From Chloroflexota bacterium (GTDB lineage: Bacteria > Chloroflexota > Dehalococcoidia > JACPEP01), in contig JACPEP010000039.1 in assembly GCA_016183425.1 (NCBI GenBank), positions 1 through 64,000 on the forward strand: a stretch of DNA of 64,000 nt. The letters run 5' to 3'. A program made the position numbers and the translations under genes. Position 1 is the stretch's first letter; the number at the start of each line of letters is the position of its first letter. Below the pieces are notes generated by a model. The model ran no database searches. It was not told the DNA's origin and saw only the letters and a program-made list of their open reading frames with translations. Below, one piece after another: positions 1 to 64,000 of the stretch.

Positions 1-1
1 C

Positions 2-1864
2 TATACCACGGTGAAGTACGATGCCAGCGGCACCCAGCAGTGGGTGGCCCGCTACAACGGGCCCGGGAACAGTGCCGACGAAGCTCGGGCCCTGGCGGTG
101 GACATTACGGGGAACGTCTACGTCACCGGGTCCTCCACCGGCTCCGGCACCAACTACGACTACGCCACGGTGAAGTACGATGCCAGCGGCACCCAGCAGT
201 GGGTGGCCCGCTACAACGGGCCGGGGAACAGCACCGACCGTGCCTACGCCCTGGCGGTGGACTCTTCAAGGAACGTCTACGTCACCGGGTCCTCCACCGG
301 CTCCGGCACCTCTGACGACTACGCCACGGTGAAATACGACTCCGGAGGCAACCAACTCTGGGCCACCCGCTACAACGGGCCCGGAAATATTGGCGACCGT
401 GCCAACGCCCTGGCGGTGGACATCACGGGGAGCGTCTACGTTACCGGGTACTCCTACGGTGGCTCCAGCACCGGCAACGACTACGCCACGGTGAAGTACG
501 ATGCCAGCGGCACCCCGCTCTGGGTGGCCCGCTACAATGGGCCGGGGAACAGCAGCGACTATGCCTATGCCCTGGCGGTGGACATCACGGGGAGCGTCTA
601 CGTCACCGGGTACTCCTACGGTGGCTCCAGCACCGACTACGACTACGCCACGGTGAAGTACGACGCCAGCGGCACCCCGCTCTGGGCGGCCCGCTACAAC
701 GGGCCGGGAAACATCGGCGACTCTGCCAACGCCCTGGCGGTGGACATTACGGGGAGCGTCTACGTCACCGGGTACTCCTACGGCTCCGGCACCGACTACG
801 ACTACGCCACCATCAAGTATCAGCAAGGGGCGCCGCCCACCGCCGACTTCCTGGGCAGCCCTACCTCTGGCAAGATACCCCATACGGTGACCTTCACCGA
901 CACCTCCACCGGGGCCTCTATTAGCTCCCGGCTGTGGAGCTACGACGACGGCGTGACCAGCACCCTCCAGAACCCCACCCATACTTACAGCAGCCCGGGC
1001 GTTTACACCGTCAGCCTCACCGTCACCAATGCCTACGGCTCCAATACCAGGACTCGAACCAGCTACATATCGGCTCAGGATATGAACGCCGCCTTCAGCG
1101 GCAGCCCCACCCTGGGCCACACCCCCCTCACCGTCTCCTTCACCGATGCCTCCACGGTGGCCGTGGGCTCCATCGCCTCCTGGTACTGGACATTTGGTCC
1201 GCCAGGGGCGGATACCAGCACCGCCCAGAACCCCACCTTCACCTATAGCGCGGCGGGCATCTACACCGTCAGCCTCACCGTTACCGACACCTTCGGCCTC
1301 TCGGACACCGAGACCAAGGCCAGCTACATTACCGCCATTGGCGCCAACCTGGTCTTGCAGTTGGCCTTCCAGGGGGGCAGCTACGGCACCGACCGCTACG
1401 TGAATCCCATAAAGGTCACCCTGGCCGCTAGCCCGGCCGTCAGCTACGTGGTAACCACCACCAACACCGGCGTCCTGACCCTCACCGGCATCCCGCCCGG
1501 CACCTACACCATCACCGCCGGAGGCCCCCACGCCCTGGCCAACCGCAAGACGGGCGTCGTCGTCACCGCTCCCAGCACCTCGGTGGACATGGGCACCCTC
1601 AAGGAGGGGGACGCCAACATGAATGGCCAGGTGAGCATCCAGGACTTTGGCTACCTGGCGAAGCACTACCTGGCTGTGGGCAACGCTGATGCGTGCCGCT
1701 GGGAGTTCCTGGACTGGGTTGCCGCAGGGGGCACCCCGTGGGTGAAGACGGCGAGCACCTACAACTGCTGGACCGACTTCGACAAGAGCGGGCAAATAAA
1801 CATCTCGGACTTCGGCCTCCTGACCGGCTCCTACCTGCAAACGGGCCCGGTGCACCTGCCCTAG
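2..1864 (+). CDS. Secreted SBBP beta-propeller / PKD / dockerin protein (5' partial)
   Basis: The frame is open to the left edge, so the N-terminus and any signal peptide are missing. From the visible start, residues 1 to about 275 are five SBBP-type repeats (YATVKYDASG...W.ARYNGPGN...ALAVD..GNVYVTG). Two PKD domains follow at about 283-365 and 367-455, each ending in a GVYTVSLTVT-like strand, then an Ig-like stretch. The C-terminal ~80 residues hold two dockerin-type calcium-binding segments (DANMNGQVSIQDFG and DFDKSGQINISDFG). Such proteins are usually exported; dockerins bind cohesins, but no cohesin is in the window. The gene is strongly biased to GC-ending codons. Confidence 0.85.
   Translation, partial: YTTVKYDASGTQQWVARYNGPGNSADEARALAVDITGNVYVTGSSTGSGTNYDYATVKYDASGTQQWVARYNGPGNSTDRAYALAVDSSRNVYVTGSSTGSGTSDDYATVKYDSGGNQLWATRYNGPGNIGDRANALAVDITGSVYVTGYSYGGSSTGNDYATVKYDASGTPLWVARYNGPGNSSDYAYALAVDITGSVYVTGYSYGGSSTDYDYATVKYDASGTPLWAARYNGPGNIGDSANALAVDITGSVYVTGYSYGSGTDYDYATIKYQQGAPPTADFLGSPTSGKIPHTVTFTDTSTGASISSRLWSYDDGVTSTLQNPTHTYSSPGVYTVSLTVTNAYGSNTRTRTSYISAQDMNAAFSGSPTLGHTPLTVSFTDASTVAVGSIASWYWTFGPPGADTSTAQNPTFTYSAAGIYTVSLTVTDTFGLSDTETKASYITAIGANLVLQLAFQGGSYGTDRYVNPIKVTLAASPAVSYVVTTTNTGVLTLTGIPPGTYTITAGGPHALANRKTGVVVTAPSTSVDMGTLKEGDANMNGQVSIQDFGYLAKHYLAVGNADACRWEFLDWVAAGGTPWVKTASTYNCWTDFDKSGQINISDFGLLTGSYLQTGPVHLP
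11..811 (+). repeat. In-frame tandem DNA repeats of the beta-propeller gene
   Basis: Five head-to-tail units begin with GTGAA(G/A)TACGA at 11, 170, 329, 491 and 653, with a diverged sixth start near 812. The periods are 159, 159, 162, 162 and 159 bases, always a multiple of three, so copy-number changes keep the frame. Identity between units is high at the DNA level, including silent positions, which suggests recent duplication or gene conversion. Confidence 0.9.
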
Positions 1865-1892
1865 TAGGGGCGGGTTTCAAACCCGCCCCTAC
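1864..1892. repeat. Perfect 14+1+14 palindrome, dispersed-repeat type
   Basis: The arm GTAGGGGCGGGTTT and its exact reverse complement flank a single C. It begins on the last base of the propeller gene. There is no T-run on either side. The following bases (to about 1975) include a CCCTGAGCCAGTCGAAAGGA segment of the sort seen as short intergenic repeats in many genomes. It could act as a transcript-end hairpin, but I read it primarily as a mobile palindromic repeat. Confidence 0.6.
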
Positions 1893-1995
1893 CCCGATGC
1901 ATGTCGGCGGCGTCGTCTCTGACCTTTCGATCACCCTTCCATTTGGCAGGGGGATCGGGGGTCTGCCCTGAGCCAGTCGAAAGGATGTGCCCCCG

Positions 1996-2020
1996 AATAA
2001 ATCTAACCCCCGACGGGGTT
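1996..2020 (-). terminator. Candidate terminator of the inositol-lipid operon
   Basis: On the minus strand AACCCC pairs with GGGGTT around a 4-base loop (2005-2020) and is followed by the T-rich AGATTTATT. It lies about 100 bases beyond the stop of the last gene of the operon. The T-tract is weak, so the call is tentative. Confidence 0.4.
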
Positions 2021-2121
2021 CCTTGAGCCCCCGGGGGGGTGATATTAAACAGCCTCAGGTAAGTAGGATTGCCACCGATGTCGACTTCGACAACACCAGA
2101 TGGGCGGTGGAGCGTTCTGCT

Positions 2122-2715
2122 TTAAGATAGGCGGTTATCGGAGCGGCGTGTCTTCTGCCAGACGTAAAGGGCCCTCTGGACTACTGTTATTGGAGTAAGG
2201 AGGGCCAGAATAGCCAGGGCGATGAGCGCCTGATTGATAATGAGGCCGACGGCGAGGACGAGGATGCGCACCGTTCGACTGAAGAGTCCCACCTCCCCCG
2301 GTATCCCCAATCCCTCAGCGCGTGCCCGAACGTAGCTGACGAGGAAGGAGCTTACCAGAGCCGCATAGACCAGTACAGTGCCCAATAGGTGCTGCTGGTT
2401 GTGGTACCAGATAAGCAGGCCGAAGAAGAACACAGCCTCAGAGAATCGGTCCAGGGTGGAGTCCAGGAGAGCGCCAAAGGCGGTGCTACGCTGGGTTACC
2501 CTGGCCAAGGCTCCATCCAAGAGGTCGAATACGCCAGCGGCCAGGATGAGGAGGCCCCCCCAAGCCATGAGCCCGGACGCTATGGCGGCGGCGGCGGCTC
2601 CATTTACGAGGACACCAATAACGGTGAGGGCGTTGGGGCTGATGCCCGTTCGAGCGATGGCCCGCGCCGTAGGCTCGGTGAGGCGGGGAAACTCTGCCTT
2701 AACCCTGGCTAGCAT
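2122..2715 (-). CDS. CDP-alcohol phosphatidyltransferase, phosphatidylinositol-phosphate synthase-like
   Basis: The 197-residue membrane protein carries the complete CDP-alcohol phosphotransferase signature: D64-x2-D67-G68-x2-A71-R72-x8-G81-x3-D85-x3-D89. These Asp residues bind metal and the CDP-lipid head. The family transfers a phosphatidyl group from CDP-diacylglycerol to an alcohol. Because it is the last gene of an operon with inositol-phosphate synthase and a PimA-like mannosyltransferase, inositol 1-phosphate is the most likely acceptor, as for mycobacterial PgsA1. That acceptor assignment is inference; a PgsA-type glycerol phosphate acceptor is the alternative. Several hydrophobic segments follow the motif. 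Confidence 0.8.
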   Translation of the reverse strand: MLARVKAEFPRLTEPTARAIARTGISPNALTVIGVLVNGAAAAAIASGLMAWGGLLILAAGVFDLLDGALARVTQRSTAFGALLDSTLDRFSEAVFFFGLLIWYHNQQHLLGTVLVYAALVSSFLVSYVRARAEGLGIPGEVGLFSRTVRILVLAVGLIINQALIALAILALLTPITVVQRALYVWQKTRRSDNRLS

Positions 2716-2762
2716 ATGCTCCCCTGGCCACTCAGCTCTATATACAGCTTCAGAGGGCTCCT

Positions 2763-3905
2763 TTACGCTCCCGGTGAATAGGCGGAGAGGCGCTCTTCCA
2801 AGAGCCGCTGATAGTAGTCCAGAATCCGGGACGAAATCGGCTTCCAGCTATAACATGCGGCCTTTGTCTGACCCCGAAGGCCCATGCTGTGGCGCAATGT
2901 CTCATCTTCTAACAGTCTGCCCAGAGAGGCGGCCAGTGCTTCGTCGTCCTTTGGCTCCACTAGCAACCCTTCTCTACCATGGGTGATCAGGTCGGGGTAT
3001 CCCCCTATTCGGGAGGCCACGATGGGCTTGGCGGCGGCCATGGCCTCCAGAAGGACGATGCCGAAGCTCTCCTGGCCGGTGGCCGGAGAACAAAAGATGT
3101 GGGCCGTCTGGTAATAGCGAGGAAGTTGTTCAAAAGGGACAAAGCCGACGAATATGACATCGGGCACTTTTTCCTTCTCTACCCACCGTTGGAGGCCTGC
3201 CAGAAGGCCGCCATCGGGCCCCACTACCACCAAACGTATCCCGGAGAATTGTTTCTTCAAGCGGGCGAAGGCACAAAGAAGGTACTTTAGCCCTTTACGC
3301 TTCTCCAACCGACCGACAAATAGGATGTTCAACTTGCCGTCGCAATATTCCTCCAGGGGTGGCTGGGGGATGGCGAAACGTTCCGCATCGATACCGTTGG
3401 GGATGACGTTGTAGTATCCTGGAAAATAGCGGCTAACAAATTCCATGGCGGCGCTGGAAACAGCGATCTTTCCATCCAATTTTCGGAACCAACGTTTAAG
3501 GATGCGGCGGGCGTAGAAATAGGCGCGACTCTTGTCATGGTAGGCATGGAATGTGCCCACATTCACGGCGGTGGAGAAACGAAGCACTGTGATGGGCAGC
3601 GAAGGGACCAAAGGCTCGTGAAGATGGACGATATCGAACTGCTCTTGACTGAGGATCTCTTTTACTCGCTTTGCCAGGCGGAGGGAAAGGGTTATACGAG
3701 CTATGGAGCCACTGGCGGGGATGGGGGTGGGCTTTCCCACTGTTATGACATCGGGGTTAGCCATCATCTCGTAGGGTTTTGATGAGGGGGCCAGCACCCT
3801 CACCTGGTGGCCCATTTGGGTGAAGTTGCTCTGCAAGTGGGATATGTGGCTCGTCACGCCGCCTGGATAAGAGAAATCATAGGGTGATACGATGGCAATC
3901 TTCAT
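2763..3905 (-). CDS. GT4 glycosyltransferase, PimA-like phosphatidylinositol mannosyltransferase
   Basis: The 380-residue GT-B enzyme begins MKIAIVSPYDFSYPGGVTSH and keeps PimA landmarks: the PGGV-SH glycine loop, LHEPLVPSL, the IPNGID turn, and the donor-site E-x7-E (ESFGIVLLEAM). In actinobacteria PimA adds the first mannose from GDP-mannose to phosphatidylinositol on the inner membrane face. The start overlaps the PHP gene stop by 4 bases. The PIP-synthase gene follows 47 bases downstream. The sugar donor cannot be read from the sequence; other GT4 lipid glycosyltransferases look similar. Confidence 0.8.
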   Translation of the reverse strand: MKIAIVSPYDFSYPGGVTSHISHLQSNFTQMGHQVRVLAPSSKPYEMMANPDVITVGKPTPIPASGSIARITLSLRLAKRVKEILSQEQFDIVHLHEPLVPSLPITVLRFSTAVNVGTFHAYHDKSRAYFYARRILKRWFRKLDGKIAVSSAAMEFVSRYFPGYYNVIPNGIDAERFAIPQPPLEEYCDGKLNILFVGRLEKRKGLKYLLCAFARLKKQFSGIRLVVVGPDGGLLAGLQRWVEKEKVPDVIFVGFVPFEQLPRYYQTAHIFCSPATGQESFGIVLLEAMAAAKPIVASRIGGYPDLITHGREGLLVEPKDDEALAASLGRLLEDETLRHSMGLRGQTKAACYSWKPISSRILDYYQRLLEERLSAYSPGA

Positions 3906-4663
3906 GGCCGGGCACCTTTGAACAGGCGGCGCAGGGGACGGCTTAGGGAACGGGCCGGCAGCACCAAGAGGCTCCTGATCTGCTGACGAGCGATGTTGCC
4001 GTAGCCGATGGTGCTTCCCGGCACCGGCTTGCCGCCACCGGCGCGGGTGGTTCGTTCTTCCAAACAGTGGCGCAACTCCTGGGCGCTGTGTCCCTGAAAG
4101 AGCGTGTAGGCGCTGCCTGTTTCTTCTAGAAAGTGGGCGTCACTGCCTCCCGTCTCAGCCAAATGATAGCGCTTATCGTTTAATTCTTTGGCCTTATGGT
4201 AGGATACTCTACCGGCCACGGAGGGGTTTATCACCTCCATGCCGTCTAGACAGCCTCCTTGCCGTGTCAGATTGTCCAGGGCCTGTTGCCCCACGCTCCG
4301 GGTCAACCAGCTCATGGGATGGGGGACGACACATAGTCCTCCCTGTTCGTGAATTGCTTGAATGGTTTCCCCCAGAGGCTGAAAACTCATGACCGGTTTC
4401 TCGATATAGAGGGCCAGTAGGTGCCCTCCTAGTGTGCTTACCTCCATGCCTATCACTACCTGGAAGGAGTAGCCTTCTTGCTCCGCCAGGTCTCGGGCCC
4501 GACAGCTACCCTCGATGTCGTCGTGGTCGGTGATGGAGATGATGTCCAACTCCGTCCGTCGGGCCACGTAATCCAGAAGCTCGCCAATATTGGCAGTGCC
4601 GTCTCCCAGGGAACTGTGAATGTGGAAGTCGGCCATACCCCAGGAACCGGTGCCTCGTGGCAT
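3902..4663 (-). CDS. PHP-domain metal-dependent phosphoesterase
   Basis: The PHP signature is clear: DFHIHSSLGDG near the N-terminus, ISITDHDDIEG, then VVPHPMS and GGSDAHF with further metal ligands. A longer reading from 4756 would run far into the preceding acyltransferase gene. The ATG at 4663 lies just after that gene's stop, with AGAAGGA 10 bases upstream, so I chose it; the ATG at 4636 (directly before ADFHIHS) is also possible. Its place between lipid acyltransferases and PimA/PIP synthase suggests a phosphate-removing step in the same pathway, for example dephosphorylation of phosphatidylinositol phosphate. That role is inferred only from position. Confidence 0.75.
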   Translation of the reverse strand: MPRGTGSWGMADFHIHSSLGDGTANIGELLDYVARRTELDIISITDHDDIEGSCRARDLAEQEGYSFQVVIGMEVSTLGGHLLALYIEKPVMSFQPLGETIQAIHEQGGLCVVPHPMSWLTRSVGQQALDNLTRQGGCLDGMEVINPSVAGRVSYHKAKELNDKRYHLAETGGSDAHFLEETGSAYTLFQGHSAQELRHCLEERTTRAGGGKPVPGSTIGYGNIARQQIRSLLVLPARSLSRPLRRLFKGARP

Positions 4664-4670
4664 ACCTTGA

Positions 4671-5567
4671 CTATCCTTCTCGGGCACCGTCGCCCCATAA
4701 GGGATCAAAAACCACCCACTGATGGGGGTAGCGGCGAATATAGCTTTCCATGGCACATTTTACCTGGGCGACGCAGTGTTCCATTGCCTCTTGACGATTG
4801 GTGGCGGAGTTGGTTGAGATAGGCGGCTCTATGTAGACCACCCAACGGTCGTCGGCATGGCGTACACTGAAGATGGGGAGGAGGACAGCGCCCGTCCTCA
4901 GGGCCAAATCCGCGGCTCCCGTTGGTAGAGTGCTGACGCGACCGAAGAAGGGTGTCCTCAGCCCATTTTTCCCTATGTCCCGATCGCAGGCTATCACTGC
5001 AATGCCGCCGCGGCGCAGACGATGAATAACTGACTTCAAGCTCCCTATCCCCACCGGTCGTATATCCAGGCCCTGGCTCTCTCGTAGGCGCTTCACCAAT
5101 CGGAAGAGGGGCGCCGGCTGAAGGGGCTCTATGAGCACGGTGACGCCCGGATAGTGTTGGGACATAACCTGGGCCACCATGTCGAAGTTACCGAAGTGAG
5201 CGGTGGCGAGCACGACCCCTCGTCCCTCATCTAATGCTCTCTGAAAGTGATGCAAGCCCGATATAGTTAGTTTCTCCTCCAGGTGGGCTGGATCCCGGAA
5301 GGGTACTTTCAGCAGGTCCACATAGTTTTTACAGGCGGTGCTGAAGACCCCTTTTACGGCTACCTGTATATCCTGGGGCGACCTATAGGGCCCCATTACC
5401 TGCCTCAGATTGCTGGCCACGGCGTTGCGGGTCTTCACAGCCAGGATGTAAATCGTCTCTGCTATCACTGACGCAACAAAATAAGAGATAGGAATCGGCA
5501 GCCAGCCCAGTGCCACACTGGCGATTCGAAAAAGGTAGTATTGGAGCCATGTGCCTCGAATCTCCAT
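4671..5567 (-). CDS. LpxL/PatA-type lysophospholipid acyltransferase 1
   Basis: Member of the lauroyl/PatA acyltransferase family, about 298 residues from ATG 5567 (MEIRGTWLQYY). The catalytic H-x4-D motif is present as HFGNFD, with downstream LIEP and the VIACDRDIG block. A longer reading from 5639 would overlap the previous gene; 5567 clears its stop at 5605, although its Shine-Dalgarno is weak. In mycobacteria the related PatA acylates the mannose of PIM1. Here two paralogues sit in tandem between ino1 and pimA-like genes, which suggests two acylation steps on the same glycolipid. Confidence 0.8.
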   Translation of the reverse strand: MEIRGTWLQYYLFRIASVALGWLPIPISYFVASVIAETIYILAVKTRNAVASNLRQVMGPYRSPQDIQVAVKGVFSTACKNYVDLLKVPFRDPAHLEEKLTISGLHHFQRALDEGRGVVLATAHFGNFDMVAQVMSQHYPGVTVLIEPLQPAPLFRLVKRLRESQGLDIRPVGIGSLKSVIHRLRRGGIAVIACDRDIGKNGLRTPFFGRVSTLPTGAADLALRTGAVLLPIFSVRHADDRWVVYIEPPISTNSATNRQEAMEHCVAQVKCAMESYIRRYPHQWVVFDPLWGDGAREG

Positions 5568-5604
5568 AAATGGTTTTTCGTGCCCTCTCGATGGGAGTCC
5601 TCTA

Positions 5605-6471
5605 TTAGTCGGTGCCCAACCACATGGGTCTAAAGACATACCATTGATCGGGGTATCGACGCACCCATCTCTCCAGGGAGTTCATGATCTCTTGAGTAAG
5701 GGCTTGGACGTCCATCTTAATATCTCCGCTGGGTGTGAAAGACAGGCTGGGGTCTACAAAGCCGAGAAACCGGTTGTCTGGCAGCCGCACCAGGCCTCCG
5801 GTAACCACAGGAGCGCCGGTACGAAGAGACAGCATGGCCGCCCCCGAAGGAACCTGCATCCTGGCGTTGCAGAATCTCACTACAACCCCATCGCCAGGGC
5901 TGGGGCGGTCGATAAGTAAGGCTACGATCTCGTTGCGACGCAGGGCAGCCAAAAGACGCCGGGGGGCCCGCTCCAGGGGGATGACCTGCATCCCTTTCTG
6001 GGCCCGTGCCTGCTGCACTACCTGGTTTAAGGCGGCCGGGGAGAAGCTCTCCGCAATGACGTTAATGGGGTAGCGCCGCAACGAAATGGCGGCTGCCGCC
6101 AGGTCCCAGTTGCCTAGATGAAGCCCCACAAAAACAGCCCCCTTGCCAGACGCTAGGGCGCGGTCAAAATTTTCCCAGCCGTCAAAAACAATCCGCCGCT
6201 GAATCTCTGATTCGTCAATGACAGGAAAGCGGATAAAGTCTACCAAATACTTGCAGTAGTTACGCAAAGAACGGCGGGCCAAACTATCGATGTCCGCTGG
6301 CGAGTGTCCGTTGTCCAATATGTAGCCAATGCTACGACGGGCATATGCCCGCCCTCTGGGCCACGCCCAGTAGGTAATATCGGCAACCAAGGTAGCACAG
6401 GCATAACCTACCCTTAAAGGCAACCGCCGCCATAGGATAGAACAGAAACGCCACAGGAAATAGCGGATCAC
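5605..6471 (-). CDS. LpxL/PatA-type lysophospholipid acyltransferase 2
   Basis: The 288-residue paralogue of the neighbouring acyltransferase has the H-x4-D motif as HLGNWD and a hydrophobic N-terminal segment ([11 protein letters not shown]) that would dock it on the membrane. The ATG overlaps the ino1 stop by 4 bases, so translation is probably coupled. The C-terminal QWYVFRPMW is the conserved tail also seen in its partner (QWVVFDPLW). Substrate is not evident; by context an inositol glycolipid or its lyso form. Confidence 0.8.
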
Positions 6472-7544
6472 TCCTCCCCTCCGGCGATGAAGTCCTCCAC
6501 CATCTGACGCGCCTTATCGTCGGTAAACTGGTGGGGAGGCGATTTCATAAAGTAAGCGGAAGGCCCCTCCAGGGCCCCTTTCAGGCCTCGGTCCAAGGCC
6601 AGCTTGCAGCAGCGGATAGCATCTATGACCACCCCGGCGGAGTTAGGGCTATCCCATACCTCCATCTTTACCTCTACGTTGAGGGGGACGTCGCCAAAGG
6701 TACGCCCTTCCATGCGAATGTAACACCACTTGCGGTCTTTGAGCCAGGCTACATAGTCACTGGGCCCTACGTGTACATCATCGCTATCCAGATGGTAATC
6801 CAGTTGGGAGGTGACCGCCTGCGTTTTGGATATTTTCTTGGACTCCAGGCGTTCTCTCTCCAGCATATTGTAAAAATCGGTGTTACCTCCGAAGTTTAGC
6901 TGGTAGGTGCGCTCCAGCCTGACCCCTCTATCTCGGAAGAGCCGGGTGAGGACGCGGTGAACGATGGTGGCTCCCACCTGGGACTTTATGTCGTCGCCGA
7001 TGATGGGCAAATCTCGAGCGGCGAAACGCCCCTGCCAGTAGCTCTCTCTGGCGATAAAGACTGGAATACAGTTCACAAAGCCGCATCCGGCAGTGATAAC
7101 CTGTTCCACGTACCATTTGGTGGCTTCCTCCGCTCCCACGGGAAGAAAGTTCACCACCACGTTGGTATCTGTCTCTTTCAGTATTTTAACAATGTCGGCG
7201 GTGGCGCCCGGAGCTTTGGTAATTACTTGAGACAGGTACTTACCCAGGCCATCGTGGGTCATGCCCCGGGACACTACAACCCCGGTATGGGGCACGTCAC
7301 AGAAGTTTACCGTGTTGTTGGGGCCGCTTTTGATGGCTTCGGCCAGGTCCAGTCCCACTTTTTTGATGTCGATATCAAAAGCAGCCACGAACTGGATATC
7401 GCTTACGTGGTAACCTCCCAAATTAATGTGCATCAGTCCAGGAACGAAATCATCTTCATTGGCGTTGCGGTAATAATGTACTCCTTGCACCAAAGCGGAG
7501 GCACAGTTCCCCACCCCGATAATGGCCACGTTGATCTTGCTCAA
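6468..7544 (-). CDS. ino1: myo-inositol-1-phosphate synthase
   Basis: The 358-residue protein starts with an NAD-binding loop ([18 protein letters not shown]) and matches the compact prokaryotic/actinobacterial inositol-phosphate synthase family in length and motifs, including the C-terminal [11 protein letters not shown]. It converts glucose 6-phosphate to inositol 1-phosphate using enzyme-bound NAD. The start is TTG at 7544 (SKINVAII) preceded by AAGGAACGGG. It is the first gene of a six-gene minus-strand operon whose later members use inositol phosphate for lipid synthesis. Confidence 0.9.
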
Positions 7545-7694
7545 TTTTGGCCCGTTCCTTTCCTAATTCCCCTTGCCTTATCCCATTGCCTGGGGAAAGA
7601 CATCTGGGCAATTGTAGCAACTTCTTACCGATTTCACAAGGTATTTTTACAAGATGGTTTTGCCATAGGCTATTTACCGAGGAAAACCCTTTCA

Positions 7695-7723
7695 ATTATA
7701 ATGAGTTTATAATTTGGTTCACA
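7695..7723 (-). promoter_or_regulatory. Candidate ino1-operon promoter
   Basis: On the minus strand a TATAAT lies at 7700-7695 in an AT-rich island within an otherwise GC-rich region. The -35 is poor (TGTGAA at 17 bases). The leader would be about 145 bases long. Overlapping AT-rich sequence could also serve the plus-strand gene remnant at 7760. Confidence 0.35.
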
Positions 7724-7759
7724 GCATGACTTGGTGGCCTTCCGTTGAGAGAAGGGGCT

Positions 7760-7924
7760 ATGTTTGAGGGAAGGGTTTTACAAAGAAAGCACTTGATTTG
7801 GCTGGGGCTGGTCACCGGCCTCTTCTTCTTGGCGTATCTTTTCTATCAGATAGACCTTCGCGCTCTGGCCGGTATTTTCAGTGGGGCCAACTTTTTATCC
7901 AGCCTCCCTATCCTCTGTCACTGA
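7760..7924 (+). pseudogene. Orphan N-terminal fragment of the flippase-like gene that follows
   Basis: A 54-codon frame starts at ATG 7760 and ends at TGA 7922-7924. Its product (MFEGRVLQRKHLIWLGLVTG...) aligns with the start of the full-length protein at 7964 (MFPRGERVLLRKRRFWLGL...), including the pattern DLRALAGIFSGANFL versus DFRAMGDAFWGANYL. It stops just where the intact copy continues into its second membrane segment. The frame is the same as that of the intact gene. This is best read as a partial tandem duplication that has decayed. Confidence 0.7.
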
Positions 7925-7963
7925 AGCGTTATCGGCCATTATGTTTTGGCGCGTCACTTGGGG

Positions 7964-9010
7964 ATGTTCCCTCGGGGAGAAAGAGTTTTGTTAAGAAAGC
8001 GCCGTTTTTGGCTCGGATTGGCTGTTAGCCTCTTTTTTATGGTGCTCTTCTTGTATCGGACAGACTTTCGGGCCATGGGCGACGCCTTTTGGGGGGCAAA
8101 CTATCTGTTTGTCTTGCCCGCGGCGGCCGTATACTTTGTGGCTTTGTTCTTTAGGGTGGGGCGGTGGTATGTCCTTCTTCTTCCCATGAGGAGGATTGGC
8201 TTTCGCAATCTTTTCTCTGTAATGTCCGTTGGCTACATGGTGAACAATATCCTCCCCCTCCGTTTAGGAGACCTGGCGCGAGCCTATTTGCTAGGGGAGA
8301 AGGAGCACCTGAGCAAGGCGGCTGTCTTGGCCACGGTGGCCGGAGAACGTGTCTTGGATGGAGTAGCCCTTGTCCTCTTTCTGGTGGCCGGGGCCATGTT
8401 TGTTCCTCTGACACCCTTGCTGAGGGATATGACCCGTATTACCGCTCTTTTGTTCTTGGGTGCTTTGGTCCTTCTTATCCTTGTCAGCTTCAGGGGTGCC
8501 ATCCTGCACCGAGCTATGGCTTTGCCTTTTATCCCCCTTTCAATACAGGCTAAGGCTCAGGAAGTGGCGGGGCTTTTCCTGTCCGGGTTGAAAGCTATGA
8601 AAAGCTTGAGAGGCTTGGCCATGGCTTGCGCCTTATCCATCCTCATGTGGCTAGCTGAGGCAGCCATATTCTATATGGTGTCCCTATCGTTCTCTCTGGA
8701 ATTGCCATTTTGGGCTTTTATCATGGCCACGGCGGCGGCCAACCTGTCCATCAGCCTCCCCTCCTCCCAGGGGGGGATCGGCCCCTTCGAGGTCTTTACC
8801 CTCCAGGTGCTTTTGCTCTTCGGCTCCAACGCTGCCGTGGCTACGGCCTACGCCGTGGCTCTTCACGCTACTATTCTCTTGCCCGTGACCCTTTTGGGCC
8901 TTTACTACCTGGTAGCAAACCATCTGTCCCTGGGACGAATGGTAGCTGGGGAAGGGGCGACTGCCGCTAGAAGGGGTGTTAGATTGCCTTTGGAGAGGCG
9001 GGAACCCTGA
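7964..9010 (+). CDS. UPF0104 / lysylphosphatidylglycerol-synthase TM-region (flippase-like) protein
   Basis: About 348 residues with many hydrophobic segments and the family features FRVGRWYVLL, MSVGYMVNNILPLRLGDLARAYLLGEK and SLPSSQGGIGPFEV. This AglD/MprF-type membrane family is linked to lipid-linked sugar or lipid translocation and usually sits in envelope loci. I start it at ATG 7964 rather than TTG 7946, because the duplicated N-terminal fragment upstream begins at the matching Met. The last codons overlap the start of the FAD oxidoreductase, so the two are probably co-translated. Confidence 0.8.
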   Translation: MFPRGERVLLRKRRFWLGLAVSLFFMVLFLYRTDFRAMGDAFWGANYLFVLPAAAVYFVALFFRVGRWYVLLLPMRRIGFRNLFSVMSVGYMVNNILPLRLGDLARAYLLGEKEHLSKAAVLATVAGERVLDGVALVLFLVAGAMFVPLTPLLRDMTRITALLFLGALVLLILVSFRGAILHRAMALPFIPLSIQAKAQEVAGLFLSGLKAMKSLRGLAMACALSILMWLAEAAIFYMVSLSFSLELPFWAFIMATAAANLSISLPSSQGGIGPFEVFTLQVLLLFGSNAAVATAYAVALHATILLPVTLLGLYYLVANHLSLGRMVAGEGATAARRGVRLPLERREP

Positions 9011-10317
9011 AGGTAGGCATTATCGGGGGGGGCATTACCGGGCTCACCGCCGCTTACCGATTGTCCATGATGGGCCACCAGGTGGCCGTCTTCGAGGCGG
9101 CTCCTGGATTGGGGGGGCAGGTAGCTACCTGCCTGGTAGGAGGGGTGGCCGTTGAAAGATTCTACCACCACATTTTTACCAGTGATGAGGAAATAATAGG
9201 TCTTATCCAAGAGTTGGGCCTGGGGCCGCGGCTTAGGTGGCTGCCCTCTAGCGTGGGCCTGTACTATGGTGGCCGTGTCTACGATTTTACCACGCCCGGG
9301 CACCTTCTTCGTTTTCGCCCCCTTAGTCTGGTGGATCGCCTTCGTCTGGGATTGGTGAGTCTCTACCTCCGGCACCTGGGAGACTGGGCCCCTTTGGAGA
9401 AAATCACCGCCCAGGAGTGGATTACCCGTTTCGCCGGTGAAAGGAACTACCAGGTGGTGTGGGGCCCCTTGCTGCGGGGAAAGTTCGGGGACAAAGCCGC
9501 TCTGGTGGGCATGGTGTGGTTCTGGGGAAAAATGCGCACCCGCTTTGCCTCTCGAGGGCGGTCCATGCAACGGGAGCGGCTGGGCTATCTGGAGGGCAGC
9601 TTTGGCCTTCTCATCGATGCTATGGCGGAAAGAATTCGCAACCAGGGAGGCCAGATTCATCTAAGTGCTCCCGTGACGGGCATAAGAGTGGAGGGGCAAA
9701 AGGTAGCTGGGTTGGAAGCGGGGGGTGGAGTCCATCCCTGCCAGGCGGTTGTCGCCACTGTGGCCTCCCCCATTTTCCTTCGTCTGGTGCCTGGGTTGGG
9801 TGGGGATTATGCCCAAAAACTGGAATCAGCCCGCTATCAGGCAACCCTGTGTCTCTTATTGGTTTTGAGACATTCTCTGTCTCATATTTACTGGCTTAAC
9901 ATCGGAGACCCAGAGTTTCCCTTTGTGGGCGCCATAGAGCACACCAATCTGGTAGACCCTTCCTTTTACGATGGCAGGAGAATCCTCTATCTATCCAACT
10001 ATCTGGACCCTGGCGACCCACTTTATCCGGCCACGGCGCTACAGATTCTGGAAAAATACATCCCCTATCTGCAGCGCGTCAACCCCCGTTTCCAGAAGGA
10101 TTGGATTGAAAAGTATTTTCTTTTCCGAGACGAGGCGGCCCAGCCTATTATTACCACTCACTACTCTGTTCCCTCCCATGTTACTCCTATCCAGGGCCTC
10201 TATCTGGCTAATAGCACCCAAATCTACCCTCAGGACCGCGGGATGAACTATAGCATCCATTTGGGTAACGAAGTGGCCCGGATAGCGAGTATGTTATCAT
10301 TAAAAGAAGGGGACTAA
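9007..10317 (+). CDS. NAD(P)/FAD-dependent oxidoreductase (amine-oxidase/HemY-like fold) with CTG start
   Basis: The dinucleotide-binding fold (KVGIIGGGITGLTAAYRL, then VAVFEAAPGLGGQ) begins at base 9010, upstream of any ATG, GTG or TTG in this frame; the frame is closed by a stop at 8980. The best start is CTG 9007, eight bases after GGAGAGG (8992-8998) and overlapping the preceding TGA as CTGA. From CTG the protein has 436 residues. The family contains FAD-dependent desaturases and oxidases acting on isoprenoids, porphyrins or amines. The substrate is unknown. Partners are the upstream flippase-like protein and the downstream methyltransferase. Confidence 0.75.
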   Translation: MKVGIIGGGITGLTAAYRLSMMGHQVAVFEAAPGLGGQVATCLVGGVAVERFYHHIFTSDEEIIGLIQELGLGPRLRWLPSSVGLYYGGRVYDFTTPGHLLRFRPLSLVDRLRLGLVSLYLRHLGDWAPLEKITAQEWITRFAGERNYQVVWGPLLRGKFGDKAALVGMVWFWGKMRTRFASRGRSMQRERLGYLEGSFGLLIDAMAERIRNQGGQIHLSAPVTGIRVEGQKVAGLEAGGGVHPCQAVVATVASPIFLRLVPGLGGDYAQKLESARYQATLCLLLVLRHSLSHIYWLNIGDPEFPFVGAIEHTNLVDPSFYDGRRILYLSNYLDPGDPLYPATALQILEKYIPYLQRVNPRFQKDWIEKYFLFRDEAAQPIITTHYSVPSHVTPIQGLYLANSTQIYPQDRGMNYSIHLGNEVARIASMLSLKEGD

Positions 10318-10349
10318 AACTTTATATTCCTCTTCAGAGGAGCTTCAGA

Positions 10350-10964
10350 ATGTCCATAGAGGCTTCAACCCATTACAGGGAGCGAGTGGAGGAGTGGGAC
10401 CGTACATATCGCTACTCGCACCATTTTGTTCCCTGGGAGGCGTGGCAGCCTTCTCCTGATTTGATTCGGTTAGTTGAAAGGGGGGAGATTAAAAAGGGGC
10501 AGAGAGCACTAGACCTGGGATGCGGCTTGGGGACGCAAAGCCTCTATTTGACCTCTCAAGGTGTGGAGGTGGTGGGACTGGACATCTCGCCCGCTGCTTT
10601 GGGCTACGCTGTAAAGCGGACTTCAGGTGGGGGCGGCGCCCCTCGCTTTCTCGTCGGGGATGCTCTGTCTCTGCCCTTTGCCGACGAAAGCTTTGATTTG
10701 GTTTATGACCGAGGTTGCTTCCACCATCAGGAGTTAGGGGGGCGGTTCACATATATGAGAGAGGTGGCGCGGGTGCTGAGAGTCGGTGGCGGATACCAGC
10801 TTATCGCTTTTCAGCATCGTATTTCTTCCCAAGGGATTTACGAGCTTTTCGGCTCTCACTTTATTGTCTTATCCATAGAATCGGCTCAGTTTCGGGAAAG
10901 GCTTAGCGGCATCTTGAGATATTTTTACTGCGCTTTCATGCGAAAGCGAGCTATCCGCGACTAA
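10350..10964 (+). CDS. Class I SAM-dependent methyltransferase
   Basis: The 204-residue protein has the Rossmann methyltransferase motifs: ALDLGCGLGTQSLYL (motif I), VVGLDIS (acidic residue that binds the ribose), GDALSLPF and FDLVYDRGCFHH. AGAGGAG precedes the ATG. It follows the FAD oxidoreductase by about 30 bases, so it is likely in the same transcript. The substrate cannot be told. The 3' end overlaps by 14 bases with the end of the convergent EamA gene. Confidence 0.8.
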   Translation: MSIEASTHYRERVEEWDRTYRYSHHFVPWEAWQPSPDLIRLVERGEIKKGQRALDLGCGLGTQSLYLTSQGVEVVGLDISPAALGYAVKRTSGGGGAPRFLVGDALSLPFADESFDLVYDRGCFHHQELGGRFTYMREVARVLRVGGGYQLIAFQHRISSQGIYELFGSHFIVLSIESAQFRERLSGILRYFYCAFMRKRAIRD

Positions 10965-11388
10965 CAAGGATGGCACCGGCCACGACCAGCACACTGCCCA
11001 GGATGACCTGCCAGGTGATCCTTTCCCAGCGCTGAAAGAATATACGGGCCCCCAGCATAGTAATCAAAGGGCTGAGGCTGGTGAGGGGGCCGACCACCGT
11101 TACGGGGGCCAGGCCCAGGGCCACGAAACGCAGCAGGGTTCCCACCCCTGAGAGCAAGCCGGCGGTGAACATGGCGACGATGGCCCGGCGAGGAGCCGGC
11201 TCGGGCGAGATAACCTGCCTCCATCCCACTGCCCAGAGGATGAGGGTGCCTACCCAAAAGGATATGGTTACCCCCACCAGAGGCGTGGTGAGCTGTAATA
11301 TGCCGCCCTTTATTATCACCGCCGTACTGCCGTAGCACAAAGCAGAGGCGAAGGAGAAAAGATAGCCCTGAAGCCGTACTCCCTTCAT
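10951..11388 (-). CDS. Half-size EamA/DMT transporter, subunit 2
   Basis: About 145 residues with roughly five hydrophobic helices, the size of a single EamA domain rather than the usual ten-helix transporter. I start it at ATG 11388, which has GGGGAG 7 bases upstream; a GTG at 11403 is possible. The upstream gene encodes a second half-size EamA protein that ends 5 bases before it, so the pair probably forms a heterodimer equal to one full drug/metabolite transporter. The substrate is unknown. Confidence 0.75.
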   Translation of the reverse strand: MKGVRLQGYLFSFASALCYGSTAVIIKGGILQLTTPLVGVTISFWVGTLILWAVGWRQVISPEPAPRRAIVAMFTAGLLSGVGTLLRFVALGLAPVTVVGPLTSLSPLITMLGARIFFQRWERITWQVILGSVLVVAGAILVSRG

Positions 11389-11392
11389 GGTG

Positions 11393-11812
11393 TTACTCCC
11401 CACTGACCAAGAGGGCTATCCCGGTGGCCACAGAAAGGGTGCCCAATAAAATAGGCCATGTTAGAGGTTCTTTCAAAATGGTGACCGCCATGACCATGGA
11501 AACCACGGGATTGGCGGAGCGTATGATGGAGGCACGGACGACGCCGATGTCCCGGACTCCCAGGTAGTTGAAGGTGCGTCCCAAGGGATAGTGGAGGATG
11601 CCCATAATCCCTGCCCAGAAAACGACGAGCAGGGAGGCAGCCAGAAACCGGTCAAGTTCCAGGAATAGGGTGGCCAGGGTGGTCAGCAAAAGGCTGGCCA
11701 AAAGCGAGACGCGGCTCCCCCGAGCGGGCTTTAGGTGTTGCAGACCGGCCCGGGCGAAAAGATCGTTGACCCCATAGGCGACTGCCGAGATGATGGCGGC
11801 CAAAGCCCCCAT
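11393..11812 (-). CDS. Half-size EamA/DMT transporter, subunit 1
   Basis: The 139-residue, five-helix EamA-domain protein begins MGALAAIISAVAYGVNDLF and contains the family's SANPVVSMVMAV and GIALLVSGE ends. AGAAGGAGA sits 7 bases before ATG 11812. It is translated just ahead of the second half-transporter. An ancestral full-length gene split by a frameshift is an alternative, but both halves have their own start and Shine-Dalgarno. Confidence 0.75.
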   Translation of the reverse strand: MGALAAIISAVAYGVNDLFARAGLQHLKPARGSRVSLLASLLLTTLATLFLELDRFLAASLLVVFWAGIMGILHYPLGRTFNYLGVRDIGVVRASIIRSANPVVSMVMAVTILKEPLTWPILLGTLSVATGIALLVSGE

Positions 11813-11863
11813 ATTCTTGTCTCCTTCTATCTAAATTTAATGACCTGCTTATAAGACATGCAG

Positions 11864-11902
11864 AAAGGGAGTGAACCGAGGAACGGGTTCACTCCCTTCT
11901 TT
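11864..11902 (-). terminator. Strong stem-loop terminator after the EF-G-like gene
   Basis: A 13-bp perfect stem (AAGGGAGTGAACC with its complement) encloses an 8-base loop at 11865-11898, flanked by A/T runs on both sides. It follows the stop of the EF-G-like gene on the minus strand by about 25 bases and precedes the EamA pair, so it separates the two units. Confidence 0.7.
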
Positions 11903-11926
11903 GCCAACACACCCGTCTTTGTCCCT

Positions 11927-13990
11927 CTATCCCTTTTCTGCCTCTTTCTTTGCGGCGTTGATAATGTTTTGGGCAGTATAAGAGGGCACCTCCTCGTAGT
12001 GGCTGAACTCCATGGTGTAGCTGCCTCGCCCCTGGGTTATAGAGCGGATTTCAGTGGCGTAACGTAAGAGCTCTGCCAGGGGTGCCTCAGCTTCAATGGT
12101 ACTTCGCCCGTCCTCTGATAGGGTGTGAAGAACCCGCGCCCGCTTGCTGTTGAGGATACCGATGGTCTCCCCCATGTAGCTGTCCGGCACCGTCACTCGA
12201 AGGTTCATGATAGGCTCTAGGATAACAGGGTGACCTTGGGTCAAGCCCTTTTTCACCGCCTGCATGGCGGCGATTTTGAAAGAAATGTCCGAGGAGTCCA
12301 CGGCGTGGTAGCTGCCGTCGTAGAGAGTCACCTTGAGATCGGCCACGGGATAGTTAGCCAATACTCCCTCCTGAACTGCCTCCATGACACCCTTCTCCAC
12401 CGCTGGGATATAGTTTTTGGGTACTACCCCGCCCACGATGTGTTCCTCGAAGGCCACTCCTGAGCCTCTAGGCATCGGTTGTAGCTCCAGAAGCACATGG
12501 CCATACTGTCCATGGCCGCCCGTCTGTTTCTTGTGTTTATATTCCGCTTTCATAGGGATGGTGACGGTCTCCTTATAAGGCACCTTGGGGAGCTGAACAT
12601 TTACCTCCACCCCAAACTTTCGGCGCATACGCTCCATGGTGACATCTACGTGGACTTCTCCCATGCCTACCAGGATGGTCTCCAGGGTGTCCGGGTCTTT
12701 TCTTACCTGGATGGTTTGATCCTCTTCTGTCATTCGGGCGAGGACGGTGCTCATCTTGTCCAGGTCCGCTTTCGTTTTGGGACTGACAGCGCTGGCAAAT
12801 TGGGAAGAGGGGAAGGCAATAGGAGGCAATATTACCGGGTGTTCCCGCTGGCATAGAGTATCGCCGGTGCTGGTATCGGACAGTTTGGCTACTGCGCCAA
12901 TGTCGCCCGCCCCCAGCTGGGGGACGGGCTCCTGGGTTTTGCCCCGAAGTGTGAATAGTTGCCCGATGCGCTCTTGCTTGCCTCGAGAGGAGTTCCAAAC
13001 CGACGAGTCGCTGTAAAGGGTGCCCGAAAAAACCCTTAGGTAGGTCAGCTTACCGATATAGGGGTCCGTGGTAGTTTTAAATACCTGCGCCGCCAAGGGG
13101 GATGTGGGCTCTGGCTCCATGAGCTCCTCACCTTGAGGGGTGGTGGCCCGTATTGTTCCCCTCTCTTTAGGGGAGGGTAGGAGCTTACATAAGGCGTCAA
13201 TGAAGGGGATGGTGCCGATGTTGCGGAGGGAGGATGTGGCCAGCACCGGCACTATTTTGTCCTCTTTTACCCCTTTGGCCAGGGCTTGCCACAGCTCTGC
13301 ATCAGAAATAGTCTCTCCTCCCAGATAGCGATCGGTGAGGGCGTCATCGGTCTCTGCTATCGTCTCCACCAGCTTGTCCCGAAAGCTCTCAATGTCTTCC
13401 TCCAGCGCTTCGGAGGGGGAGACCGCTTCCTCTTTAGAGTTCAGGTATGCCTTTCGGGAGAGAAGGTCCACCGTTCCCCGAAAATCGCTTTGAGCGCCTA
13501 TGGGAAGCTGCAAGGGCAGACAGTGGCGGCCGAAGAGGTCCTGAATCTGGTTCAAGCTGCGTCGAAAGTCGGCGTTTTCCCGATCCATCTTGTTGACGAG
13601 AATGAGGCGGGGGAGCTGTCTCTCATTAGCATATTGCCACACTTGCTCGGTGCCTACCTCTACCCCCGATGCCGCGCAGACCACCAGCACCACCCCGTCG
13701 GCGGCGTGGATACCCGCCTTGACCTCGCCCACGAAGTCGGCATAGCCGGGGGTGTCGATGACATTTATCTTGGTTTCCCGCCACGAAAAGGGAAGAAGGG
13801 AGAGGCTGATGCTGATCCGCCGTTTCACCTCCTCTGGCTCGTAATCGGAGGTGGTGTTGCCTTCTTCCACCTTACCCAGCCTGCTTATAGCACCCGCGTT
13901 GTAGAGCATGGCTTCAGCCAAAGAGGTCTTCCCGGCGCTGACATGGGAGAGCAAAACCACGTTGCGGATGTTTTCCGTTGCTGTCATCAT
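11927..13990 (-). CDS. Elongation factor G-like GTPase (EF-G2 type)
   Basis: The 687-residue protein has the five-domain EF-G layout: G1 SHVSAGKTSL, G3 DTPGYADF, G4 NKMD, then domain IV (GGHGQYGHV) and a C-terminal SITQGRGSYTMEFSHYEEVP. The switch I segment, normally RGITI in canonical EF-G, reads RRISIS, and the P-loop lacks the usual H-x-D/A-H. It belongs to the EF-G2 paralogue group, whose exact role is not settled, rather than to the housekeeping factor. ATG 13990 or the next ATG at 13987 fits the AAGGGA Shine-Dalgarno. It has its own promoter and terminator. Confidence 0.85.
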   Translation of the reverse strand: MMTATENIRNVVLLSHVSAGKTSLAEAMLYNAGAISRLGKVEEGNTTSDYEPEEVKRRISISLSLLPFSWRETKINVIDTPGYADFVGEVKAGIHAADGVVLVVCAASGVEVGTEQVWQYANERQLPRLILVNKMDRENADFRRSLNQIQDLFGRHCLPLQLPIGAQSDFRGTVDLLSRKAYLNSKEEAVSPSEALEEDIESFRDKLVETIAETDDALTDRYLGGETISDAELWQALAKGVKEDKIVPVLATSSLRNIGTIPFIDALCKLLPSPKERGTIRATTPQGEELMEPEPTSPLAAQVFKTTTDPYIGKLTYLRVFSGTLYSDSSVWNSSRGKQERIGQLFTLRGKTQEPVPQLGAGDIGAVAKLSDTSTGDTLCQREHPVILPPIAFPSSQFASAVSPKTKADLDKMSTVLARMTEEDQTIQVRKDPDTLETILVGMGEVHVDVTMERMRRKFGVEVNVQLPKVPYKETVTIPMKAEYKHKKQTGGHGQYGHVLLELQPMPRGSGVAFEEHIVGGVVPKNYIPAVEKGVMEAVQEGVLANYPVADLKVTLYDGSYHAVDSSDISFKIAAMQAVKKGLTQGHPVILEPIMNLRVTVPDSYMGETIGILNSKRARVLHTLSEDGRSTIEAEAPLAELLRYATEIRSITQGRGSYTMEFSHYEEVPSYTAQNIINAAKKEAEKG

Positions 13991-14032
13991 GTCGTTCCCT
14001 TCTTAATTCGGTGATATTTCTTTGCCCCTTGA

Positions 14033-14061
14033 ATTGTATCTAAGTTGGCGCTTTCTGGCAA
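14033..14061 (-). promoter_or_regulatory. Sigma-70 type promoter of the EF-G-like gene
   Basis: On the minus strand TTGCCA (14061-14056), a 17-base spacer and TACAAT (14038-14033) lie about 43 bases before the start codon. Confidence 0.7.
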
Positions 14062-14093
14062 CTTATTCTAGCTAAGGAACAAAGGGCAAACCC

Positions 14094-14122
14094 TTGACCA
14101 AGCCTAACGCCGAGAATACAAT
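14094..14122 (+). promoter_or_regulatory. Sigma-70 type promoter of the enoyl-CoA hydratase gene
   Basis: TTGACC (14094-14099), a 17-base spacer and TACAAT (14117-14122) lie 42 bases before the ATG. It is divergent from the EF-G promoter, the two -35 boxes being about 33 bases apart. Confidence 0.7.
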
Positions 14123-14164
14123 AGGCCTAAAGTTCGCTGTATTTACAGAGGAAGGAGACTTGAG

Positions 14165-15022
14165 ATGAGCTACCAGAATATTATCTACCAAAAAGAGGAG
14201 TCCCTTGTGCGCATTATTCTCAACCGCCCGGAGAAGCTAAACGCCTTGAGCTATGCTTTGAGGCAAGAACTGGTTTCCGCTCTGAAAGAGGCGGAGCGGG
14301 ATGATGCGGTTCGGGTCATCATTCTGAAGGGGGCCGGGCGCGCCTTCAGCGCGGGGTACGATCTCACCCCCGCTCAGCCGTCGCCCAACCGGCCACCCCA
14401 GGGATACTACATAGCGCCGCGGCTAGACCGAGTCTCTGGCCAGTATCATTTCGACATCATAAAAACATACTGGGTTATTTGGGACCTTCTCAAGCCAGTC
14501 ATCGCTCAGATTCATGGCTACTGCCTGGCCGGGGCCACGGAGTTGACATCCATGTGCGATATCCGTTTTGTAGCCGAGGATGCCCAGGTCGGATACCCTC
14601 CGGTGAGAAACCTGGCCTTTGGCAACGTTCTTTATGCGCCCTGGCTTATGGGCATCACCAAGGCCAAGGAGTATATGTTTACCGGCGATTCCATGAGTGG
14701 TCACGAGGCCCATCGGGTGGGCTGGGCCACCCGGGTCTACCCAGCCGACCAACTGGAGGAGGAGACGGAAAAGTTTGCTCGGCGAATGGCTCTCATCGAG
14801 ACGGACCTGATTATGATGACCAAGCGGGCCATAAACCGCACCTTCGAGATTATGGGCTTCAGGACGGCTTTAGACGTGGCGGCCGATCTCAGCGCTTTGA
14901 CGGGCTTTAGACCCAGCGGTGGTGAATTTGGCAAAGCCATCCAGGAAAAGGGGCTCAAAGGGGCTCTGGAGGCCAGGGACGGGGCCTTCGCCGACTACCG
15001 TACTTCTAAATCGGCAATATGA
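14165..15022 (+). CDS. Enoyl-CoA hydratase/isomerase family protein
   Basis: The 285-residue crotonase-fold protein has the substrate loop (RPEKLNALSYALRQEL), the first oxyanion segment (GAGRAFSAGYDL) and the second (GYCLAGATELTSMCDIRFVAEDA). It starts at ATG 14165 after GGAAGGAG. The family hydrates or isomerises acyl-CoA thioesters. The protein is slightly longer than the usual ~260 residues because of an insert after SAGYDL. No other beta-oxidation gene is nearby, so the substrate and pathway are open. Confidence 0.8.
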   Translation: MSYQNIIYQKEESLVRIILNRPEKLNALSYALRQELVSALKEAERDDAVRVIILKGAGRAFSAGYDLTPAQPSPNRPPQGYYIAPRLDRVSGQYHFDIIKTYWVIWDLLKPVIAQIHGYCLAGATELTSMCDIRFVAEDAQVGYPPVRNLAFGNVLYAPWLMGITKAKEYMFTGDSMSGHEAHRVGWATRVYPADQLEEETEKFARRMALIETDLIMMTKRAINRTFEIMGFRTALDVAADLSALTGFRPSGGEFGKAIQEKGLKGALEARDGAFADYRTSKSAI

Positions 15023-15132
15023 CGCCCGGCCGGGGTCTTTCCGAATTTAGGGTGCCTTTGCTCCCGAAGAGAACAAAAGCTTTTAAGCCCATGTAAAGTG
15101 GGCCATAGTCATTAAGAAGGACAGCTATCGCT

Positions 15133-16224
15133 GTGGAGCAGCACCTTGGCCTGCGTTGGCTGATAGTCTTACTGGCGGCAGGCGTCGCCCTTTATTTGGG
15201 GCAGACCCTATGGCAAGCGGGTATCTACTTTGCCGATATTATCCTAGTCTTTTTCCTGTCCTGGTTGGTAGCTTTTGTCCTCAGCCCTGTATCACGTTTC
15301 TTGATGCGGCATTCTCTGCCCCCCCTGGCGGCGGTAAGTGCCGTCTATCTGGGGCTGATTCTATTATTGGTGGCGGTGGGTTTCCTTATCTTACCGCTGA
15401 CCGTCTCTCAGCTTCAACAACTGGGGGGAAACCTGCCTACTTATGTAGAGAGAATGCCGATGTTTGTCTCCCAGTCCCAGGATGAGCTTCGAGCGCGGGG
15501 TATTCCCATCGATCTGGTAGCTATCTACAATCAGCAAGACCTGCTGCGACGGGCCGAGAACCTGGGTGCCATTATAGCTCAAAACGCTTTGTTCCTGGCT
15601 CAAAGCGCTGCCTTGACGGCCTTTAATACTGTCCTGGTGCTGGTGCTGTCTTTTTACATCATGTTGGACGGCGATCGGATAATTGATAGGGTGGTAAGTC
15701 TGCTGCCGCTACGGTACCAGGATGGGGCTCGTCTCTTGCGGGCCAACGTGGAGCGAACCTTTGGTGGCTATATCCGAGGCTCCCTGTTGCTCGGCCTGAT
15801 CTATGGCGCTGGTACCGCCCTGGTCATGTTTCATCAGGGACTGGGATTTGTTCTGCCGGTAAGTGCCTTCGCTGGTGCCATGATGTTCATTCCTTTCTTC
15901 GGTTCCATTCTAGCCATGGTGCCCCCTTTGTTTATCGCCCTTTTTACCGGGTCTCTGAATAAAGTTGTCATCGTCTTCGTGGTACTCCTGATATGGCAGC
16001 AAATTATACTTCATCTGGTGTCGCCTAGAGTCTTGGGTCACCAGTTGGGCATACATCCTCTCCTGGTCCTGTTCTCTTTGCTGGTGGGCGCTAAGCTGGC
16101 CGGTTTTTGGGGAGTGCTTTTTGGCGTTCCGGTGGCGGCCGCCGCCTACTCCATGGTGATTCCTTTTCTTCAGCGCACCAGCGAGAATCGAGAGGAGCCT
16201 TCCGCCGGGGGAGGGGCTCCCTGA
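15133..16224 (+). CDS. AI-2E family (PerM-type) membrane transporter
   Basis: The 363-residue protein has about eight hydrophobic segments and the family's pattern: N-terminal pair of helices with FLSWLVAFVLSPVSRFL, a soluble middle domain (residues ~95-150), then GGYIRGSLLLGLIYG and the C-terminal HLVSPRVLGHQLGIHPLLVLFSLL region. It starts at GTG 15133 after AAGAAGGA. Members include quorum-signal exporters and Na+/H+ antiporters; the substrate cannot be told. galU follows 48 bases downstream in the same direction. Confidence 0.85.
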   Translation: MEQHLGLRWLIVLLAAGVALYLGQTLWQAGIYFADIILVFFLSWLVAFVLSPVSRFLMRHSLPPLAAVSAVYLGLILLLVAVGFLILPLTVSQLQQLGGNLPTYVERMPMFVSQSQDELRARGIPIDLVAIYNQQDLLRRAENLGAIIAQNALFLAQSAALTAFNTVLVLVLSFYIMLDGDRIIDRVVSLLPLRYQDGARLLRANVERTFGGYIRGSLLLGLIYGAGTALVMFHQGLGFVLPVSAFAGAMMFIPFFGSILAMVPPLFIALFTGSLNKVVIVFVVLLIWQQIILHLVSPRVLGHQLGIHPLLVLFSLLVGAKLAGFWGVLFGVPVAAAAYSMVIPFLQRTSENREEPSAGGGAP

Positions 16225-16272
16225 TGAAGGATACTCTACATAACAATAGAACAGCCCGGAAAGGAGCTTATA

Positions 16273-17136
16273 GTGAGGGTTAGGAAAGCTGTCATTACTG
16301 CCGCAGGATGGGGGACCCGTTTTCTTCCTGCCACTAAGTCGCAACCCAAGGAGATGCTGCCTTTGGTGGACAAGCCTATGATTCAGTACATAGTGGAGGA
16401 GGCGGTGGCCTCGGGCATCGAGCTCATTGTAGTGGTTACCTCGTTGTGGAAAGGGACCTTGGAGGACCACTTCGATCGTTCGCGGGAGCTAGAGAGTTTT
16501 CTAGAGGAAAAGGGGAATCTGGAGCTCCGAGAGGAGGTAGGGCGTATATCTCAGTTGGCCGATATATGCTACATCCGTCAAAAAGAGCAGTTGGGACTGG
16601 GCCATGCTATCCTTGCTGCCAAGCTTATGGTGGGGGAAGAGCCTTTTGCTGTCTTCCTTCCTGACGATATTATTGTTGGTGCGGTGCCCGCTATGAAGCA
16701 GATGCTGGAGGTACATGGCCGCTATGGAGGCAGCTTGCTGGCAATAAGGAGGGTAGAGAGGGAACAAATAGGGCGTTTTGGCATCATAGATCCGGAAAGG
16801 GTAGCGGAGGGAGTCTATCGCGTTCGCAATCTGGTGGAAAAACCCGACCCGGAGAGAGCGCCCTCTAATCTGGGGGTGGTGGGGCGCTACGTCCTATCTC
16901 CCTCCATTTTCCCGGCTCTAGAGAAAACGCTCCCCGGCAAAGGGGGGGAGATACAGCTTACCGATGGGCTGGCGACTCTCCTGGCCACGGAGGAGGTCTT
17001 CGGCTATGAGTTTCAGGGGACGTGGCTGGACGCGGGCACGCCCCTTTCTTTGCTTAAAGCCTCGGTGTCGCTGGCCCTTGGTCGTCCTGACATGGAGGAG
17101 GAGATGCGCCACTTCCTTAAAGAGCTTTTGCGGTAG
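16273..17136 (+). CDS. galU: UTP--glucose-1-phosphate uridylyltransferase
   Basis: The 287-residue nucleotidyltransferase opens with the GalU signature (KAVITAAGWGTRFLPATKSQPKEMLPLVDKP, here interrupted only by substitutions) and has QKEQLGLGHAI, FLPDDII and LVEKPDPERAPSNLGVVGRYV. It makes UDP-glucose from UTP and glucose 1-phosphate for glycan and glycolipid synthesis. GTG 16273 follows GGAAAGGAG. It is only 4 bases from the end of the convergent hflX gene. Confidence 0.9.
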   Translation: MRVRKAVITAAGWGTRFLPATKSQPKEMLPLVDKPMIQYIVEEAVASGIELIVVVTSLWKGTLEDHFDRSRELESFLEEKGNLELREEVGRISQLADICYIRQKEQLGLGHAILAAKLMVGEEPFAVFLPDDIIVGAVPAMKQMLEVHGRYGGSLLAIRRVEREQIGRFGIIDPERVAEGVYRVRNLVEKPDPERAPSNLGVVGRYVLSPSIFPALEKTLPGKGGEIQLTDGLATLLATEEVFGYEFQGTWLDAGTPLSLLKASVSLALGRPDMEEEMRHFLKELLR

Positions 17137-17140
17137 GGCT

Positions 17141-18484
17141 TTACAATCCGGATAGCGGGGTCGCTGGCTGCCGGGGTGGGGAGGTGCGGGTAGGCAGACG
17201 GTAGGGGTGGAAAAGATCTCGATATTGTTCCGGAATTCGTCCCTGGAGCAACACTCCATTATCCAGGAACCGCTGCCGATTGATCATGCCCTTCTCTCGG
17301 AAGATGCTCACCAGATCCGGATGGTCATAGGGGACCAGCACCGTCAAGGAAAGCATCCTCTCCGCCAAAGCTTGGGCCATGATCTCCTGCAGTTTGTTAA
17401 ACCCCCAACCGTTGGTGGCGGAGATGGCTACACGGTAAGGGTCCTTTCCGGCGATGCGAACATAGCGGCTCAGGGCTTTTCTTTCCCCTTGTCGAAAGTC
17501 CGAGCTCAATTGGTCTACCTTGTTTAGAACCGTCACCTGAGGTTTATCCACCAGGTCCAGCTCCTCCAAGATCTTCTGGACGGTACGTATTTGCCGTGCG
17601 GCATGGTCGCTGGCAATGTCCACCACGTGGAGAAGCAGGTGGGCGTCTCTCAACTCCTCCAGGGTGGCCCGGAAGGCGGCAACCAGTCTCGGGGGTAGCT
17701 TATGGATGAAGCCCACGGTATCGGTGAGAAGCACCGTTCCCTTGTCGGAGAGGGTCAAGCGCCGTGTAGTTGGGTCAAGGGTGGCGAAGAGCTTGTCTTC
17801 AGTAAAAACCTGGGCTCCCGCCATTGCATTGAGGAGAGTGCTCTTGCCAGCGTTGGTGTAGCCGATAATGGCCACCACAGGTAAGCCTTCGCTCAAACGG
17901 CGCTGACGATAGAGGGAGCGATGCCGTCTAACATCCTCCAGTTGCTTCTTGAGACGATGAATCCTTTCCTCTACCAGCCGTCGGTCTGATTCCAACTGGG
18001 TTTCGCCAGGCCCTCGGGTGCCGATGCCACCGCCTAGCCTCTCCAGATGGGGCCATCGACCGGCGAGGCGAGGCAAGAGGTACTCGTGCTGAGCCAGCTC
18101 TACTTGAAGACGCCCTTCCCGGGTTTGTGCCCGTTGAGCGAATACGTCCAAGATGAGGGCAGTGCGGTCGATGACCTTTACCTCCAGAGTCTCCTCCAGG
18201 CTACGTTGCTGGTTGGGAGTCAGCTCGTCGTCAAAGATGACCAGGTTATAGTTCACCTGGGTGCGGCACTCTTTTAGCTCCCTGACCTTGCCCCGCCCCA
18301 GGTAAAATGTAGCGGTGGGTTTCGGGAGACGCTGTGTTAAGCTTCCCACCACCTCCGCTCCAGCGGTGCGCGCCAACTGGGCCAGTTCCTCCAAGGAATC
18401 TCTGGCCGGCCAGGCGCTTCGGTTTCCCGATATGTCGGCGCCGACCAAGAAGGCTCGCTCCGCTTTCTCTTGTGTAGAAACCAT
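17141..18484 (-). CDS. hflX: GTPase HflX
   Basis: About 447 residues with the HflX layout: an N-terminal HflX domain (VGSLTQRLPKPTATFYLGRGKV, NYNLVIFDDELTPNQQRSLE), the linker GGIGTRGPGETQLESDRR, then the G domain (GYTNAGKSTLLNAM, DTVGFIHKLP, NKVD). HflX binds ribosomes and can split stalled 70S particles under stress. I start it at ATG 18484 (VSTQEKAER), with AGGAAGG 8 bases upstream, instead of the far-upstream Met at 18538. Confidence 0.9.
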   Translation of the reverse strand: MVSTQEKAERAFLVGADISGNRSAWPARDSLEELAQLARTAGAEVVGSLTQRLPKPTATFYLGRGKVRELKECRTQVNYNLVIFDDELTPNQQRSLEETLEVKVIDRTALILDVFAQRAQTREGRLQVELAQHEYLLPRLAGRWPHLERLGGGIGTRGPGETQLESDRRLVEERIHRLKKQLEDVRRHRSLYRQRRLSEGLPVVAIIGYTNAGKSTLLNAMAGAQVFTEDKLFATLDPTTRRLTLSDKGTVLLTDTVGFIHKLPPRLVAAFRATLEELRDAHLLLHVVDIASDHAARQIRTVQKILEELDLVDKPQVTVLNKVDQLSSDFRQGERKALSRYVRIAGKDPYRVAISATNGWGFNKLQEIMAQALAERMLSLTVLVPYDHPDLVSIFREKGMINRQRFLDNGVLLQGRIPEQYRDLFHPYRLPTRTSPPRQPATPLSGL

Positions 18485-18526
18485 TCGGAGTGCCTTCCTG
18501 GTATCATTCTCCTTTGGCACTCCTCT

Positions 18527-18556
18527 ATTATAAAACATATTTGGTGAATGAAAACC
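18527..18556 (-). promoter_or_regulatory. Candidate hflX promoter
   Basis: A TATAAT at 18532-18527 on the minus strand lies 43 bases before the hflX ATG. The -35 region (GTTTTC at 17 bases) is a poor match, so only the -10 is persuasive. Confidence 0.4.
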
Positions 18557-18705
18557 ATTGGGGAGAGTAGTGGCGATATGGGGAGGATTCTATGATGCTG
18601 TTAAGAGGTGGGGGTGAGATTATACCTGGCGTGATGGCACTCTTCCAGGAGCTAAATGGGCTGCCCAAGGGAAAGAGGTTGGCTACTTTGATGATATGGG
18701 ACTCT

Positions 18706-18858
18706 CTATGTCTTCTGGTTTATTTTCGGGAGGCTCTCTTTCAACCACTGGATGTCCTTTTTAAGCTCATTACGGCGCTGATCCAGACTCCACAAGTAAC
18801 CGAAGAGGACGGTCCAGACCACGGCGTAGGCAATAAAAAGAAAGACCAGGTTGTCCAT
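18706..18858 (-). CDS. ccmD: CcmD-like heme exporter small subunit
   Basis: A 50-residue protein starts at ATG 18858, one base after the ccmC stop, with AAGGAGG inside the ccmC end. It has one transmembrane helix (LVFLFIAYAVVWTVLFGYLW) followed by a charged amphipathic tail (DQRRNELKKDIQWLKE). Length, topology and position after ccmC match CcmD, which releases holo-CcmE from the CcmABC complex. An overlapping plus-strand frame is a shadow. Confidence 0.85.
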   Translation of the reverse strand: MDNLVFLFIAYAVVWTVLFGYLWSLDQRRNELKKDIQWLKESLPKINQKT

Positions 18859-18859
18859 G

Positions 18860-19564
18860 TTATGTTTCCTCCTTCTGGGCTTCTTTCAATCTTTCTACCT
18901 CGGCCACCATCTGCCTTAAGGATAGGCGCTGAAAGAGCAGGTGGATAAACAAAGCAGTGAAAGTCACCAGGCTTACTATAAGGGTTAGGAGCATGGCGGG
19001 GGGCAGACCCTCTTCGCTGGTGAGCACCACCGGTGCGGGATGCAGCGTGCGCCACCAACGGATGGAAAGATAAACAATGGGGACATCTATAAAGCCTACG
19101 ATGCCCACTACCGCGGCAAAACGAGCGCCCCGGCTCTCCTCGGCCACGTAGGCCCGAATCATCAGGTAGGCGATGTAGATGAGCCAAAGGATAGCGGTAG
19201 CGGTGAGGCGTGGGTCCCAGGTCCACCAGACACCCCATATGGGTTTACCCCACAGAGAGCCGGTGATGAGGGTCACGGTGGTGAAAACTACCCCTAGCTC
19301 GGCGGAACTGTAAGCCAGGTCGTCCCAACGTCCCTCCCCGCGCCACAAGTAAAGGATGCTCCCCACAAAAACGATGAAGAAGGCAAGAAAAGCCACCCAC
19401 GCTGGCGGCACATGGAAGTAAAAAATGCGCTGTACAATGCCCTGAAACCTCTCTGTGGGCACCCAAAGGAAGACCAGGTACAGCGTTACTAGCATGGCAC
19501 CAAAGCTAAAAATAAGCAACGGTCGCCCCAGGATTTTTTGTCCCCACCCAGCCCCTTCTGCCAT
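18860..19564 (-). CDS. ccmC: Heme exporter protein CcmC
   Basis: The 234-residue, six-helix membrane protein has the tryptophan-rich heme-handling motif (WGVWWTWDPRLTATAIL) and flanking His residues (FHVPPAW). CcmC loads heme onto CcmE at the outer face of the membrane. It lies directly after ccmB (3-base gap) and before ccmD. Confidence 0.9.
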   Translation of the reverse strand: MAEGAGWGQKILGRPLLIFSFGAMLVTLYLVFLWVPTERFQGIVQRIFYFHVPPAWVAFLAFFIVFVGSILYLWRGEGRWDDLAYSSAELGVVFTTVTLITGSLWGKPIWGVWWTWDPRLTATAILWLIYIAYLMIRAYVAEESRGARFAAVVGIVGFIDVPIVYLSIRWWRTLHPAPVVLTSEEGLPPAMLLTLIVSLVTFTALFIHLLFQRLSLRQMVAEVERLKEAQKEET

Positions 19565-19567
19565 TGT

Positions 19568-20242
19568 TTATTCCTCCAGAACGTACTCGAAAAGCAACCA
19601 GGATACTGCCAGGAATATAATATCGAAGGCCACCACCAGCTGCAGCCAGGGTACCAGGCTCGCCCAGGGTGCCACCGCGAGCACCATTCCGGTGCCCTCC
19701 ACGGCGGCGATTACCACCGGCACCACTACTGGGAAAAAAAGCAAGGGGAGCATGATCTCCCGAGCCCGGGTGTGGACGGCGATGGCGGAAAAGAGGGTAC
19801 CCACGGCGGCGAAACCCACCGTGGATATAAAGGCGATGAGCAGCAAGGAGGGCATGAAAAGGGGCAGGTTGAAAAAGATGGAAAAGAGGGGCAATACAAT
19901 TGCCTCTACCACCAGCATAAAAGTGAGGCTGGCCGCCATTTTCCCCCAGTAAATGGTGCCCCGATCTATAGGGCATAGCATGAGCCCCTCTAGACAACCC
20001 CGGTCCTTCTCCAGGACAAAGGCGCGGTTAAAGCCCAAAACGCCGGCAAAGGTGAGGGTAACCCACAGCACCCCAGGAGCCACCAGTGCTACCGCTTCCC
20101 CCCGCACGTCGAAAGCAAAGTTAAAGATGACGATGACCAAAAGGGCGAAGACCAGCACCGAACCGACGACGTCCCGGGTGCGTAGCTCGGTAAGGACATC
20201 TTTGTGGACGATGACCCATACCTTTCGCCATTCCCTGGCTAT
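19568..20242 (-). CDS. ccmB: Heme exporter protein CcmB, apparently starting at ATA
   Basis: Membrane subunit of the CcmAB transporter with six hydrophobic segments; LEKDRGCLEGLMLCPIDRG is the conserved cytoplasmic loop. Coding similarity extends 28 codons upstream of the first usual start (GTG 20158), giving the expected REWRKVWVIVHKDVLTELRTRD N-terminus. The frame has no ATG, GTG or TTG before its upstream stop. The likely start is ATA at 20242-20240, overlapping the ccmA stop, with GGAGG 7 bases upstream. This gives 224 residues, the usual CcmB length. A sequencing error is the alternative. Confidence 0.8.
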   Translation of the reverse strand: MAREWRKVWVIVHKDVLTELRTRDVVGSVLVFALLVIVIFNFAFDVRGEAVALVAPGVLWVTLTFAGVLGFNRAFVLEKDRGCLEGLMLCPIDRGTIYWGKMAASLTFMLVVEAIVLPLFSIFFNLPLFMPSLLLIAFISTVGFAAVGTLFSAIAVHTRAREIMLPLLFFPVVVPVVIAAVEGTGMVLAVAPWASLVPWLQLVVAFDIIFLAVSWLLFEYVLEE

Positions 20243-20976
20243 GGCGACACCTCCGTGTAGCGATGGTAAATGCCATCAAAGGTGGCTCGGCTCAGGGTTG
20301 CTTTATCTTCCTGATAAGCAATACGGCCCTCGGCCAGAATGGCCACTTGATCTCCCAGGTTCAGCCCCCACTCCATGTTATGGGTGGTCATTACGATGGT
20401 CTTGCCCTCTTCCTTCAGGGAGGCAAGGGTGTTCCAGAAGGCGAGGGAGGCGTGTCGATCCAGACCTGTTTCTGGCTCATCCAGGAGAAGGATAGCGGGG
20501 TCATGGAGGAGGGCGCGGCAAATGGCCGCCCGCTGTTGCAAGCCTCGGGATAGGGTGCGTACCGGATGCAGCAAGCGAGAGTTTAGCCCACCCCGGTGGG
20601 CCACAAAAGCGATGCGCTCCTCCAGCCGGGGAACGTCAAACATGCGACCATAGAAGCGCAGGTTCTCTTGAACGGTAAGGTCGTCGTAGAGAAGAGTCTG
20701 GTGAAGAATAACACCCAGGTGGCGACGCACCTGGGTGGCGTTTTCCCGAGTGTCCATTCCAGCGATGACAATACTCCCTGTCTCAGGTCGGGCGATTGTG
20801 GACAGCAGCTTAATTAGGGTTGTCTTTCCCGAGCCATTGGCGCCGAAAATAGTGAGAAAACTGCCCTCTGCAACCTTGAGGTGGAGATTCCTCAATACGG
20901 GGCGACGGCTAAAGGATTTGGTGATGCCAAGCGCCTCTATGGCCCATGCCTCTCCACTTCCTGGCCCACTCATCAT
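20239..20976 (-). CDS. ccmA: Heme exporter ATP-binding protein CcmA
   Basis: The 245-residue ABC ATPase has Walker A GANGSGKTT, the LSRGLQQR signature, Walker B ILLLDEPETGLD and the H-loop MTTHN. It powers CcmBC-dependent release of heme-loaded CcmE. ATG 20976 overlaps the previous stop as ATGA. The adjacent order A-B-C-D supports the Ccm assignment over a generic ABC ATPase. Confidence 0.88.
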   Translation of the reverse strand: MMSGPGSGEAWAIEALGITKSFSRRPVLRNLHLKVAEGSFLTIFGANGSGKTTLIKLLSTIARPETGSIVIAGMDTRENATQVRRHLGVILHQTLLYDDLTVQENLRFYGRMFDVPRLEERIAFVAHRGGLNSRLLHPVRTLSRGLQQRAAICRALLHDPAILLLDEPETGLDRHASLAFWNTLASLKEEGKTIVMTTHNMEWGLNLGDQVAILAEGRIAYQEDKATLSRATFDGIYHRYTEVSP

Positions 20977-22136
20977 CCCTTGGGCCCTGAGCGTTGTCGC
21001 TGCATCAGGTTTAGCAGTTGAGTCTTCCTCTGGGTGCGAAGCCGATGGTATTCAGCCTGGCCGATAGAACCCGCCTCAAAACGGTCATCCAGGTCGGCGA
21101 GCTCCTGGAGGAGGGCTTTCTGGGACGAAGTAATCGTCGCTGTTGCGGGCTGAAGGGCGGGACGGGCCGGCCTTCGCCACCACCAGTAACTGGAAGCTCC
21201 TAAAGTCGTCACCAAAGCCGCCGCCACAACGGCCCACTTAAGGGTATCCTGAATATCGCCTCCCGGTACTCCAGATATGGACACTGACATCTGGGCTCCT
21301 TTGGGCAGGTTTTCTCCAGTGAGGCGCGAAAACCGAGTACCCTCTATGTTGACCACCCCCTGGTTGGTTAGCTGAGGGCTATCAGCGGTCATCTCCTCCC
21401 CCTGAATAAGGACTTCAAAGCGGTCCGTGGGGTACTCCAGAGAGCGGGCGATAAGGGCCTGGCCTGAGCTGGCAGGTACGAGATAGCTAAAGAGGACTTC
21501 AGTTGGTCCTGGCTCGACGCCCATAGCGTACGATAGCAAGCCGGGCGAAGGCACTACGCAGCACTCCATGAGGCCAGCCTCGTATTGGACCTGCCGAATG
21601 TTCTTAGGAACGGGCAGGCGCAGCGTCTCCTTCTTGTTGTCTGGGGTGATGACCTGGCGTCCCACGTAGGTTTTGTCTCCTTGGTTCATGAAGGTATAGT
21701 ACTCGGCTACTGAAAGGTTGCCCTTCTGGGGAAAGACAATGACATGGGAGAAGACTACCTTTAGGGCGCTGTCGGAGTCTGTGGCATCGTAGACTTTCAT
21801 CACCAGGGGCTTGGTGTTCTCCCCCCCATCGAAGGTCACCTTAGGGCTGTTATACTCCGCCTCCTGGTATGTGATGGTAACCTGATAAGAGTACTGGGCA
21901 CTGGTCTTCAAATCGGTGAACTGGAATCCCCCTTCGGCATCCGTTTTGGCGGTGGTGGTTCCCGTCTCTTGCTCTCCAGAATAGGTGTGAAGGGTTACCT
22001 CCTGGTTGGCTACGCTGCTTCCCTGAGGAGTGCCGTTCACTAATTGTCCCTTGATGCTTCCTATGGGATCGGCCGCCCAGGAGGGGGTAGTGATGGAGAG
22101 AAAAAGGATTAACGGGGCGATAAAAAGACGTTTCAC
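20973..22136 (-). CDS. Exported membrane protein of the ccm operon with carboxypeptidase-regulatory-like domain
   Basis: From GTG 22136 (GTGA overlap with the previous stop, GGAGGT 7 bases upstream) the 387-residue protein has a signal peptide (KRLFIAPLILFLSITTPSWA). An Ig-like CarboxypepD_reg domain follows at about 22-115, then a beta-rich region and one transmembrane helix (WAVVAAALVTTLGASSYWWW). The cytoplasmic tail LLQELADLDDRFEAGSIGQAEYHRLR resembles CcmI and its neighbour. Its role is unknown; placement between ccmH and ccmA suggests a part in cytochrome c assembly. Confidence 0.65.
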   Translation of the reverse strand: MKRLFIAPLILFLSITTPSWAADPIGSIKGQLVNGTPQGSSVANQEVTLHTYSGEQETGTTTAKTDAEGGFQFTDLKTSAQYSYQVTITYQEAEYNSPKVTFDGGENTKPLVMKVYDATDSDSALKVVFSHVIVFPQKGNLSVAEYYTFMNQGDKTYVGRQVITPDNKKETLRLPVPKNIRQVQYEAGLMECCVVPSPGLLSYAMGVEPGPTEVLFSYLVPASSGQALIARSLEYPTDRFEVLIQGEEMTADSPQLTNQGVVNIEGTRFSRLTGENLPKGAQMSVSISGVPGGDIQDTLKWAVVAAALVTTLGASSYWWWRRPARPALQPATATITSSQKALLQELADLDDRFEAGSIGQAEYHRLRTQRKTQLLNLMQRQRSGPKG

Positions 22137-22699
22137 GGTTCGACCTCCAGGCTTTCGCCGCATTGGGTACAGAAGCGGCTTGTCATATCCTGCTCTTGGC
22201 CGCAATGGGGGCAGAGAAAGGCCAGGTTCTGGCCGCAATGGCGGCAGAAGCGGTCCCCTACCCCCGTAGATTGGCCACACCGGGGGCAGGGCTTTCCTTT
22301 CTCCTGAGGATGTTGCCTTAGTGCCGCCACCTGACGCTCGATGGTCTCTTCCATTGGCTCTTTGGCGCTGCTCCGGCGTAGCGACTTTACCCGACGCTCA
22401 ATATCCGCCTCCAGGGATTCGTCACCGATATTCTCGTCCATCTCCTTAAGGATGGATATGGCCCGGGCACGATACCTCTGGTCCAAGGTACGATAGTCGG
22501 CTTCGGAAAGGCTGCCTACCTCACGTTCGAACTCCAGGTCTTGGAGGGCATACAGGACAGAATCTTTACGAGAGGTAAGCCCATAGGGGGTACCTTCTCC
22601 CAGTGCCTCCGCCTCTAAGGGAGCCTGAGATCTGAATAAGGGGAAGGCGACATAGCCTATAGCCAGAAGGCCCAATCCCAGGGCAATAAAGAGGATCAC
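22133..22699 (-). CDS. CcmI-like membrane protein with double zinc ribbon
   Basis: The 188-residue protein has one N-terminal helix (ILFIALGLGLLAIGYVAFPLF), then a helical segment YALQDLEFEREVGSLSEADYRTL like the N-terminal part of CcmI, and a C-terminal pair of zinc ribbons (CPRCGQSTGVGDRFCRHCG, then CPHCGQ...FCTQCG). CcmI normally has two membrane helices and TPRs that hold apocytochrome. Here the TPR part is replaced by zinc ribbons. It overlaps ccmH by 4 bases. Function beyond Ccm context is unknown. Confidence 0.65.
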   Translation of the reverse strand: MILFIALGLGLLAIGYVAFPLFRSQAPLEAEALGEGTPYGLTSRKDSVLYALQDLEFEREVGSLSEADYRTLDQRYRARAISILKEMDENIGDESLEADIERRVKSLRRSSAKEPMEETIERQVAALRQHPQEKGKPCPRCGQSTGVGDRFCRHCGQNLAFLCPHCGQEQDMTSRFCTQCGESLEVEP

Positions 22700-23178
22700 C
22701 AGTAGCCCTCCCTCTTTTTGAATCGGGCTAGCTCGTCATCCAAGCGCCGTCGGTATTCTTCATCCGTATCTGCCATGGGAACGGTTACTTCTTCCTCCCT
22801 GCCCCAGCGGAGCCATGCTCGCAGGAGGAGGTATATCAGAGCCGCGCCGAGGAGGATAGCAGCAAAGGGGATGACCCAGGCGGTGAGATTGAAGCCTTCT
22901 TTGGTAGGGGCGGCCAGGACCTGCTCTCCGTACTGGGCCACCAGCATCTGGATAATGGCCTCTTTACTATTTCCTTTATTCACCGCGCTTCTTATGGACG
23001 CCAGCATCTGGTCTCTTACCATGCACTCACCATGAACGCAGTTATTGAGCACAGAGTTGCACCCACACTGGCATACCACCTGGCTGGCTACATCATCCAC
23101 GGGGGTTTCCGCCCTCACGGGATAGATGAGAGCCAGGGGAAGAAAAAGCATTACCAGCCAGACGATAGCCCTGTTCAT
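22696..23178 (-). CDS. ccmH: CcmH/CycL family cytochrome c biogenesis protein
   Basis: The 160-residue protein has a signal peptide, a CcmH thiol domain (residues ~25-95, with QMLASIRSAVNKG...IIQMLVAQYGEQVLAAP) and a C-terminal helix (WVIPFAAILLGAALIYLLL). The usual LRCPxCQ redox motif is replaced by VVCQCGCNSVLNNC, so Cys spacing is unusual, with an additional CVHGEC. CcmH reduces the apocytochrome CxxCH thiols and works with CcmF. Confidence 0.8.
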   Translation of the reverse strand: MNRAIVWLVMLFLPLALIYPVRAETPVDDVASQVVCQCGCNSVLNNCVHGECMVRDQMLASIRSAVNKGNSKEAIIQMLVAQYGEQVLAAPTKEGFNLTAWVIPFAAILLGAALIYLLLRAWLRWGREEEVTVPMADTDEEYRRRLDDELARFKKREGYW

Positions 23179-25139
23179 TTTTGTTCCTCGGGAAGATTTA
23201 GTGGTGATTTACCCTCTGGCCACGCCGCCACCAGGGTTCCCAGACCCATGAGCACGCTTCCAATCCATATCCATATCACCAGGGGATTGACGAGCACCTT
23301 GAAGGTGGCGCTATCGTCCTGCCCCCAGCCACCCAGGATAACATATAGATCCTCCCACAGGGTGCTGCGGATGCCCACCTCCGTCACCGGGTTGGGATGG
23401 TTGCGATGGGTGTACTTTTCAGAAACTATGGTGCCCAGGGGTTTCTCACCGTTGGATACGGAGAGGGTTGCCGCGGTTACTTTCTTGCTGGCGGTGTTGT
23501 ATTCCTGGCGGCCCTCGAATCGTAGAACGTAGTTCTTAATGTTCATCGTCTCTCCGGGGCGCAGGTTCACCTCCTTTTCCACTTTGTAGAAAGATGAGGC
23601 CAGGACGCCTACGGCGATGATGATAACGCTCAGGTGGACGATGTAGCCGCCATAGCGAGGTTTGTTGGCCCCCAGCAGGTTGATGAAAGCCGCCAGGTAG
23701 TTTTCCCCCCGGTTGCGATGCCTGGCTCTCACCCCTCGGTACCACTCAGAGAAGATGGTTACCAGGACGAAGGCGCACAGGGCGAAGCCTATGAGGGCGA
23801 AGCTCTCTCGCAATCCCAGCGCCCAAAGGACGGCAGTGACGATACCGGCGCCGACAAAGGGATAGAGGAAGTTGCGCATTAGATTGTTCGTAGAAGCTCG
23901 ACGCCAACCGATGAGGGGACAGATGCCCATTATTAGTATCAGTACTAGAAAGATGGGGCCGTTCACACTATTGAAGAAGGGAGGGCCCACCGTTATCTTT
24001 ACCCCCCGGACTGCCTCCGAGATAAGGGGAAAGATAGTGCCCCAAAAGGTGGCGAAAGCTGCCCCTACTAAGATAAGGTTGTTGAACAGAAAGCTGCTTT
24101 CCCGAGAAACCAGGGAGTCTAGCTCCTCCTCCCCCCTTAGATCGTCCCACCGGTTGATAAGAAGTCCCAGGGAAACCAGAAGTCCCATGCCCAAGAAAGC
24201 CATGAAGAAGGGGCCCAGGGCCGATTCGCTGAAGGTGTGCACCGAGGATAAGACACCGCTGCGGGTGAGAAAGGTGCCGAAAATAGAGAGGAGAAAGGAG
24301 AGGATGATGAGGATCATATTCCATACCTTGAGCATACCCCGGCGTCTCTGAATCATTACCGAGTGAAGAAAGGCGGTGCCCGTAAGCCAGGGGAGCAAAC
24401 CAGCATTCTCCACAGGATCCCAGGCCCAGTATCCCCCCCACCCCAGCTCTACGTAGGCCCATTGGCCGCCGAAAAGGTTACCGGCTGCCAGAAGTAGCCA
24501 AGAAAACAGGGTCCAGCGCCGGATGGCGCGTATCCACTCGTCACCCAGGCGGCCAGTGATGAGGGCAGCCATAGCAAGAGCGTAGGGGATGGTGAAGCCG
24601 ACATATCCTAGATACAGGGTCGGGGGGTGAAATAGCATGCCCATGTTCTCCAGTAGAGGGTTCAATCCCTGCCCATCGGGGGGAGGGACGGGGAGCCTTT
24701 GGAAGGGGTTAGAAACCATAGTGACAAGGATGAGGAAAAAGACCTGAGTGCAGAGTATCACAGTGATGGCGTAGGGCATGAGATCGGGGAGACGGCGGCG
24801 GTTTTGGAGAAGGAAGATGATCCCGAAGAGGGAAACCAGCCAGGCCCATAGCAGGAGAGAGCCCTGGTTGCCGGCATAGAAGGCAGAGATGGTGTAAATA
24901 AGGGGAAGAGCACGATCGGTGTACTGGGCTACATATTCGACCTCAAAATCTCGGCTGAGCAAGGCGTAAAGTAGGACGGCAGCGGCCACGGTGATGAGGC
25001 CAAAGGAGGCAAAAAGACTTCTCTGTGCGCTTTGCCATGCGGATTGATGATTAAAACGGCCGCCCAAAAAGGCGGCCGCTGCCCCGTATATAGAAATAAG
25101 AAGTGCCCATAGAAGGGAAGCGTAGCCCAGGTCCGTCAT
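23175..25139 (-). CDS. ccmF: Cytochrome c heme lyase CcmF
   Basis: The 654-residue polytopic protein has the CcmF/NrfE signature with the WWD motif (WGGYWAWDPVENAGLLPWL), GSLLLWAW, and the large C-terminal extracytoplasmic domain (KVEKEVNLRPGETMNIKNYVLRF). CcmF transfers heme from CcmE to apocytochrome c. It starts 4 bases after the ccmE stop and overlaps ccmH by 4 bases. Length is normal for the family. Confidence 0.92.
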   Translation of the reverse strand: MTDLGYASLLWALLISIYGAAAAFLGGRFNHQSAWQSAQRSLFASFGLITVAAAVLLYALLSRDFEVEYVAQYTDRALPLIYTISAFYAGNQGSLLLWAWLVSLFGIIFLLQNRRRLPDLMPYAITVILCTQVFFLILVTMVSNPFQRLPVPPPDGQGLNPLLENMGMLFHPPTLYLGYVGFTIPYALAMAALITGRLGDEWIRAIRRWTLFSWLLLAAGNLFGGQWAYVELGWGGYWAWDPVENAGLLPWLTGTAFLHSVMIQRRRGMLKVWNMILIILSFLLSIFGTFLTRSGVLSSVHTFSESALGPFFMAFLGMGLLVSLGLLINRWDDLRGEEELDSLVSRESSFLFNNLILVGAAFATFWGTIFPLISEAVRGVKITVGPPFFNSVNGPIFLVLILIMGICPLIGWRRASTNNLMRNFLYPFVGAGIVTAVLWALGLRESFALIGFALCAFVLVTIFSEWYRGVRARHRNRGENYLAAFINLLGANKPRYGGYIVHLSVIIIAVGVLASSFYKVEKEVNLRPGETMNIKNYVLRFEGRQEYNTASKKVTAATLSVSNGEKPLGTIVSEKYTHRNHPNPVTEVGIRSTLWEDLYVILGGWGQDDSATFKVLVNPLVIWIWIGSVLMGLGTLVAAWPEGKSPLNLPEEQK

Positions 25140-25143
25140 AGGC

Positions 25144-25572
25144 TCATCCTGGAATGGGCAGGTATTTGGAGGGGCATTTGGCCATCAGATTTTTTGCCTG
25201 AAACACCCCTCCTGTGTATCGACCCTCTAAAACCACATCAGCCCCCGGCTGGAAGGCATCGGGCACTACTCCCTGGTAGACCACGGGCAGGCTCTTCCCA
25301 CTTTTGTCATCGGTTATGGTGAACTCCATTTTCAGTTTGGCTCCATCCCACTGAATATTCTGGTCTACCTTTCCCCCTACCCGAACCCACTGGTCGTAGA
25401 CGGCGTCTCCCTGGGCCATCAACTCCCCCACGGTCAGCCAGTAAGTGGCAGCGCTCTCGAAGGCCATATACATCATATAGGCCAGGGCAAGGACCACCAA
25501 TGCACCCACGATGAGAAACCTTCTCCGTTTCCAGAAAGTACTCCTTTGCTGGCTGCGGGCATGGGCAACCAT
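25144..25572 (-). CDS. ccmE: Heme chaperone CcmE, CxxxY type
   Basis: The 142-residue protein has an N-terminal membrane anchor (FLIVGALVVLALAYMMYMAF) and the OB-fold domain of CcmE. The heme-binding site reads C133-PSK-Y137 instead of the proteobacterial H-xxx-Y, the variant known from archaea and some anaerobes. ATG 25572 has GGGGGAGAG 8 bases upstream. It is the first gene of the nine-gene ccm operon. Confidence 0.9.
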   Translation of the reverse strand: MVAHARSQQRSTFWKRRRFLIVGALVVLALAYMMYMAFESAATYWLTVGELMAQGDAVYDQWVRVGGKVDQNIQWDGAKLKMEFTITDDKSGKSLPVVYQGVVPDAFQPGADVVLEGRYTGGVFQAKNLMAKCPSKYLPIPG

Positions 25573-25635
25573 ATATTTCTCTCCCCCTTTGCCTAAGCCG
25601 GAAAAGTATGTGAATTTAGGAACATTATATTTTTT

Positions 25636-25664
25636 ATATTATCGTTTTTTAGGGTCTTTGGCAA
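25636..25664 (-). promoter_or_regulatory. Sigma-70 type promoter of the ccm operon
   Basis: On the minus strand TTGCCA (25664-25659), a 17-base spacer and TAATAT (25641-25636) lie 64 bases before the ccmE ATG, in an AT-rich island. Confidence 0.65.
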
Positions 25665-25715
25665 GCTGAGGTACTTCGGGACGGCATTTCCACGGGCATG
25701 TAGAATCATCGTCGC

Positions 25716-25759
25716 TCTATAACAATTTAGCAAAAAATAGTGAAGAAACGATGAAGAAG
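25716..25759 (-). promoter_or_regulatory. Second ccm promoter with paired TTCTTCA operator
   Basis: On the minus strand CTTCTTCA and TTTCTTCA occur 11 bases apart (25759-25741). The second half overlaps a TTCACT (25744-25739), followed after 17 bases by TATAGA (25721-25716). The same arrangement occurs at 35292-35336. Two direct repeats one helical turn apart next to a promoter are typical of OmpR-family regulators; the regulator is unknown. Confidence 0.5.
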
Positions 25760-25839
25760 TTGCGACTATATTGTGACTGTTTTCCCATTTGGCACACGAA
25801 AGATTGTTGACTTACATTTGGCCTTGCCCAGAATGTTCA

Positions 25840-25868
25840 TTGACAGGACCTCTGGCGTAAGCTATAGT
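25840..25868 (+). promoter_or_regulatory. Sigma-70 type promoter of rpsT
   Basis: A perfect TTGACA (25840-25845), a 17-base spacer and TATAGT (25863-25868) stand 30 bases before the rpsT start. The best promoter match in the window. Confidence 0.8.
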
Positions 25869-25897
25869 TAGATTTAGTTTCAAAAAGGGGGGGGCAT

Positions 25898-26173
25898 TTG
25901 CCTAGCACACCTTCGGCTAAAAAAATGATGCGGGTGGCGGAGAGACGTCGCGAGCAAAACAAACCGGTGCGTAGCGCTGCCAGGACTTGGGTCAAGAAGG
26001 TAGAGCAACTTATCTTTGCCGGAGACATAGCCCAAGCTCAGGAGGACGTAAAAAAGGCTTATCAGGCCTTAGACAAGGCGGCCAAGAAGAGGGTTTTTCA
26101 CCCCAATAAGGCTGCTCGTTACAAGTCTCGCCTCATGAGGAAGTTGAACGCTATTTTGGCTCCATCAGCCTAG
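25898..26173 (+). CDS. rpsT: 30S ribosomal protein S20
   Basis: The 91-residue basic, helical protein has the S20 pattern: MPSTPSAKK...RRREQNKPVRSAARTWVKKVE near the N-terminus and AAKKRVFHPNKAARYKSRLMRKLN near the C-terminus. S20 binds 16S rRNA early in 30S assembly. The start is TTG 25898 after a G-rich AGGGG. Non-ATG starts of rpsT are common and allow autoregulation in other bacteria. The 215 bases after it show no clear terminator. Confidence 0.92.
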   Translation: MPSTPSAKKMMRVAERRREQNKPVRSAARTWVKKVEQLIFAGDIAQAQEDVKKAYQALDKAAKKRVFHPNKAARYKSRLMRKLNAILAPSA

Positions 26174-26388
26174 CCGCTTCTCTGCCTGGTCGTCACTGCT
26201 CTTAAAGACCGTATTTTTGCCACAGTGATATGTGAGCTTTCTTTGGTTTAGTTCAGAACGATCAGGTTCGTAATTCAACATTCTCCATTTTTCGATTAAC
26301 AAGCTGCCCCCTGCAGGAGCGCAATGTGAATTGGTGCCAGCGTGTATAGAACAGAAGGCTGACTAAACGCAGGAGTGTACACTGAGTA

Positions 26389-27237
26389 TCAAGGGTTTGG
26401 ACGTTTACTATGTGAGCCTGAGAGCCGTGTAAACTCTGCCGTAAACTCAGCCCCCAAGAGAAAAATCAGTGCAGAGAGGAAGGCCCAAAACAGGAAGGCA
26501 ATGACTGCCGCCAAGGAGCCATATATCAGGGAGTAGTTAGCAAAGTTGGCTAAGTACCAGGTGAAGAGGTTCTTGCTTATCTCAAAGAGCACCGTTGCCA
26601 GTAAGGCTCCAGGCCAAACATCCCCCCAGGTGATCTTTATGTTAGGGAGGTAGCGGTACACCGTTGCAAAAATGGCAAAGGAGAAGGTTACTGGTAACAA
26701 GGCCAGGGCTACTGTCCAGATTGGGCTACTTTCTGCAAACAAGGGCAGGAAATGCCCGGCGAAGCGCAAGAAGGCCGTAGCCGCCACAGAGAGCAGAAAG
26801 AGAAGGCCCACCCCGGCTAACATGCCCAACTCTAAAAGCTTTTGTTGAAGCAAGGGCCGTTCCTTTGGCAAGTTCCAGGCCCGATTCAGAGATCGCCTTA
26901 TGGCAGCGAATACGGCTGTGGCTGACCATAGAAAACCTACCACAGAAAGGATGCCTATTGCCCCACGGGAGGCTACCACTCCCCTGATGTTCTGGGTCAC
27001 AATCTCCGCTGACCCAGGAAGAAACTGGGATGCCATCGCCAAGAGGCGGTCTTGTACCTCGGCGGGTTCCAGAAGAAATCCTAGGACGGCGATCAAGCCG
27101 AGAAGCAAGGGAAAGAGGGAAAAGAAAGCATAGTAGGCGATTCCCGCCGCCATGTGCATGCAGTCATCTTTTAGGAACTCTTGCAGCGTCCGTTTTGCCA
27201 ATTCCCAGTACAAGCCCCAAAGTGATCCTCCATGCAT
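26389..27237 (-). CDS. YihY/BrkB family inner membrane protein
   Basis: About 282 residues with six hydrophobic segments. Family marks are MAAGIAYYAFFSLFPLLLGLIAVLG, LNRAWNLPKERPLL and the C-terminal IYGSLAAVIAFLFWAFLSALIFLLGAEF. A longer reading from 27354 would run through the tRNA gene, so I start at ATG 27237 (HGGSLWGLYWELAK), although its Shine-Dalgarno is weak. The former ribonuclease BN label for this family is wrong; its function is unknown. Confidence 0.8.
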   Translation of the reverse strand: MHGGSLWGLYWELAKRTLQEFLKDDCMHMAAGIAYYAFFSLFPLLLGLIAVLGFLLEPAEVQDRLLAMASQFLPGSAEIVTQNIRGVVASRGAIGILSVVGFLWSATAVFAAIRRSLNRAWNLPKERPLLQQKLLELGMLAGVGLLFLLSVAATAFLRFAGHFLPLFAESSPIWTVALALLPVTFSFAIFATVYRYLPNIKITWGDVWPGALLATVLFEISKNLFTWYLANFANYSLIYGSLAAVIAFLFWAFLSALIFLLGAEFTAEFTRLSGSHSKRPNP

Positions 27238-27260
27238 AGAAAGGCGGCCTTGAGTTATCG

Positions 27261-27358
27261 TGGCGGGAGTGCATGGGAGTCGAACCCACCCGAGACGACG
27301 TCCGCCGCCTCGCAACGGTTTTGAAGACCGCGAAGCCCACCGGGGCCCATTCACTCCC
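27261..27358 (-). tRNA. selC: tRNA-Sec (anticodon TCA), CCA encoded
   Basis: The 98-base gene folds as a selenocysteine tRNA. The acceptor stem is GGGAGTG paired with CACTCCC, with an A-G mismatch at the eighth pair; the discriminator is G and CCA is encoded. A long D stem (GGGCCC with GGGCTT) and an anticodon loop CTTCAAA with TCA follow. The variable arm is long (CGAGGCG...CGTCTCG), and the T arm is GTGGG-TTCGACT-CCCAT. It implies UGA decoding by SelB; selA, selB and selD are not in the window. It lies between trxA and yihY on the same strand. Confidence 0.93.
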
Positions 27359-27392
27359 GCGCTGTTTTCAAATCTGGCTAAGGCGGACGCTA

Positions 27393-27719
27393 TCAGAGGA
27401 GGACCAGGTCCATTTTCTTTTTCATCTCTACTTTAGGACGGAAACCTATGATCTGGTCTACCGGCTTTCCCCCTTTGAAGACCAGTAGGGTGGGGATGCT
27501 TCTTATGCCATAACGCATGGCGACGTTGGGATTTTCGTCGGTGTTCAGCTTGGCCACAGTCAGTCGCCCATCGTACTCCTGGGCCAAATCTTCTACTATG
27601 GGGGCCACCATTCGGCATGGTGCGCACCAGGGGGCCCAGAAGTCTACCAGAACCGGTATGCTTGCTTTCAATACTACCTCGTCGAATGTCTTGTCATTGA
27701 CCTCTATGGGCTTGGCCAT
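27393..27719 (-). CDS. trxA: Thioredoxin with CAPC active site
   Basis: The 108-residue single-domain thioredoxin has the active site W31-C32-A-P-C35 (WCAPC rather than the usual WCGPC), the cis-proline loop (SIPTLLVFKGG) and the buried Asp of the N-terminal strand (LVDFWAPW). It reduces protein disulfides in the cytoplasm. The Gly-to-Ala change is found in some natural thioredoxins and may shift the redox potential. It is upstream of tRNA-Sec by 34 bases, so both may share the promoter at 27770. Confidence 0.92.
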   Translation of the reverse strand: MAKPIEVNDKTFDEVVLKASIPVLVDFWAPWCAPCRMVAPIVEDLAQEYDGRLTVAKLNTDENPNVAMRYGIRSIPTLLVFKGGKPVDQIIGFRPKVEMKKKMDLVLL

Positions 27720-27769
27720 TATACCCTCCCTGTGCCAAGGCTACTGTTTCGTATCGAGACTCTCAAATC

Positions 27770-27798
27770 ATCTTAGAACAGGTTGTGGAGGGTGTCAA
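27770..27798 (-). promoter_or_regulatory. Sigma-70 type promoter of trxA-selC
   Basis: On the minus strand TTGACA (27798-27793), a 17-base spacer and TAAGAT (27775-27770) lie 51 bases before the trxA ATG. Confidence 0.7.
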
Positions 27799-27942
27799 GA
27801 AAAATAAAACCTGTTAGTTGTGCTAGCCGTTCCCTATCATCTTTGAAGTGCCATCGACGTTGTGCCGTCCACTATAACGGTTCACAAGGAAAACAAACGG
27901 AAAATACATTATTTCCTCACAAGTTTGGACAATTCTCAGTCC

Positions 27943-27958
27943 TATAATCCTTTATAAT
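27943..27958 (+). promoter_or_regulatory. Twin TATAAT boxes upstream of the unassigned three-gene unit
   Basis: TATAAT occurs at 27943-27948 and again at 27953-27958, 40-55 bases before the first ATG, in an AT-rich stretch. No good -35 is placed at 17 bases from either, so activation may be needed. Confidence 0.35.
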
Positions 27959-27997
27959 TCTGTTTTGTAAGGGTTATTTTATCACAAGGAGACAGTT

Positions 27998-28657
27998 ATG
28001 AGTCTTACTGAAGCAGAGCACGTTTTTGCGGGGGTGCACGAGAACGGGATCAACGATTTTCTGAAGGCCTTCCTTACTGCCCGGCCTCGTTACATCAACT
28101 ACGGTTCTCCGTCTTTCGTCCCGGTCACGACGGCCCTGGCCACCAATGTACCGGCCATTGCATTTCCGGGAATACCAGGGGGAATACAGTACGCGGTCAG
28201 GTTTTCCATCCCTAGCTTGGACTGCCACCCCGATAGCAGCGGTGGGGCGTCTCCGTTGCCACCGGGCCCAGGACAGTTCAGCATTCGAACTAAGGTCACT
28301 ATAACCGTCGCCTGTGGAAGGTGGGAGCAACATCCGAATACTGACAAGCCACCGTCGGGGGCTTTTATACCTTTAAGCACGAGCCTTGACGTGTGGGTCC
28401 GAGGCAAGCCTACGGTGGCCTACTTTGGGCCGGGCGTGGGGGAAATTGGGTTCATGGTGGAAGATATTGAGATCGTGGATATTAAACCCGATTCCCTGGA
28501 ATCGGTGTTGGAATGCATCATCCGGATGATACTGCAAGCGGTATTGGCAAACGTGCGTCTTCCCTTCCATGCGCTGACTATAGGTGCCTTCTCCTTGATT
28601 CTGTTGCGCGGTCCGGAGATCGAAGACGACCAAATCAAGCTGTATGGTGACGTATAA
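27998..28657 (+). CDS. Unassigned protein 1 of a three-gene unit
   Basis: I do not recognise this 219-residue protein. It has no signal peptide. Residues 5-35 are an amphipathic stretch (EHVFAGVHENGINDFLKAFL), the middle is beta-rich with prolines, and the last ~60 residues combine a helix (LECIIRMILQAVLANVRLP) with a final strand pair ending in GPEIEDDQIKLYGDV. Its ending resembles that of the next protein (ASDEDELVLTADI), so the two may be distant paralogues. The pattern recalls TULIP-type lipid-binding folds, which is only a guess. ATG 27998 has AAGGAG 8 bases upstream. Confidence 0.6.
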   Translation: MSLTEAEHVFAGVHENGINDFLKAFLTARPRYINYGSPSFVPVTTALATNVPAIAFPGIPGGIQYAVRFSIPSLDCHPDSSGGASPLPPGPGQFSIRTKVTITVACGRWEQHPNTDKPPSGAFIPLSTSLDVWVRGKPTVAYFGPGVGEIGFMVEDIEIVDIKPDSLESVLECIIRMILQAVLANVRLPFHALTIGAFSLILLRGPEIEDDQIKLYGDV

Positions 28658-28666
28658 GGAGGAGTC

Positions 28667-29467
28667 ATGGCGGATATTATTGTTGCTGCAGATGAAGTAG
28701 CCGCGACCAAGCTGGTACATGACGCCGAGACGGCGCTGGGTACTGTATCAAAGAGCGGATCGGGCAGCCTAGGGCCGTTCACTGCGTCTTGGAATGCAAG
28801 CGCCTATTTGGCCAATGGCACCATAGACCTGATCTCTCCCAACGTGATCCGGGTTGCCGATTGCGAGCTACATTACACCCTGGGTTTTACTTTCTCCTTC
28901 GACTTGAGCAGTATCCTTCCTGACTTCTGTCTGCCACAGGTATGTATCTGGATACCATTTGTGGGGACGGTCTGCACGCCAGAGGTCTGCATCGACTGGC
29001 CGACGATCTCGATCCCGGTCAGCTACTCCGACATGGTGAAGTTCACCGCCGACTTCTCTCTAAACGTCTACTTGAGCGGAGGCAATTGGCTGGTTGATAT
29101 CGTCATTGTTGGCATCCCCTCTTTGACCATCAGCCTGGCGGCGGCAGCCATCCTGGTAGCTATCGGCACGGCGGCTTCTCTCGTCCTTTTGGCGGTTCCC
29201 TTCATCGGGCCTTTTCTGGCGGGAGCGGTGATAGCGATCACGGCTGCCATCGGTATCGCTGGGATCACCGGGCTTTTAGGTCCAATTTTGTCTCTCTTTG
29301 TCTCAGGCCTGACCTTCAACATCTACAAGCAGCCCAAGGTCTTCGAGGTTCTGCCCGCAGCGCTGCCTCTGGATCCCGCGGTCAAGGTTACTCTGGATAG
29401 TGTGACGGCTGCCGTTGTGGCCAGTGATGAAGACGAGTTGGTCTTGACGGCTGACATTTCTCCCTGA
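28667..29467 (+). CDS. Unassigned protein 2 with Cys-rich motif and hydrophobic hairpin
   Basis: The 266-residue protein is not recognised. It lacks a signal peptide. Residues ~86-108 hold four cysteines in a pseudo-repeat (FCLPQVCIW, then VCTPEVCIDW). Residues ~145-215 are a long Gly/Ala-rich hydrophobic region (two or three possible membrane segments, including VLLAVPFIGPFLAGAVIAITAA). The C-terminus returns to soluble beta structure (VKVTLDSVTAAVVASDEDEL). A protein that inserts into membranes after folding is conceivable. ATG follows AAGGAGGAGTC, 9 bases after the previous gene's stop. Confidence 0.6.
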   Translation: MADIIVAADEVAATKLVHDAETALGTVSKSGSGSLGPFTASWNASAYLANGTIDLISPNVIRVADCELHYTLGFTFSFDLSSILPDFCLPQVCIWIPFVGTVCTPEVCIDWPTISIPVSYSDMVKFTADFSLNVYLSGGNWLVDIVIVGIPSLTISLAAAAILVAIGTAASLVLLAVPFIGPFLAGAVIAITAAIGIAGITGLLGPILSLFVSGLTFNIYKQPKVFEVLPAALPLDPAVKVTLDSVTAAVVASDEDELVLTADISP

Positions 29468-29491
29468 TAGCCTGATAGGAGGATGATTGAT

Positions 29492-30172
29492 ATGGATGCT
29501 TTGGATAGCCGATCCCTTCGATACGTGGACTGTTTCGGGAAGAAGTTCTCTGCGTCGGGCCAAGTCCGCTACCGCATTACCACTGCTGCTGGAGCCTGGC
29601 TTCCGGTGGGTAAGGTGGGGGAGGAGGAGGTTTTCACCATTGACGTGAAGGAGCGGAAGGAGGCCAGGAAGGAAGGGCGCCAGTATGATGTCACGGTGCT
29701 GCGAGAAGGTAGGAGGCTCGTGGCCGATCCGCCCCACTTGGAGATTGAAGCCGGAAGTATCGTAATATGGCATACCCCTGACTCGGCCATCACAGGCTTC
29801 ACTGTACGTGGAGAGGGAGCGGGGGGCGCCTTTGACAGCTCAGCGCTGACCTCGGAAGCTGTCTATACACACGCTTTTGGTACTCCGGGTGATTATCAAT
29901 GGGTGGATGAAAACGGCGGACCACTTAAGGGGCTGGTGCAGGTCCGAGCCCTCGAACAGGGTAAGAGGGAGGAATTTGAGAAGTGGGTGCAGACCCTCAA
30001 TAACGGAACCCTCATCACCATAAATGGGGACAAAGCCACACCAGACCGGGTACAGATTCTGGTGGGGCAGACGGTTTTTTGGGCGGTGGAGAAGGCGCCC
30101 GGAATCAGTATCACGGACGCCAGGCTTGGCCGGGGCGCCCGGAGGGGGGGCAACCCCTCCCGTAAACCTTAG
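29492..30172 (+). CDS. Unassigned protein 3 with cupredoxin-like domain(s) lacking copper ligands
   Basis: About 226 residues, start chosen at ATG 29492 because AGGAGG (29477-29482) is 9 bases upstream; the ATG at 29483 touches it. Residues ~75-150 follow a cupredoxin pattern (EIEAGSIVIWHTPDS...AFDSSALTSEAVYTHAFGTPGDYQW...GLVQVRA), but the His/Cys/Met copper ligands are absent. A second, shorter match (VQILVGQTVFWAV) comes near residue 190. The very C-terminus is basic. Probably a binding or scaffold domain. Third gene of the unit. Confidence 0.6.
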   Translation: MDALDSRSLRYVDCFGKKFSASGQVRYRITTAAGAWLPVGKVGEEEVFTIDVKERKEARKEGRQYDVTVLREGRRLVADPPHLEIEAGSIVIWHTPDSAITGFTVRGEGAGGAFDSSALTSEAVYTHAFGTPGDYQWVDENGGPLKGLVQVRALEQGKREEFEKWVQTLNNGTLITINGDKATPDRVQILVGQTVFWAVEKAPGISITDARLGRGARRGGNPSRKP

Positions 30173-30374
30173 GCGCAATCATAGCCACTTTTTCGTTGCA
30201 TACTTTCATATAATGGGAAGCGCCCAACTACGCGACAGGGTCATCCTCCCTCTATCGACATAACGACGGACCGAATATTTGGCACAACTGTCTAGCGACG
30301 TTGGTCGACAACTTCCCGGTATTCGTACAGTTTTCCCCTTTCAATCCTTGCCATGTCAGAGGCTTCTTTTTGAC

Positions 30375-30412
30375 TTAACGGCAGCTTAACCTCGTCGTAA
30401 CACGACGGAAAT
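30375..30412 (+). promoter_or_regulatory. GlnR-like operator of the glutamine synthetase operon
   Basis: Four half-sites are spaced exactly 11 bases apart: TTAAC (30375), TTAAC (30386), GTAAC (30397) and GAAAT (30408), each separated by six bases. This fits the actinobacterial GlnR box (GTnAC-n6-GAAAC repeats). A possible -10, TAATTA at 30412-30417, follows directly, an activator-like position. It lies ~65 bases before glnA. The site is seen; the identity of the regulator is inferred. The rest of the 300-base gap before it shows no gene. Confidence 0.6.
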
Positions 30413-30476
30413 AATTACCCTTCAAAATGTTATCGTTGGCTGGCGACCCGTAGTAGCAAACAAGGAGGATTTGTTG

Positions 30477-31910
30477 GTGACGCCGGAAGAAGTCCTGAAC
30501 TATTGTAAGCAGAACAATATCCAGATGGTTGATCTCAAGTTCAACGATCTGCCCGGTATGTGGCAGCACTTCTCTATACCCGTCTCCGAGCTGACGGAGA
30601 TAGACGACCCTACTCAAGGCATCTGGGTTGAGGGAATAGGCTTCGACGGCTCCAGCATTCGCGGCTTTCAGAAAATACAAGAAAGCGACATGATTCTCAT
30701 CCCTGACCCTACCACGGCCGCTTTGGATCCTGTCATGGAGGTCCCCACCCTGAGCATCATCTGCGATATTTACGACCCGCTGACCAAGCAGCCCTACACC
30801 CGGGACCCTCGCTACGTGGCCAGGAAAGCGGAGGCTTATCTCCGATCCACCGGCATTGCCGACATCTCTTATTGGGGGCCGGAAGCGGAGTTCTTCATCT
30901 TCGACGATATCAGGTTTGACCAGGCGGAGCAGTATGGCTACTATTTTCTGGATTCCGTGGAAGGGGACTGGAACACGGGTCGGGATGAGAAGCCCAATCT
31001 AGGCTACAAACCCCGCTACAAAGAGGGTTATTTCCCCGTGCCTCCCCACGACTCCCTCCAGGACCTGCGTTCTGAGATGGTGCTGACCATGATCAAGGCC
31101 GGCATCCCTGTGGAGGTTCACCACCATGAGGTGGCCACGGCAGGCCAGGCGGAGATAGATATGAAGTTTGATAGCCTGACCCGTATGGCGGATAAGCTCC
31201 TTCTGTACAAGTACATTGTCAAGAACGTGGCTCGAAAACGGGGGCGGGTGGCCACCTTCATGCCCAAGCCCATCTTTGGTGACAATGGTTCTGGAATGCA
31301 TGTCCACCAGAGCCTGTACAAGGACAGCCGGAACATCTTTTACGACCCCGAAGGCTATGCCCTGGTTAGCCAAATATGCAAGTATTACATCGGCGGGTTG
31401 CTGAAGCACGCCCATTCTCTTATGGCCTTCTGTGCCCCCACCACCAACTCCTACCGTCGTCTGGTGCCTGGCTATGAGGCGCCGGTGAACCTGGTCTATT
31501 CTCAGCGCAACCGAAGCGCTGCCATTCGCATCCCGGTGTATACCACCAACCCACGCACCAAGCGCATCGAGTTTCGGCCTCCCGATGGCGCCTGCAACCC
31601 CTATCTGGGGTTCCCAGCCCTGCTCATGGCAGGACTCGACGGCATTGAGAACCAGATCGATCCCGGCGAACCGGCGGATAAAAACATGTATGAACTGCCA
31701 CCCGATGAGGCCGCCAAGATACCCCAGGTCTGCGGTTCCCTGGAGGAGGCATTGGCTGCTCTGGAGCAAGATCACGACTACCTTCTCAGAGGAAACGTCT
31801 TCACCGAGGATGTCATTCAAGTGTGGCTTGAGTACAAGCGGGAGCGGGAGGTCGAGCCTATGAAGTTGAGGCCTCACCCCTACGAGTTCTACCTCTACTT
31901 CGACATCTAG
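30477..31910 (+). CDS. glnA: Glutamine synthetase type I (beta-type, adenylylation site present)
   Basis: About 477 residues. GTG 30477 is preferred over TTG 30471 and 30474 because AAGGAGG (30462-30468) is 8 bases upstream. Motifs include [18 protein letters not shown], the [13 protein letters not shown] metal site, [13 protein letters not shown] (ATP loop) and NRSAAIRIP. The adenylylation loop reads NMYELPPDE, so the regulatory Tyr is present. It makes glutamine from glutamate, ammonia and ATP. It leads a two-gene operon with a second, shorter synthetase. Confidence 0.93.
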
Positions 31911-31945
31911 TCTCCGCTTAACAAAAGGGCACGGAGACCAAGGTG

Positions 31946-33280
31946 ATGGGGAGGGATGAGGAAAAGGAATTTGTCCTGAAAAGGGCCAAAGACCAGGACG
32001 TTAAGTTCATTCGCCTGTGGTTCACCGACATACTGGGCTCCTTGAAAAGCTTCGCCATCACCGTGGAGGAGTTGGAGGAAGCTTTGGAGGAGGGCATGTC
32101 CTTCGATGGCGCCTCCATTGAGGGTTTCGCCCGCAGCGACGAGAGCGATATGGTGGCCTTTCCCGACTCCACTACCTTTCAGCTTTTGCCGTGGCGCCCC
32201 CATGACCGCAATGCGGTGGCCCGCATGTTTTGCGATATACTGCGCACCAATGGGGAACCTTTTGAAGGAGACCCCCGCTATGTATTGAAGCGAAACCTGA
32301 AACGCGTCGCCGACATGGGTCTCACCTATTACGTGGGGTTGGAGGTGGAGCACTTCTATTTCCAGAGCGCCGATGGCACCCATCCCCTGGATCAAGGGGG
32401 ATACTTCGACCTGACGCCCCTGGACGTGGCCAGCGACCTGCGTCGGGAGACGGTGCTCGCTCTGGAAGAGATGGGCATCGGGGTAGAGTCCAGCCATCAT
32501 GAGGTGGCCCCCAGCCAGCATGAGCTAGATCTGCGCTACACCGATGCCTTGACCATGGCTGATAGCCTGATGACCTACCGTCTGGTGGTGAAGGAGGTCG
32601 CCCTGAAGCACGGGGTGTATGCTACTTTCATGCCCAAACCCCTGGCGGGTCAGAATGGAAGCGGCCTGCATATTAACCAGTCCCTCTTCAGGGGTGAGAA
32701 AAACGCCTTCTCCCAGCCCGATGACAAATATCACCTCTCCTCTTTGGCCAGGAGCTACCTTGCCGGGCTCTTGCGTCACGCTCCTGAGATAACGGCGGTT
32801 ACCAACCAATGGGTTAACTCCTACAAGCGTTTGGTTCCCGGCTACGAAGCTCCCGTTTATGTCTCGTGGGCGATGCGGAATCGCTCCGACCTCATCCGCA
32901 TCCCGGAATATAAAGAGGGAAAGGAGACCGCTACCCGGGTGGAGCTGCGCTCGCCCGACCCGGCCTGCAACCCATATCTAGCCTTTAGCGTCATATTGGC
33001 CGCCGGCCTGGAGGGGATAGAAAAGGGCTATGTATTAGGGGAACCGACTACGGGCAACGTTCTGGAGATGAGTGAAGGGGAACGAAGGGAGCGAGGCATC
33101 GTTCCCCTGCCCTCAGACCTGTTGGAAGCCGTCAGGCTGACTGAGGGAAGCCATTTGGCAAAAAAGTGCTTGGGAGACCATGTCTTTGAGAGCTTCGTTA
33201 AAAACAAAAAAATCGAGTGGGAAAGCTACCGGCGACAGGTCACAGATTATGAGCTAAAACGCTATCTGCCAGTGCTGTAG
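31946..33280 (+). CDS. Second glutamine synthetase (short type I)
   Basis: About 444 residues of the shorter Bacillus/archaeal-like GSI group, with the family motifs FTDILGSLKSFAI, FDGASIEGF, HHEVAPSQHELDLRY, PKPLAGQNGSGLH and NRSDLIRIP. It lacks the NLYDLPP-type adenylylation loop. ATG 31946 (GGAG 9 bases upstream) or GTG 31943 is the start. It follows glnA by 35 bases, so both share the GlnR-like site. It could be a true synthetase or a related gamma-glutamyl-amine ligase. Confidence 0.85.
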   Translation: MGRDEEKEFVLKRAKDQDVKFIRLWFTDILGSLKSFAITVEELEEALEEGMSFDGASIEGFARSDESDMVAFPDSTTFQLLPWRPHDRNAVARMFCDILRTNGEPFEGDPRYVLKRNLKRVADMGLTYYVGLEVEHFYFQSADGTHPLDQGGYFDLTPLDVASDLRRETVLALEEMGIGVESSHHEVAPSQHELDLRYTDALTMADSLMTYRLVVKEVALKHGVYATFMPKPLAGQNGSGLHINQSLFRGEKNAFSQPDDKYHLSSLARSYLAGLLRHAPEITAVTNQWVNSYKRLVPGYEAPVYVSWAMRNRSDLIRIPEYKEGKETATRVELRSPDPACNPYLAFSVILAAGLEGIEKGYVLGEPTTGNVLEMSEGERRERGIVPLPSDLLEAVRLTEGSHLAKKCLGDHVFESFVKNKKIEWESYRRQVTDYELKRYLPVL

Positions 33281-33304
33281 TATATTTACCTCCGGTTTTT
33301 CATC

Positions 33305-34990
33305 TCAAACCGTGTAGTCGTAGAAGGCGGGCATCCACAAGACGGTGCGCAAACCAGGGAGCTTCTTCTTGTTGTAGGCGAAGGTGTACTTCCCCTGCCA
33401 TAGGAAGATGCAGGGCGGGTCATCGTAGAGGAGGCGCATCAGCTCCAGATACATCTTCCGCCTCTTCTCCGGGTCCATGGTGCTTCGGGCATCTTCGATG
33501 AGCTTGTCGGCGGTGGGATTGGAATAGTAGCCAAAGTTTCGGACGGCTTTGGAATGGATTTTGTCCCAGAGAAGGAAATCGGGGTCTATGCGGGAGGTGC
33601 CGGCGGTGTCGTATAGGATGCCCACCGGCCCGTTGCCGGCCTTCTTGGCCGTGGCATTGAAATCTTCGGCTCGGGCATGGGGCTTGATGGCGGCCTTGAT
33701 GCCCACCTGACCCAGGTTGTCGGCCACCGCTTGCACCACCTCCTTTTGCTTCTCGTGGCCGGCTTCGGCGTTATCGAAGACTATCTCGAAGCCATCGGGG
33801 TAGCCGGCGGCGGCCATGAGATCTTTGGCCTTCTTTGGGTCGTGGGGGTAGGGCTTCAAGTTGGGGTCATAGCTGAGCTCGAAGGCGGAGCCCAGGAAGC
33901 TAGCGATACGGTCGGGGACGCCCCCCAGAAGGCTCTTGCGGATGGTCTCCACGTCCACGGCGTAGTTCAAGGCCTGGCGTACCCGCTTATCCCGCAAGGG
34001 CCCTTCCTTTAACTCACTTATGGTGATGAAAGGCTGGGTGGCCGCCTTATTCTCGATAAGATCCAGGTCCGGATTCTCCTGCACCGATTTGTAGAAGTCG
34101 GCAGAGATGTTGTGGAAGAAGTCGATAGCCCCCGTCTTTAAGGCTCCGATGCGGGCCGACTGGTCGGGGATGACCCGGAAGGTGAGCTTTTTAATTCGCC
34201 CTGCCTTCTCGAAGGGCCCTCCCTTCTGCCACCCCCAGTAGGCTTCGTTGGCCTCCAGCTCGATGAAGTCGTCCTTGGCCCATTTGATGAACTTGTAGGC
34301 GCCGGTGCCCACCGGCTGGGTGGTCAGGGCTGGATTGCCCTTCTCTTTCACATACTGCATGGGGGCGATCATGGACTGGACGAACTTCAAGGGAACGGTG
34401 GGGTTGGGGGCTTTGGTGACAAGGCGAACGGTGGACCGGTCCACCACCTCCACCTTGGTTATGTCGTTGTAATCGCTGATGTACCGAGATTTGAAGGCGG
34501 CATCCTGGTGGCGTTCCACGTTGAAGCGGATGACCTCGGCGGTGAAGTCCTCCCCGTTGTGAAACTTGACCCCCGGGCGGAGCTTGAACTCCCAGGTAAG
34601 GTCATCGATAAGCCGGTGGCTCTGAGCCAGCATGGGCACCAGCTTCAGCTCCTGGGACCAGCGGTACAGGCCGTCATACAGCAGGTCATGGAGGGCCACC
34701 GCCGCTCGGCCGGAGTCCAGATGGGTATCCAGGCTAGTGGGGTCCTCTTGATAGGAAAAGACCACCTTCTCCAGTGCCGCCTTCACCGCCGGCGCCGGGG
34801 TGGCGGCAGGAGCTTTTGGCGTGGCGGCGGCCGAGGGGGCTTTGGTGGGGGTGGGGGCAGGTGCGGCGGCGCACCCCAGAAGGGCCAATCCGGTCATGCC
34901 CAGGCCGGCTCGCGCTGCCGCCCGTAGCGCCTGACGCCGAGATAGGTGTTTCTGCAAAACGTCTATCCAGTAGTTTCGTTCCTTTTTCAT
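33305..34990 (-). CDS. Family 5 extracellular solute-binding lipoprotein (peptide/opine/nickel type), Tat-exported
   Basis: The 561-residue protein has a twin-arginine leader (SRRQALR, residues 17-23), a hydrophobic stretch and a lipobox ending in LLGC40, then an Ala/Pro/Thr-rich linker to residue ~70. The SBP_bac_5 domain fills the rest (SLDTHLDSGRAAVALHDLLYDGLYRW, LRPGVKFHNGEDFTAEV, RVRQALNYAVDVETI). It would capture an oligopeptide or similar ligand outside the membrane. No permease or ATPase gene is adjacent, so its transporter is elsewhere. Confidence 0.88.
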   Translation of the reverse strand: MKKERNYWIDVLQKHLSRRQALRAAARAGLGMTGLALLGCAAAPAPTPTKAPSAAATPKAPAATPAPAVKAALEKVVFSYQEDPTSLDTHLDSGRAAVALHDLLYDGLYRWSQELKLVPMLAQSHRLIDDLTWEFKLRPGVKFHNGEDFTAEVIRFNVERHQDAAFKSRYISDYNDITKVEVVDRSTVRLVTKAPNPTVPLKFVQSMIAPMQYVKEKGNPALTTQPVGTGAYKFIKWAKDDFIELEANEAYWGWQKGGPFEKAGRIKKLTFRVIPDQSARIGALKTGAIDFFHNISADFYKSVQENPDLDLIENKAATQPFITISELKEGPLRDKRVRQALNYAVDVETIRKSLLGGVPDRIASFLGSAFELSYDPNLKPYPHDPKKAKDLMAAAGYPDGFEIVFDNAEAGHEKQKEVVQAVADNLGQVGIKAAIKPHARAEDFNATAKKAGNGPVGILYDTAGTSRIDPDFLLWDKIHSKAVRNFGYYSNPTADKLIEDARSTMDPEKRRKMYLELMRLLYDDPPCIFLWQGKYTFAYNKKKLPGLRTVLWMPAFYDYTV

Positions 34991-35046
34991 ATCCTGGTTC
35001 CTCCCTTTGCTATTCTATTTTTTAGAGCCTTGGTGGGGTTGCGGAT

Positions 35047-35075
35047 AACATAACCTAGACCTCCGCTTTTGTCAA
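35047..35075 (-). promoter_or_regulatory. Sigma-70 type promoter of the solute-binding lipoprotein gene
   Basis: On the minus strand TTGACA (35075-35070), a 17-base spacer and TATGTT (35052-35047) lie 57 bases before the ATG. Confidence 0.65.
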
Positions 35076-35291
35076 TACCCTGGGGGAGGCTAATGAGGGG
35101 GAGTCCAGAGAGGCGAAGCCCCTTTGGTGGGGGTTTCAGGGGGTGAGGGTATTTTCATGAGAAAGACGTTACTAAGCACTTTCAGGGGAGAAGATACGAG
35201 TATCACCGCGATATCCGGGGGCGGGATTCGATGCTGCTGGGTGGTTCTGCTTCCTTTGGAGAAGGTGAAAATTCACACAATGACGCTATAA

Positions 35292-35336
35292 CTTCTTCAT
35301 CGCTTCTTCAACATCCTCTGCTATCGTTTTTAAAGT
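35292..35336 (+). promoter_or_regulatory. Promoter with paired CTTCTTCA operator
   Basis: CTTCTTCA occurs at 35292-35299 and 35303-35310, exactly 11 bases apart. TTCAAC (35307-35312) overlaps the second copy and an 18-base spacer leads to TAAAGT (35331-35336), 72 bases before the next gene. The same operator and downstream TGCTA element occur in front of the ccm operon. Confidence 0.5.
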
Positions 35337-35407
35337 ACAGTGGGTGTTGTTTGTTCTTTGTGAGAAGCTGGGGCGTCGGCTAAAAGGCTCATGAGAAGGT
35401 TTCGGAA

Positions 35408-35965
35408 GTGGTAGCGCGGAAAAAGAGACGGAGTGGCCTGTCACTGTTTCAAGTGTTACTGGCGGTGGGCTTTTTGAGCTTCGCCTGGTTTAGCTTCGGG
35501 CAGAACGTTTTGGCCCCTCCAGAACAGTTGAGGGTGCCTGAGCGGTTGGGCACAATGGAGCTTATTCGTAAGGTTGAGGGAAGCGAGGCTATGGCTCAAA
35601 TCACGAAGCTCCACGGCGTTAACATCGAACTGGAAACGGCTTATATCGCGGACTACGCTCAAGGCCAAGACCGGGTTACCGCGTGGGTTGGCAGGGCGGA
35701 GAGCAAGGATGCCGCCCTGGAGCTTCTCAAAAGAATGAGCAGTGGCATAGAGAGGGGCGGTTCTGGCTTTGGCAATCTGCAGCGGCTAACTGTGGCTGGC
35801 CAAGAGGTTTTTCAAGCCCAGGGGCCCGACGGTAAGCATTTCTTCTACAATCCCCAGAAACAGAGTCCATACGGCTCCTGGGAACCTAGAGATGAGGTTG
35901 TCTGGCTAACCATAGAGGCATCGGACGCCATGCCCATTGTTGAGCAAGCTGTTAAGGCCTTCTAG
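35408..35965 (+). CDS. Membrane-anchored extracytoplasmic protein, unknown
   Basis: The 185-residue protein starts at GTG 35408 with a basic N-terminus (VARKKRRSG), one hydrophobic anchor (LFQVLLAVGFLSFAWFSF) and an extracytoplasmic domain with an alternating alpha/beta pattern (MELIRKVEGSEAMAQITKLHG, AYIADYAQGQDRVTAWVG). The end is WLTIEASDAMPIVEQAVKAF. I do not recognise the family. It is first in a row of three genes (lipoprotein and CCAHH membrane protein follow), probably under the CTTCTTCA-type promoter. Confidence 0.65.
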   Translation: MVARKKRRSGLSLFQVLLAVGFLSFAWFSFGQNVLAPPEQLRVPERLGTMELIRKVEGSEAMAQITKLHGVNIELETAYIADYAQGQDRVTAWVGRAESKDAALELLKRMSSGIERGGSGFGNLQRLTVAGQEVFQAQGPDGKHFFYNPQKQSPYGSWEPRDEVVWLTIEASDAMPIVEQAVKAF

Positions 35966-35983
35966 GAAGGAGATACAGCATGA

Positions 35984-36499
35984 GTGGGGTTTTTTAAGGG
36001 CCTGGGCTTGACCCTATCCTTTTTTGTTGTCGCTGCCCTCCTTGTAGGATGTGCCTCCCTTTCTTCCTTCCCATCTTCTTCTTCTCCTCAGAAGGGAGGA
36101 ATTCCCTTCAGTCCTAGCTCCACCCCCGTGTCGTCCACTCTAAAAAGCCCCTCCAATGGGCTGACTCAGTCCAACTCTGGGGGCGCGGTAACCTTAGATG
36201 CTAAGTGGCAAGGGGAAGGGAGCGGTGTCCTGGCTTTCGCCGTGGTAATGGATACCCACTCTGTAGACCTGGACAAGTATGACCTGGGGAAGCTGGCGGT
36301 GCTGCGGGACGATGGCGGCAATGAATATCGTCCCACATCCTGGCGCGCGGCGCCGGGGGGCCATCACCGCAGCGGCACTTTGTCCTTCCCTGTCCCCAAT
36401 TCCATGAACCAAGGAAAGGTTAAGTACCTGGAGCTGGTCGTCAAAGATGTGGCTGGGGTGAAGGAAAGAGTCCTGAAGTGGGAGTTGGCGGAGGGGTAA
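35984..36499 (+). CDS. Lipoprotein, unknown (start near a T6 run)
   Basis: The 171-residue protein has a lipoprotein signal (LTLSFFVVAALLVGC23), a Ser/Pro-rich linker, and a beta-sandwich-like domain (VTLDAKWQGEGSGVLAFAVVMDTHSVDLDKYDL). AAGGAG is well spaced for ATG 35980, but that frame stops after five codons; the working start is GTG 35984 in another frame. One T fewer in the T6 run (35990-35995) would join the ATG to this frame. The related three-gene row suggests a shared envelope role. Confidence 0.65.
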   Translation: MGFFKGLGLTLSFFVVAALLVGCASLSSFPSSSSPQKGGIPFSPSSTPVSSTLKSPSNGLTQSNSGGAVTLDAKWQGEGSGVLAFAVVMDTHSVDLDKYDLGKLAVLRDDGGNEYRPTSWRAAPGGHHRSGTLSFPVPNSMNQGKVKYLELVVKDVAGVKERVLKWELAEG

Positions 36500-36544
36500 G
36501 CCTTCGAGGAAGTCTGCAAAAGACCTGGGTAAAGAAGGAGACCG

Positions 36545-37084
36545 GTGAGAAGGCACATTTGGGTGGGAATAGGAGCCGCCTTTTTGCTGCTTCTAGTTTA
36601 CTTAGGTATTATTGCTCTAGCTCAAGGGTGGGAGCACGCGTTAAGCCAGAGCTTCCAGCTCTGGTACTGGGTGGCTGCTTTGGTTGGAGGCTTTGGGGTT
36701 CAGGCGGGCTTGTTTTCTTTCATCTGGTATAGTCAACGCAGTCGCCGAGGGGCGGTCACCGCCTCCGTGGCCACATCAGGCGGCGTCTCTACTGGCTCCA
36801 TGGTGGCCTGCTGCGCCCATCACTTGAGCGATGTGCTGCCTCTCCTGGGTCTGTCGGGAATGGCGGCCTTTTTAGGGAGCTATCAGCTTTTTTTCATCGT
36901 TGTCGGCGTCCTCTCCAACGCCGTGGGCATAGCTGTCATGCTGGAGAATATGCAATGTCACGGTCTGTCCCAACGGCTGGCCGATTGGAATTGGAACATG
37001 AGGCGGGTAAGGGTGGGGACGATGGTTTTGGCCGGGGCTACGCTGGCGGCCGCCTTTCTCGTAACCACATTGGGGACGGGTTAA
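36545..37084 (+). CDS. Integral membrane protein with CCAHH motif, unknown
   Basis: The 179-residue protein has about five hydrophobic segments. A central GGVSTGSMVACCAHHLSDV followed by LPLLGLSGMAAFLGSY is conspicuous: two Cys and two His at a membrane boundary, a possible metal or heme site. GTG 36545 has AAGGAG 5 bases upstream. It is the third gene of the row beginning at 35408. I do not know the function. Confidence 0.65.
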   Translation: MRRHIWVGIGAAFLLLLVYLGIIALAQGWEHALSQSFQLWYWVAALVGGFGVQAGLFSFIWYSQRSRRGAVTASVATSGGVSTGSMVACCAHHLSDVLPLLGLSGMAAFLGSYQLFFIVVGVLSNAVGIAVMLENMQCHGLSQRLADWNWNMRRVRVGTMVLAGATLAAAFLVTTLGTG

Positions 37085-37098
37085 GGTAGGTCCTACCC

Positions 37099-37791
37099 TC
37101 AAAGACGCCGCTCTCCTTCTTTCCGCAGATATAGAAGTGCTCCACTTCCGAGAACCAATGCCTCAGCTATCGTGCCTCCTGCTATAAGCAAAGCTGCGTC
37201 GGCAAAGAAGCCCGGGGGGAACATGCGAATCATGATATCCCGGGACGGGTCGAGCATCCAGAAGGGATTGTCGAAACTCACCAAGTGAAACTGGAGAAAA
37301 AGCTGGTCGAAGCTGATGGTTAAAGCGGCTCCCAAAAGGACAAATAATCCCAGAGTCGCCCCGCTTCCCACCAGGACATCTTCTGCCAGCAGACGGAAGC
37401 CGCGGCGCCGTAGGAGAAGTAGCATCAGGAGGGTGTATCCCGTTGCATAGGCCAGGGTTGCTTCCTGGAACCGATAAACGCCGAGGATGAGCCTTTTCAC
37501 GTCCGTCAGGTGGGCCACCTCACGAGGGTTGAAGAGTTCCCGCCCCTGCCCGTCACCGGAGACCAGTATGTGGGAAGGCTCTTGCGCAGAGTTGAAATAG
37601 GCTATTAGCCCTTCGGCTCCCGCTTTAAGCTGAGCTTGAGTCAAGCCGGTGGCTGTGGAGGAGTTCTGACGCTGAAAGCCCCATTGGTAAAGAGAAGGGG
37701 AGTTGATGGTGACTCGCAGCGTGGTTGTGAACAGTAACAGGGGCAGGGCCATCCAGAAGATGCCTCTACCTACCCCAGCTAGAAGGGACAT
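37099..37791 (-). CDS. DUF1461 / TIGR01906 family integral membrane protein
   Basis: The 230-residue protein has a first helix, an extracytoplasmic loop of ~80 residues (LTQAQLKAGAEGLIAYFNSAQEP) and four more helices; the C-terminal FWMLDPSRDIMIRMFPPGFFADA is the family hallmark. The function of the family is unknown. It is convergent with the CCAHH protein gene, 14 bases away. Confidence 0.8.
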   Translation of the reverse strand: MSLLAGVGRGIFWMALPLLLFTTTLRVTINSPSLYQWGFQRQNSSTATGLTQAQLKAGAEGLIAYFNSAQEPSHILVSGDGQGRELFNPREVAHLTDVKRLILGVYRFQEATLAYATGYTLLMLLLLRRRGFRLLAEDVLVGSGATLGLFVLLGAALTISFDQLFLQFHLVSFDNPFWMLDPSRDIMIRMFPPGFFADAALLIAGGTIAEALVLGSGALLYLRKEGERRL

Positions 37792-37879
37792 TTAGAATAC
37801 TCAAGCTCTTTTAACAACCCCTGGTCTCCACAAGATAGTGTCTCCATTGGTTAGCATGACGATGTTAGGGGCTATCACC

Positions 37880-37898
37880 CTCTCCCCTGGTGGGAGAG
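37880..37898. repeat. Left GC-rich palindrome beside the DUF559 gene
   Basis: CTCTCCC and GGGAGAG flank a 5-base loop, preceded by ATCAC. It is related to the palindrome at 38297-38319, so the two bracket the nuclease gene. Confidence 0.5.
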
Positions 37899-37920
37899 GA
37901 TTAAGGCGAGGGGGCAACAG

Positions 37921-38278
37921 TCAGTCCGCTATGCGTCTTATCACCTCCAGCAGCCCCTCAATGTTTGTCATGACCTCGTTATTCCAGAAACGCAACACCT
38001 TGGAACCCCTGGCTCTCCAGCCACGCTGTCCTGTCTCTATATCTCTGTTTGATGGCTTCTTCGTTGTGCTGACCACCGTCAATTTCGATGACGATCTTCT
38101 TTTCGAAACATACGAAATCAACGACGTACTGGCCTATAGGTTGCTGTCTCCGGAACTTGAAGCCTGCCAGCCGGTAACCCCTGAGTCTGGCCCAAAGCGC
38201 CCTTTCAGCATCTGTAGAGTCTTTACGAAGCTGTCGGTAAAAGGCTATCTGCTCTTCGTGTCTCAGTTGAGGACTCAC
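37921..38278 (-). pseudogene. Frameshifted DUF559 (Vsr-like PD-(D/E)XK) endonuclease
   Basis: The N-terminal frame (GTG 38278, SPQLRHEEQIAFYRQLRKDSTDAERALWARLRG) carries the DUF559 core: GFKFRRQQPIGQYVVDFVCFEKKIVIEIDGGQHNE with substitutions typical of the family. It then runs out of frame at the doublet C in TTCCAAG near 38010. The family's C-terminal end (KVLRFWNNEVMTNIEGLLEVI) continues in a neighbouring frame to the stop at 37921. Deleting one base restores a protein of about 118 residues. Either a real inactivating mutation or a sequence error. Confidence 0.75.
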
Positions 38279-38296
38279 TATCTCACCCTCACCCTG

Positions 38297-38319
38297 CCCT
38301 CTCCCATCGAGAGAGAGGG
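38297..38319. repeat. Right GC-rich palindrome beside the DUF559 gene
   Basis: CCCTCTC pairs with GAGAGGG around a 9-base loop, preceded by CTCACCCTCACCCTG. It lies just upstream of the DUF559 start, on the other side from the related palindrome at 37880. Confidence 0.5.
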
Positions 38320-38444
38320 TGGCTTCCGCTCCCACGTAGGGACGAGGAAATCTTTAGGCTTCGGCACAACTAGGTATTAGGCCTGTGGACTGGACTACTA
38401 CGTCGCCTTTGTCTACCTTTGAAAAAGATGATACCTCTTTTGTC

Positions 38445-38473
38445 TTGTCAGAGTCAAACCTGCCCTCTATAAT
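38445..38473 (+). promoter_or_regulatory. Sigma-70 type promoter of mazG
   Basis: TTGTCA (38445-38450), a 17-base spacer and TATAAT (38468-38473) lie 17 bases before the ATG. Confidence 0.65.
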
Positions 38474-38490
38474 CCTTTAAGGGGGGAAAC

Positions 38491-39282
38491 ATGGCTGATA
38501 TAAACCGAGATGAGATGAGGAGCTTTGAAAATCTGGTGAGAATAGTGGCCCATCTTCGGGGGCCTGATGGCTGTCCATGGGATCGGGCTCAGACCCACCA
38601 GTCTATCAAGCCCCACCTTCTGGAAGAGACCTATGAGGTGCTGCATACTCTGGATGAAGAAGACCTGGACAATCTATGTGAGGAGCTGGGGGACCTCCTG
38701 ATGCAGATTCTTCTCCATGCCCAAATGGCGGCGGAGGCGCAACGCTTCGACATCGGGGATGTGATCCAGGGGATCGCTGACAAGCTGGTGCGCCGCCACC
38801 CCCATGTCTTTGGGGAGGCTTCGGCTTCTACTCCCGAAGAGGTGCTTGTCCACTGGGAGGCAGTTAAAGGTGGCGAAAGAAAGGACAGCGCCTCACTCTT
38901 GGACGGCGTTCCGCCTTCCATGCCGGCGCTGGCTTGTAGCCAGGCCATCCAGGAGCGGGCCTCCCGCGTCGGTTTTGACTGGCCGGGGGTGGAGGGGGTG
39001 ATGGACAAGCTGGTGGAGGAGGTGGCGGAGCTGAAGGAAGCCCAGACCCCTGAAGAGCGGGTGCGAGAGTGGGGAGACATCCTGTTCACCCTGGCGAACC
39101 TGGGGCGGTGGACTGGGATAGACTTGGAGGAGGCGCTGCGCCTGTCCAACGCTCGCTTCCGGAAACGTTTTGCCTATATGGAGTCGGAGTGTCGCCAGCG
39201 AGGCTTGGCCATGGGTTCCCTGTCTCTAGGGGAAATGGAAGCCTTGTGGCAGGAGGCGAAAAAGCAAGAAGAAAACTCCTGA
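38491..39282 (+). CDS. mazG: Nucleoside triphosphate pyrophosphohydrolase MazG
   Basis: The 263-residue protein has tandem MazG domains: the first with CPWDRAQTHQSIKPHLLEETYEV and EELGDLLMQILLHAQ (E-x-x-E and E-x-x-D metal site), the second with KLVEEVAELKEA and EWGDILFTLANLGRW. It hydrolyses NTPs to NMP and pyrophosphate. Length is standard. ATG follows AAGGGGGG. Confidence 0.9.
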   Translation: MADINRDEMRSFENLVRIVAHLRGPDGCPWDRAQTHQSIKPHLLEETYEVLHTLDEEDLDNLCEELGDLLMQILLHAQMAAEAQRFDIGDVIQGIADKLVRRHPHVFGEASASTPEEVLVHWEAVKGGERKDSASLLDGVPPSMPALACSQAIQERASRVGFDWPGVEGVMDKLVEEVAELKEAQTPEERVREWGDILFTLANLGRWTGIDLEEALRLSNARFRKRFAYMESECRQRGLAMGSLSLGEMEALWQEAKKQEENS

Positions 39283-39303
39283 GGAGCGTCCTCTTGCATT
39301 TAC

Positions 39304-39630
39304 CTAATTATCGCTGACTTCGTCCCTGGTTTCGGAAGCCCAGTTTTGCATTATCTGCTTAATCTTGATTGCCAGTCTGGGGCTGGTTCGCAGTCGCTGG
39401 ATAAAGATAGGGCAACCCTCCAGGATAAGGCTCTGCGCCGCGGCGGCGATGTTAGCCAGGAAGCTTTGTAGCTCTGTCTCCCCCATAGCTGCCGCTGCCC
39501 CTGGGATAGTTGACTGCATCTGCCGTCGCAAATCTTCCGACGTGTAGCGCATGGGGGTAACGCAGGTGCGGTACCAGGGGCATTCCCGGCATTGCACCAG
39601 GGCGGAGGCTTCCTCCAGAATATCGCTCAC
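39304..39630 (-). CDS. Small Cys-containing protein, unknown
   Basis: The 108-residue protein starts at GTG 39630 with AGGAG 9 bases upstream. Residues 14-23 hold a CxxCxxxxxC motif (CRECPWYRTC), and another Cys lies near residue 73 (LEGCPIFIQRLR). The remainder is helical (ELQSFLANIAAAAQSLIL). Four Cys could bind zinc or an iron-sulfur cluster. Family unknown to me. It stands alone, convergent with mazG. Confidence 0.55.
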   Translation of the reverse strand: MSDILEEASALVQCRECPWYRTCVTPMRYTSEDLRRQMQSTIPGAAAAMGETELQSFLANIAAAAQSLILEGCPIFIQRLRTSPRLAIKIKQIMQNWASETRDEVSDN

Positions 39631-39868
39631 AGTGTTTTCTCCTGTCTATCTTAAAACAGAGATTCAATGGTTTTATGGTACTAGTATATCTCTTTCTACT
39701 ACTAAGATAAAGGCGGCAAACTGCGAGGGTCTAGTGAGGCTATTTTGAGGTGTCCTCTGCCCTAGGCGGGGGGGAAGAATCATAGCGGTGCTGAACGCCT
39801 CCTTAGGTGCCCGGTGCAGAAGGCGATTAGGGTCGTGCAGTTCGTCTCCGAGGGGATTTGGGAGCTAT

Positions 39869-41119
39869 CTATGTGGCGTATCGACTACCCCGAAGGGAGC
39901 GGCCCTGGGGCCTATTTTTGTCCTCGTAGAGGGCCTGGTCTGTGCGGCGGAAGATGTCGTGGGCGCTGTCATCAGAGTCCAATAGGGTGGCGATGCCGTA
40001 GCTGACAGTGACTGGCACCGGTTCACCGTCAGAAATGGGCAATGATTGCTCCTTCAGGTGAGTCATCAAACGTCGAGCTACCTCTTGGGCCTCTTGATGT
40101 CCAGCGTAAGGAAGGACGATGGCGAATTCGTCGCCGCCGATGCGGGCCACGGTGTCGCTTCCCCGCACGATTGAGCGAATTAGGGTGGCGATATGGGCCA
40201 GGAGGTTGTCTCCCACCAGGTGACCGTAGCGGTCGTTGACCACCTTGAGTTCGTCCACATCGATAAGGATGAGGGACAGAGCATATTTATAGCGGCGGGC
40301 ACGCTCTACCTCGCTGTTCATAACTTCCCAGAACTTGTAGCGGTTGCTGACCTGGGTAAGATGATCAGTGGTGCCCATAAGGAGTAGCTGCCGCCGAACG
40401 CTCTCTTCCCCTTGTTGCACCGCGACCAGATAGCCCACTATCTCCAAGCATGTACGGGGCAGGGTTCCCAGACCGCCTGCGCCGCCAGGGCAAGCCCAGA
40501 AAAAGCCGGTGACCTCGTCCCCCGGTCTCCGGCACGGGATTATATATCCGCCAACGGCGGAAGGTAGTTCCATCTCGTTAGGGACAGCGGGCACTTCATT
40601 GGGGAAGGATGCCCCTTTTCTGCGGTAGAAGCAGCCCTTTAGCTTGAAGGTGTGGGTCGAGACATCCTTGACATAAAGAGCCAGCTCTCCCCCAAAGCTG
40701 GAGGCAAGAGAGCGAACTACACTGTGGTACCTTTCTTCCGTGCCTGCGTTTTGGTACAGGTCAAGGGTAGCGGAGAGAATAGACAGGAATACCCGGGCGA
40801 TATGGTGTACACGGCGAAAGAGGAAATAGATGAAGCCCAAGGCCACGGTGGCGGCCACCCACCATTCGATGACGGCTTCTTGTGGGGAATGTCCTAGCAG
40901 GCGGGAGAAACCTACGAAAGCAGTGGCGACCAGAACTGCGGCGGCCAGCACTATCTTTTCTAGTAGGAGGAGCTCCCCTTCCATGCCCTTTTTGAACTGG
41001 CTGAAGTCAGAGAGCTCTTCCCTTGGCGAGGTATCTCTGGCGTCTCCCATGATATGCTCTCTTTGTTCCTCCTTTAATGGTCTTAATCGCTTAATAATAG
41101 CATCGGGCTTCGCCGCCAT
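39869..41119 (-). CDS. Membrane-bound diguanylate cyclase (GAF-like + GGDEF)
   Basis: About 416 residues: two helices (LEKIVLAAAVLVATAFVGF and VIEWWVAATVALGFIYFLF), a GAF-like sensor region (~residues 110-240) and a GGDEF domain. The active motif GGDEF is intact, with a product-inhibition site R-G-S-D five residues before it. It makes cyclic di-GMP. The ATG at 41119 overlaps the previous stop by one base (TGATG). It closes the long glycan operon, linking surface glycan genes to c-di-GMP. Confidence 0.88.
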   Translation of the reverse strand: MAAKPDAIIKRLRPLKEEQREHIMGDARDTSPREELSDFSQFKKGMEGELLLLEKIVLAAAVLVATAFVGFSRLLGHSPQEAVIEWWVAATVALGFIYFLFRRVHHIARVFLSILSATLDLYQNAGTEERYHSVVRSLASSFGGELALYVKDVSTHTFKLKGCFYRRKGASFPNEVPAVPNEMELPSAVGGYIIPCRRPGDEVTGFFWACPGGAGGLGTLPRTCLEIVGYLVAVQQGEESVRRQLLLMGTTDHLTQVSNRYKFWEVMNSEVERARRYKYALSLILIDVDELKVVNDRYGHLVGDNLLAHIATLIRSIVRGSDTVARIGGDEFAIVLPYAGHQEAQEVARRLMTHLKEQSLPISDGEPVPVTVSYGIATLLDSDDSAHDIFRRTDQALYEDKNRPQGRSLRGSRYAT

Positions 41120-42150
41120 CAAGGCGGCGATCCTTCAGCATATTGACCTATTATAGCTGTCTCCAGGTCAGTGGGGGTGGTGGTGGCGTTGCCTAGCTTG
41201 CGTACCACCAGGCCGGCAGCATAATTGGCCAGGTAGGCGGCATGGGTAACGGGCGCTCTCGCCGCCAGGGCCAGGGTAAGGATGGCGATGACGGTGTCGC
41301 CGGCCCCGGTGACGTCAAAGACTTCGCTCTGGTTGGCCGCCGGGATATGAAGATAATCGGCACCGATAAGGGACATTCCCTCGTTGCCCCGGGTGATCAC
41401 CAGGGCTTCTGTCATAAGTTGCCTCTGGAGCCGCCGTCCCAGAGATTGAAATCCCTTCTCGTTGGCTAATGGTTGCCGTAGCACTGACTCGGCCTCCTCC
41501 AGGTTACATTTTACCAGGGTGCAGCCCTTGAATTTGAAGAGGTCTCCTTGAGAGTCCACGGCGGTGATTTTGTGGTGTTCTTTGGCCAGGCTTAGGGCAG
41601 TATTGATGACACGAGGGGTAATGACACCCCCTTTGTAGTCGGAGAGGAGAACGGCGTCAACATGGGGTATGGTGCTTACCATGTAGTCCAGGATGCGGAC
41701 CTGGGCAGTAGGACCCGTCGGGGAGGCGGCGTCCCGGTCCACCCGAACTAGTTGCTGAGGAAAGTGCAGGCTGACTTCAGCCATGACCCGTGTTTTTACC
41801 GTGGTTGACCGGGCGCTGTCTACGGCGATACCATCTATGTTCAGGCCCATGTTTTTAAGATGGCGGCATAGGTCGTGTCCTGCTTCATCATTCCCCACTA
41901 CGCTGGTTATGAGGGGTATGCCTTTCAGGGCGTGGATGTTCAGGGCGGGATTGGCGGCAGCGCCGGGGACGGTGAAGCGGCGTTGAAACTCCAGCACGGG
42001 CACCGGTGCCTCCCGGCTCAGTCGCCGCGCCCGGCCGATGATGTACTCGTCCAGGCACACATCGCCCACTACCAGTACCCGGCGGCCCTCCAACTGAGGG
42101 AGCCACTGGATCAGAGAACTTACGGCAGGGATTGTCCAAACACCGGCCAT
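41119..42150 (-). CDS. PfkB kinase, RfaE1/HldE-kinase-like (heptose 7-phosphate kinase)
   Basis: The 343-residue ribokinase-fold protein resembles the kinase half of HldE: VLVVGDVCLDEYIIG, LSREAPVPVLEF, VPGAAANPALNI (PGGAAN-like), LLSDYKGGV and the anion-hole VTGAGDTVIA. In the heptose pathway this kinase makes heptose 1,7-bisphosphate. The cytidylyl/adenylyltransferase half is absent. Adjacent GT9 heptosyltransferase-family genes support a heptose or related sugar, but the substrate is inferred. Confidence 0.8.
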   Translation of the reverse strand: MAGVWTIPAVSSLIQWLPQLEGRRVLVVGDVCLDEYIIGRARRLSREAPVPVLEFQRRFTVPGAAANPALNIHALKGIPLITSVVGNDEAGHDLCRHLKNMGLNIDGIAVDSARSTTVKTRVMAEVSLHFPQQLVRVDRDAASPTGPTAQVRILDYMVSTIPHVDAVLLSDYKGGVITPRVINTALSLAKEHHKITAVDSQGDLFKFKGCTLVKCNLEEAESVLRQPLANEKGFQSLGRRLQRQLMTEALVITRGNEGMSLIGADYLHIPAANQSEVFDVTGAGDTVIAILTLALAARAPVTHAAYLANYAAGLVVRKLGNATTTPTDLETAIIGQYAEGSPP

Positions 42151-42157
42151 CTTAACC

Positions 42158-42700
42158 TCAACGAAGGCGGGTAACGGCTATGGCTACCCCTAGTACCAGG
42201 AGTAAGAGAGCAAAAGGATTAAGCAGGCTAGATACCACGGCGCCCAGTATTGCCGCTGACAAGGAGCTGCCCGATGTCCCGCCCGAGACCAAAAGGAGGA
42301 GAAGGGGAAAGACCCGGGACACCAGGTAACTGGCAAAGAAGCTGAATCCAGCCACTATCTGCAATCCCAGCCCCCTTTTGCGATTTACGGATAAGCTTAT
42401 CACCTCCCCCAGGCCGTATCCTATACCTAAGGCAACAAAGAAGGCAAGAAATCCCCCCAAAGGAAGTATAGCCCACAGGAAACCCGATACCAGAGCCCCT
42501 CCTATGCCGACCAAGATGGCAATGGGATATTGAGAGAGGGCGACATTGTAGGTGGGCACCCTCTGCAGCCGGGCGCAGGCGGGGCAGCGGGCCCCCACAG
42601 GGGTGTAGACCATGCATTTGGGGCAGATAGGAGTGCCGCAGCGGCTGCATCTTAGGCCGGTCTTCACATTGGTGTGACGAGCGCAGTAAACCTCTTCCAC
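42158..42700 (-). CDS. B-box-type zinc finger membrane protein
   Basis: The 180-residue protein begins with a Cys/His cluster (CARHTNVKTGLRCSRCGTPICPKCM...RCPACA), a B-box-like zinc-binding module, followed by four hydrophobic helices (IAILVGIGGALVSGFLWAIL, FLAFFVALGIGYGLGEVI). Such zinc-finger membrane proteins are common but undefined. Located between the WecG and heptose-kinase genes in the same transcript. Confidence 0.75.
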   Translation of the reverse strand: MEEVYCARHTNVKTGLRCSRCGTPICPKCMVYTPVGARCPACARLQRVPTYNVALSQYPIAILVGIGGALVSGFLWAILPLGGFLAFFVALGIGYGLGEVISLSVNRKRGLGLQIVAGFSFFASYLVSRVFPLLLLLVSGGTSGSSLSAAILGAVVSSLLNPFALLLLVLGVAIAVTRLR

Positions 42701-42705
42701 GGGTG

Positions 42706-43464
42706 CTATGGCCCGTTCCTCACTGAGCTATGGTGGGTTGGCTGACGGGATGCCAAGAGCAGGGCTACGAATCGTGGGAGGCGCAGCATACGTCGCCATC
42801 GCCAGGGCTGGGAGGCGAGGCGAAAGGCCCACTCCAGCCCCAGGCGTTGCATGGGCACCGGAGCCCGCCGGACGACACCGCTAATGTAGTCCAAGGTACC
42901 GCCCACGCCCATGACCATGGGCACTCCCAAGGCTTCCATGTTGCGCTTGATCCAGAACTCTTGCTGGGGCGCTCCATAAGCGACGAAGAGGATGTGGGGG
43001 GCGGCAGCACGAATTTGCGCCACGATGTTTTTTTCTTCTTCAGGAGATGGTGAGCCGTCGTGAGTTCCCGCTACCAGCAAGCCCGGGTTTTCCATCTCTA
43101 AAATCTTTGCTGCTGTGGCGGCCACCCCTCTTTTGGCTCCTAGAAAGAAGAGCCGATATCCTCGATGGGCGGATAGTCCGGCCAGATGGCGAACCACGTC
43201 CACCCCCGGTGTGCGGGCGCGTAGGGGGCTGCCTTGGAAACGCGCCGCCCATATGAGGCCGGCTCCATCGGCCAGGGCCAGGTGGGCAGCGTTGAGGACG
43301 TTTCTGAACTGGGGGTCATCGTGGGCCTGGACAAGGAATTCCGGGTTCAAAGTGACGATGTGATGGGGGGTCCCGTTGTCCACGAACTCCTGCACCTTCG
43401 CCACCACCTCCTCCATGGTTAGGCTGTGAACTCTAACTCCCAATATGTGCACGGACTTGGTCAT
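42706..43464 (-). CDS. WecG/TagA/CpsF family glycosyltransferase (GT26)
   Basis: The 252-residue protein has the family pattern: VHILGVRVHSLTMEE, HHIVTLNPEFLVQA, LALADGAGLIWAARF, RVPG-like GVDVVRHL, FLGAKRGVA and GAPQQEFWI. Members add N-acetylmannosaminuronate or N-acetylmannosamine to lipid-linked glycans on the cytoplasmic side. The ATG lies 32 bases inside the preceding GT9 gene end; GTG 43452 is an alternative. Sugar donor is not evident. Confidence 0.85.
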   Translation of the reverse strand: MTKSVHILGVRVHSLTMEEVVAKVQEFVDNGTPHHIVTLNPEFLVQAHDDPQFRNVLNAAHLALADGAGLIWAARFQGSPLRARTPGVDVVRHLAGLSAHRGYRLFFLGAKRGVAATAAKILEMENPGLLVAGTHDGSPSPEEEKNIVAQIRAAAPHILFVAYGAPQQEFWIKRNMEALGVPMVMGVGGTLDYISGVVRRAPVPMQRLGLEWAFRLASQPWRWRRMLRLPRFVALLLASRQPTHHSSVRNGP

Positions 43465-44536
43465 AGTTGTCCAGTATCTCCAGGGCCGCTGCCAACACTC
43501 TCCGAGGCTCCAGGGCCAGTAGACAGGTCTTCTCCGAGCATCCCTCTCGCTTCCCTACCCGACCGTCTACATACAGACACGGGCTACAAGGCAGCTCCAG
43601 GCGCACTACCTGCCACGGCACGCTGCAAGCCCAGGGCCCCCAAGCGCGATGGTTGGAGGGACCGAAGATGGCCACCCCTGGTGTTCCCGAGGCCGCCGCC
43701 AGGTGCATGAGGCCGCTATCGTTGCCGATAAAGAGATGGCTGCGCCTCAACAGGGCGGCGAGCTGACCGATAGTGGTTTTCCCGACCAGGTTGGTGGCCT
43801 GAGGAAGGCTCTGGGCCACCTCTTGGGCCAGGTTGGCTTCCCTCTGACCGCCCACCACGACTACCCTGGCCTCTCTCGCTTCGATTATCTGTCGAGCTAC
43901 CTGAGCGAAGTGGGGCACGGGCCAGCGGCGGGCGGTGCCGTATTCCCCTCCGCCAGGGTGCAGGGCCACCAAGGGCCCTGTTCCGGGCAAAGAAGCGATC
44001 AGTCCTTGGGCAAAGGCCTCATCTTGAGGGGCAAAAGAGACCTCCATGGGACGGGGCTGGGGGGAGGCTCCCAGCAGACTCGCTACCGACAGCCAGTATT
44101 CCACTTCGTGGCGATACCCAAAGCCCCTGTCCGGGGCGCGGTGGGTGAGGAACCAACCTCGGCCGTTGTCCAGGCCGGCCCTTAAAGGTGCCCCCGAAGC
44201 CAGGGAAAGAAGAGCGAACTTGAAAGCTCCCCAGGGAGTAGAAAAGTGGTGGAAGACGACCAAGGCGTCAAACCGACTCTGGCTCAGGCAGTGCCATAGC
44301 GCGATACCCTTGGCCAAGTAGGGAGGCCACCACGAACGCCAGGGGTGGTCGAAAAGACGTTTGTCGAAGGTGATGACTTCGTTCACCAGGGAAGAGCCGG
44401 CCACCACAGAGGCACTCTGAGGAGGCGTGAGAAGACTGATCCTTCCTTTGGGGAATCTATCCCGCAGCGCCCGCAGCGCGGGGGTGGTGGTGAGGACGTC
44501 TCCCATGTCGGAGAGCTTGATGACCAAGAGATTCAT
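43433..44536 (-). CDS. Glycosyltransferase family 9 (heptosyltransferase family) 1
   Basis: The 367-residue GT-B protein has the GT9 marks: NLLVIKLSDMGDVLTTTPALRALRD, LHPGGGEYGTARRWP, GNDSGLMHLAAASGTPGVAIFGPSNH and PCSPCLY. GT9 enzymes transfer heptose from ADP-heptose to lipopolysaccharide core in Gram-negatives; here they probably build a surface polysaccharide or glycoprotein glycan. First base of the ATG overlaps the end of the GT4 gene. Confidence 0.85.
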   Translation of the reverse strand: MNLLVIKLSDMGDVLTTTPALRALRDRFPKGRISLLTPPQSASVVAGSSLVNEVITFDKRLFDHPWRSWWPPYLAKGIALWHCLSQSRFDALVVFHHFSTPWGAFKFALLSLASGAPLRAGLDNGRGWFLTHRAPDRGFGYRHEVEYWLSVASLLGASPQPRPMEVSFAPQDEAFAQGLIASLPGTGPLVALHPGGGEYGTARRWPVPHFAQVARQIIEAREARVVVVGGQREANLAQEVAQSLPQATNLVGKTTIGQLAALLRRSHLFIGNDSGLMHLAAASGTPGVAIFGPSNHRAWGPWACSVPWQVVRLELPCSPCLYVDGRVGKREGCSEKTCLLALEPRRVLAAALEILDNYDQVRAHIGS

Positions 44537-45645
44537 TATGCTTCTTTCCCTACTTTGAGTAAGATAGACAGTACCAGCCGCGCCGCCCTCTCCCAGGTGA
44601 AAGTCCTGGCTCGGGCCAATCCCTTCTCCCGCATATAAGCCCTCAGATTTTCATCCCTTACTACTCTGGCTATCCCCTGGGCGATGTTTTCAACCATTAA
44701 AGGGTCCACCAGAACTCCTGCCTCTCCCACCACCTCGGGTAGGGAACCCACCCGGGAGGCGATGACCGGCGTGCCACAGGCCATAGCCTCCAGGGCCGGG
44801 AAGCCGAAACCCTCGAACAAAGAGGGCATTATCAAAACTACGGCGCCGCTCATGAGAGCAGGCAACTCTTTTCGGGGGATAAAGCCGGTGACAACGACTC
44901 CTTTCTCGCCGAGCCAGCGTCCCAAGGAAGGTGGCAGCCAGCCTACCTTGCCTGCCAGGACCATCTGTAGACCTAGATTATTCTCCCGTCTCAGCTTGAT
45001 ATAGGCTTCCAGCAGCCGCTCTAAGTTCTTCCTGGGGTGAAGGGTTCCCACGTAAAGAAGATACTCTCCTTCAATGCCGTATTTGGCTTTTACCTGGGAT
45101 ATTGCGTCTTGGTTCGTCACCGACTGGAACTCTTCGTCCACGCCGGGGTAGACCACCGTTATTTTGGTCGGGGATACGCCTATGCGGCGCATCACATCCC
45201 CACGGGTTGATTCGGAATCGGCGATGATGTGGCGGGCCACGCGAGCATTGTAGAGGGTGGAGATGGTGAGATATGGCCGTTGGGTGGGGTGGTAGGCGTG
45301 GGGGTGGTGTAAATAGCCCAGGTCGTGAATGGTAACTACGCTACGAAGGGGATGAATGATAGGCAATACATGGGCAGGGACGAACAGGATGTCGGGGGGG
45401 TGAAGGGCGATTTCCCAGGAGAGGCGGAGGTGTGTCCACAGGCGGGGAAAGGGGATAACCCTGGCCTGGTAGCCGTCTCTGGTGCCGAGGAGGTGGGGTG
45501 TGGGGGGGGCATTGAAATAGAGGACAAACTGGGTCGTATCCTCTCCCTTCAGGGCCAGGAGGCGGCTGATAAGCTGGCGGGAGTAGTTTTCCGTGCCGGT
45601 GGGGAACTGGGCCACCGCCCGACTGGCGTCGATGCCGATACGCAC
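44536..45645 (-). CDS. Glycosyltransferase family 4
   Basis: The 369-residue GT-B protein has MRIGIDASRAVAQFPTGTENY, VTIHDLGYLHHP, the LYVGTLHPRKNLERLLEA block and the donor-binding FEGFGFPALEAMACGTPVIAS. It is typical of mannosyl- or rhamnosyltransferases of surface glycans. It is between two GT9 genes in the operon, 3 bases from the upstream stop. Confidence 0.85.
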   Translation of the reverse strand: MRIGIDASRAVAQFPTGTENYSRQLISRLLALKGEDTTQFVLYFNAPPTPHLLGTRDGYQARVIPFPRLWTHLRLSWEIALHPPDILFVPAHVLPIIHPLRSVVTIHDLGYLHHPHAYHPTQRPYLTISTLYNARVARHIIADSESTRGDVMRRIGVSPTKITVVYPGVDEEFQSVTNQDAISQVKAKYGIEGEYLLYVGTLHPRKNLERLLEAYIKLRRENNLGLQMVLAGKVGWLPPSLGRWLGEKGVVVTGFIPRKELPALMSGAVVLIMPSLFEGFGFPALEAMACGTPVIASRVGSLPEVVGEAGVLVDPLMVENIAQGIARVVRDENLRAYMREKGLARARTFTWERAARLVLSILLKVGKEA

Positions 45646-45648
45646 GTT

Positions 45649-46788
45649 CTACCCTTTCAATAAGGACTCTGCCGCAGCCGCCACCGGCTCCAGGCCTATG
45701 GAAGTGACACAGGGGTGGTCTTTGACCTCCTGAGGTGAGTAATCCAGGCGGTCGCAGGGGACGCACGGCATGTTTGAGGTGATCACCAGGTGGCGTCCCT
45801 TCTCGCCCCAAGGCCCGAAGGTGGCGGCGCTCACCGGGCCATAGAGGTGCACCGTGGGCGTGCCCATGGCTACTGCCAGGTGGAGGACTCCGCTATCTAC
45901 ACCCACAACCAGTTGACAGCGACGGAGCACCGCTGCCAGTTGACCCAGGCTGGCCCCCACTAACGGCCGGAAGGGATTTTGCATGGCTTCTCCTACCGCT
46001 CTCACCAGTCCTGCCTCTGCTGCCGACCCGGTGATAATTATCGTCGAAGAGTGGCTCTGTGCCAAGCGGTCTGCCAAGCGGGCGAACGTTGGTAAAGGCC
46101 ACTGCTTTACGGGCGCACCGGAGCCGGGGTGGATCGCCACCAGGGGGGCACTGTGGCTCCCCAACCATTGGGAGGCAAAAGCTTCCTCATGGGGAGTTGT
46201 CCAGAACTCCAGGGAAGGGGACTCGGTGGGCTCCAAACCCAACCCCTGGGCCACTAAGCTGAGGTTCTGCTCCACCTCGTGCTGGCCGTGGCGATAGGCG
46301 ATGGGATGGGAAAGGAAAGGGCGGCACAAAGGCAGGTCATAGCCCATACGCTGCGGTATGCCCGCCAGGTAAATGAGGGCAGCCCCCCACCAGAAATCGT
46401 AACGCAGATTGATGGCGCAGCCGAAGGCCAGGGAGCGCAACCGTCTTGCCTCTCGAAAGAGCTGGAGATAGGGGGCCAGCAAAGAGGTCTTGGGGCGACG
46501 GGTAAAGCCGGGGAAGGCACATGTCTGGACGTGATGAAGGTTATTGTTGTGGGCTGCCACCTCCCAGCTCCAGGGCCCCACTAAGTAGGTGATGTTAGCT
46601 TTAGGCAAAGCATCCGCCAGCAGGCGCAGGGCGGGGGTCGTGAATAGAACGTCTCCCAGGTGGTCGGGGCGTATGAGAAGAATCCTGTCCTTCGCTCCGG
46701 TCTGGGGCCGAAAGGGGATACGGGCCAAAAGGCCGAGGAGTACCCGCCTCGCCCTGTCTTTAGCTCGGATGTGAAGAGGCGGGTTCAT
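45649..46788 (-). CDS. Glycosyltransferase family 9 (heptosyltransferase family) 2
   Basis: The 379-residue GT9 protein has RILLIRPDHLGDVLFTTPALRLLAD, AIHPGSGAPVKQWPLPTFARLAD, GVDSGVLHLAVAMGTPTVHLYGPVS and a C-terminal PCVPCDRL pair of cysteines. Start ATG 46788 lies 29 bases inside the end of the preceding GT9 gene. Acceptor unknown. Confidence 0.85.
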   Translation of the reverse strand: MNPPLHIRAKDRARRVLLGLLARIPFRPQTGAKDRILLIRPDHLGDVLFTTPALRLLADALPKANITYLVGPWSWEVAAHNNNLHHVQTCAFPGFTRRPKTSLLAPYLQLFREARRLRSLAFGCAINLRYDFWWGAALIYLAGIPQRMGYDLPLCRPFLSHPIAYRHGQHEVEQNLSLVAQGLGLEPTESPSLEFWTTPHEEAFASQWLGSHSAPLVAIHPGSGAPVKQWPLPTFARLADRLAQSHSSTIIITGSAAEAGLVRAVGEAMQNPFRPLVGASLGQLAAVLRRCQLVVGVDSGVLHLAVAMGTPTVHLYGPVSAATFGPWGEKGRHLVITSNMPCVPCDRLDYSPQEVKDHPCVTSIGLEPVAAAAESLLKG

Positions 46789-47908
46789 TGTTCAATAGCG
46801 ACTCGGCGGCTTGCCAGACCTCTTGGGGAGAGATGGCAGCCATACACTTGGGGTCGGAACATCTTACTCCTTGGCCTCCTTCCACGCAGGGGCCACAGGG
46901 CAGGTTCTTGTACACCACGGCACACCGTGGAGAGAAGGGGCCATAGCGTTGGGGGTCAGAGGGGCCGAAGATGCCCACCGCCGGCGTATCCACCGCTGCC
47001 GCAAGATGAAGTGGCCCGGCATCATTGCCGATAAAAAGGCGGCAGCGGTGGAGCAGTGCTCCCAACTGCCCCAGGGAGGTTTCTCCTGTGAAGTCCAGCA
47101 CCTGACCATCGCCTCCTAGTTGGGATTTTATCTGAGCTGCCACTGCCTTATCTTCCTCACTCCCCACCAGTATCGTTCCCATTCCCCCCTTCATCAAGTG
47201 ATTGGCCACCACGGCGAAACCTACCGCCGGCCATCGCTTGACGGGAACCACGTTGCCCGGGTTGTGGCCGCCTCCGGGGTGAAGGGCCATCCAGGGGCCG
47301 AGGGGCAGCCGTTCTTCTGCCCAGGCCTGGTCTTGGGTACTGGGGAAGAACTGAAGCCGGGGGGAGAAGGGCTGTATGCCCAGTCCGCCCAGGGCGTCCA
47401 GGTAGAGAAGGACTTCGTGGCGGTGGGAGGGGCAGGGCACGGGGTGGTTCAGGGAAAAGCCCCGTCCCGCGCTATCCAGGCCAAGGCGCCGGGGAATCCC
47501 GGCTAGAAAAGGCAGGGTGGTGAGAAGGGGGGAACGCTCCAGGACGAGGCAGACATCGAAGCGGCGGCGACGCACCTCTCGCAGCAGGGCCAGGTAGCCC
47601 CGCAGACTCCAACCAGTGCCACCGCCCACGCCGTCGCAGGGGATGATTTCATCCAGGTGGGGGTTGTTGGCCACCACTGCTTTGGCCCAGTGGCCCACCG
47701 CCATGGCCAGGTGAGCGTGGGGAAAATGGCGGCGTAGCTGGTCTATGGTGGGCGTGGCCATGAGGACATCGCCGATGCAACAGGGCTTGATGATGAGAAT
47801 AGAAGCCCCAATTCCAGGGGAGGCGGAGTGCTCCTTGACCAAGGGAGACAAAAGGCGGCCCAGGGTACGACACACTAGGGAAACGAGGGAATCCCGCCTT
47901 TTTCTCAT
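46760..47908 (-). CDS. Glycosyltransferase family 9 (heptosyltransferase family) 3
   Basis: About 382 residues from ATG 47908 (RKRRDSLVSLV); a longer reading from 47953 would overlap fabZ. GT9 motifs are ILIIKPCCIGDVLMATPTIDQLR, ALHPGGGHNPGNVVPVKRWP, GNDAGPLHLAAAVDTPAVGIFGPSDP and PCGPCVEG. Third GT9 copy of the operon. The three copies diverge, so each probably makes a different linkage. Confidence 0.85.
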   Translation of the reverse strand: MRKRRDSLVSLVCRTLGRLLSPLVKEHSASPGIGASILIIKPCCIGDVLMATPTIDQLRRHFPHAHLAMAVGHWAKAVVANNPHLDEIIPCDGVGGGTGWSLRGYLALLREVRRRRFDVCLVLERSPLLTTLPFLAGIPRRLGLDSAGRGFSLNHPVPCPSHRHEVLLYLDALGGLGIQPFSPRLQFFPSTQDQAWAEERLPLGPWMALHPGGGHNPGNVVPVKRWPAVGFAVVANHLMKGGMGTILVGSEEDKAVAAQIKSQLGGDGQVLDFTGETSLGQLGALLHRCRLFIGNDAGPLHLAAAVDTPAVGIFGPSDPQRYGPFSPRCAVVYKNLPCGPCVEGGQGVRCSDPKCMAAISPQEVWQAAESLLNNEPASSHPS

Positions 47909-47927
47909 ACTTGCCCTGGCCGAAAAG

Positions 47928-48365
47928 CTATCCCCCGGAGGGAGCCAGGGCAAAGGTTAGCTCTCCCTCCGCCACTGTCTTGCCTTCCACCTGGGCCTGG
48001 GCCTCTCCCTTGCCCACGGGGCCCCGCACTTTGGTCAGGCGCACCTCTAGACGCAGGGTGTCCCCGGGAACTACTGGTTTCCGAAAGCGGAAATTGTCGA
48101 TACCGGCGAAGAGAACTATCTGGCCCTGGTTTTGAAGTTTACTGAGGATGGCCACCGCTCCCACCTGAGCCAAAGCCTCCACGATGAGCACCCCCGGCAT
48201 GATGGGTTGGCTGGGAAAGTGCCCCTGGAAAAAAGGTTCGTTGAAAGTGACGTTCTTTATGCCTACGGCGCGTACTCCAGCTTCCATCTCTACGATGCGG
48301 TCCACCAGTAGAAAGGGCCAGCGGTGGGGGATAATCTTTTGAATATCCCTGATCTCAAGAATCAC
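47928..48365 (-). CDS. fabZ: 3-hydroxyacyl-ACP dehydratase FabZ
   Basis: The 145-residue hot-dog-fold protein has [14 protein letters not shown], the catalytic [26 protein letters not shown] with active His and Glu, and the [11 protein letters not shown] loop. It dehydrates 3-hydroxyacyl-ACP in fatty acid elongation. The ATG overlaps the PHP gene stop by 4 bases. No other fab gene is nearby; its presence with glycan genes is reminiscent of lipid A loci. Confidence 0.9.
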
Positions 48366-49204
48366 AGATGTACTTCCTCCGCACTTGAGCTGGGAACGAG
48401 CGCCAGGAATTCCTGAATCCGGGCCTGGGGGATGGAAACACTCCCCACCTCGCCGCCGATGCTGCTATATAGGCCGTGGTAGTCGCTGCCTCCTGTTACT
48501 GCCAGATGATGGAGTTGGACCAGAGCCAGCAGCTCCTCCACTATTTCGGGAGAGTAGCCATAGTAATAAACCTCCAGCCCCATGAGGCCTGCCTTTTTGA
48601 GGCTGGTGACCTTGTCATCCCGGTCCTGAATGTCCATGGGGTGGGCCAACACCGGCACCCCCGAAACTTTGAGGACTAGTTGGACCGCTTCCTCTGGGGT
48701 CAGCTTATAGCGTTCCACGTAGGCTGGCCCCTGACGGCCGATATATTTGACGAAAGCCTCTGGGAGTGAGGAGATGTACCCCTTCTCTAACATGGCTCGA
48801 GCGATATGGGGCCGTCCCACGCTACCGCCCTTGGTCAACTCCAGAACTCGCTGCCACTGGATATCCATTCCCAGTTCCCTAAGCTTGGTGACCATATTCT
48901 GCGCCCGCTCCAGTCGGGAGCGCCGTAGGGTAGCTAGAATCTTCCCCAGCTCTTTATCCCGATGATGAATGAAAAAGCCCAGGATATGGACCTCGCCCTC
49001 GGGAATATCGGTGTTTATCTCCACGCCGGGGATGACCACCAACTGTGGGGGGGCTGCTTCCAGAGCCTCCTCTATACCATCTACGGTGTCATGATCCGTG
49101 ATGGCGATGTGACTCAGTCCCAGTTCCGCTGCCCGCTTAACCAGTTGGCGTGGGGTGAGCTGGCCGTCCGAGGCGGTAGTGTGAAGATGCAGGTCGGCCT
49201 TCAT
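48362..49204 (-). CDS. PHP-domain phosphoesterase, TrpH/RNase AM-like
   Basis: The 280-residue PHP protein has [53 protein letters not shown] and GGSDYHG metal motifs, the layout of the YciV/TrpH family, whose members remove nucleotides from RNA 5' ends or hydrolyse nucleoside 3',5'-bisphosphates. Its neighbours YmdB and RNase Y fit an RNA turnover role. It starts 7 bases after the ymdB stop. Confidence 0.85.
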
Positions 49205-49211
49205 GGCTGCT

Positions 49212-49994
49212 CTATTCCATCTTTTCGTCGACGCGGTGAATATCGGTGGCGCGGCCGGTATTTTCGGCCACCTCTAATAGCACGGCGTTGAACACTACTG
49301 GTCCATCTGCCACCGGGAAGCGGCTGGGCATCTGGGTTAGGAAGCGATTAATTACTGCCTCTCGTTGGTTGCCGATAACGGAGTCTCGGGGCCCCACCAT
49401 GCCCACGTCGGTGATATAGGCGGTTCCCTGGGGTAGTATTCGGGCGTCTACCGTGCCCACGTGGGTGTGTGTCCCCACCACGGCGCTGACCTGGCCGTCC
49501 AGATACCAGCCCAGGGCCATTTTCTCTGACGTGGCCTCGCCGTGGAAATCTACCACGATGACAGAAGGTAAATCCTCATCGCTTTTGAGGAGGCCTTCGG
49601 CAGCTCGGAAGGGACAATCCAGATTGCCCATGAAGACCCGTCCCATTAGGTTAATGACGGCTACACCGTTGTATGTCAGGAAGCCCTGCCCGGGAACGCC
49701 TGGTGGGTAGTTAAGGGGGCGCAGGATGGGCGCCTCTTTGTCTAGATAGGGGATAATCTCTTTTTGGTCCCAGATATGATTGCCGGAGGTCAGCACGTCT
49801 ACCCCGCTTTGAAAAAGCTCCTGGGCGATGGGCCAGGTAAGTCCTGCTCCTCCGGCCGCATTCTCCCCATTGGCAATAACCATGTCCACGGCGTATTTTT
49901 GCCGCAGGCCGGGCAGAAGAGCGCTCACCGCTCTCCTGCCCGGCCTGCCCACCACATCGCCTACCATCAAGATGCGCAAAGGTTTATTTCCCAA
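49212..49994 (-). CDS. ymdB: TIGR00282 metallophosphoesterase YmdB
   Basis: The 260-residue protein has the YmdB metal motifs LMVGDVVGRPGRRAV, IANGENAAGG, TSGNHIWDQKE, VVDFHGEATSEK and GTHTHVGT. YmdB is a 2',3'-cyclic nucleotide phosphodiesterase that in Bacillus affects RNase Y activity and biofilm genes; it lies beside rny there as here. It starts 14 bases after the rny stop. Confidence 0.9.
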   Translation of the reverse strand: MGNKPLRILMVGDVVGRPGRRAVSALLPGLRQKYAVDMVIANGENAAGGAGLTWPIAQELFQSGVDVLTSGNHIWDQKEIIPYLDKEAPILRPLNYPPGVPGQGFLTYNGVAVINLMGRVFMGNLDCPFRAAEGLLKSDEDLPSVIVVDFHGEATSEKMALGWYLDGQVSAVVGTHTHVGTVDARILPQGTAYITDVGMVGPRDSVIGNQREAVINRFLTQMPSRFPVADGPVVFNAVLLEVAENTGRATDIHRVDEKME

Positions 49995-50008
49995 GCCTCC
50001 GCTGCCGA

Positions 50009-51550
50009 CTATTTGGCATATTCCACCGCCCTCGTCTCTCGAACTACAATCACTTTAATCTGCCCGGGATATTCTAGGGTTTCCTCGATCTTCTTGACGA
50101 TATCCCTGGCCAGCCTCAGGGCACCCAGGTCATCGACTTCCTCAGGTTTGACCAAGATTCGAATCTCCCGTCCGGCCTGAATGGCGAAGGATTTTTCAAC
50201 GCCGCCGAAGCTGTTGGCCACCTCCTCCAGGGCTTGTAAACGCTTGACATAGTGTTCCACGGACTCCCGGCGGGCGCCGGGGCGAGCGCTGCTGACGGCG
50301 TCGGCAGCGCCCACAATGAGGGCCTCTATGCTCATGGTGCCGTTTTCGCCGTGGTGTCCGCCGATGGCTTGAATAACCTCAGGGGATTTGCCATAGCGCT
50401 TGGCCAATTCGGCTCCGATGAGGGCGTGAGGGCCCTCAACTTCATGATCTACTGCCTTACCGATGTCGTGGAGGAGCCCTGCTTTCTTGGCCACTGCCAC
50501 GTCAGCTCCCAGCTCGGCGGCGATCATGCCCGCCAGTTGGGCCACCTCAACACTATGCTGAAGGACGTTCTGACCGTAGCTGTAGCGGTACTTGAGCCTT
50601 CCCAGGAGCTTGATAAGCTCAGGGTGAATCCCCTGGACTTTAGCGGCTTGGGTAGCCTGCTCGCCATCGATACGAATGCTTTGCTCCACCTCGTTTTTGG
50701 CTTTTTGAACCATTTCTTCAATGCGTGCGGGGTGGATACGACCGTCGCTTACCAGCTTGGTGAGGGCCACTCGAGCCACCTCTCGCCGCACGGGGTCGAA
50801 AGCGGAAAGGGTTACGGCATCGGGGGTATCATCGATTATGAGGTCGACGCCGGTGGCGTTCTCCAGGGCTCGGATGTTTCTTCCTTCCCGTCCGATGATA
50901 CGTCCCTTCATGTCGTCGCTGGGTAGAGGTACTACAGATACGCTGGTCTCAGCCACCACCTCGGCGGCACAGCGTTGCAAGGCTGTGCTCAGGATATCCC
51001 GGGCCAGTCGATCGCTCTCTTCCTTGAGCTGGGCCTCCATCTCCCGAAGGCGCCGTGCCGCCTCCTCCTTTATCTCGTCCCCCAGGCTGGCTAGAAGAAG
51101 CTTCTTGGCTTCTTCCTCAGATAGGTTGGAAACACGTTGCAGTTCTTTGAACTGCTTGTTTTTCATTTCCTCCGCCTGGTGGCGTAGATTCTCGCTCTCC
51201 TTTTCCTTATTAGTTAGAGTACGCTCCCGTCGCTCCAGGGATTCTCCCCGTCGCTCCAGATTCTCTTCTCGCTGGATGACGCGGCGTTCCAAACGTTGTA
51301 GCTCGACACGACGCTCCTTAAGCTCGCTTTCCATGGTTGCCCGGAGCTTGATCGTTTCCTCTTTAGCTTCCAGGAGGATTTCTTTCTGTTTTGTCTTGGC
51401 TTCTGCTAGAGTGCGTTCGGCTTCTTCTTGAGCCGCTCTCACTTTGCGGAGGAGGATGATGTGCCTGGCCCAGAAACCTGCCGCGCCCCCGGTGGCCAGG
51501 GCTGCCACACCTACTAGCACTGGGACTATTAAGTTTTCGAGCATTATCAC
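50009..51550 (-). CDS. rny: Ribonuclease Y
   Basis: The 513-residue protein has a membrane anchor ([21 protein letters not shown]), a long coiled coil (residues ~30-200), a KH domain ([26 protein letters not shown]) and an HD domain ([26 protein letters not shown]). RNase Y begins mRNA decay by endonucleolytic cutting at the membrane. It is the first gene of the long minus-strand run. Confidence 0.95.
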
Positions 51551-51604
51551 CTCGCTTTCTTTGAGGTATTAAAATAGAGACAGGGGGCGGGTCTTCGCCA
51601 ATTC

Positions 51605-51634
51605 ATCTTATCGCTTTCTGCGGCGCAGTGTCAA
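51605..51634 (-). promoter_or_regulatory. Sigma-70 type promoter of the rny run
   Basis: On the minus strand TTGACA (51634-51629), an 18-base spacer and TAAGAT (51610-51605) lie 55 bases before the rny start. No other clear promoter was seen among the next eleven genes. Confidence 0.65.
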
Positions 51635-51660
51635 GGTGATGTGCGAACCAGCAGGAGACA

Positions 51661-51689
51661 TTGACTATGCCTAAACCAAAGGGTATGAT
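51661..51689 (+). promoter_or_regulatory. Sigma-70 type promoter of the exported repeat protein gene
   Basis: TTGACT (51661-51666), a 17-base spacer and TATGAT (51684-51689). It overlaps an upstream in-frame ATG (51667), which supports the downstream start at 51724. Confidence 0.65.
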
Positions 51690-51723
51690 TTTTGCAAAAA
51701 GATTGTTCGAGAGGAGAGAGAAC

Positions 51724-52950
51724 ATGAAACGCCCGCTATGTCTCTTGGTTGCCTTGCTGCTCATCGTCACTGCTTTCCCGGTAGCGGTTTTTGCAGGGAA
51801 CGAAACTCCGGACATGGCCATCCTGCTGACGGCGGAGAACACGGGCCACGCCGATCGATTGGTTGGCAATGGGGGCGGCGCTTTTCGCTTTTACCGCATC
51901 GACCATCCGGGACAGGGCTTGCCAGTGAAGATCGAGTTAACGACCAGCCCTGGCCGGGATTCCTACGGCCTCGCTTTCGGCCTCAAAGTATACGGTCCCA
52001 CGGGGCTGGTGGGAGAAGCTCCAGTGGAGCGAAACGAGGGCACCTGGACGCGGTTCTCGATGACACTTGCCACCGCGCTTGCTGGCGCGTATCTGATTCA
52101 GGTATATAACTATGTCGATGGAATGGCCGTGGACTTCAGCATCCAGGTCAGCGGTTTGGCTGAGGCGGCCCCTAAGCCCGACGCTGTCGTTTCCACTGCC
52201 GATAGGCCATTTGCCATAACGCAGCCTACCGCCAATATCGGCGGATTGCTTCTAGGGAAAAGCGATGGCAACTTCGCGTATTTCTCCTTCGAGTATCCGG
52301 GGGCAAACACAATGTTGGACATAGAGTTGAGGTACTCACCACCGAGCCCCTTCCAAAACGGGGCTATTGGCTTCAACCTCTACCGTCGGGATGATGGTGT
52401 TTTGGTAGGGCAAGGCTTCGAGACGCAGCGCGATAGCGCTCAGGCCACAGTTTCGTACCCATTGAAGAATGTAGAGGGCGGCACATACCTGCTGCAGGTT
52501 TTCAACTATGAGGCTGGCCTGCAAGCGAACTTTGTGCTGGCTGTTTCGGGCACGGCAGGAGAGGTTCTGCTAGCAACGGATAATACGGTGCCCGAGAAGG
52601 CATTGGTGCTAACGGCTTCGGCAGGAGCAGCGCGGGGAAGCATCGGCCCGGCTGCCGGCCCAACATTCAGCTACTTCCTCGTGAGGCACCCCGGGGGCGA
52701 TAAAACAGTGACCGTTCTTCTCATGGTGGACGCCGTGACGGGCGTGTTCGAGGAGGAGTTCGGGTTCAACCTCTATAAGACCGCTGAGCTGGCCGGCCAG
52801 GGGCTGGTCTCATTGAACAGCCGCGGCGACAAGCGCGTCGGCTCGCTCTCTATCGTCGAGGGTGCGGAAACAACCTATCTGATACAGGTTTTCAACTATG
52901 CTACCAGCGCCCCCGCTCGCTTCAGGCTGTACGTTACAGGTCTAGAATAA
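51724..52950 (+). CDS. Exported protein with three beta-sandwich repeats
   Basis: From ATG 51724 (GAGGAGAG 7 bases upstream) the 408-residue protein has a signal peptide (KRPLCLLVALLLIVTAFPVAVFA) and three similar ~125-residue domains. Each ends in a motif like AGAYLIQVYNY, GTYLLQVFNY or TTYLIQVFNY, followed by a strand such as FVLAVSG. The pattern is like bacterial pre-peptidase C-terminal domains. There is no catalytic domain, so it is probably a surface or secreted binding protein. Function unknown. Confidence 0.75.
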   Translation: MKRPLCLLVALLLIVTAFPVAVFAGNETPDMAILLTAENTGHADRLVGNGGGAFRFYRIDHPGQGLPVKIELTTSPGRDSYGLAFGLKVYGPTGLVGEAPVERNEGTWTRFSMTLATALAGAYLIQVYNYVDGMAVDFSIQVSGLAEAAPKPDAVVSTADRPFAITQPTANIGGLLLGKSDGNFAYFSFEYPGANTMLDIELRYSPPSPFQNGAIGFNLYRRDDGVLVGQGFETQRDSAQATVSYPLKNVEGGTYLLQVFNYEAGLQANFVLAVSGTAGEVLLATDNTVPEKALVLTASAGAARGSIGPAAGPTFSYFLVRHPGGDKTVTVLLMVDAVTGVFEEEFGFNLYKTAELAGQGLVSLNSRGDKRVGSLSIVEGAETTYLIQVFNYATSAPARFRLYVTGLE

Positions 52951-52986
52951 GCGCCGGTCTTAGGAGTTGACGATCGTCCGGCGTTT
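52949..52986. terminator. Bidirectional stem-loop between convergent genes
   Basis: AAGCGCCGG (52949-52957) pairs with CCGGCGTTT (52978-52986), nine pairs with one G-T, around a 20-base loop. It lies exactly between the stops of the exported repeat protein and speB. T-runs are short. Confidence 0.45.
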
Positions 52987-53875
52987 AAGGTGTGGATTTG
53001 CTGAAGCTTATGTATCCGATGAACTTGTAGGCGAGTTTGGCGGCTAGAAAGGCGCAGGCCACAGGCCCTTCCCGGGGCACCAACTCCATCAGGTCGAAGC
53101 CAACCACCTGTCGCCGGCGGGCCACCCCTCTAAGGATGTCCAGGGTGTCGTGCCAGTTCAGGCCGCCGGGCTCTGGGTTGCTAACGGCCGCCATGATGGA
53201 GGGGTCCAGAACATCCAGATCTATGGTCACGTATACCTGAGGGGAGAGGGAATCCACGATATTCTCCACGGTTGCCTTGGTTAGGGGCGGGGTGGTGGCA
53301 AAAAAGGTGTTTAGCTTGTCGTGGGCCATAAATTCCTTTTCCTCGCGACTCAGGCTGCGCACTCCCACTAGAGTGACGGGGCACATCTCAACTAGGCGTT
53401 GCGTGACGCAGGCATGGCTGAAGGGGCTTCCCAGATACTCCTGTCGCAAGTCGGCGTGGGCATCCAGTGCCAGGACTGATAGCCGGGGGAACCTTTCTTT
53501 GCAGGCACGAACCAGCCCAATGGTGATGGAGTGCTCTCCCCCTAGAGTCACCAACAGTTTTTCTTCTTTCAGGAGGTCTCGCGCCACGGCCTCCAGGCGT
53601 CTCATCATCGCCTCTGGCCCTTGCATGGCGGGCTCTACCTCGGGAAGAGTGTGGATGCCCACGCGATAGGTTTCCTCATCTAGCTCGGCGTCGTAGAGCT
53701 CCATATACTGAGAGGCGTCGATGGTGGCCTGAGGGCCCTCTTTTGAGCCGCCTCTATACTCGGTGGTGCTGTCGTAGGGGACGGGAAGGATCAGAACCCG
53801 TGCTGTTTCCCGGTGAGTCCATTCCGGCGAAAGGCCGGCGAAGTTGCGAGGGGGATAAAAAGGTAGTGGCGTCAC
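52985..53875 (-). CDS. speB: Agmatinase (ureohydrolase family)
   Basis: The 296-residue protein has all manganese-binding motifs of agmatinases: GGEHSIT, LDAHADLRQEY and TIDLDVLDPS, plus the AVSNPEPGGL segment. It converts agmatine to putrescine and urea. The start overlaps the end of the deoxyhypusine-synthase-like gene by 4 bases. As the last gene of the speD operon it would provide putrescine. Confidence 0.88.
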   Translation of the reverse strand: MTPLPFYPPRNFAGLSPEWTHRETARVLILPVPYDSTTEYRGGSKEGPQATIDASQYMELYDAELDEETYRVGIHTLPEVEPAMQGPEAMMRRLEAVARDLLKEEKLLVTLGGEHSITIGLVRACKERFPRLSVLALDAHADLRQEYLGSPFSHACVTQRLVEMCPVTLVGVRSLSREEKEFMAHDKLNTFFATTPPLTKATVENIVDSLSPQVYVTIDLDVLDPSIMAAVSNPEPGGLNWHDTLDILRGVARRRQVVGFDLMELVPREGPVACAFLAAKLAYKFIGYISFSKSTP

Positions 53876-54930
53876 CGGTCTTTAGGGATTGCCCCGCCCT
53901 TGCCGGGGTCGATGCCCATCTCGCCCTCCAGGGAGAAGGTGGGACGGTTCAACCGAGGGTGGTAATGCTGGTGTCTTTCGGCCACGGCGCTGACTAAAAG
54001 GGGCAAGGCTATGGTGGCATCGGCGTTGATGGTTACCATATGGGCCTGGAAGGAGAGCTTCTTCCAGGATTGGGCTTCCTGGAAGGTGCACCCGGAGAGC
54101 CCTCCCCACTGAGGAGTATCGGCGGTGATCTGGATAGCGTGGCGATGTCCCGGATTTTTTTGGCCGTATATGTAGCTGGCTATGGTAGCCTGCTGGATAA
54201 AGTTTTTGGGGGTGCCTCCGGCTACATAAATGACCCCCGTGACGGGGGCAGCGATGAAGATTTGGGTCATCTCCAGGACATCTTGAACGATATCGAAGAG
54301 AAGCTTCTGTCCGCTTTTCACGCGGGCTGCCCCCACCGACATGCCGAAGACGCTGTCGCCGAAGGCGGGGCAGTAGATGGGCACTCCCGCGGCGGCGGCG
54401 GCGGTGATGATGCCTGGCTCCACAGCCAGGGCGGTCAGCTCTTTCCCCAGGAGATAGAAGTATTCTCTAGTGGTGTAGGCGCGGCTGTGGTCCAGGCTAA
54501 GGGAGAAGCGGGTGATATACTCGTCTGCGTATATGACGTCAGGTTCAGGGGCGTAGACGTCGTAGATGCGGTTGATGTTGGCTTGGGCCAGCTCCAGGTC
54601 GTCGGCCATGGCGCTGCCCTGCCAGTGGCGCTTACCTATGGTCTCGTACAGATCGTGGAAGAGGTTGGCTCCGGTGGAAACCAGCACATCGATGAGGCGG
54701 TTCTCGATGAGATAGACTATCACCGGGCGCATCCCGGCGGGAACCATCGCCCCCGCCAGGCCGAAGAAGATGGTGGTTTCATCTTTAAGCATCCCCATCC
54801 AGATTTCCGCTGCCTGGCCCAGGTTCCGGGCCTGAAATGAGGTCCCCGACATCCTGTTCAACAGTTGGGCGGCGGAGCAGGGGACGGAGATGGAAAAGGG
54901 GACAACGGGAGTATGAAGGTGCTCATTCAT
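53872..54930 (-). CDS. Deoxyhypusine synthase-like protein (homospermidine synthase candidate)
   Basis: From ATG 54930 (ATGA overlap with the speD stop) the 352-residue protein shows the DHS fold: FFGLAGAMVPAGMRPVIVYLIENRLIDVLVSTGANLFHDL near the N-terminus and, at the C-terminus, QITADTPQWGGLSGCTFQEAQSWKKLSF, where the family's active-site Lys is kept. Eukaryotes use DHS on eIF5A; bacterial DHS-like enzymes can make homospermidine from spermidine and putrescine. With speD and speB beside it, a polyamine role is likely. Confidence 0.82.
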   Translation of the reverse strand: MNEHLHTPVVPFSISVPCSAAQLLNRMSGTSFQARNLGQAAEIWMGMLKDETTIFFGLAGAMVPAGMRPVIVYLIENRLIDVLVSTGANLFHDLYETIGKRHWQGSAMADDLELAQANINRIYDVYAPEPDVIYADEYITRFSLSLDHSRAYTTREYFYLLGKELTALAVEPGIITAAAAAGVPIYCPAFGDSVFGMSVGAARVKSGQKLLFDIVQDVLEMTQIFIAAPVTGVIYVAGGTPKNFIQQATIASYIYGQKNPGHRHAIQITADTPQWGGLSGCTFQEAQSWKKLSFQAHMVTINADATIALPLLVSAVAERHQHYHPRLNRPTFSLEGEMGIDPGKGGAIPKDR

Positions 54931-55370
54931 GGCGAGAACTGAGGGAGCCGGTAGCTGCGCAGAGCCACCGTATCGCGGCGCTCCTCCTTTACCATTGAAG
55001 CGGCTACCTCCAAATGGTGGGGGTACTCCAAACCCCGTTCCAGGAGCTGGCAGCGTATCTCTTTTAATCCGAACCATGATTGCAAGTCCATCATGGCCCT
55101 ATCGGTGTCGAACCCCTTACAAGAGAAGATATCTATGTTGACGTAAGCCCGTTCGGGGAAGGTGTGAATGCTGATATGGCTTTCCGCGATGATGACGAAG
55201 CCTGAAATTCCCCAGTCCTCTGGCTTGGGGCCGACATAGCGGAATACCACGGGAGCTGATATCTTGGTCATGTCTATTTGAGCGGGATAGCTGTCCAGAA
55301 TATGATAGATGAGGTCTTTATCCTGTAGTTTCTCGGCATCGCCCCCATACCCGTCGATAACTAGGTGCAT
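54927..55370 (-). CDS. speD: S-adenosylmethionine decarboxylase proenzyme
   Basis: The 147-residue protein has the self-processing site E63-S64-H-I-S-I-H (pyruvoyl formed from Ser64) and the C68-like SCKGFDTDRAM segment. It makes decarboxylated SAM, the aminopropyl donor for spermidine. It carries an N- and C-terminal extension beyond the ~120-residue class 1B enzyme. AGGGAGGT precedes the ATG. First enzyme gene of the operon; no spermidine synthase (speE) is next to it. Confidence 0.92.
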   Translation of the reverse strand: MHLVIDGYGGDAEKLQDKDLIYHILDSYPAQIDMTKISAPVVFRYVGPKPEDWGISGFVIIAESHISIHTFPERAYVNIDIFSCKGFDTDRAMMDLQSWFGLKEIRCQLLERGLEYPHHLEVAASMVKEERRDTVALRSYRLPQFSP

Positions 55371-55402
55371 CTATACCTCCCTTTCCAGTATTATGAACTT
55401 AG

Positions 55403-55476
55403 GTGGGGGCGAGGACTCTCCCCCCACGGATGTCCCTCTTTTCCCCGCTCCTGGGGGAAGCCAGAGGACTTCATCC
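55403..55476 (-). promoter_or_regulatory. Two abutting hairpins in the speD leader (candidate attenuator)
   Basis: Hairpin 1 (55476-55428): GGATG/CATCC closes an elongated stem with TCCTCT/AGAGGGA (one bulged G) and TTCCCC/GGGGAA around a 7-base loop. Hairpin 2 (55427-55403): GTGGGGG/CCCCCAC with an inner GAG/CTC. They touch each other and end 33 bases before the speD start. The 5' arm of hairpin 1 contains the stop codon of the leader peptide. Its CTTCCC could alternatively pair with the speD Shine-Dalgarno GGGAGG. No T-run follows, so translational control seems more likely than termination. Confidence 0.55.
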
Positions 55477-55533
55477 TACGCTGCCGCGAGACCGGGCTCT
55501 GGCCCGCCTTCGTTGATACCAACTCCTTTTCAT
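55471..55533 (-). CDS. Arg-rich leader peptide upstream of speD
   Basis: A 20-codon frame with excellent initiation signals: AGGAGG (55547-55542), 8-base spacing, ATG 55533. Seven of 20 residues are Arg (QRRRARARSR core), coded by AGG, CGA, CGG, AGA and CGC. Its TGA lies in the first arm of the leader hairpins, and it sits between a good promoter and speD. The architecture is that of leader peptides that sense amino acid supply; arginine is the source of agmatine for this operon's agmatinase. Function is inferred. Confidence 0.6.
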   Translation of the reverse strand: MKRSWYQRRRARARSRGSVG

Positions 55534-55618
55534 AACCTTGCCCTCCTCTTCTATCATTTGTGGGCTTATGAATACAGCTACAATGTTCCCACCGCTGTGA
55601 GGCAGCGCTTTAATGGGG

Positions 55619-55647
55619 ATATTAGCATACTTAGGGGGGAAAAGCAA
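55619..55647 (-). promoter_or_regulatory. Promoter of the speD operon leader
   Basis: On the minus strand TTGCTT (55647-55642), a 17-base spacer ending in an extended TGC, and TAATAT (55624-55619). The transcript would start near 55612, giving a leader of ~240 bases before speD. The leader start also has a CGCTG/CAGCG hairpin near 55600. The 210 bases between this promoter and ricT show no gene. Confidence 0.6.
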
Positions 55648-55857
55648 ACCTGGCTGAAGGGTGGTTAATAACGTTTTTCGATCACCCTACCATTCCCCTT
55701 CGGCTCGGGACACCGCTGGGCCAGGACGAGGGTGGTGATGATCTGGGCATTCCCCAGACTGGAGTTTCCCGGGCAGGGGGGGTAGTCAAAAGACAACACC
55801 ATCACACTTTAGCGGTTTGTTGGTTTATTGCCACCCTCGTAGCCCTGCTGCTGGGGT

Positions 55858-56751
55858 TTACATATCTGTTGAGGTGCCAGATCTCCCTCGTCCGCGGCCG
55901 GTGGTTTCCCCTACGGGCGATACATCTTTCTGGGGAAACTGGACTATGGTAGCGTCCTCCAGCTTAACGGTGACCATCTCGGTCAAAGGGGCGGCTGCTA
56001 TGACCTTGCCGATACCTTTGGGGGTAGTGACGGTGAGTCCCTCTTTGGGCAATTGGCTGCGTGCCACTCGGTACTGCTCTACTTCGTAGCCCAGGCAACA
56101 TAGAAGGCGTCCACAGACGCCCGATATTTTGGCCGGGTTTAGGGGCAATCCTTGTTCTCGGGCCATTCTTATGGACACATTGTTGAAGCAGGTAAGATGG
56201 GTAGCGCAGCACAGTAGGAGGCCACAGTGTCCCACGCCGCCCACCAGTTTGGTCTGATCCCGGGGTCCCAGTTGTCTCAACTCTACCCTGGTCTTGAAGG
56301 TGCTGGCCAGTTCTCGAACTAGCTCACGAAAATCCACTCGTCCCTCGGCGGTGAAGTAGATGGTAAGGCGGCTACCGTCCAGGTTGTACTCTGCCCCCAA
56401 AAGTTTCATGGGCAGATTGAACTGCCGAACCTTTTCCAGGCACCGGTTCAGCACCTCCCCCTCCTTTGCTCTCAGCTCTTGCCATCGTTGTGTGTCCCGG
56501 GGCTCCGCCTTACGCAATACCTCCTTTAGGGGCTCACTGAGCTGGCTGGCAATCACCTGATGGGGGGCTATGATCACCGTTCCCAACTCCAGCCCTCGTT
56601 CTGTCTCTACCACTACTTCGTCTCTCACTGTCAACTCTAGTTCTCCAGGGTGGAAGTAGTAGATTCGGCCGGCTCTTCTGAAGCGAAGCCCTACCACCAA
56701 GGTTTCTGGTGGGGTAATTTCAGCTGGCGGTTGCGTCGTGCTTTCTTCCAT
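55858..56751 (-). CDS. ricT: PSP1-domain regulatory protein RicT (YaaT)
   Basis: The 297-residue protein has the PSP1 domain and the family cysteines HCGLLLCCATHL and CGRLLCCLGYE, which in Bacillus help bind iron-sulfur clusters in the RicAFT complex that stimulates RNase Y cleavage. Its neighbour holB is the same as in Bacillus. An rny gene is 5 kb away in this window. The last ~25 residues are Gly/Arg-rich (TTGRGRGRSG). Confidence 0.85.
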   Translation of the reverse strand: MEESTTQPPAEITPPETLVVGLRFRRAGRIYYFHPGELELTVRDEVVVETERGLELGTVIIAPHQVIASQLSEPLKEVLRKAEPRDTQRWQELRAKEGEVLNRCLEKVRQFNLPMKLLGAEYNLDGSRLTIYFTAEGRVDFRELVRELASTFKTRVELRQLGPRDQTKLVGGVGHCGLLLCCATHLTCFNNVSIRMAREQGLPLNPAKISGVCGRLLCCLGYEVEQYRVARSQLPKEGLTVTTPKGIGKVIAAAPLTEMVTVKLEDATIVQFPQKDVSPVGETTGRGRGRSGTSTDM

Positions 56752-56862
56752 TGTTGTTATCCTCCCGCATTTTCAGCCTCGCCAGATGGGGTGTCCCGCC
56801 TCTGGCAGAGGCGATAGGTCGTTAGTTTATTCTTTGTCATAAAAAATTGTCTCAGGCTACTT

Positions 56863-57885
56863 TTATCTCATGCCCTGAGGCAGGCCAAGCATCAGCACCT
56901 CTAGTACCAGGCGAGGGTTGGCGTTTTGATCCAATTGCTGGATTGCGTTTCCGATACTGTGGATGAAGGAGACAATTTCGCCCAGGGTGTACTGTTGGGC
57001 CTGTTTTATGGTTTGGCCTTCCCAATCCTGGTGGGTTACCAACGGGGGACAGCCCCCTTTTATGAGAAGGAGGTCTCTCCACCAGCTTCGCCAGAGGGTC
57101 AGCGTATCCTTGGTCGTCTCCGGGGCCTTGCCGAACTGTTCCGCCCAACCAGATGCTGTCGCCAGTTGCTTATCTCGGTTAGCTTCGATAAGGGAGGCCA
57201 AGGCGCTGATGGTCTCCTGGCGTTGCTGCCACTCTGGGTGGTTATCGACGGCCATAACGGCCAGCCCGGTCCTTCCCAGGCACTGTCGAGCCAGGGTCTC
57301 GGCATGCTCCGAGGAAAGAGACCGACCCTGAACCAGAAAATCCCGGACTGTCTCCGTAGAGGTGGGCCGCATTTCGACGCGCTGGCATCGAGATACCACC
57401 GTGGATGGTAGTCGATCCTCTTGGGCCGTCAGGAGAATAAAGAGAACGTTTGGGGGCGGTTCTTCCAGGGTTTTGAGGAGGCAATTGGCGGCGTCTCCGG
57501 TGAGGAGCTCTGCCCCCTGGATGATGAAGACCCGCCATCTCCCTTGATAGGGCTTGAGGTGTGCCAGGTGCTGTATCTCCATGATGCGCTTGATGCCGAT
57601 ACTTCGCTTAGAGCCTCCGTTTTCTTCTGTGGACAGTCCGGTATCTTCCGTGGACAGCAGGACAACGTCGGGGTGAATGCCTCTGGCGATATGGAGGCAA
57701 GAGGGGCATTTACCGCAAGGAGGATCGTCGCTCTCGCAGTTCACCGCCTGGGACAGCGTTAGAGCTAAGGTCGTCTTGCCCACGTGGGGCGGCCCTGTGA
57801 AGAGATGGGCGTGGGGAAGCCGTCCTTCTTTCAGGCTACGTTCTATCCACGCCAGCGCTCTAGGCTGGCCGATTATTGGCCACAT
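56863..57885 (-). CDS. holB: DNA polymerase III subunit delta'
   Basis: The 340-residue AAA+ protein has Walker A GPPHVGKTTLAL, a four-Cys zinc module (CESDDPPCGKCPSC), the KTLEEPPPNVLFILLT sensor segment and the SRC motif (VVSRCQRVE). It forms the stator of the clamp loader. Length is normal. It follows lysA by 30 bases and precedes ricT. Confidence 0.9.
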   Translation of the reverse strand: MWPIIGQPRALAWIERSLKEGRLPHAHLFTGPPHVGKTTLALTLSQAVNCESDDPPCGKCPSCLHIARGIHPDVVLLSTEDTGLSTEENGGSKRSIGIKRIMEIQHLAHLKPYQGRWRVFIIQGAELLTGDAANCLLKTLEEPPPNVLFILLTAQEDRLPSTVVSRCQRVEMRPTSTETVRDFLVQGRSLSSEHAETLARQCLGRTGLAVMAVDNHPEWQQRQETISALASLIEANRDKQLATASGWAEQFGKAPETTKDTLTLWRSWWRDLLLIKGGCPPLVTHQDWEGQTIKQAQQYTLGEIVSFIHSIGNAIQQLDQNANPRLVLEVLMLGLPQGMR

Positions 57886-57915
57886 GAGATATGAAGCATT
57901 TCTCTCTAAGAATGG

Positions 57916-59250
57916 CTAAGAGTAGTCTTCGTTTAAAAGGTCTTCGTAGGTTTCTCGACGGCGAATGAGACGGGCTTCTCCCCGGAACACCAGCACGATG
58001 GCCGGCCGGGGCACCATGTTATAGTTGCTGGCCATGGGTATACAGTAAGCCCCCGCCCCGGGTAAGGCCACCAAGTCTCCCGGTGACAGCTCGGGCAGGG
58101 CTATGTCTCGAATGAGCACGTCCCCGGATTCGCAGAAACGCCCGGCCAGGGTGACCGTCTCCTCTTCTGGGGAGGCTGCCTTATTGGCTACCAGGGCCTG
58201 GTAGCGGGACCCATAGAGTGGGGGGCGGATGTTGTCTCCCATCCCCCCGTCCACGGAGACGTAGCGGCGAATCCCCGGGATGTCCTTTATGCTGCCTACG
58301 GTGTACAGGGCCACGCCCGCCGGGCCAACGATGGCCCTCCCCGGTTCCACCACCAGCCGAGGGAGGGGAAGGTCCCAAGTGGCGGCCTCTTCTTTCAGGG
58401 CAGTGGCGATAACGGCAGCATAGTCTCCGATGGGGGGAGCTACTTTGTCCTCGGTGTAGGTAATGGCGTAGCCTCCCCCGGGGCTGAATTCCTCCATGAA
58501 GAATCCGTGTCTCTCTTTCATGGCGGCCGCAAAGGGGAGCACCACCTCCACGGCCTCTCGATACGGTTCTAGCTCGTAGACAGGCGACCCCAGATGGACG
58601 TGCAGCCCCTTCAGGCGCAGGTGAGGGGCGGCGAGGGCCTTGCTCACTGCTTCCTCCGCCTGGCCGGTGGCCATGGAGAAGCCGAACTTGCTGTCCAGGA
58701 TGCCGGTGGTGGTGTGGCCATGGGTGTGGGGGTCGATGCCAGGAGAGAGGCGAAGCCAGATGTCCTGTTCCCCATCCCTGGCCAGGGAGTTCAAGAGGGC
58801 AAGCTCGTGGAAGTTATCCACCACCACCCGTCCCACACCCCAATCCAGGGCCAGCCGGAGCTCTCCTGGGGCCTTGTTGTTGCCGTGAAAGTAAACCCTC
58901 TCCATAGGGAAGGCCACCGAGTGAGCCGCCGCCATCTCTCCACCGGATACCACATCCAACCCCAGTCCCTCCTCCTTGAGGATTAAGGCTATAGTTTGGC
59001 AAAGGAAGGCTTTGGCCGCATAGATGACCTGAGTCTCGGGGTAACGGCGGGCGAACTCCTCAATGAAAAGGGAGCAACGAGAGCGGAGAGTCGCCTCGTC
59101 GAAGATGTATAGAGGTGTGCCAAACTCCCGGGCCAGATCCTGGGTATCGCAGCCCCCCAGAGTCAGGTGTCCCTTTTCGTTTATATTAGCTGTATCAGGA
59201 AAAAGAGCCAGCGCTCCACGCCAAAGAGCCTCTTCTGGCTTTTGTAGCAT
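57916..59250 (-). CDS. lysA: Diaminopimelate decarboxylase
   Basis: The 444-residue fold-III PLP enzyme has the cofactor Lys in VIYAAKAF, SGGEM, HVHLGS, FSPGGGYAI, VEPGRAIVG and the C-terminal catalytic CESGDVL. It makes lysine from meso-diaminopimelate. Start ATG 59250 (LQKPEEALW) has AGAAGGAA 4 bases upstream. Confidence 0.92.
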   Translation of the reverse strand: MLQKPEEALWRGALALFPDTANINEKGHLTLGGCDTQDLAREFGTPLYIFDEATLRSRCSLFIEEFARRYPETQVIYAAKAFLCQTIALILKEEGLGLDVVSGGEMAAAHSVAFPMERVYFHGNNKAPGELRLALDWGVGRVVVDNFHELALLNSLARDGEQDIWLRLSPGIDPHTHGHTTTGILDSKFGFSMATGQAEEAVSKALAAPHLRLKGLHVHLGSPVYELEPYREAVEVVLPFAAAMKERHGFFMEEFSPGGGYAITYTEDKVAPPIGDYAAVIATALKEEAATWDLPLPRLVVEPGRAIVGPAGVALYTVGSIKDIPGIRRYVSVDGGMGDNIRPPLYGSRYQALVANKAASPEEETVTLAGRFCESGDVLIRDIALPELSPGDLVALPGAGAYCIPMASNYNMVPRPAIVLVFRGEARLIRRRETYEDLLNEDYS

Positions 59251-59281
59251 TGTTCCTTCTTATACAAGATTATGTGCCTTC

Positions 59282-59310
59282 ATTATACGCTAGCCCAGGT
59301 CTTCCATCAA
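59282..59310 (-). promoter_or_regulatory. Sigma-70 type promoter of lysA-holB-ricT
   Basis: On the minus strand TTGATG (59310-59305), a 17-base spacer and TATAAT (59287-59282) lie 32 bases before the lysA ATG. Confidence 0.75.
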
Positions 59311-59399
59311 GGTGGAGGAGGGACTATACTTCCTATGTATGAATTGTGGTGGAGGGTATTTGTTTCCTCTGACCATGAGTTTCCAGGAGGGAGGCGAAG

Positions 59400-60827
59400 G
59401 TGATAAAGGACCTGAGGGACTGGTTGCGGGAGGTGGGGGAGATAGGAGAGCTGGTGAGGGTCAGGGGAGCCCATTGGGATGTGGAGATGGGGCCTCTTAC
59501 TCATCTGGTTCATGAAGCTAAGGGAGGCGATGCCCCTGCCTTCCTCTTCGATGATGTGCCGGGGTATGCCGCCGGTTACCGTACTCTTTATGGGCAGTTG
59601 AGCACCATCAAGCGGCTGGCTCTTACCCTCGGTCTGCCTCTGGAGTACAAAAGCAAGGCCGATTTTGTTCGCGCCTACCAGGAGAAGATGAGCCACCTCC
59701 AGCTCGTTCCCCCGGTATGGGTGGACACCGGTCCCGTGAAAGAGAATGTCCACATAGGTGATGACATAAACGTGTTGGAGTTCCCGGTACCCCGTCACCA
59801 CGAGCTGGATACGGCACGCTACATCGGCACTGCCTGTGTTGTTATCACCCAGGACCCGGATGAGGGGTGGTTCAACCTGGGAACCTATCGTTCCCAGGTT
59901 TATGACGGGAAGACGGTGGGCTGCCAGATAACGGAGGGCAAGCACGGCCGTATCCATCGGGATAAGTACTTCGAGCGGGGACAGCCCATGAAGGTGGCCA
60001 TTGTTTGCGGGCAAGACCCATTGTTGTATCTCCTGGGCTCCAGTCCTATGCCAGAGGGGATTTCGGAATACGAGTACGCCGGGGCCATAAAGGGTGAGCC
60101 CATAGAGGTGGTGGCGGGGGAGTACACCGGTTTTCCGGTGCCCGCCACCGCCGAGATCGTCATCGAGGGGGACATTCTTCCTGAGGCTACGCTGCCTGAG
60201 GGGCCCTTTGGGGAGTGGACGGGGTACTATTGCAGCGCGGCCACCCCCCGCCCTTATGTACAGGTGAAGTGCGTTATGCACCGCAACGACCCCATTCTTA
60301 CCTGTGCCCCTCAGCACAAGCCGGTGGACGAGACGGTGCTGCTGAAGGGGGTGGCGGGGGCAGCGGGGGTGTGGCAGGCCCTCCGTGCGGCGGGCATCCC
60401 TGAGATCCGGGGGGTGTGGTGCCACGAGGGGGGGCTGGGGGTGCGCTTTATGGTGGTCTCTATCCACCAGCGCTACCCGGGCTACGCCCGTCAAGTGCTC
60501 CATGTGGCCTCCTCCTGCCAGGCAGGGGCCTACAACGGCAAGTGGGTGGTGGTGGTGGACGACGACATCGACCCCGCCGATATGAGCCTTGTGCTGTGGG
60601 CCATGAGCACCCGCTTCGATCCGGTGACGGATATTGACATAATTCAAAAGGCCTGGTCCTCAGGCCGGGACCCCATGGTACTACCTGGAAACTACAATAA
60701 CCGTATCCTGATAGACGCCTGCATCCCCTACGACCGCAAGCTGCGGGGGACCTTCCCGCCGGTGGTGGACGTGAGCCCGGAGCTGAGGGAGAAGCTGGGG
60801 GAGAAGTACCGGGGCCTGCTGTCTTGA
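59400..60827 (+). CDS. UbiD family prenyl-FMN-dependent decarboxylase
   Basis: The 475-residue protein matches UbiD in length and motifs: LRDWLREVGEIGELVRV, PAFLFDDVPGY, NLGTYRSQVYDGKTVGCQI, GKHGRIHRDKYFERGQPMKVAIVCGQDP, and PEGPFGEWTGYY with the conserved acidic residues. It decarboxylates (or carboxylates) aromatic or unsaturated acids with prenylated FMN. It starts at GTG 59400 after GGAGGGAGG. No ubiX is adjacent. Strong GC3 bias contrasts with the next two genes. Confidence 0.9.
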   Translation: MIKDLRDWLREVGEIGELVRVRGAHWDVEMGPLTHLVHEAKGGDAPAFLFDDVPGYAAGYRTLYGQLSTIKRLALTLGLPLEYKSKADFVRAYQEKMSHLQLVPPVWVDTGPVKENVHIGDDINVLEFPVPRHHELDTARYIGTACVVITQDPDEGWFNLGTYRSQVYDGKTVGCQITEGKHGRIHRDKYFERGQPMKVAIVCGQDPLLYLLGSSPMPEGISEYEYAGAIKGEPIEVVAGEYTGFPVPATAEIVIEGDILPEATLPEGPFGEWTGYYCSAATPRPYVQVKCVMHRNDPILTCAPQHKPVDETVLLKGVAGAAGVWQALRAAGIPEIRGVWCHEGGLGVRFMVVSIHQRYPGYARQVLHVASSCQAGAYNGKWVVVVDDDIDPADMSLVLWAMSTRFDPVTDIDIIQKAWSSGRDPMVLPGNYNNRILIDACIPYDRKLRGTFPPVVDVSPELREKLGEKYRGLLS

Positions 60828-60909
60828 GCCAGGATGAGATGCAATCCTCAAAGAGACACTAGACATATGAGAACAAATATACTACCATATCAGCTAAAGG
60901 GTTACTCAC

Positions 60910-61809
60910 ATGGTTGTTAGCCGGGTGAGGAAAAGCGCCTTCGTAAGGCTGTTTGACAAGACGCCTAAAGGTGTCGTTTGTCCTCACTTCTTTGAATTGA
61001 TTCTATCTAATGGATGTCCCTTCGATTGTGCCTACTGTTATTTGAAGCTCACGTTGCGAGGGAATTCCAAGCCGACCCTTTTCACCAACGATTGGCTACA
61101 AGTGCAAAGAGAGTTGGAGAGCATTCCTGGGGGGCTTTTCTCGACCGGAGAATTAGCCGATAGCCTGGCGCTACCGCCGCCGCTCCTTGAACCTGCACTT
61201 GACTACTTCCGATCCCAATGGACACGGTATCTCCTTTTACTGACAAAGAGTGCTAATGTCGGACTCCTGATGGAAAGCCTCCCCACAAACCAAGTCATTG
61301 TGTCATTCTCGGTCAATTCTATTCCTGCTGCGGTGAAATTTGAGAAGGGTGCACCTGATCCCTTGCGTCGACTAGAGGTAGCTCAGGAACTCAAGCGCCT
61401 TGGGTGGAGGGTGCGAATAAGGATAGATCCCATAATAATTGAAGCTGGAATTGAGCCTTACAAGGTAATTTGCCAGAAAGTCGCGGATGTGGAACCCGAG
61501 CTTGTTACAGTTGGCTCACTCAGACAATACCCTGGATTGTTCAGGTTTGCCGCACAAGCGCCCAGGCAAGGGCTTGTGCTTGCTTGGGACAGGCGAATGA
61601 GGTATGCGCTGGAGCAACGCGTAGCAATATATCGTCAAATCGCTGAATGGCTAGGTTTCCAGCCGGGCCTGTGCAAGGAGACGGATGAAGTCTGGGAAGG
61701 ACTTGGATGGAAATTTAGAGGATGTAACTGCACAGTGAGCAACGGTTGTAATGCTGTTGCTTCTGATTGGGGCACCAAAGAGCTGGAGGCAGGGATTGCT
61801 GGAAGATAG
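60910..61809 (+). CDS. Radical SAM protein, spore-photoproduct-lyase-like, partner of TcmP
   Basis: The 299-residue protein has a radical SAM CxxxCxxC motif at C36, C40 and C43 (GCPFDCAYC) after the SPL-type lead-in FFELILSN. A barrel follows (FSVNSIPAAVKFEKGAPDPLRRLE, RIRIDPIII). The C-terminus has four more Cys (FRGCNC, SNGC, and LCKE), possibly another cluster site. It is followed with overlap by a TcmP gene; such three-Cys-motif/TcmP pairs occur in phage and defence-like regions. A+T content is higher than in the flanking genes. Confidence 0.8.
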   Translation: MVVSRVRKSAFVRLFDKTPKGVVCPHFFELILSNGCPFDCAYCYLKLTLRGNSKPTLFTNDWLQVQRELESIPGGLFSTGELADSLALPPPLLEPALDYFRSQWTRYLLLLTKSANVGLLMESLPTNQVIVSFSVNSIPAAVKFEKGAPDPLRRLEVAQELKRLGWRVRIRIDPIIIEAGIEPYKVICQKVADVEPELVTVGSLRQYPGLFRFAAQAPRQGLVLAWDRRMRYALEQRVAIYRQIAEWLGFQPGLCKETDEVWEGLGWKFRGCNCTVSNGCNAVASDWGTKELEAGIAGR

Positions 61810-62872
61810 CGCACCTAAAAAATCGGTCTATCGCGAGCATACCCGCGTAAAACACGTCTTGCTGGAAAAGTATCTTAAAGCATGGATACCCGTCTTGGGT
61901 AAGTACCATTCCCGCATCTGCTATTTTGATGGCTTTGCTGGGCGCGGCGAATACGAGAGTGGTGATCCAGGGTCTCCGGTGATAGCCATACAAGTAGCTC
62001 ATGGGTTCGAGAAGCACTTTGGGGAGTTTGTCTGCACCAATATTGAGCATGACCCTGATGCCTTCAAGAATCTAGAATCCACACTTAGCAGCTATCAATA
62101 TCCCAAGATAAAAGTTGTCAACGTCCAAGGGGCTTTTGCGGACGTAATCGAACAGATCATTGTCAAGGTCGGTGGCGAGCTGGCTCCCTCATTTTTCTTT
62201 ATTGACCCCTTTGGCTTCAGTGGGGTTCCATTCGGAATCATCAAGGACATTTTGTCTATTCAGCGAACAGAGGTTTTCATTACCTTCATGTATCATGATA
62301 TAAATCGATTCCTAAGAACCCCACAAACACAAACCGCGCTTAACGCACTTTTCGGAACTACGATTAGTGGGCAGCTATCTAGCTTATTAACTTCTAGAGA
62401 GAAGGAGAATGCTATACGTGACCTTTACGTGAAGCAACTTAGAGAAGCTGCCGGTGCCAGATTCGTATTGACATTCCGGGTTTCTATGCAAAACAGGCGA
62501 AGAACTCGCTACTACCTGATCTATGCTACGAACCACTTCAAGGGTTTGATGCTTATGAAAACTATCATGTACAACCAGGGGGTAGGCGGTGACTTTTCTT
62601 ACCTTGGTCCTGAAGATGGGGCTCGGCGCATCCAACCGAGCTTTTTCGACGATGATGTCCAGCCGCTAAAGGACCTCCTCTTGGCTCGTTTCAAAGGGCG
62701 GACGCTGACTTACAATCAGATAGAAGAGGAGACTTGGGAAGAGCACTTTGTAGACAAGCACTATCGGGCGGTCTTGAAGGAGCTAGAGAATGATGAAAAG
62801 GTTTGCATAAAGCATGTTAGCTCCAAGACAACAAGGGGCCTAAGTGGTAAAGACCAAATCTCGTTTCTATAA
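61796..62872 (+). CDS. tcmP: Three-Cys-motif partner protein TcmP
   Basis: About 358 residues of the TcmP (TIGR04474) family: REHTRVKHVLLEKYLKAWIPVL, ICYFDGFAGRGEY (methyltransferase-like glycine motif), FFFIDPFGFSGVPF, and EVFITFMYHDINRF. I choose TTG 61796 because GGAGG is 6 bases upstream; ATG 61751 lacks a Shine-Dalgarno and overlaps more. The 14-base overlap with the radical SAM gene points to coupled translation. The biochemical role is not established. Confidence 0.82.
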   Translation: MLEDSAPKKSVYREHTRVKHVLLEKYLKAWIPVLGKYHSRICYFDGFAGRGEYESGDPGSPVIAIQVAHGFEKHFGEFVCTNIEHDPDAFKNLESTLSSYQYPKIKVVNVQGAFADVIEQIIVKVGGELAPSFFFIDPFGFSGVPFGIIKDILSIQRTEVFITFMYHDINRFLRTPQTQTALNALFGTTISGQLSSLLTSREKENAIRDLYVKQLREAAGARFVLTFRVSMQNRRRTRYYLIYATNHFKGLMLMKTIMYNQGVGGDFSYLGPEDGARRIQPSFFDDDVQPLKDLLLARFKGRTLTYNQIEEETWEEHFVDKHYRAVLKELENDEKVCIKHVSSKTTRGLSGKDQISFL

Positions 62873-62905
62873 CGAAGCCATTTATTTGTAGGAGCTACCT
62901 GTACC

Positions 62906-64000
62906 CTATTTCCCGATGCAGAACTGGCTGAATATGGTTTCCAGGAGGTCTTCCTTTACCGTCTCGCCGGTTATCTCCCCCAGGGCGTTCACCGCCGCCG
63001 TGAGGTCGATGACCACCAGCTCTGTGGGAAGGCCGCTCTTGGCCCCCTCCAAGGTGGCGGCCAGGTGGCCTTGGCTGCGGGCCAGGGCGTCTTTGTGGCG
63101 GGGATTGGTCACCAGGGGCTCCTGGGAGGCGACGACATCCCCCTTGATGACGGCACTGACCATTCTCTCCTCCAGTACCTCTAGCCCCTGGCCGGTAAGG
63201 GCGGAGACGGCCACGTAAGGCTGAGAAAGTTCCTCCGGAGACGCCATCTGTGGCAGATCGGCCTTGTTGGCGGCTATGAGCACCTTTTTGTCCGCCAGGA
63301 AGCGGGCTGTCTCGTGGTCGGCGTCGGCAAGGGGCTGGCTGAGGTCCACCACCAGGAGGACGAAGTCCGCTTGGGCCGAGGCCCGCCGGCTCCGCTCCAC
63401 TCCCAGGCGCTCCACCAAATCTGGACTGTCCACCATGCCAGCGGTGTCCACCAAGACGAAGGGCACCCCCTGAAGGTTGACCACCTCCTCCAGGGTGTCC
63501 CGGGTGGTGCCGGGCACCGGGGTGACGATGGCCCGGTTCTGCCCCAGCAGACAGTTGAGGAGGCTGGACTTTCCCACGTTGGGCCTCCCCACGATGGCTG
63601 TCCTCACCCCCTGACGGTAGACTATGCCCGTGTCGGCGGTGGCCAAAAGGGCGTGAAGGTGCTCCAGGGCCTCCGTCAGGGGCGCTATCGTCTCCTCCTC
63701 CGTTACCTCGTCCTCCGGGAAGTCGATGGTGGCGGTGAGATAAGCCAGAGAGCGCAGGAGGCGCTGTCGGAGCTGTTGCACGGAGCGGGAGAGTCGGCCC
63801 TGAAGGCCGTCCATGGCCAGCTTCAGGCTGGTGGAGGTTCCGGCTTGTATAACGTCCAGCACCGCCTCCGCCTGGGCTAAATCAAGGCGGCCGTTGAGAA
63901 AGGCCCGGAGGGTAAACTCCCCCGGCTGGGCGAGACGGGCACCACAACGGAGGGTCAGCTCCAGGATGCGCTGCAGAGGAAGGGGGCCGCCGTGGCAGTT
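62906..64000 (-). CDS. mnmE: tRNA uridine-5-carboxymethylaminomethyl modification GTPase MnmE (5' partial)
   Basis: The frame is open to the right edge, where it reads CHGGPLPLQRILELTLRCGARLAQPGEF, so the N-terminal part of the first domain is outside. Helical domain, then G domain (GRPNVGKSSLLN, PGTTRDTLEEV, DTAGMVDS, NKADL) and the C-terminal CIGK motif with its conserved Cys. With MnmG it modifies wobble uridine of several tRNAs. It is convergent with tcmP. Confidence 0.92.
   Translation of the reverse strand, partial: NCHGGPLPLQRILELTLRCGARLAQPGEFTLRAFLNGRLDLAQAEAVLDVIQAGTSTSLKLAMDGLQGRLSRSVQQLRQRLLRSLAYLTATIDFPEDEVTEEETIAPLTEALEHLHALLATADTGIVYRQGVRTAIVGRPNVGKSSLLNCLLGQNRAIVTPVPGTTRDTLEEVVNLQGVPFVLVDTAGMVDSPDLVERLGVERSRRASAQADFVLLVVDLSQPLADADHETARFLADKKVLIAANKADLPQMASPEELSQPYVAVSALTGQGLEVLEERMVSAVIKGDVVASQEPLVTNPRHKDALARSQGHLAATLEGAKSGLPTELVVIDLTAAVNALGEITGETVKEDLLETIFSQFCIGK

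Follow-up and report, generated by a model that had tools for sequence, protein, structure and literature searches.

Background

The TULIP proteins have the element order alpha-beta4-alpha, and two of them, YceB and BPI, have only 5% sequence identity (PMC5507252). Their six elements make up a super-roll around a hydrophobic cavity. One study removed hydrophobic signals from YceB, DUF4403 and DUF2140, and it reports a signal sequence for DUF2993 proteins (PMC6791001). OrfX/P47 clusters are patchily distributed across distant bacteria (PMC7020563), and OrfX1-OrfX3 partners pair (PMC13030710). Here we describe three adjacent genes, P1, P2 and P3, in a stretch of 64,000 nucleotides (the window) from a Chloroflexota bacterium. 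Literature searches found no description of the trio. An earlier note on the window had taken the genes to be one functional unit, with a guess at a membrane-inserting or lipid-handling system of the TULIP/P47 kind.

The locus in the window

The layout of three genes drawn in the earlier note was correct as to genes, strands and coordinates. The features are:

27998..28657, + strand: P1, a soluble protein of 219 aa from an unnamed family, with an N-terminal helix, a beta-rich middle and a C-terminal helix
28667..29467, + strand: P2, 266 aa, unnamed family; acidic, with a pI of 4.1, and strongly hydrophobic, with a GRAVY of +0.95
28928..28990, + strand: four-cysteine segment of P2, C88-x4-C93-x9-C103-x4-C108 (residues 88-108)
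29084..29317, + strand: Gly/Ala-rich hydrophobic stretch of P2, residues 140-217 (about 78 residues)
29492..30172, + strand: P3, a degenerate cupredoxin protein of 226 aa with a basic C-terminal tail
29726..29950, + strand: cupredoxin-like domain of P3, approximately residues 79-153, without the His, Cys, His, Met copper ligands

The trio is intact and close-packed in the window, where it is flanked by a thioredoxin gene on the opposite strand and by two glutamine synthetase genes. The strong Shine-Dalgarno sequences that had been reported were seen before each gene (AAGGAG for P1, AAGGAGGAG for P2 and AGGAGG for P3), as were the reported gaps of 9 and about 24 bases. P1 and P2 are separated by 9 nt, and the gap of 24 nt between P2 and P3 holds for a P3 start at ATG 29492. 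This is the better start because the ATG at 29483 directly abuts its own GGAGG. The C-terminal end of P1 is EIEDDQIKLYGDV. In the P1, P2 and P3 families the N-termini contain no stretch hydrophobic enough for a signal peptide; the lack of signal peptides noted earlier for the three proteins of the window is thus borne out, by N-terminal hydrophobicity, across all three. Boundary repeats, a promoter and a terminator of the trio were looked for with no clear result.

A selenocysteine tRNA gene lies about 640 bases from the trio, on the - strand at 27261-27358 (ARAGORN; Rfam RF01852, 76.6 bits). The genome of the window can therefore probably use selenocysteine, and ORFs that a TGA interrupts at other places in it deserve re-reading.

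Distribution of the trio

Sampling took in part of each phylum searched, and other phyla were covered by one scan for close relatives. The trio was found in 11 sampled genomes: nine belong to the phylum of the window, one is an Acidobacteria MAG (G100) and one came from a search of that MAG's phylum (G534). The scan of GTDB contigs gave a single close relative, in an Acidobacteria groundwater MAG (locus L002), with the trio in order and 60-71% identity. A two-row P2 profile, run against 400 genomes of the window's phylum, recovered three further genomes at E<1e-8, each with the ordered trio, and further genome sampling contributed six more carriers. When profiles of P1 and of P2 were searched independently against 400 genomes of this phylum the identical four genomes were returned, an agreement with a chance of about 1e-9.

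Every one of the 11 carriers has P1, P2 and P3 contiguous and in this order; at the nine loci measured, neighbouring genes are separated by -4 to 24 nt. In one genome (G787) P1 and P2 are fused as a single ORF through a glycine-/proline-rich linker, PPAGGGGGGG...PAAPPG, which is good genetic evidence that the two proteins work in contact. Among 130 genomes from the class to which G292 belongs, strong full-length matches to P3 (E<1e-80) were confined to trio carriers. The weaker matches to the P3 profile mostly covered approximately profile positions 82-160, and those that were read are mostly ordinary cupredoxins with copper ligands. The sole P1 match without P2 is the following relic:

L053:5017-5268, - strand: remnant of P1 in G858, 39 residues; a decayed copy that lacks P2 and P3 in its vicinity

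The genes of the trio therefore do travel together, and the claim that they form a functional unit is supported by their constant association, their fixed order and the fusion. Matches of all three proteins to unrelated known families, and relatives in which the genes are never neighbours, were also looked for, and neither was found.

History and decay of the block

Trees of P1, P2 and P3 agree, with two clades and full support at the split. Clade A consists of the window, the Acidobacteria MAG (L002) and G905, a genome from the class of G292, and spans phyla. Clade B holds the remaining carriers (8/11), G534 from the Acidobacteriota search among them. The genes flanking the trio differ at almost every locus, in line with the earlier remark that it fits no pathway around it, and with the exception of one genus no extra conserved neighbour genes were found across the loci. 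In this genus the trio of three species occupies a common site at a purine gene; other species are without the trio. The same two clades for each protein, the phylum-crossing membership of clade A and the differing flanks indicate that the trio has been passed on horizontally, in one piece, among bacteria that are only distant relatives.

Searches for P1 and P2 in IMG/VR, and for P1 in phage records, gave no matches, and PLSDB gave none that was convincing. The Sinorhizobium matches in the PLSDB search (E=0.02) involved one short segment, which overlaps leuA in one record, and were not credible. Viral or plasmid carriage of the trio thus had no support from IMG/VR, phage records or PLSDB.

Wherever dS could be computed, dN/dS for the trio genes was 0.1-0.4, as expected under purifying selection. 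Because the reading frames are kept in 11 genomes with such ratios, they are not due to chance. In P1 of G292 (L006/L044) a Trp codon that is conserved in its relatives is replaced by an in-frame TGA, which is probably a nonsense mutation and not a selenocysteine codon. P2 of G863 has a frameshift. Both the TGA and the frameshift could be assembly errors, though in G292 the whole genome is on one contig.

Some other genes lie close to the trio at individual loci. Directly downstream of it in G534, on the same strand, L037:1294-3636 encodes a protein of 780 aa with two GFNPQPEPPA repeats, for which there was no evident signal peptide, no match in Pfam or PDB, and no relative in plasmids or IMG/VR. 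The Acidobacteria trio has a 145-aa ORF downstream on the same strand (L002:7803-8240), with no Pfam match. In two genomes the gene immediately before the trio encodes a regulator, at L042:2168-2572 and L038:50-835 (AraC-type HTH; response regulator).

Sequence features of P1 and P2

Neither P1 nor P2 gave a credible match in Pfam, NCBIfam or PDB sequences, and PHROGs gave none beyond chance. The PADLOC-DB models of anti-phage defence had no match for the window and L007 copies of P1, P2 and P3. Judged by their sequences, P1 and P2 each represent a protein family that Pfam and NCBIfam do not contain, and the odds are roughly even that a solved fold would place them in a known superfamily.

All members of the P2 family are acidic and hydrophobic (pI 4.1-4.4, GRAVY +0.25 to +0.95), and most extreme in clade A (pI 4.1, GRAVY up to +0.95). 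The pattern CxxxxC-x9-CxxxxC that had been read in P2 was found at C88 to C108, and the segment contains four cysteines in 10/10 aligned relatives, although the third shifts in some. The Gly/Ala region, put at about 70 residues in the earlier note, is real and covers residues 140-217 when defined by a Kyte-Doolittle 19-residue mean >1.6, but it is special to the window's clade. In the same place clade B has an amphipathic helical region. The clade B versions of P1 conserve CxxxxC and CFC, whereas only two of the cysteines seen in clade B persist in P1 of the window clade.

P1 and P2 had been thought to share an ending. As a sign of kinship this did not survive comparison by hhalign, which gave 0.7% for the endings, ie within the range of shuffles, and 3% for the whole proteins. 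A short NPL-DP-P motif, in the N-terminal part of P1 and the C-terminal part of P2, was slightly above shuffles.

P3 as a cupredoxin without copper

The P3 profile matched plastocyanin 1b3i with E = 5.5e-4, and P3 matched an amicyanin model with a best E = 2e-4 and a plastocyanin model with 4.2e-4. In 11/11 P3 sequences the His-Cys-His-Met copper ligands are absent at the positions where true cupredoxins have them. The cupredoxin pattern without metal ligands described earlier is thereby confirmed, and from these matches P3 is taken to be a degenerate plastocyanin/amicyanin-type domain that lost its copper ligands. P3 is basic in most members of clade B.

The TULIP/P47 question

PF06597 (Clostridium_P47) did not match any aligned member at E<=1 in Pfam scans, and a search with it of 100 genomes of the G292 class, four trio carriers included, gave 0/100 at E<=0.001. 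With P1 and P2 profiles (A7, A8) against all PDB sequences no TULIP protein (BPI, CETP, YceB, P47) was found at E<=10, a test of low power because YceB and BPI share only 5% identity, so that P1 and P2 may still have a similar fold. AlphaFold models of the two proteins, made from two-row alignments, had a pLDDT of 41-42 and the order helix, beta meander, helix. All Foldseek matches obtained with these low-confidence models were noise, with a few TULIP entries at E 0.26 or worse. The predicted helix-beta-meander-helix layout, together with the hydrophobic character of P2, is compatible with the TULIP/P47-like guess, but models of this quality cannot decide it. As no sequence match was given by Pfam, the PDB profiles or the PF06597 genome search, the trio is not placed under TULIP/P47 here.

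Possible functions

The strict linkage and order, the fusion of P1 with P2, the shared history in two clades and the purifying selection lead us to favour, tentatively and as a reading that could well prove wrong, a self-contained mobile operon whose three products act as a complex that handles a lipid, a hydrophobic ligand or a membrane. That P1, P2 and P3 form one complex is likely from the genomic evidence. The lipid or membrane role we infer from the acidic, hydrophobic P2 and the helix-meander-helix order of the low-confidence models. In such a complex P1 and P2 would pair with each other, each as a TULIP-like, helix-wrapped beta cradle, and would bind a lipid or another hydrophobic ligand. 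The helical or hydrophobic region of P2 would dock on a membrane or enter it, and the P2 cysteines would either bind a metal or be joined in disulfides that fix a hairpin. P3, with its copper lost, would be a beta-sandwich adaptor which closes or targets the complex. In that case the trio would transport hydrophobic molecules, deposit them, or condition a membrane; it would be an accessory trait, gained and lost as a block. Because P1 to P3 are without signal peptides, a role as an extracellular lipid carrier would need an unknown export route. Against a lipid role stand the lack of a TULIP sequence match, the pLDDT of 41-42, the Foldseek noise and the neighbouring genes, none of which hints at lipid metabolism. 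Somewhat more doubtful is the bolder proposal of an unnamed, phylum-hopping machine of three obligate partners, two new families and a cupredoxin turned scaffold, that shuttles lipids or inserts into membranes without a known export signal.

The hydrophobic region of P2 could also belong to a pore-forming or permeabilising system which is directed against competitors or predators, the P2 hairpin inserting into the membrane with P1 and P3 as chaperones or assembly partners. The approximately 78 contiguous hydrophobic, Gly/Ala-rich residues in P2 of the window clade, with their beta-rich flanks, are what such a system might use, and the patchy spread across phyla, with decayed copies in G292, G863 and G858, would suit an accessory weapon. 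We nevertheless consider it unlikely: the region is merely amphipathic in clade B, ie in 8 of the 11 carriers, and there is no immunity-like gene, export signal or match to a toxin family. A structural assembly, in which the trio coats or organises an intracellular lipid or polymer granule, or builds a protein sheet, P2 being its hydrophobic anchor and P3 a basic layer on the outside, seems quite improbable. It would accord with the absence of signal peptides and with the pairing of an acidic, hydrophobic P2 with a P3 that is mostly basic in clade B, and a hydrophobic hairpin would presumably be suitable for a granule surface, but no granule-metabolism genes are neighbours, the repeats typical of self-assembly are absent, and nothing links the trio to proteins known from granules or shells. 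A metal or redox unit, with metal bound by the cysteines of P2 (and of P1 in clade B) and P3 kept for docking as a former copper carrier, is very unlikely, since the four cysteines of P2 in 10/10 aligned members, the CxxxxC and CFC of clade B P1 and the descent of P3 from a plastocyanin/amicyanin-type domain are countered by the missing copper ligands in every P3, the shifting third cysteine of P2, the two clade B cysteines left in window-clade P1 and the want of a common redox partner gene.

The trio is a testable obligate set in poorly cultured bacteria and defines two families outside Pfam and NCBIfam. If the favoured lipid or membrane role is true, it would also be a plain example of a cupredoxin put to another use without its copper, and a further bacterial multi-protein lipid system without signal peptides, beside OrfX/P47.

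Comparison with known systems

P1 and P2 may resemble the bacterial TULIP families YceB, DUF4403, DUF2140 and DUF2993 (PMC6791001) in size and in an alpha-beta meander-alpha topology. They differ in being unmatched by Pfam or by the PDB profile search, and the signals described for those proteins (PMC6791001) have no counterpart in P1 to P3. The likeness to plastocyanin/amicyanin-type cupredoxins lies in the middle domain of P3, which aligns with 1b3i and with both models, and in the genuine cupredoxins of the same genomes that the P3 profile matched. However, P3 has no copper ligands or signal peptide, and it has extra N- and C-terminal regions and obligate partners in P1 and P2.

Compared to OrfX1-3/P47 (PF06597 + OrfX1), P1 and P2 have no match to PF06597 or in PDB, no toxin neighbour was recognised at the trio, and the cited descriptions of OrfX/P47 are without a cupredoxin-type partner. 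Like the trio, however, those genes form small multi-protein clusters that are patchy in distant bacteria, and the models allow for a helix plus beta-meander layout in P1 and P2. As an analogy, the trio may best be set beside OrfX/P47, a group of TULIP proteins encoded together (PMC7020563, PMC13030710, PMC6791001).
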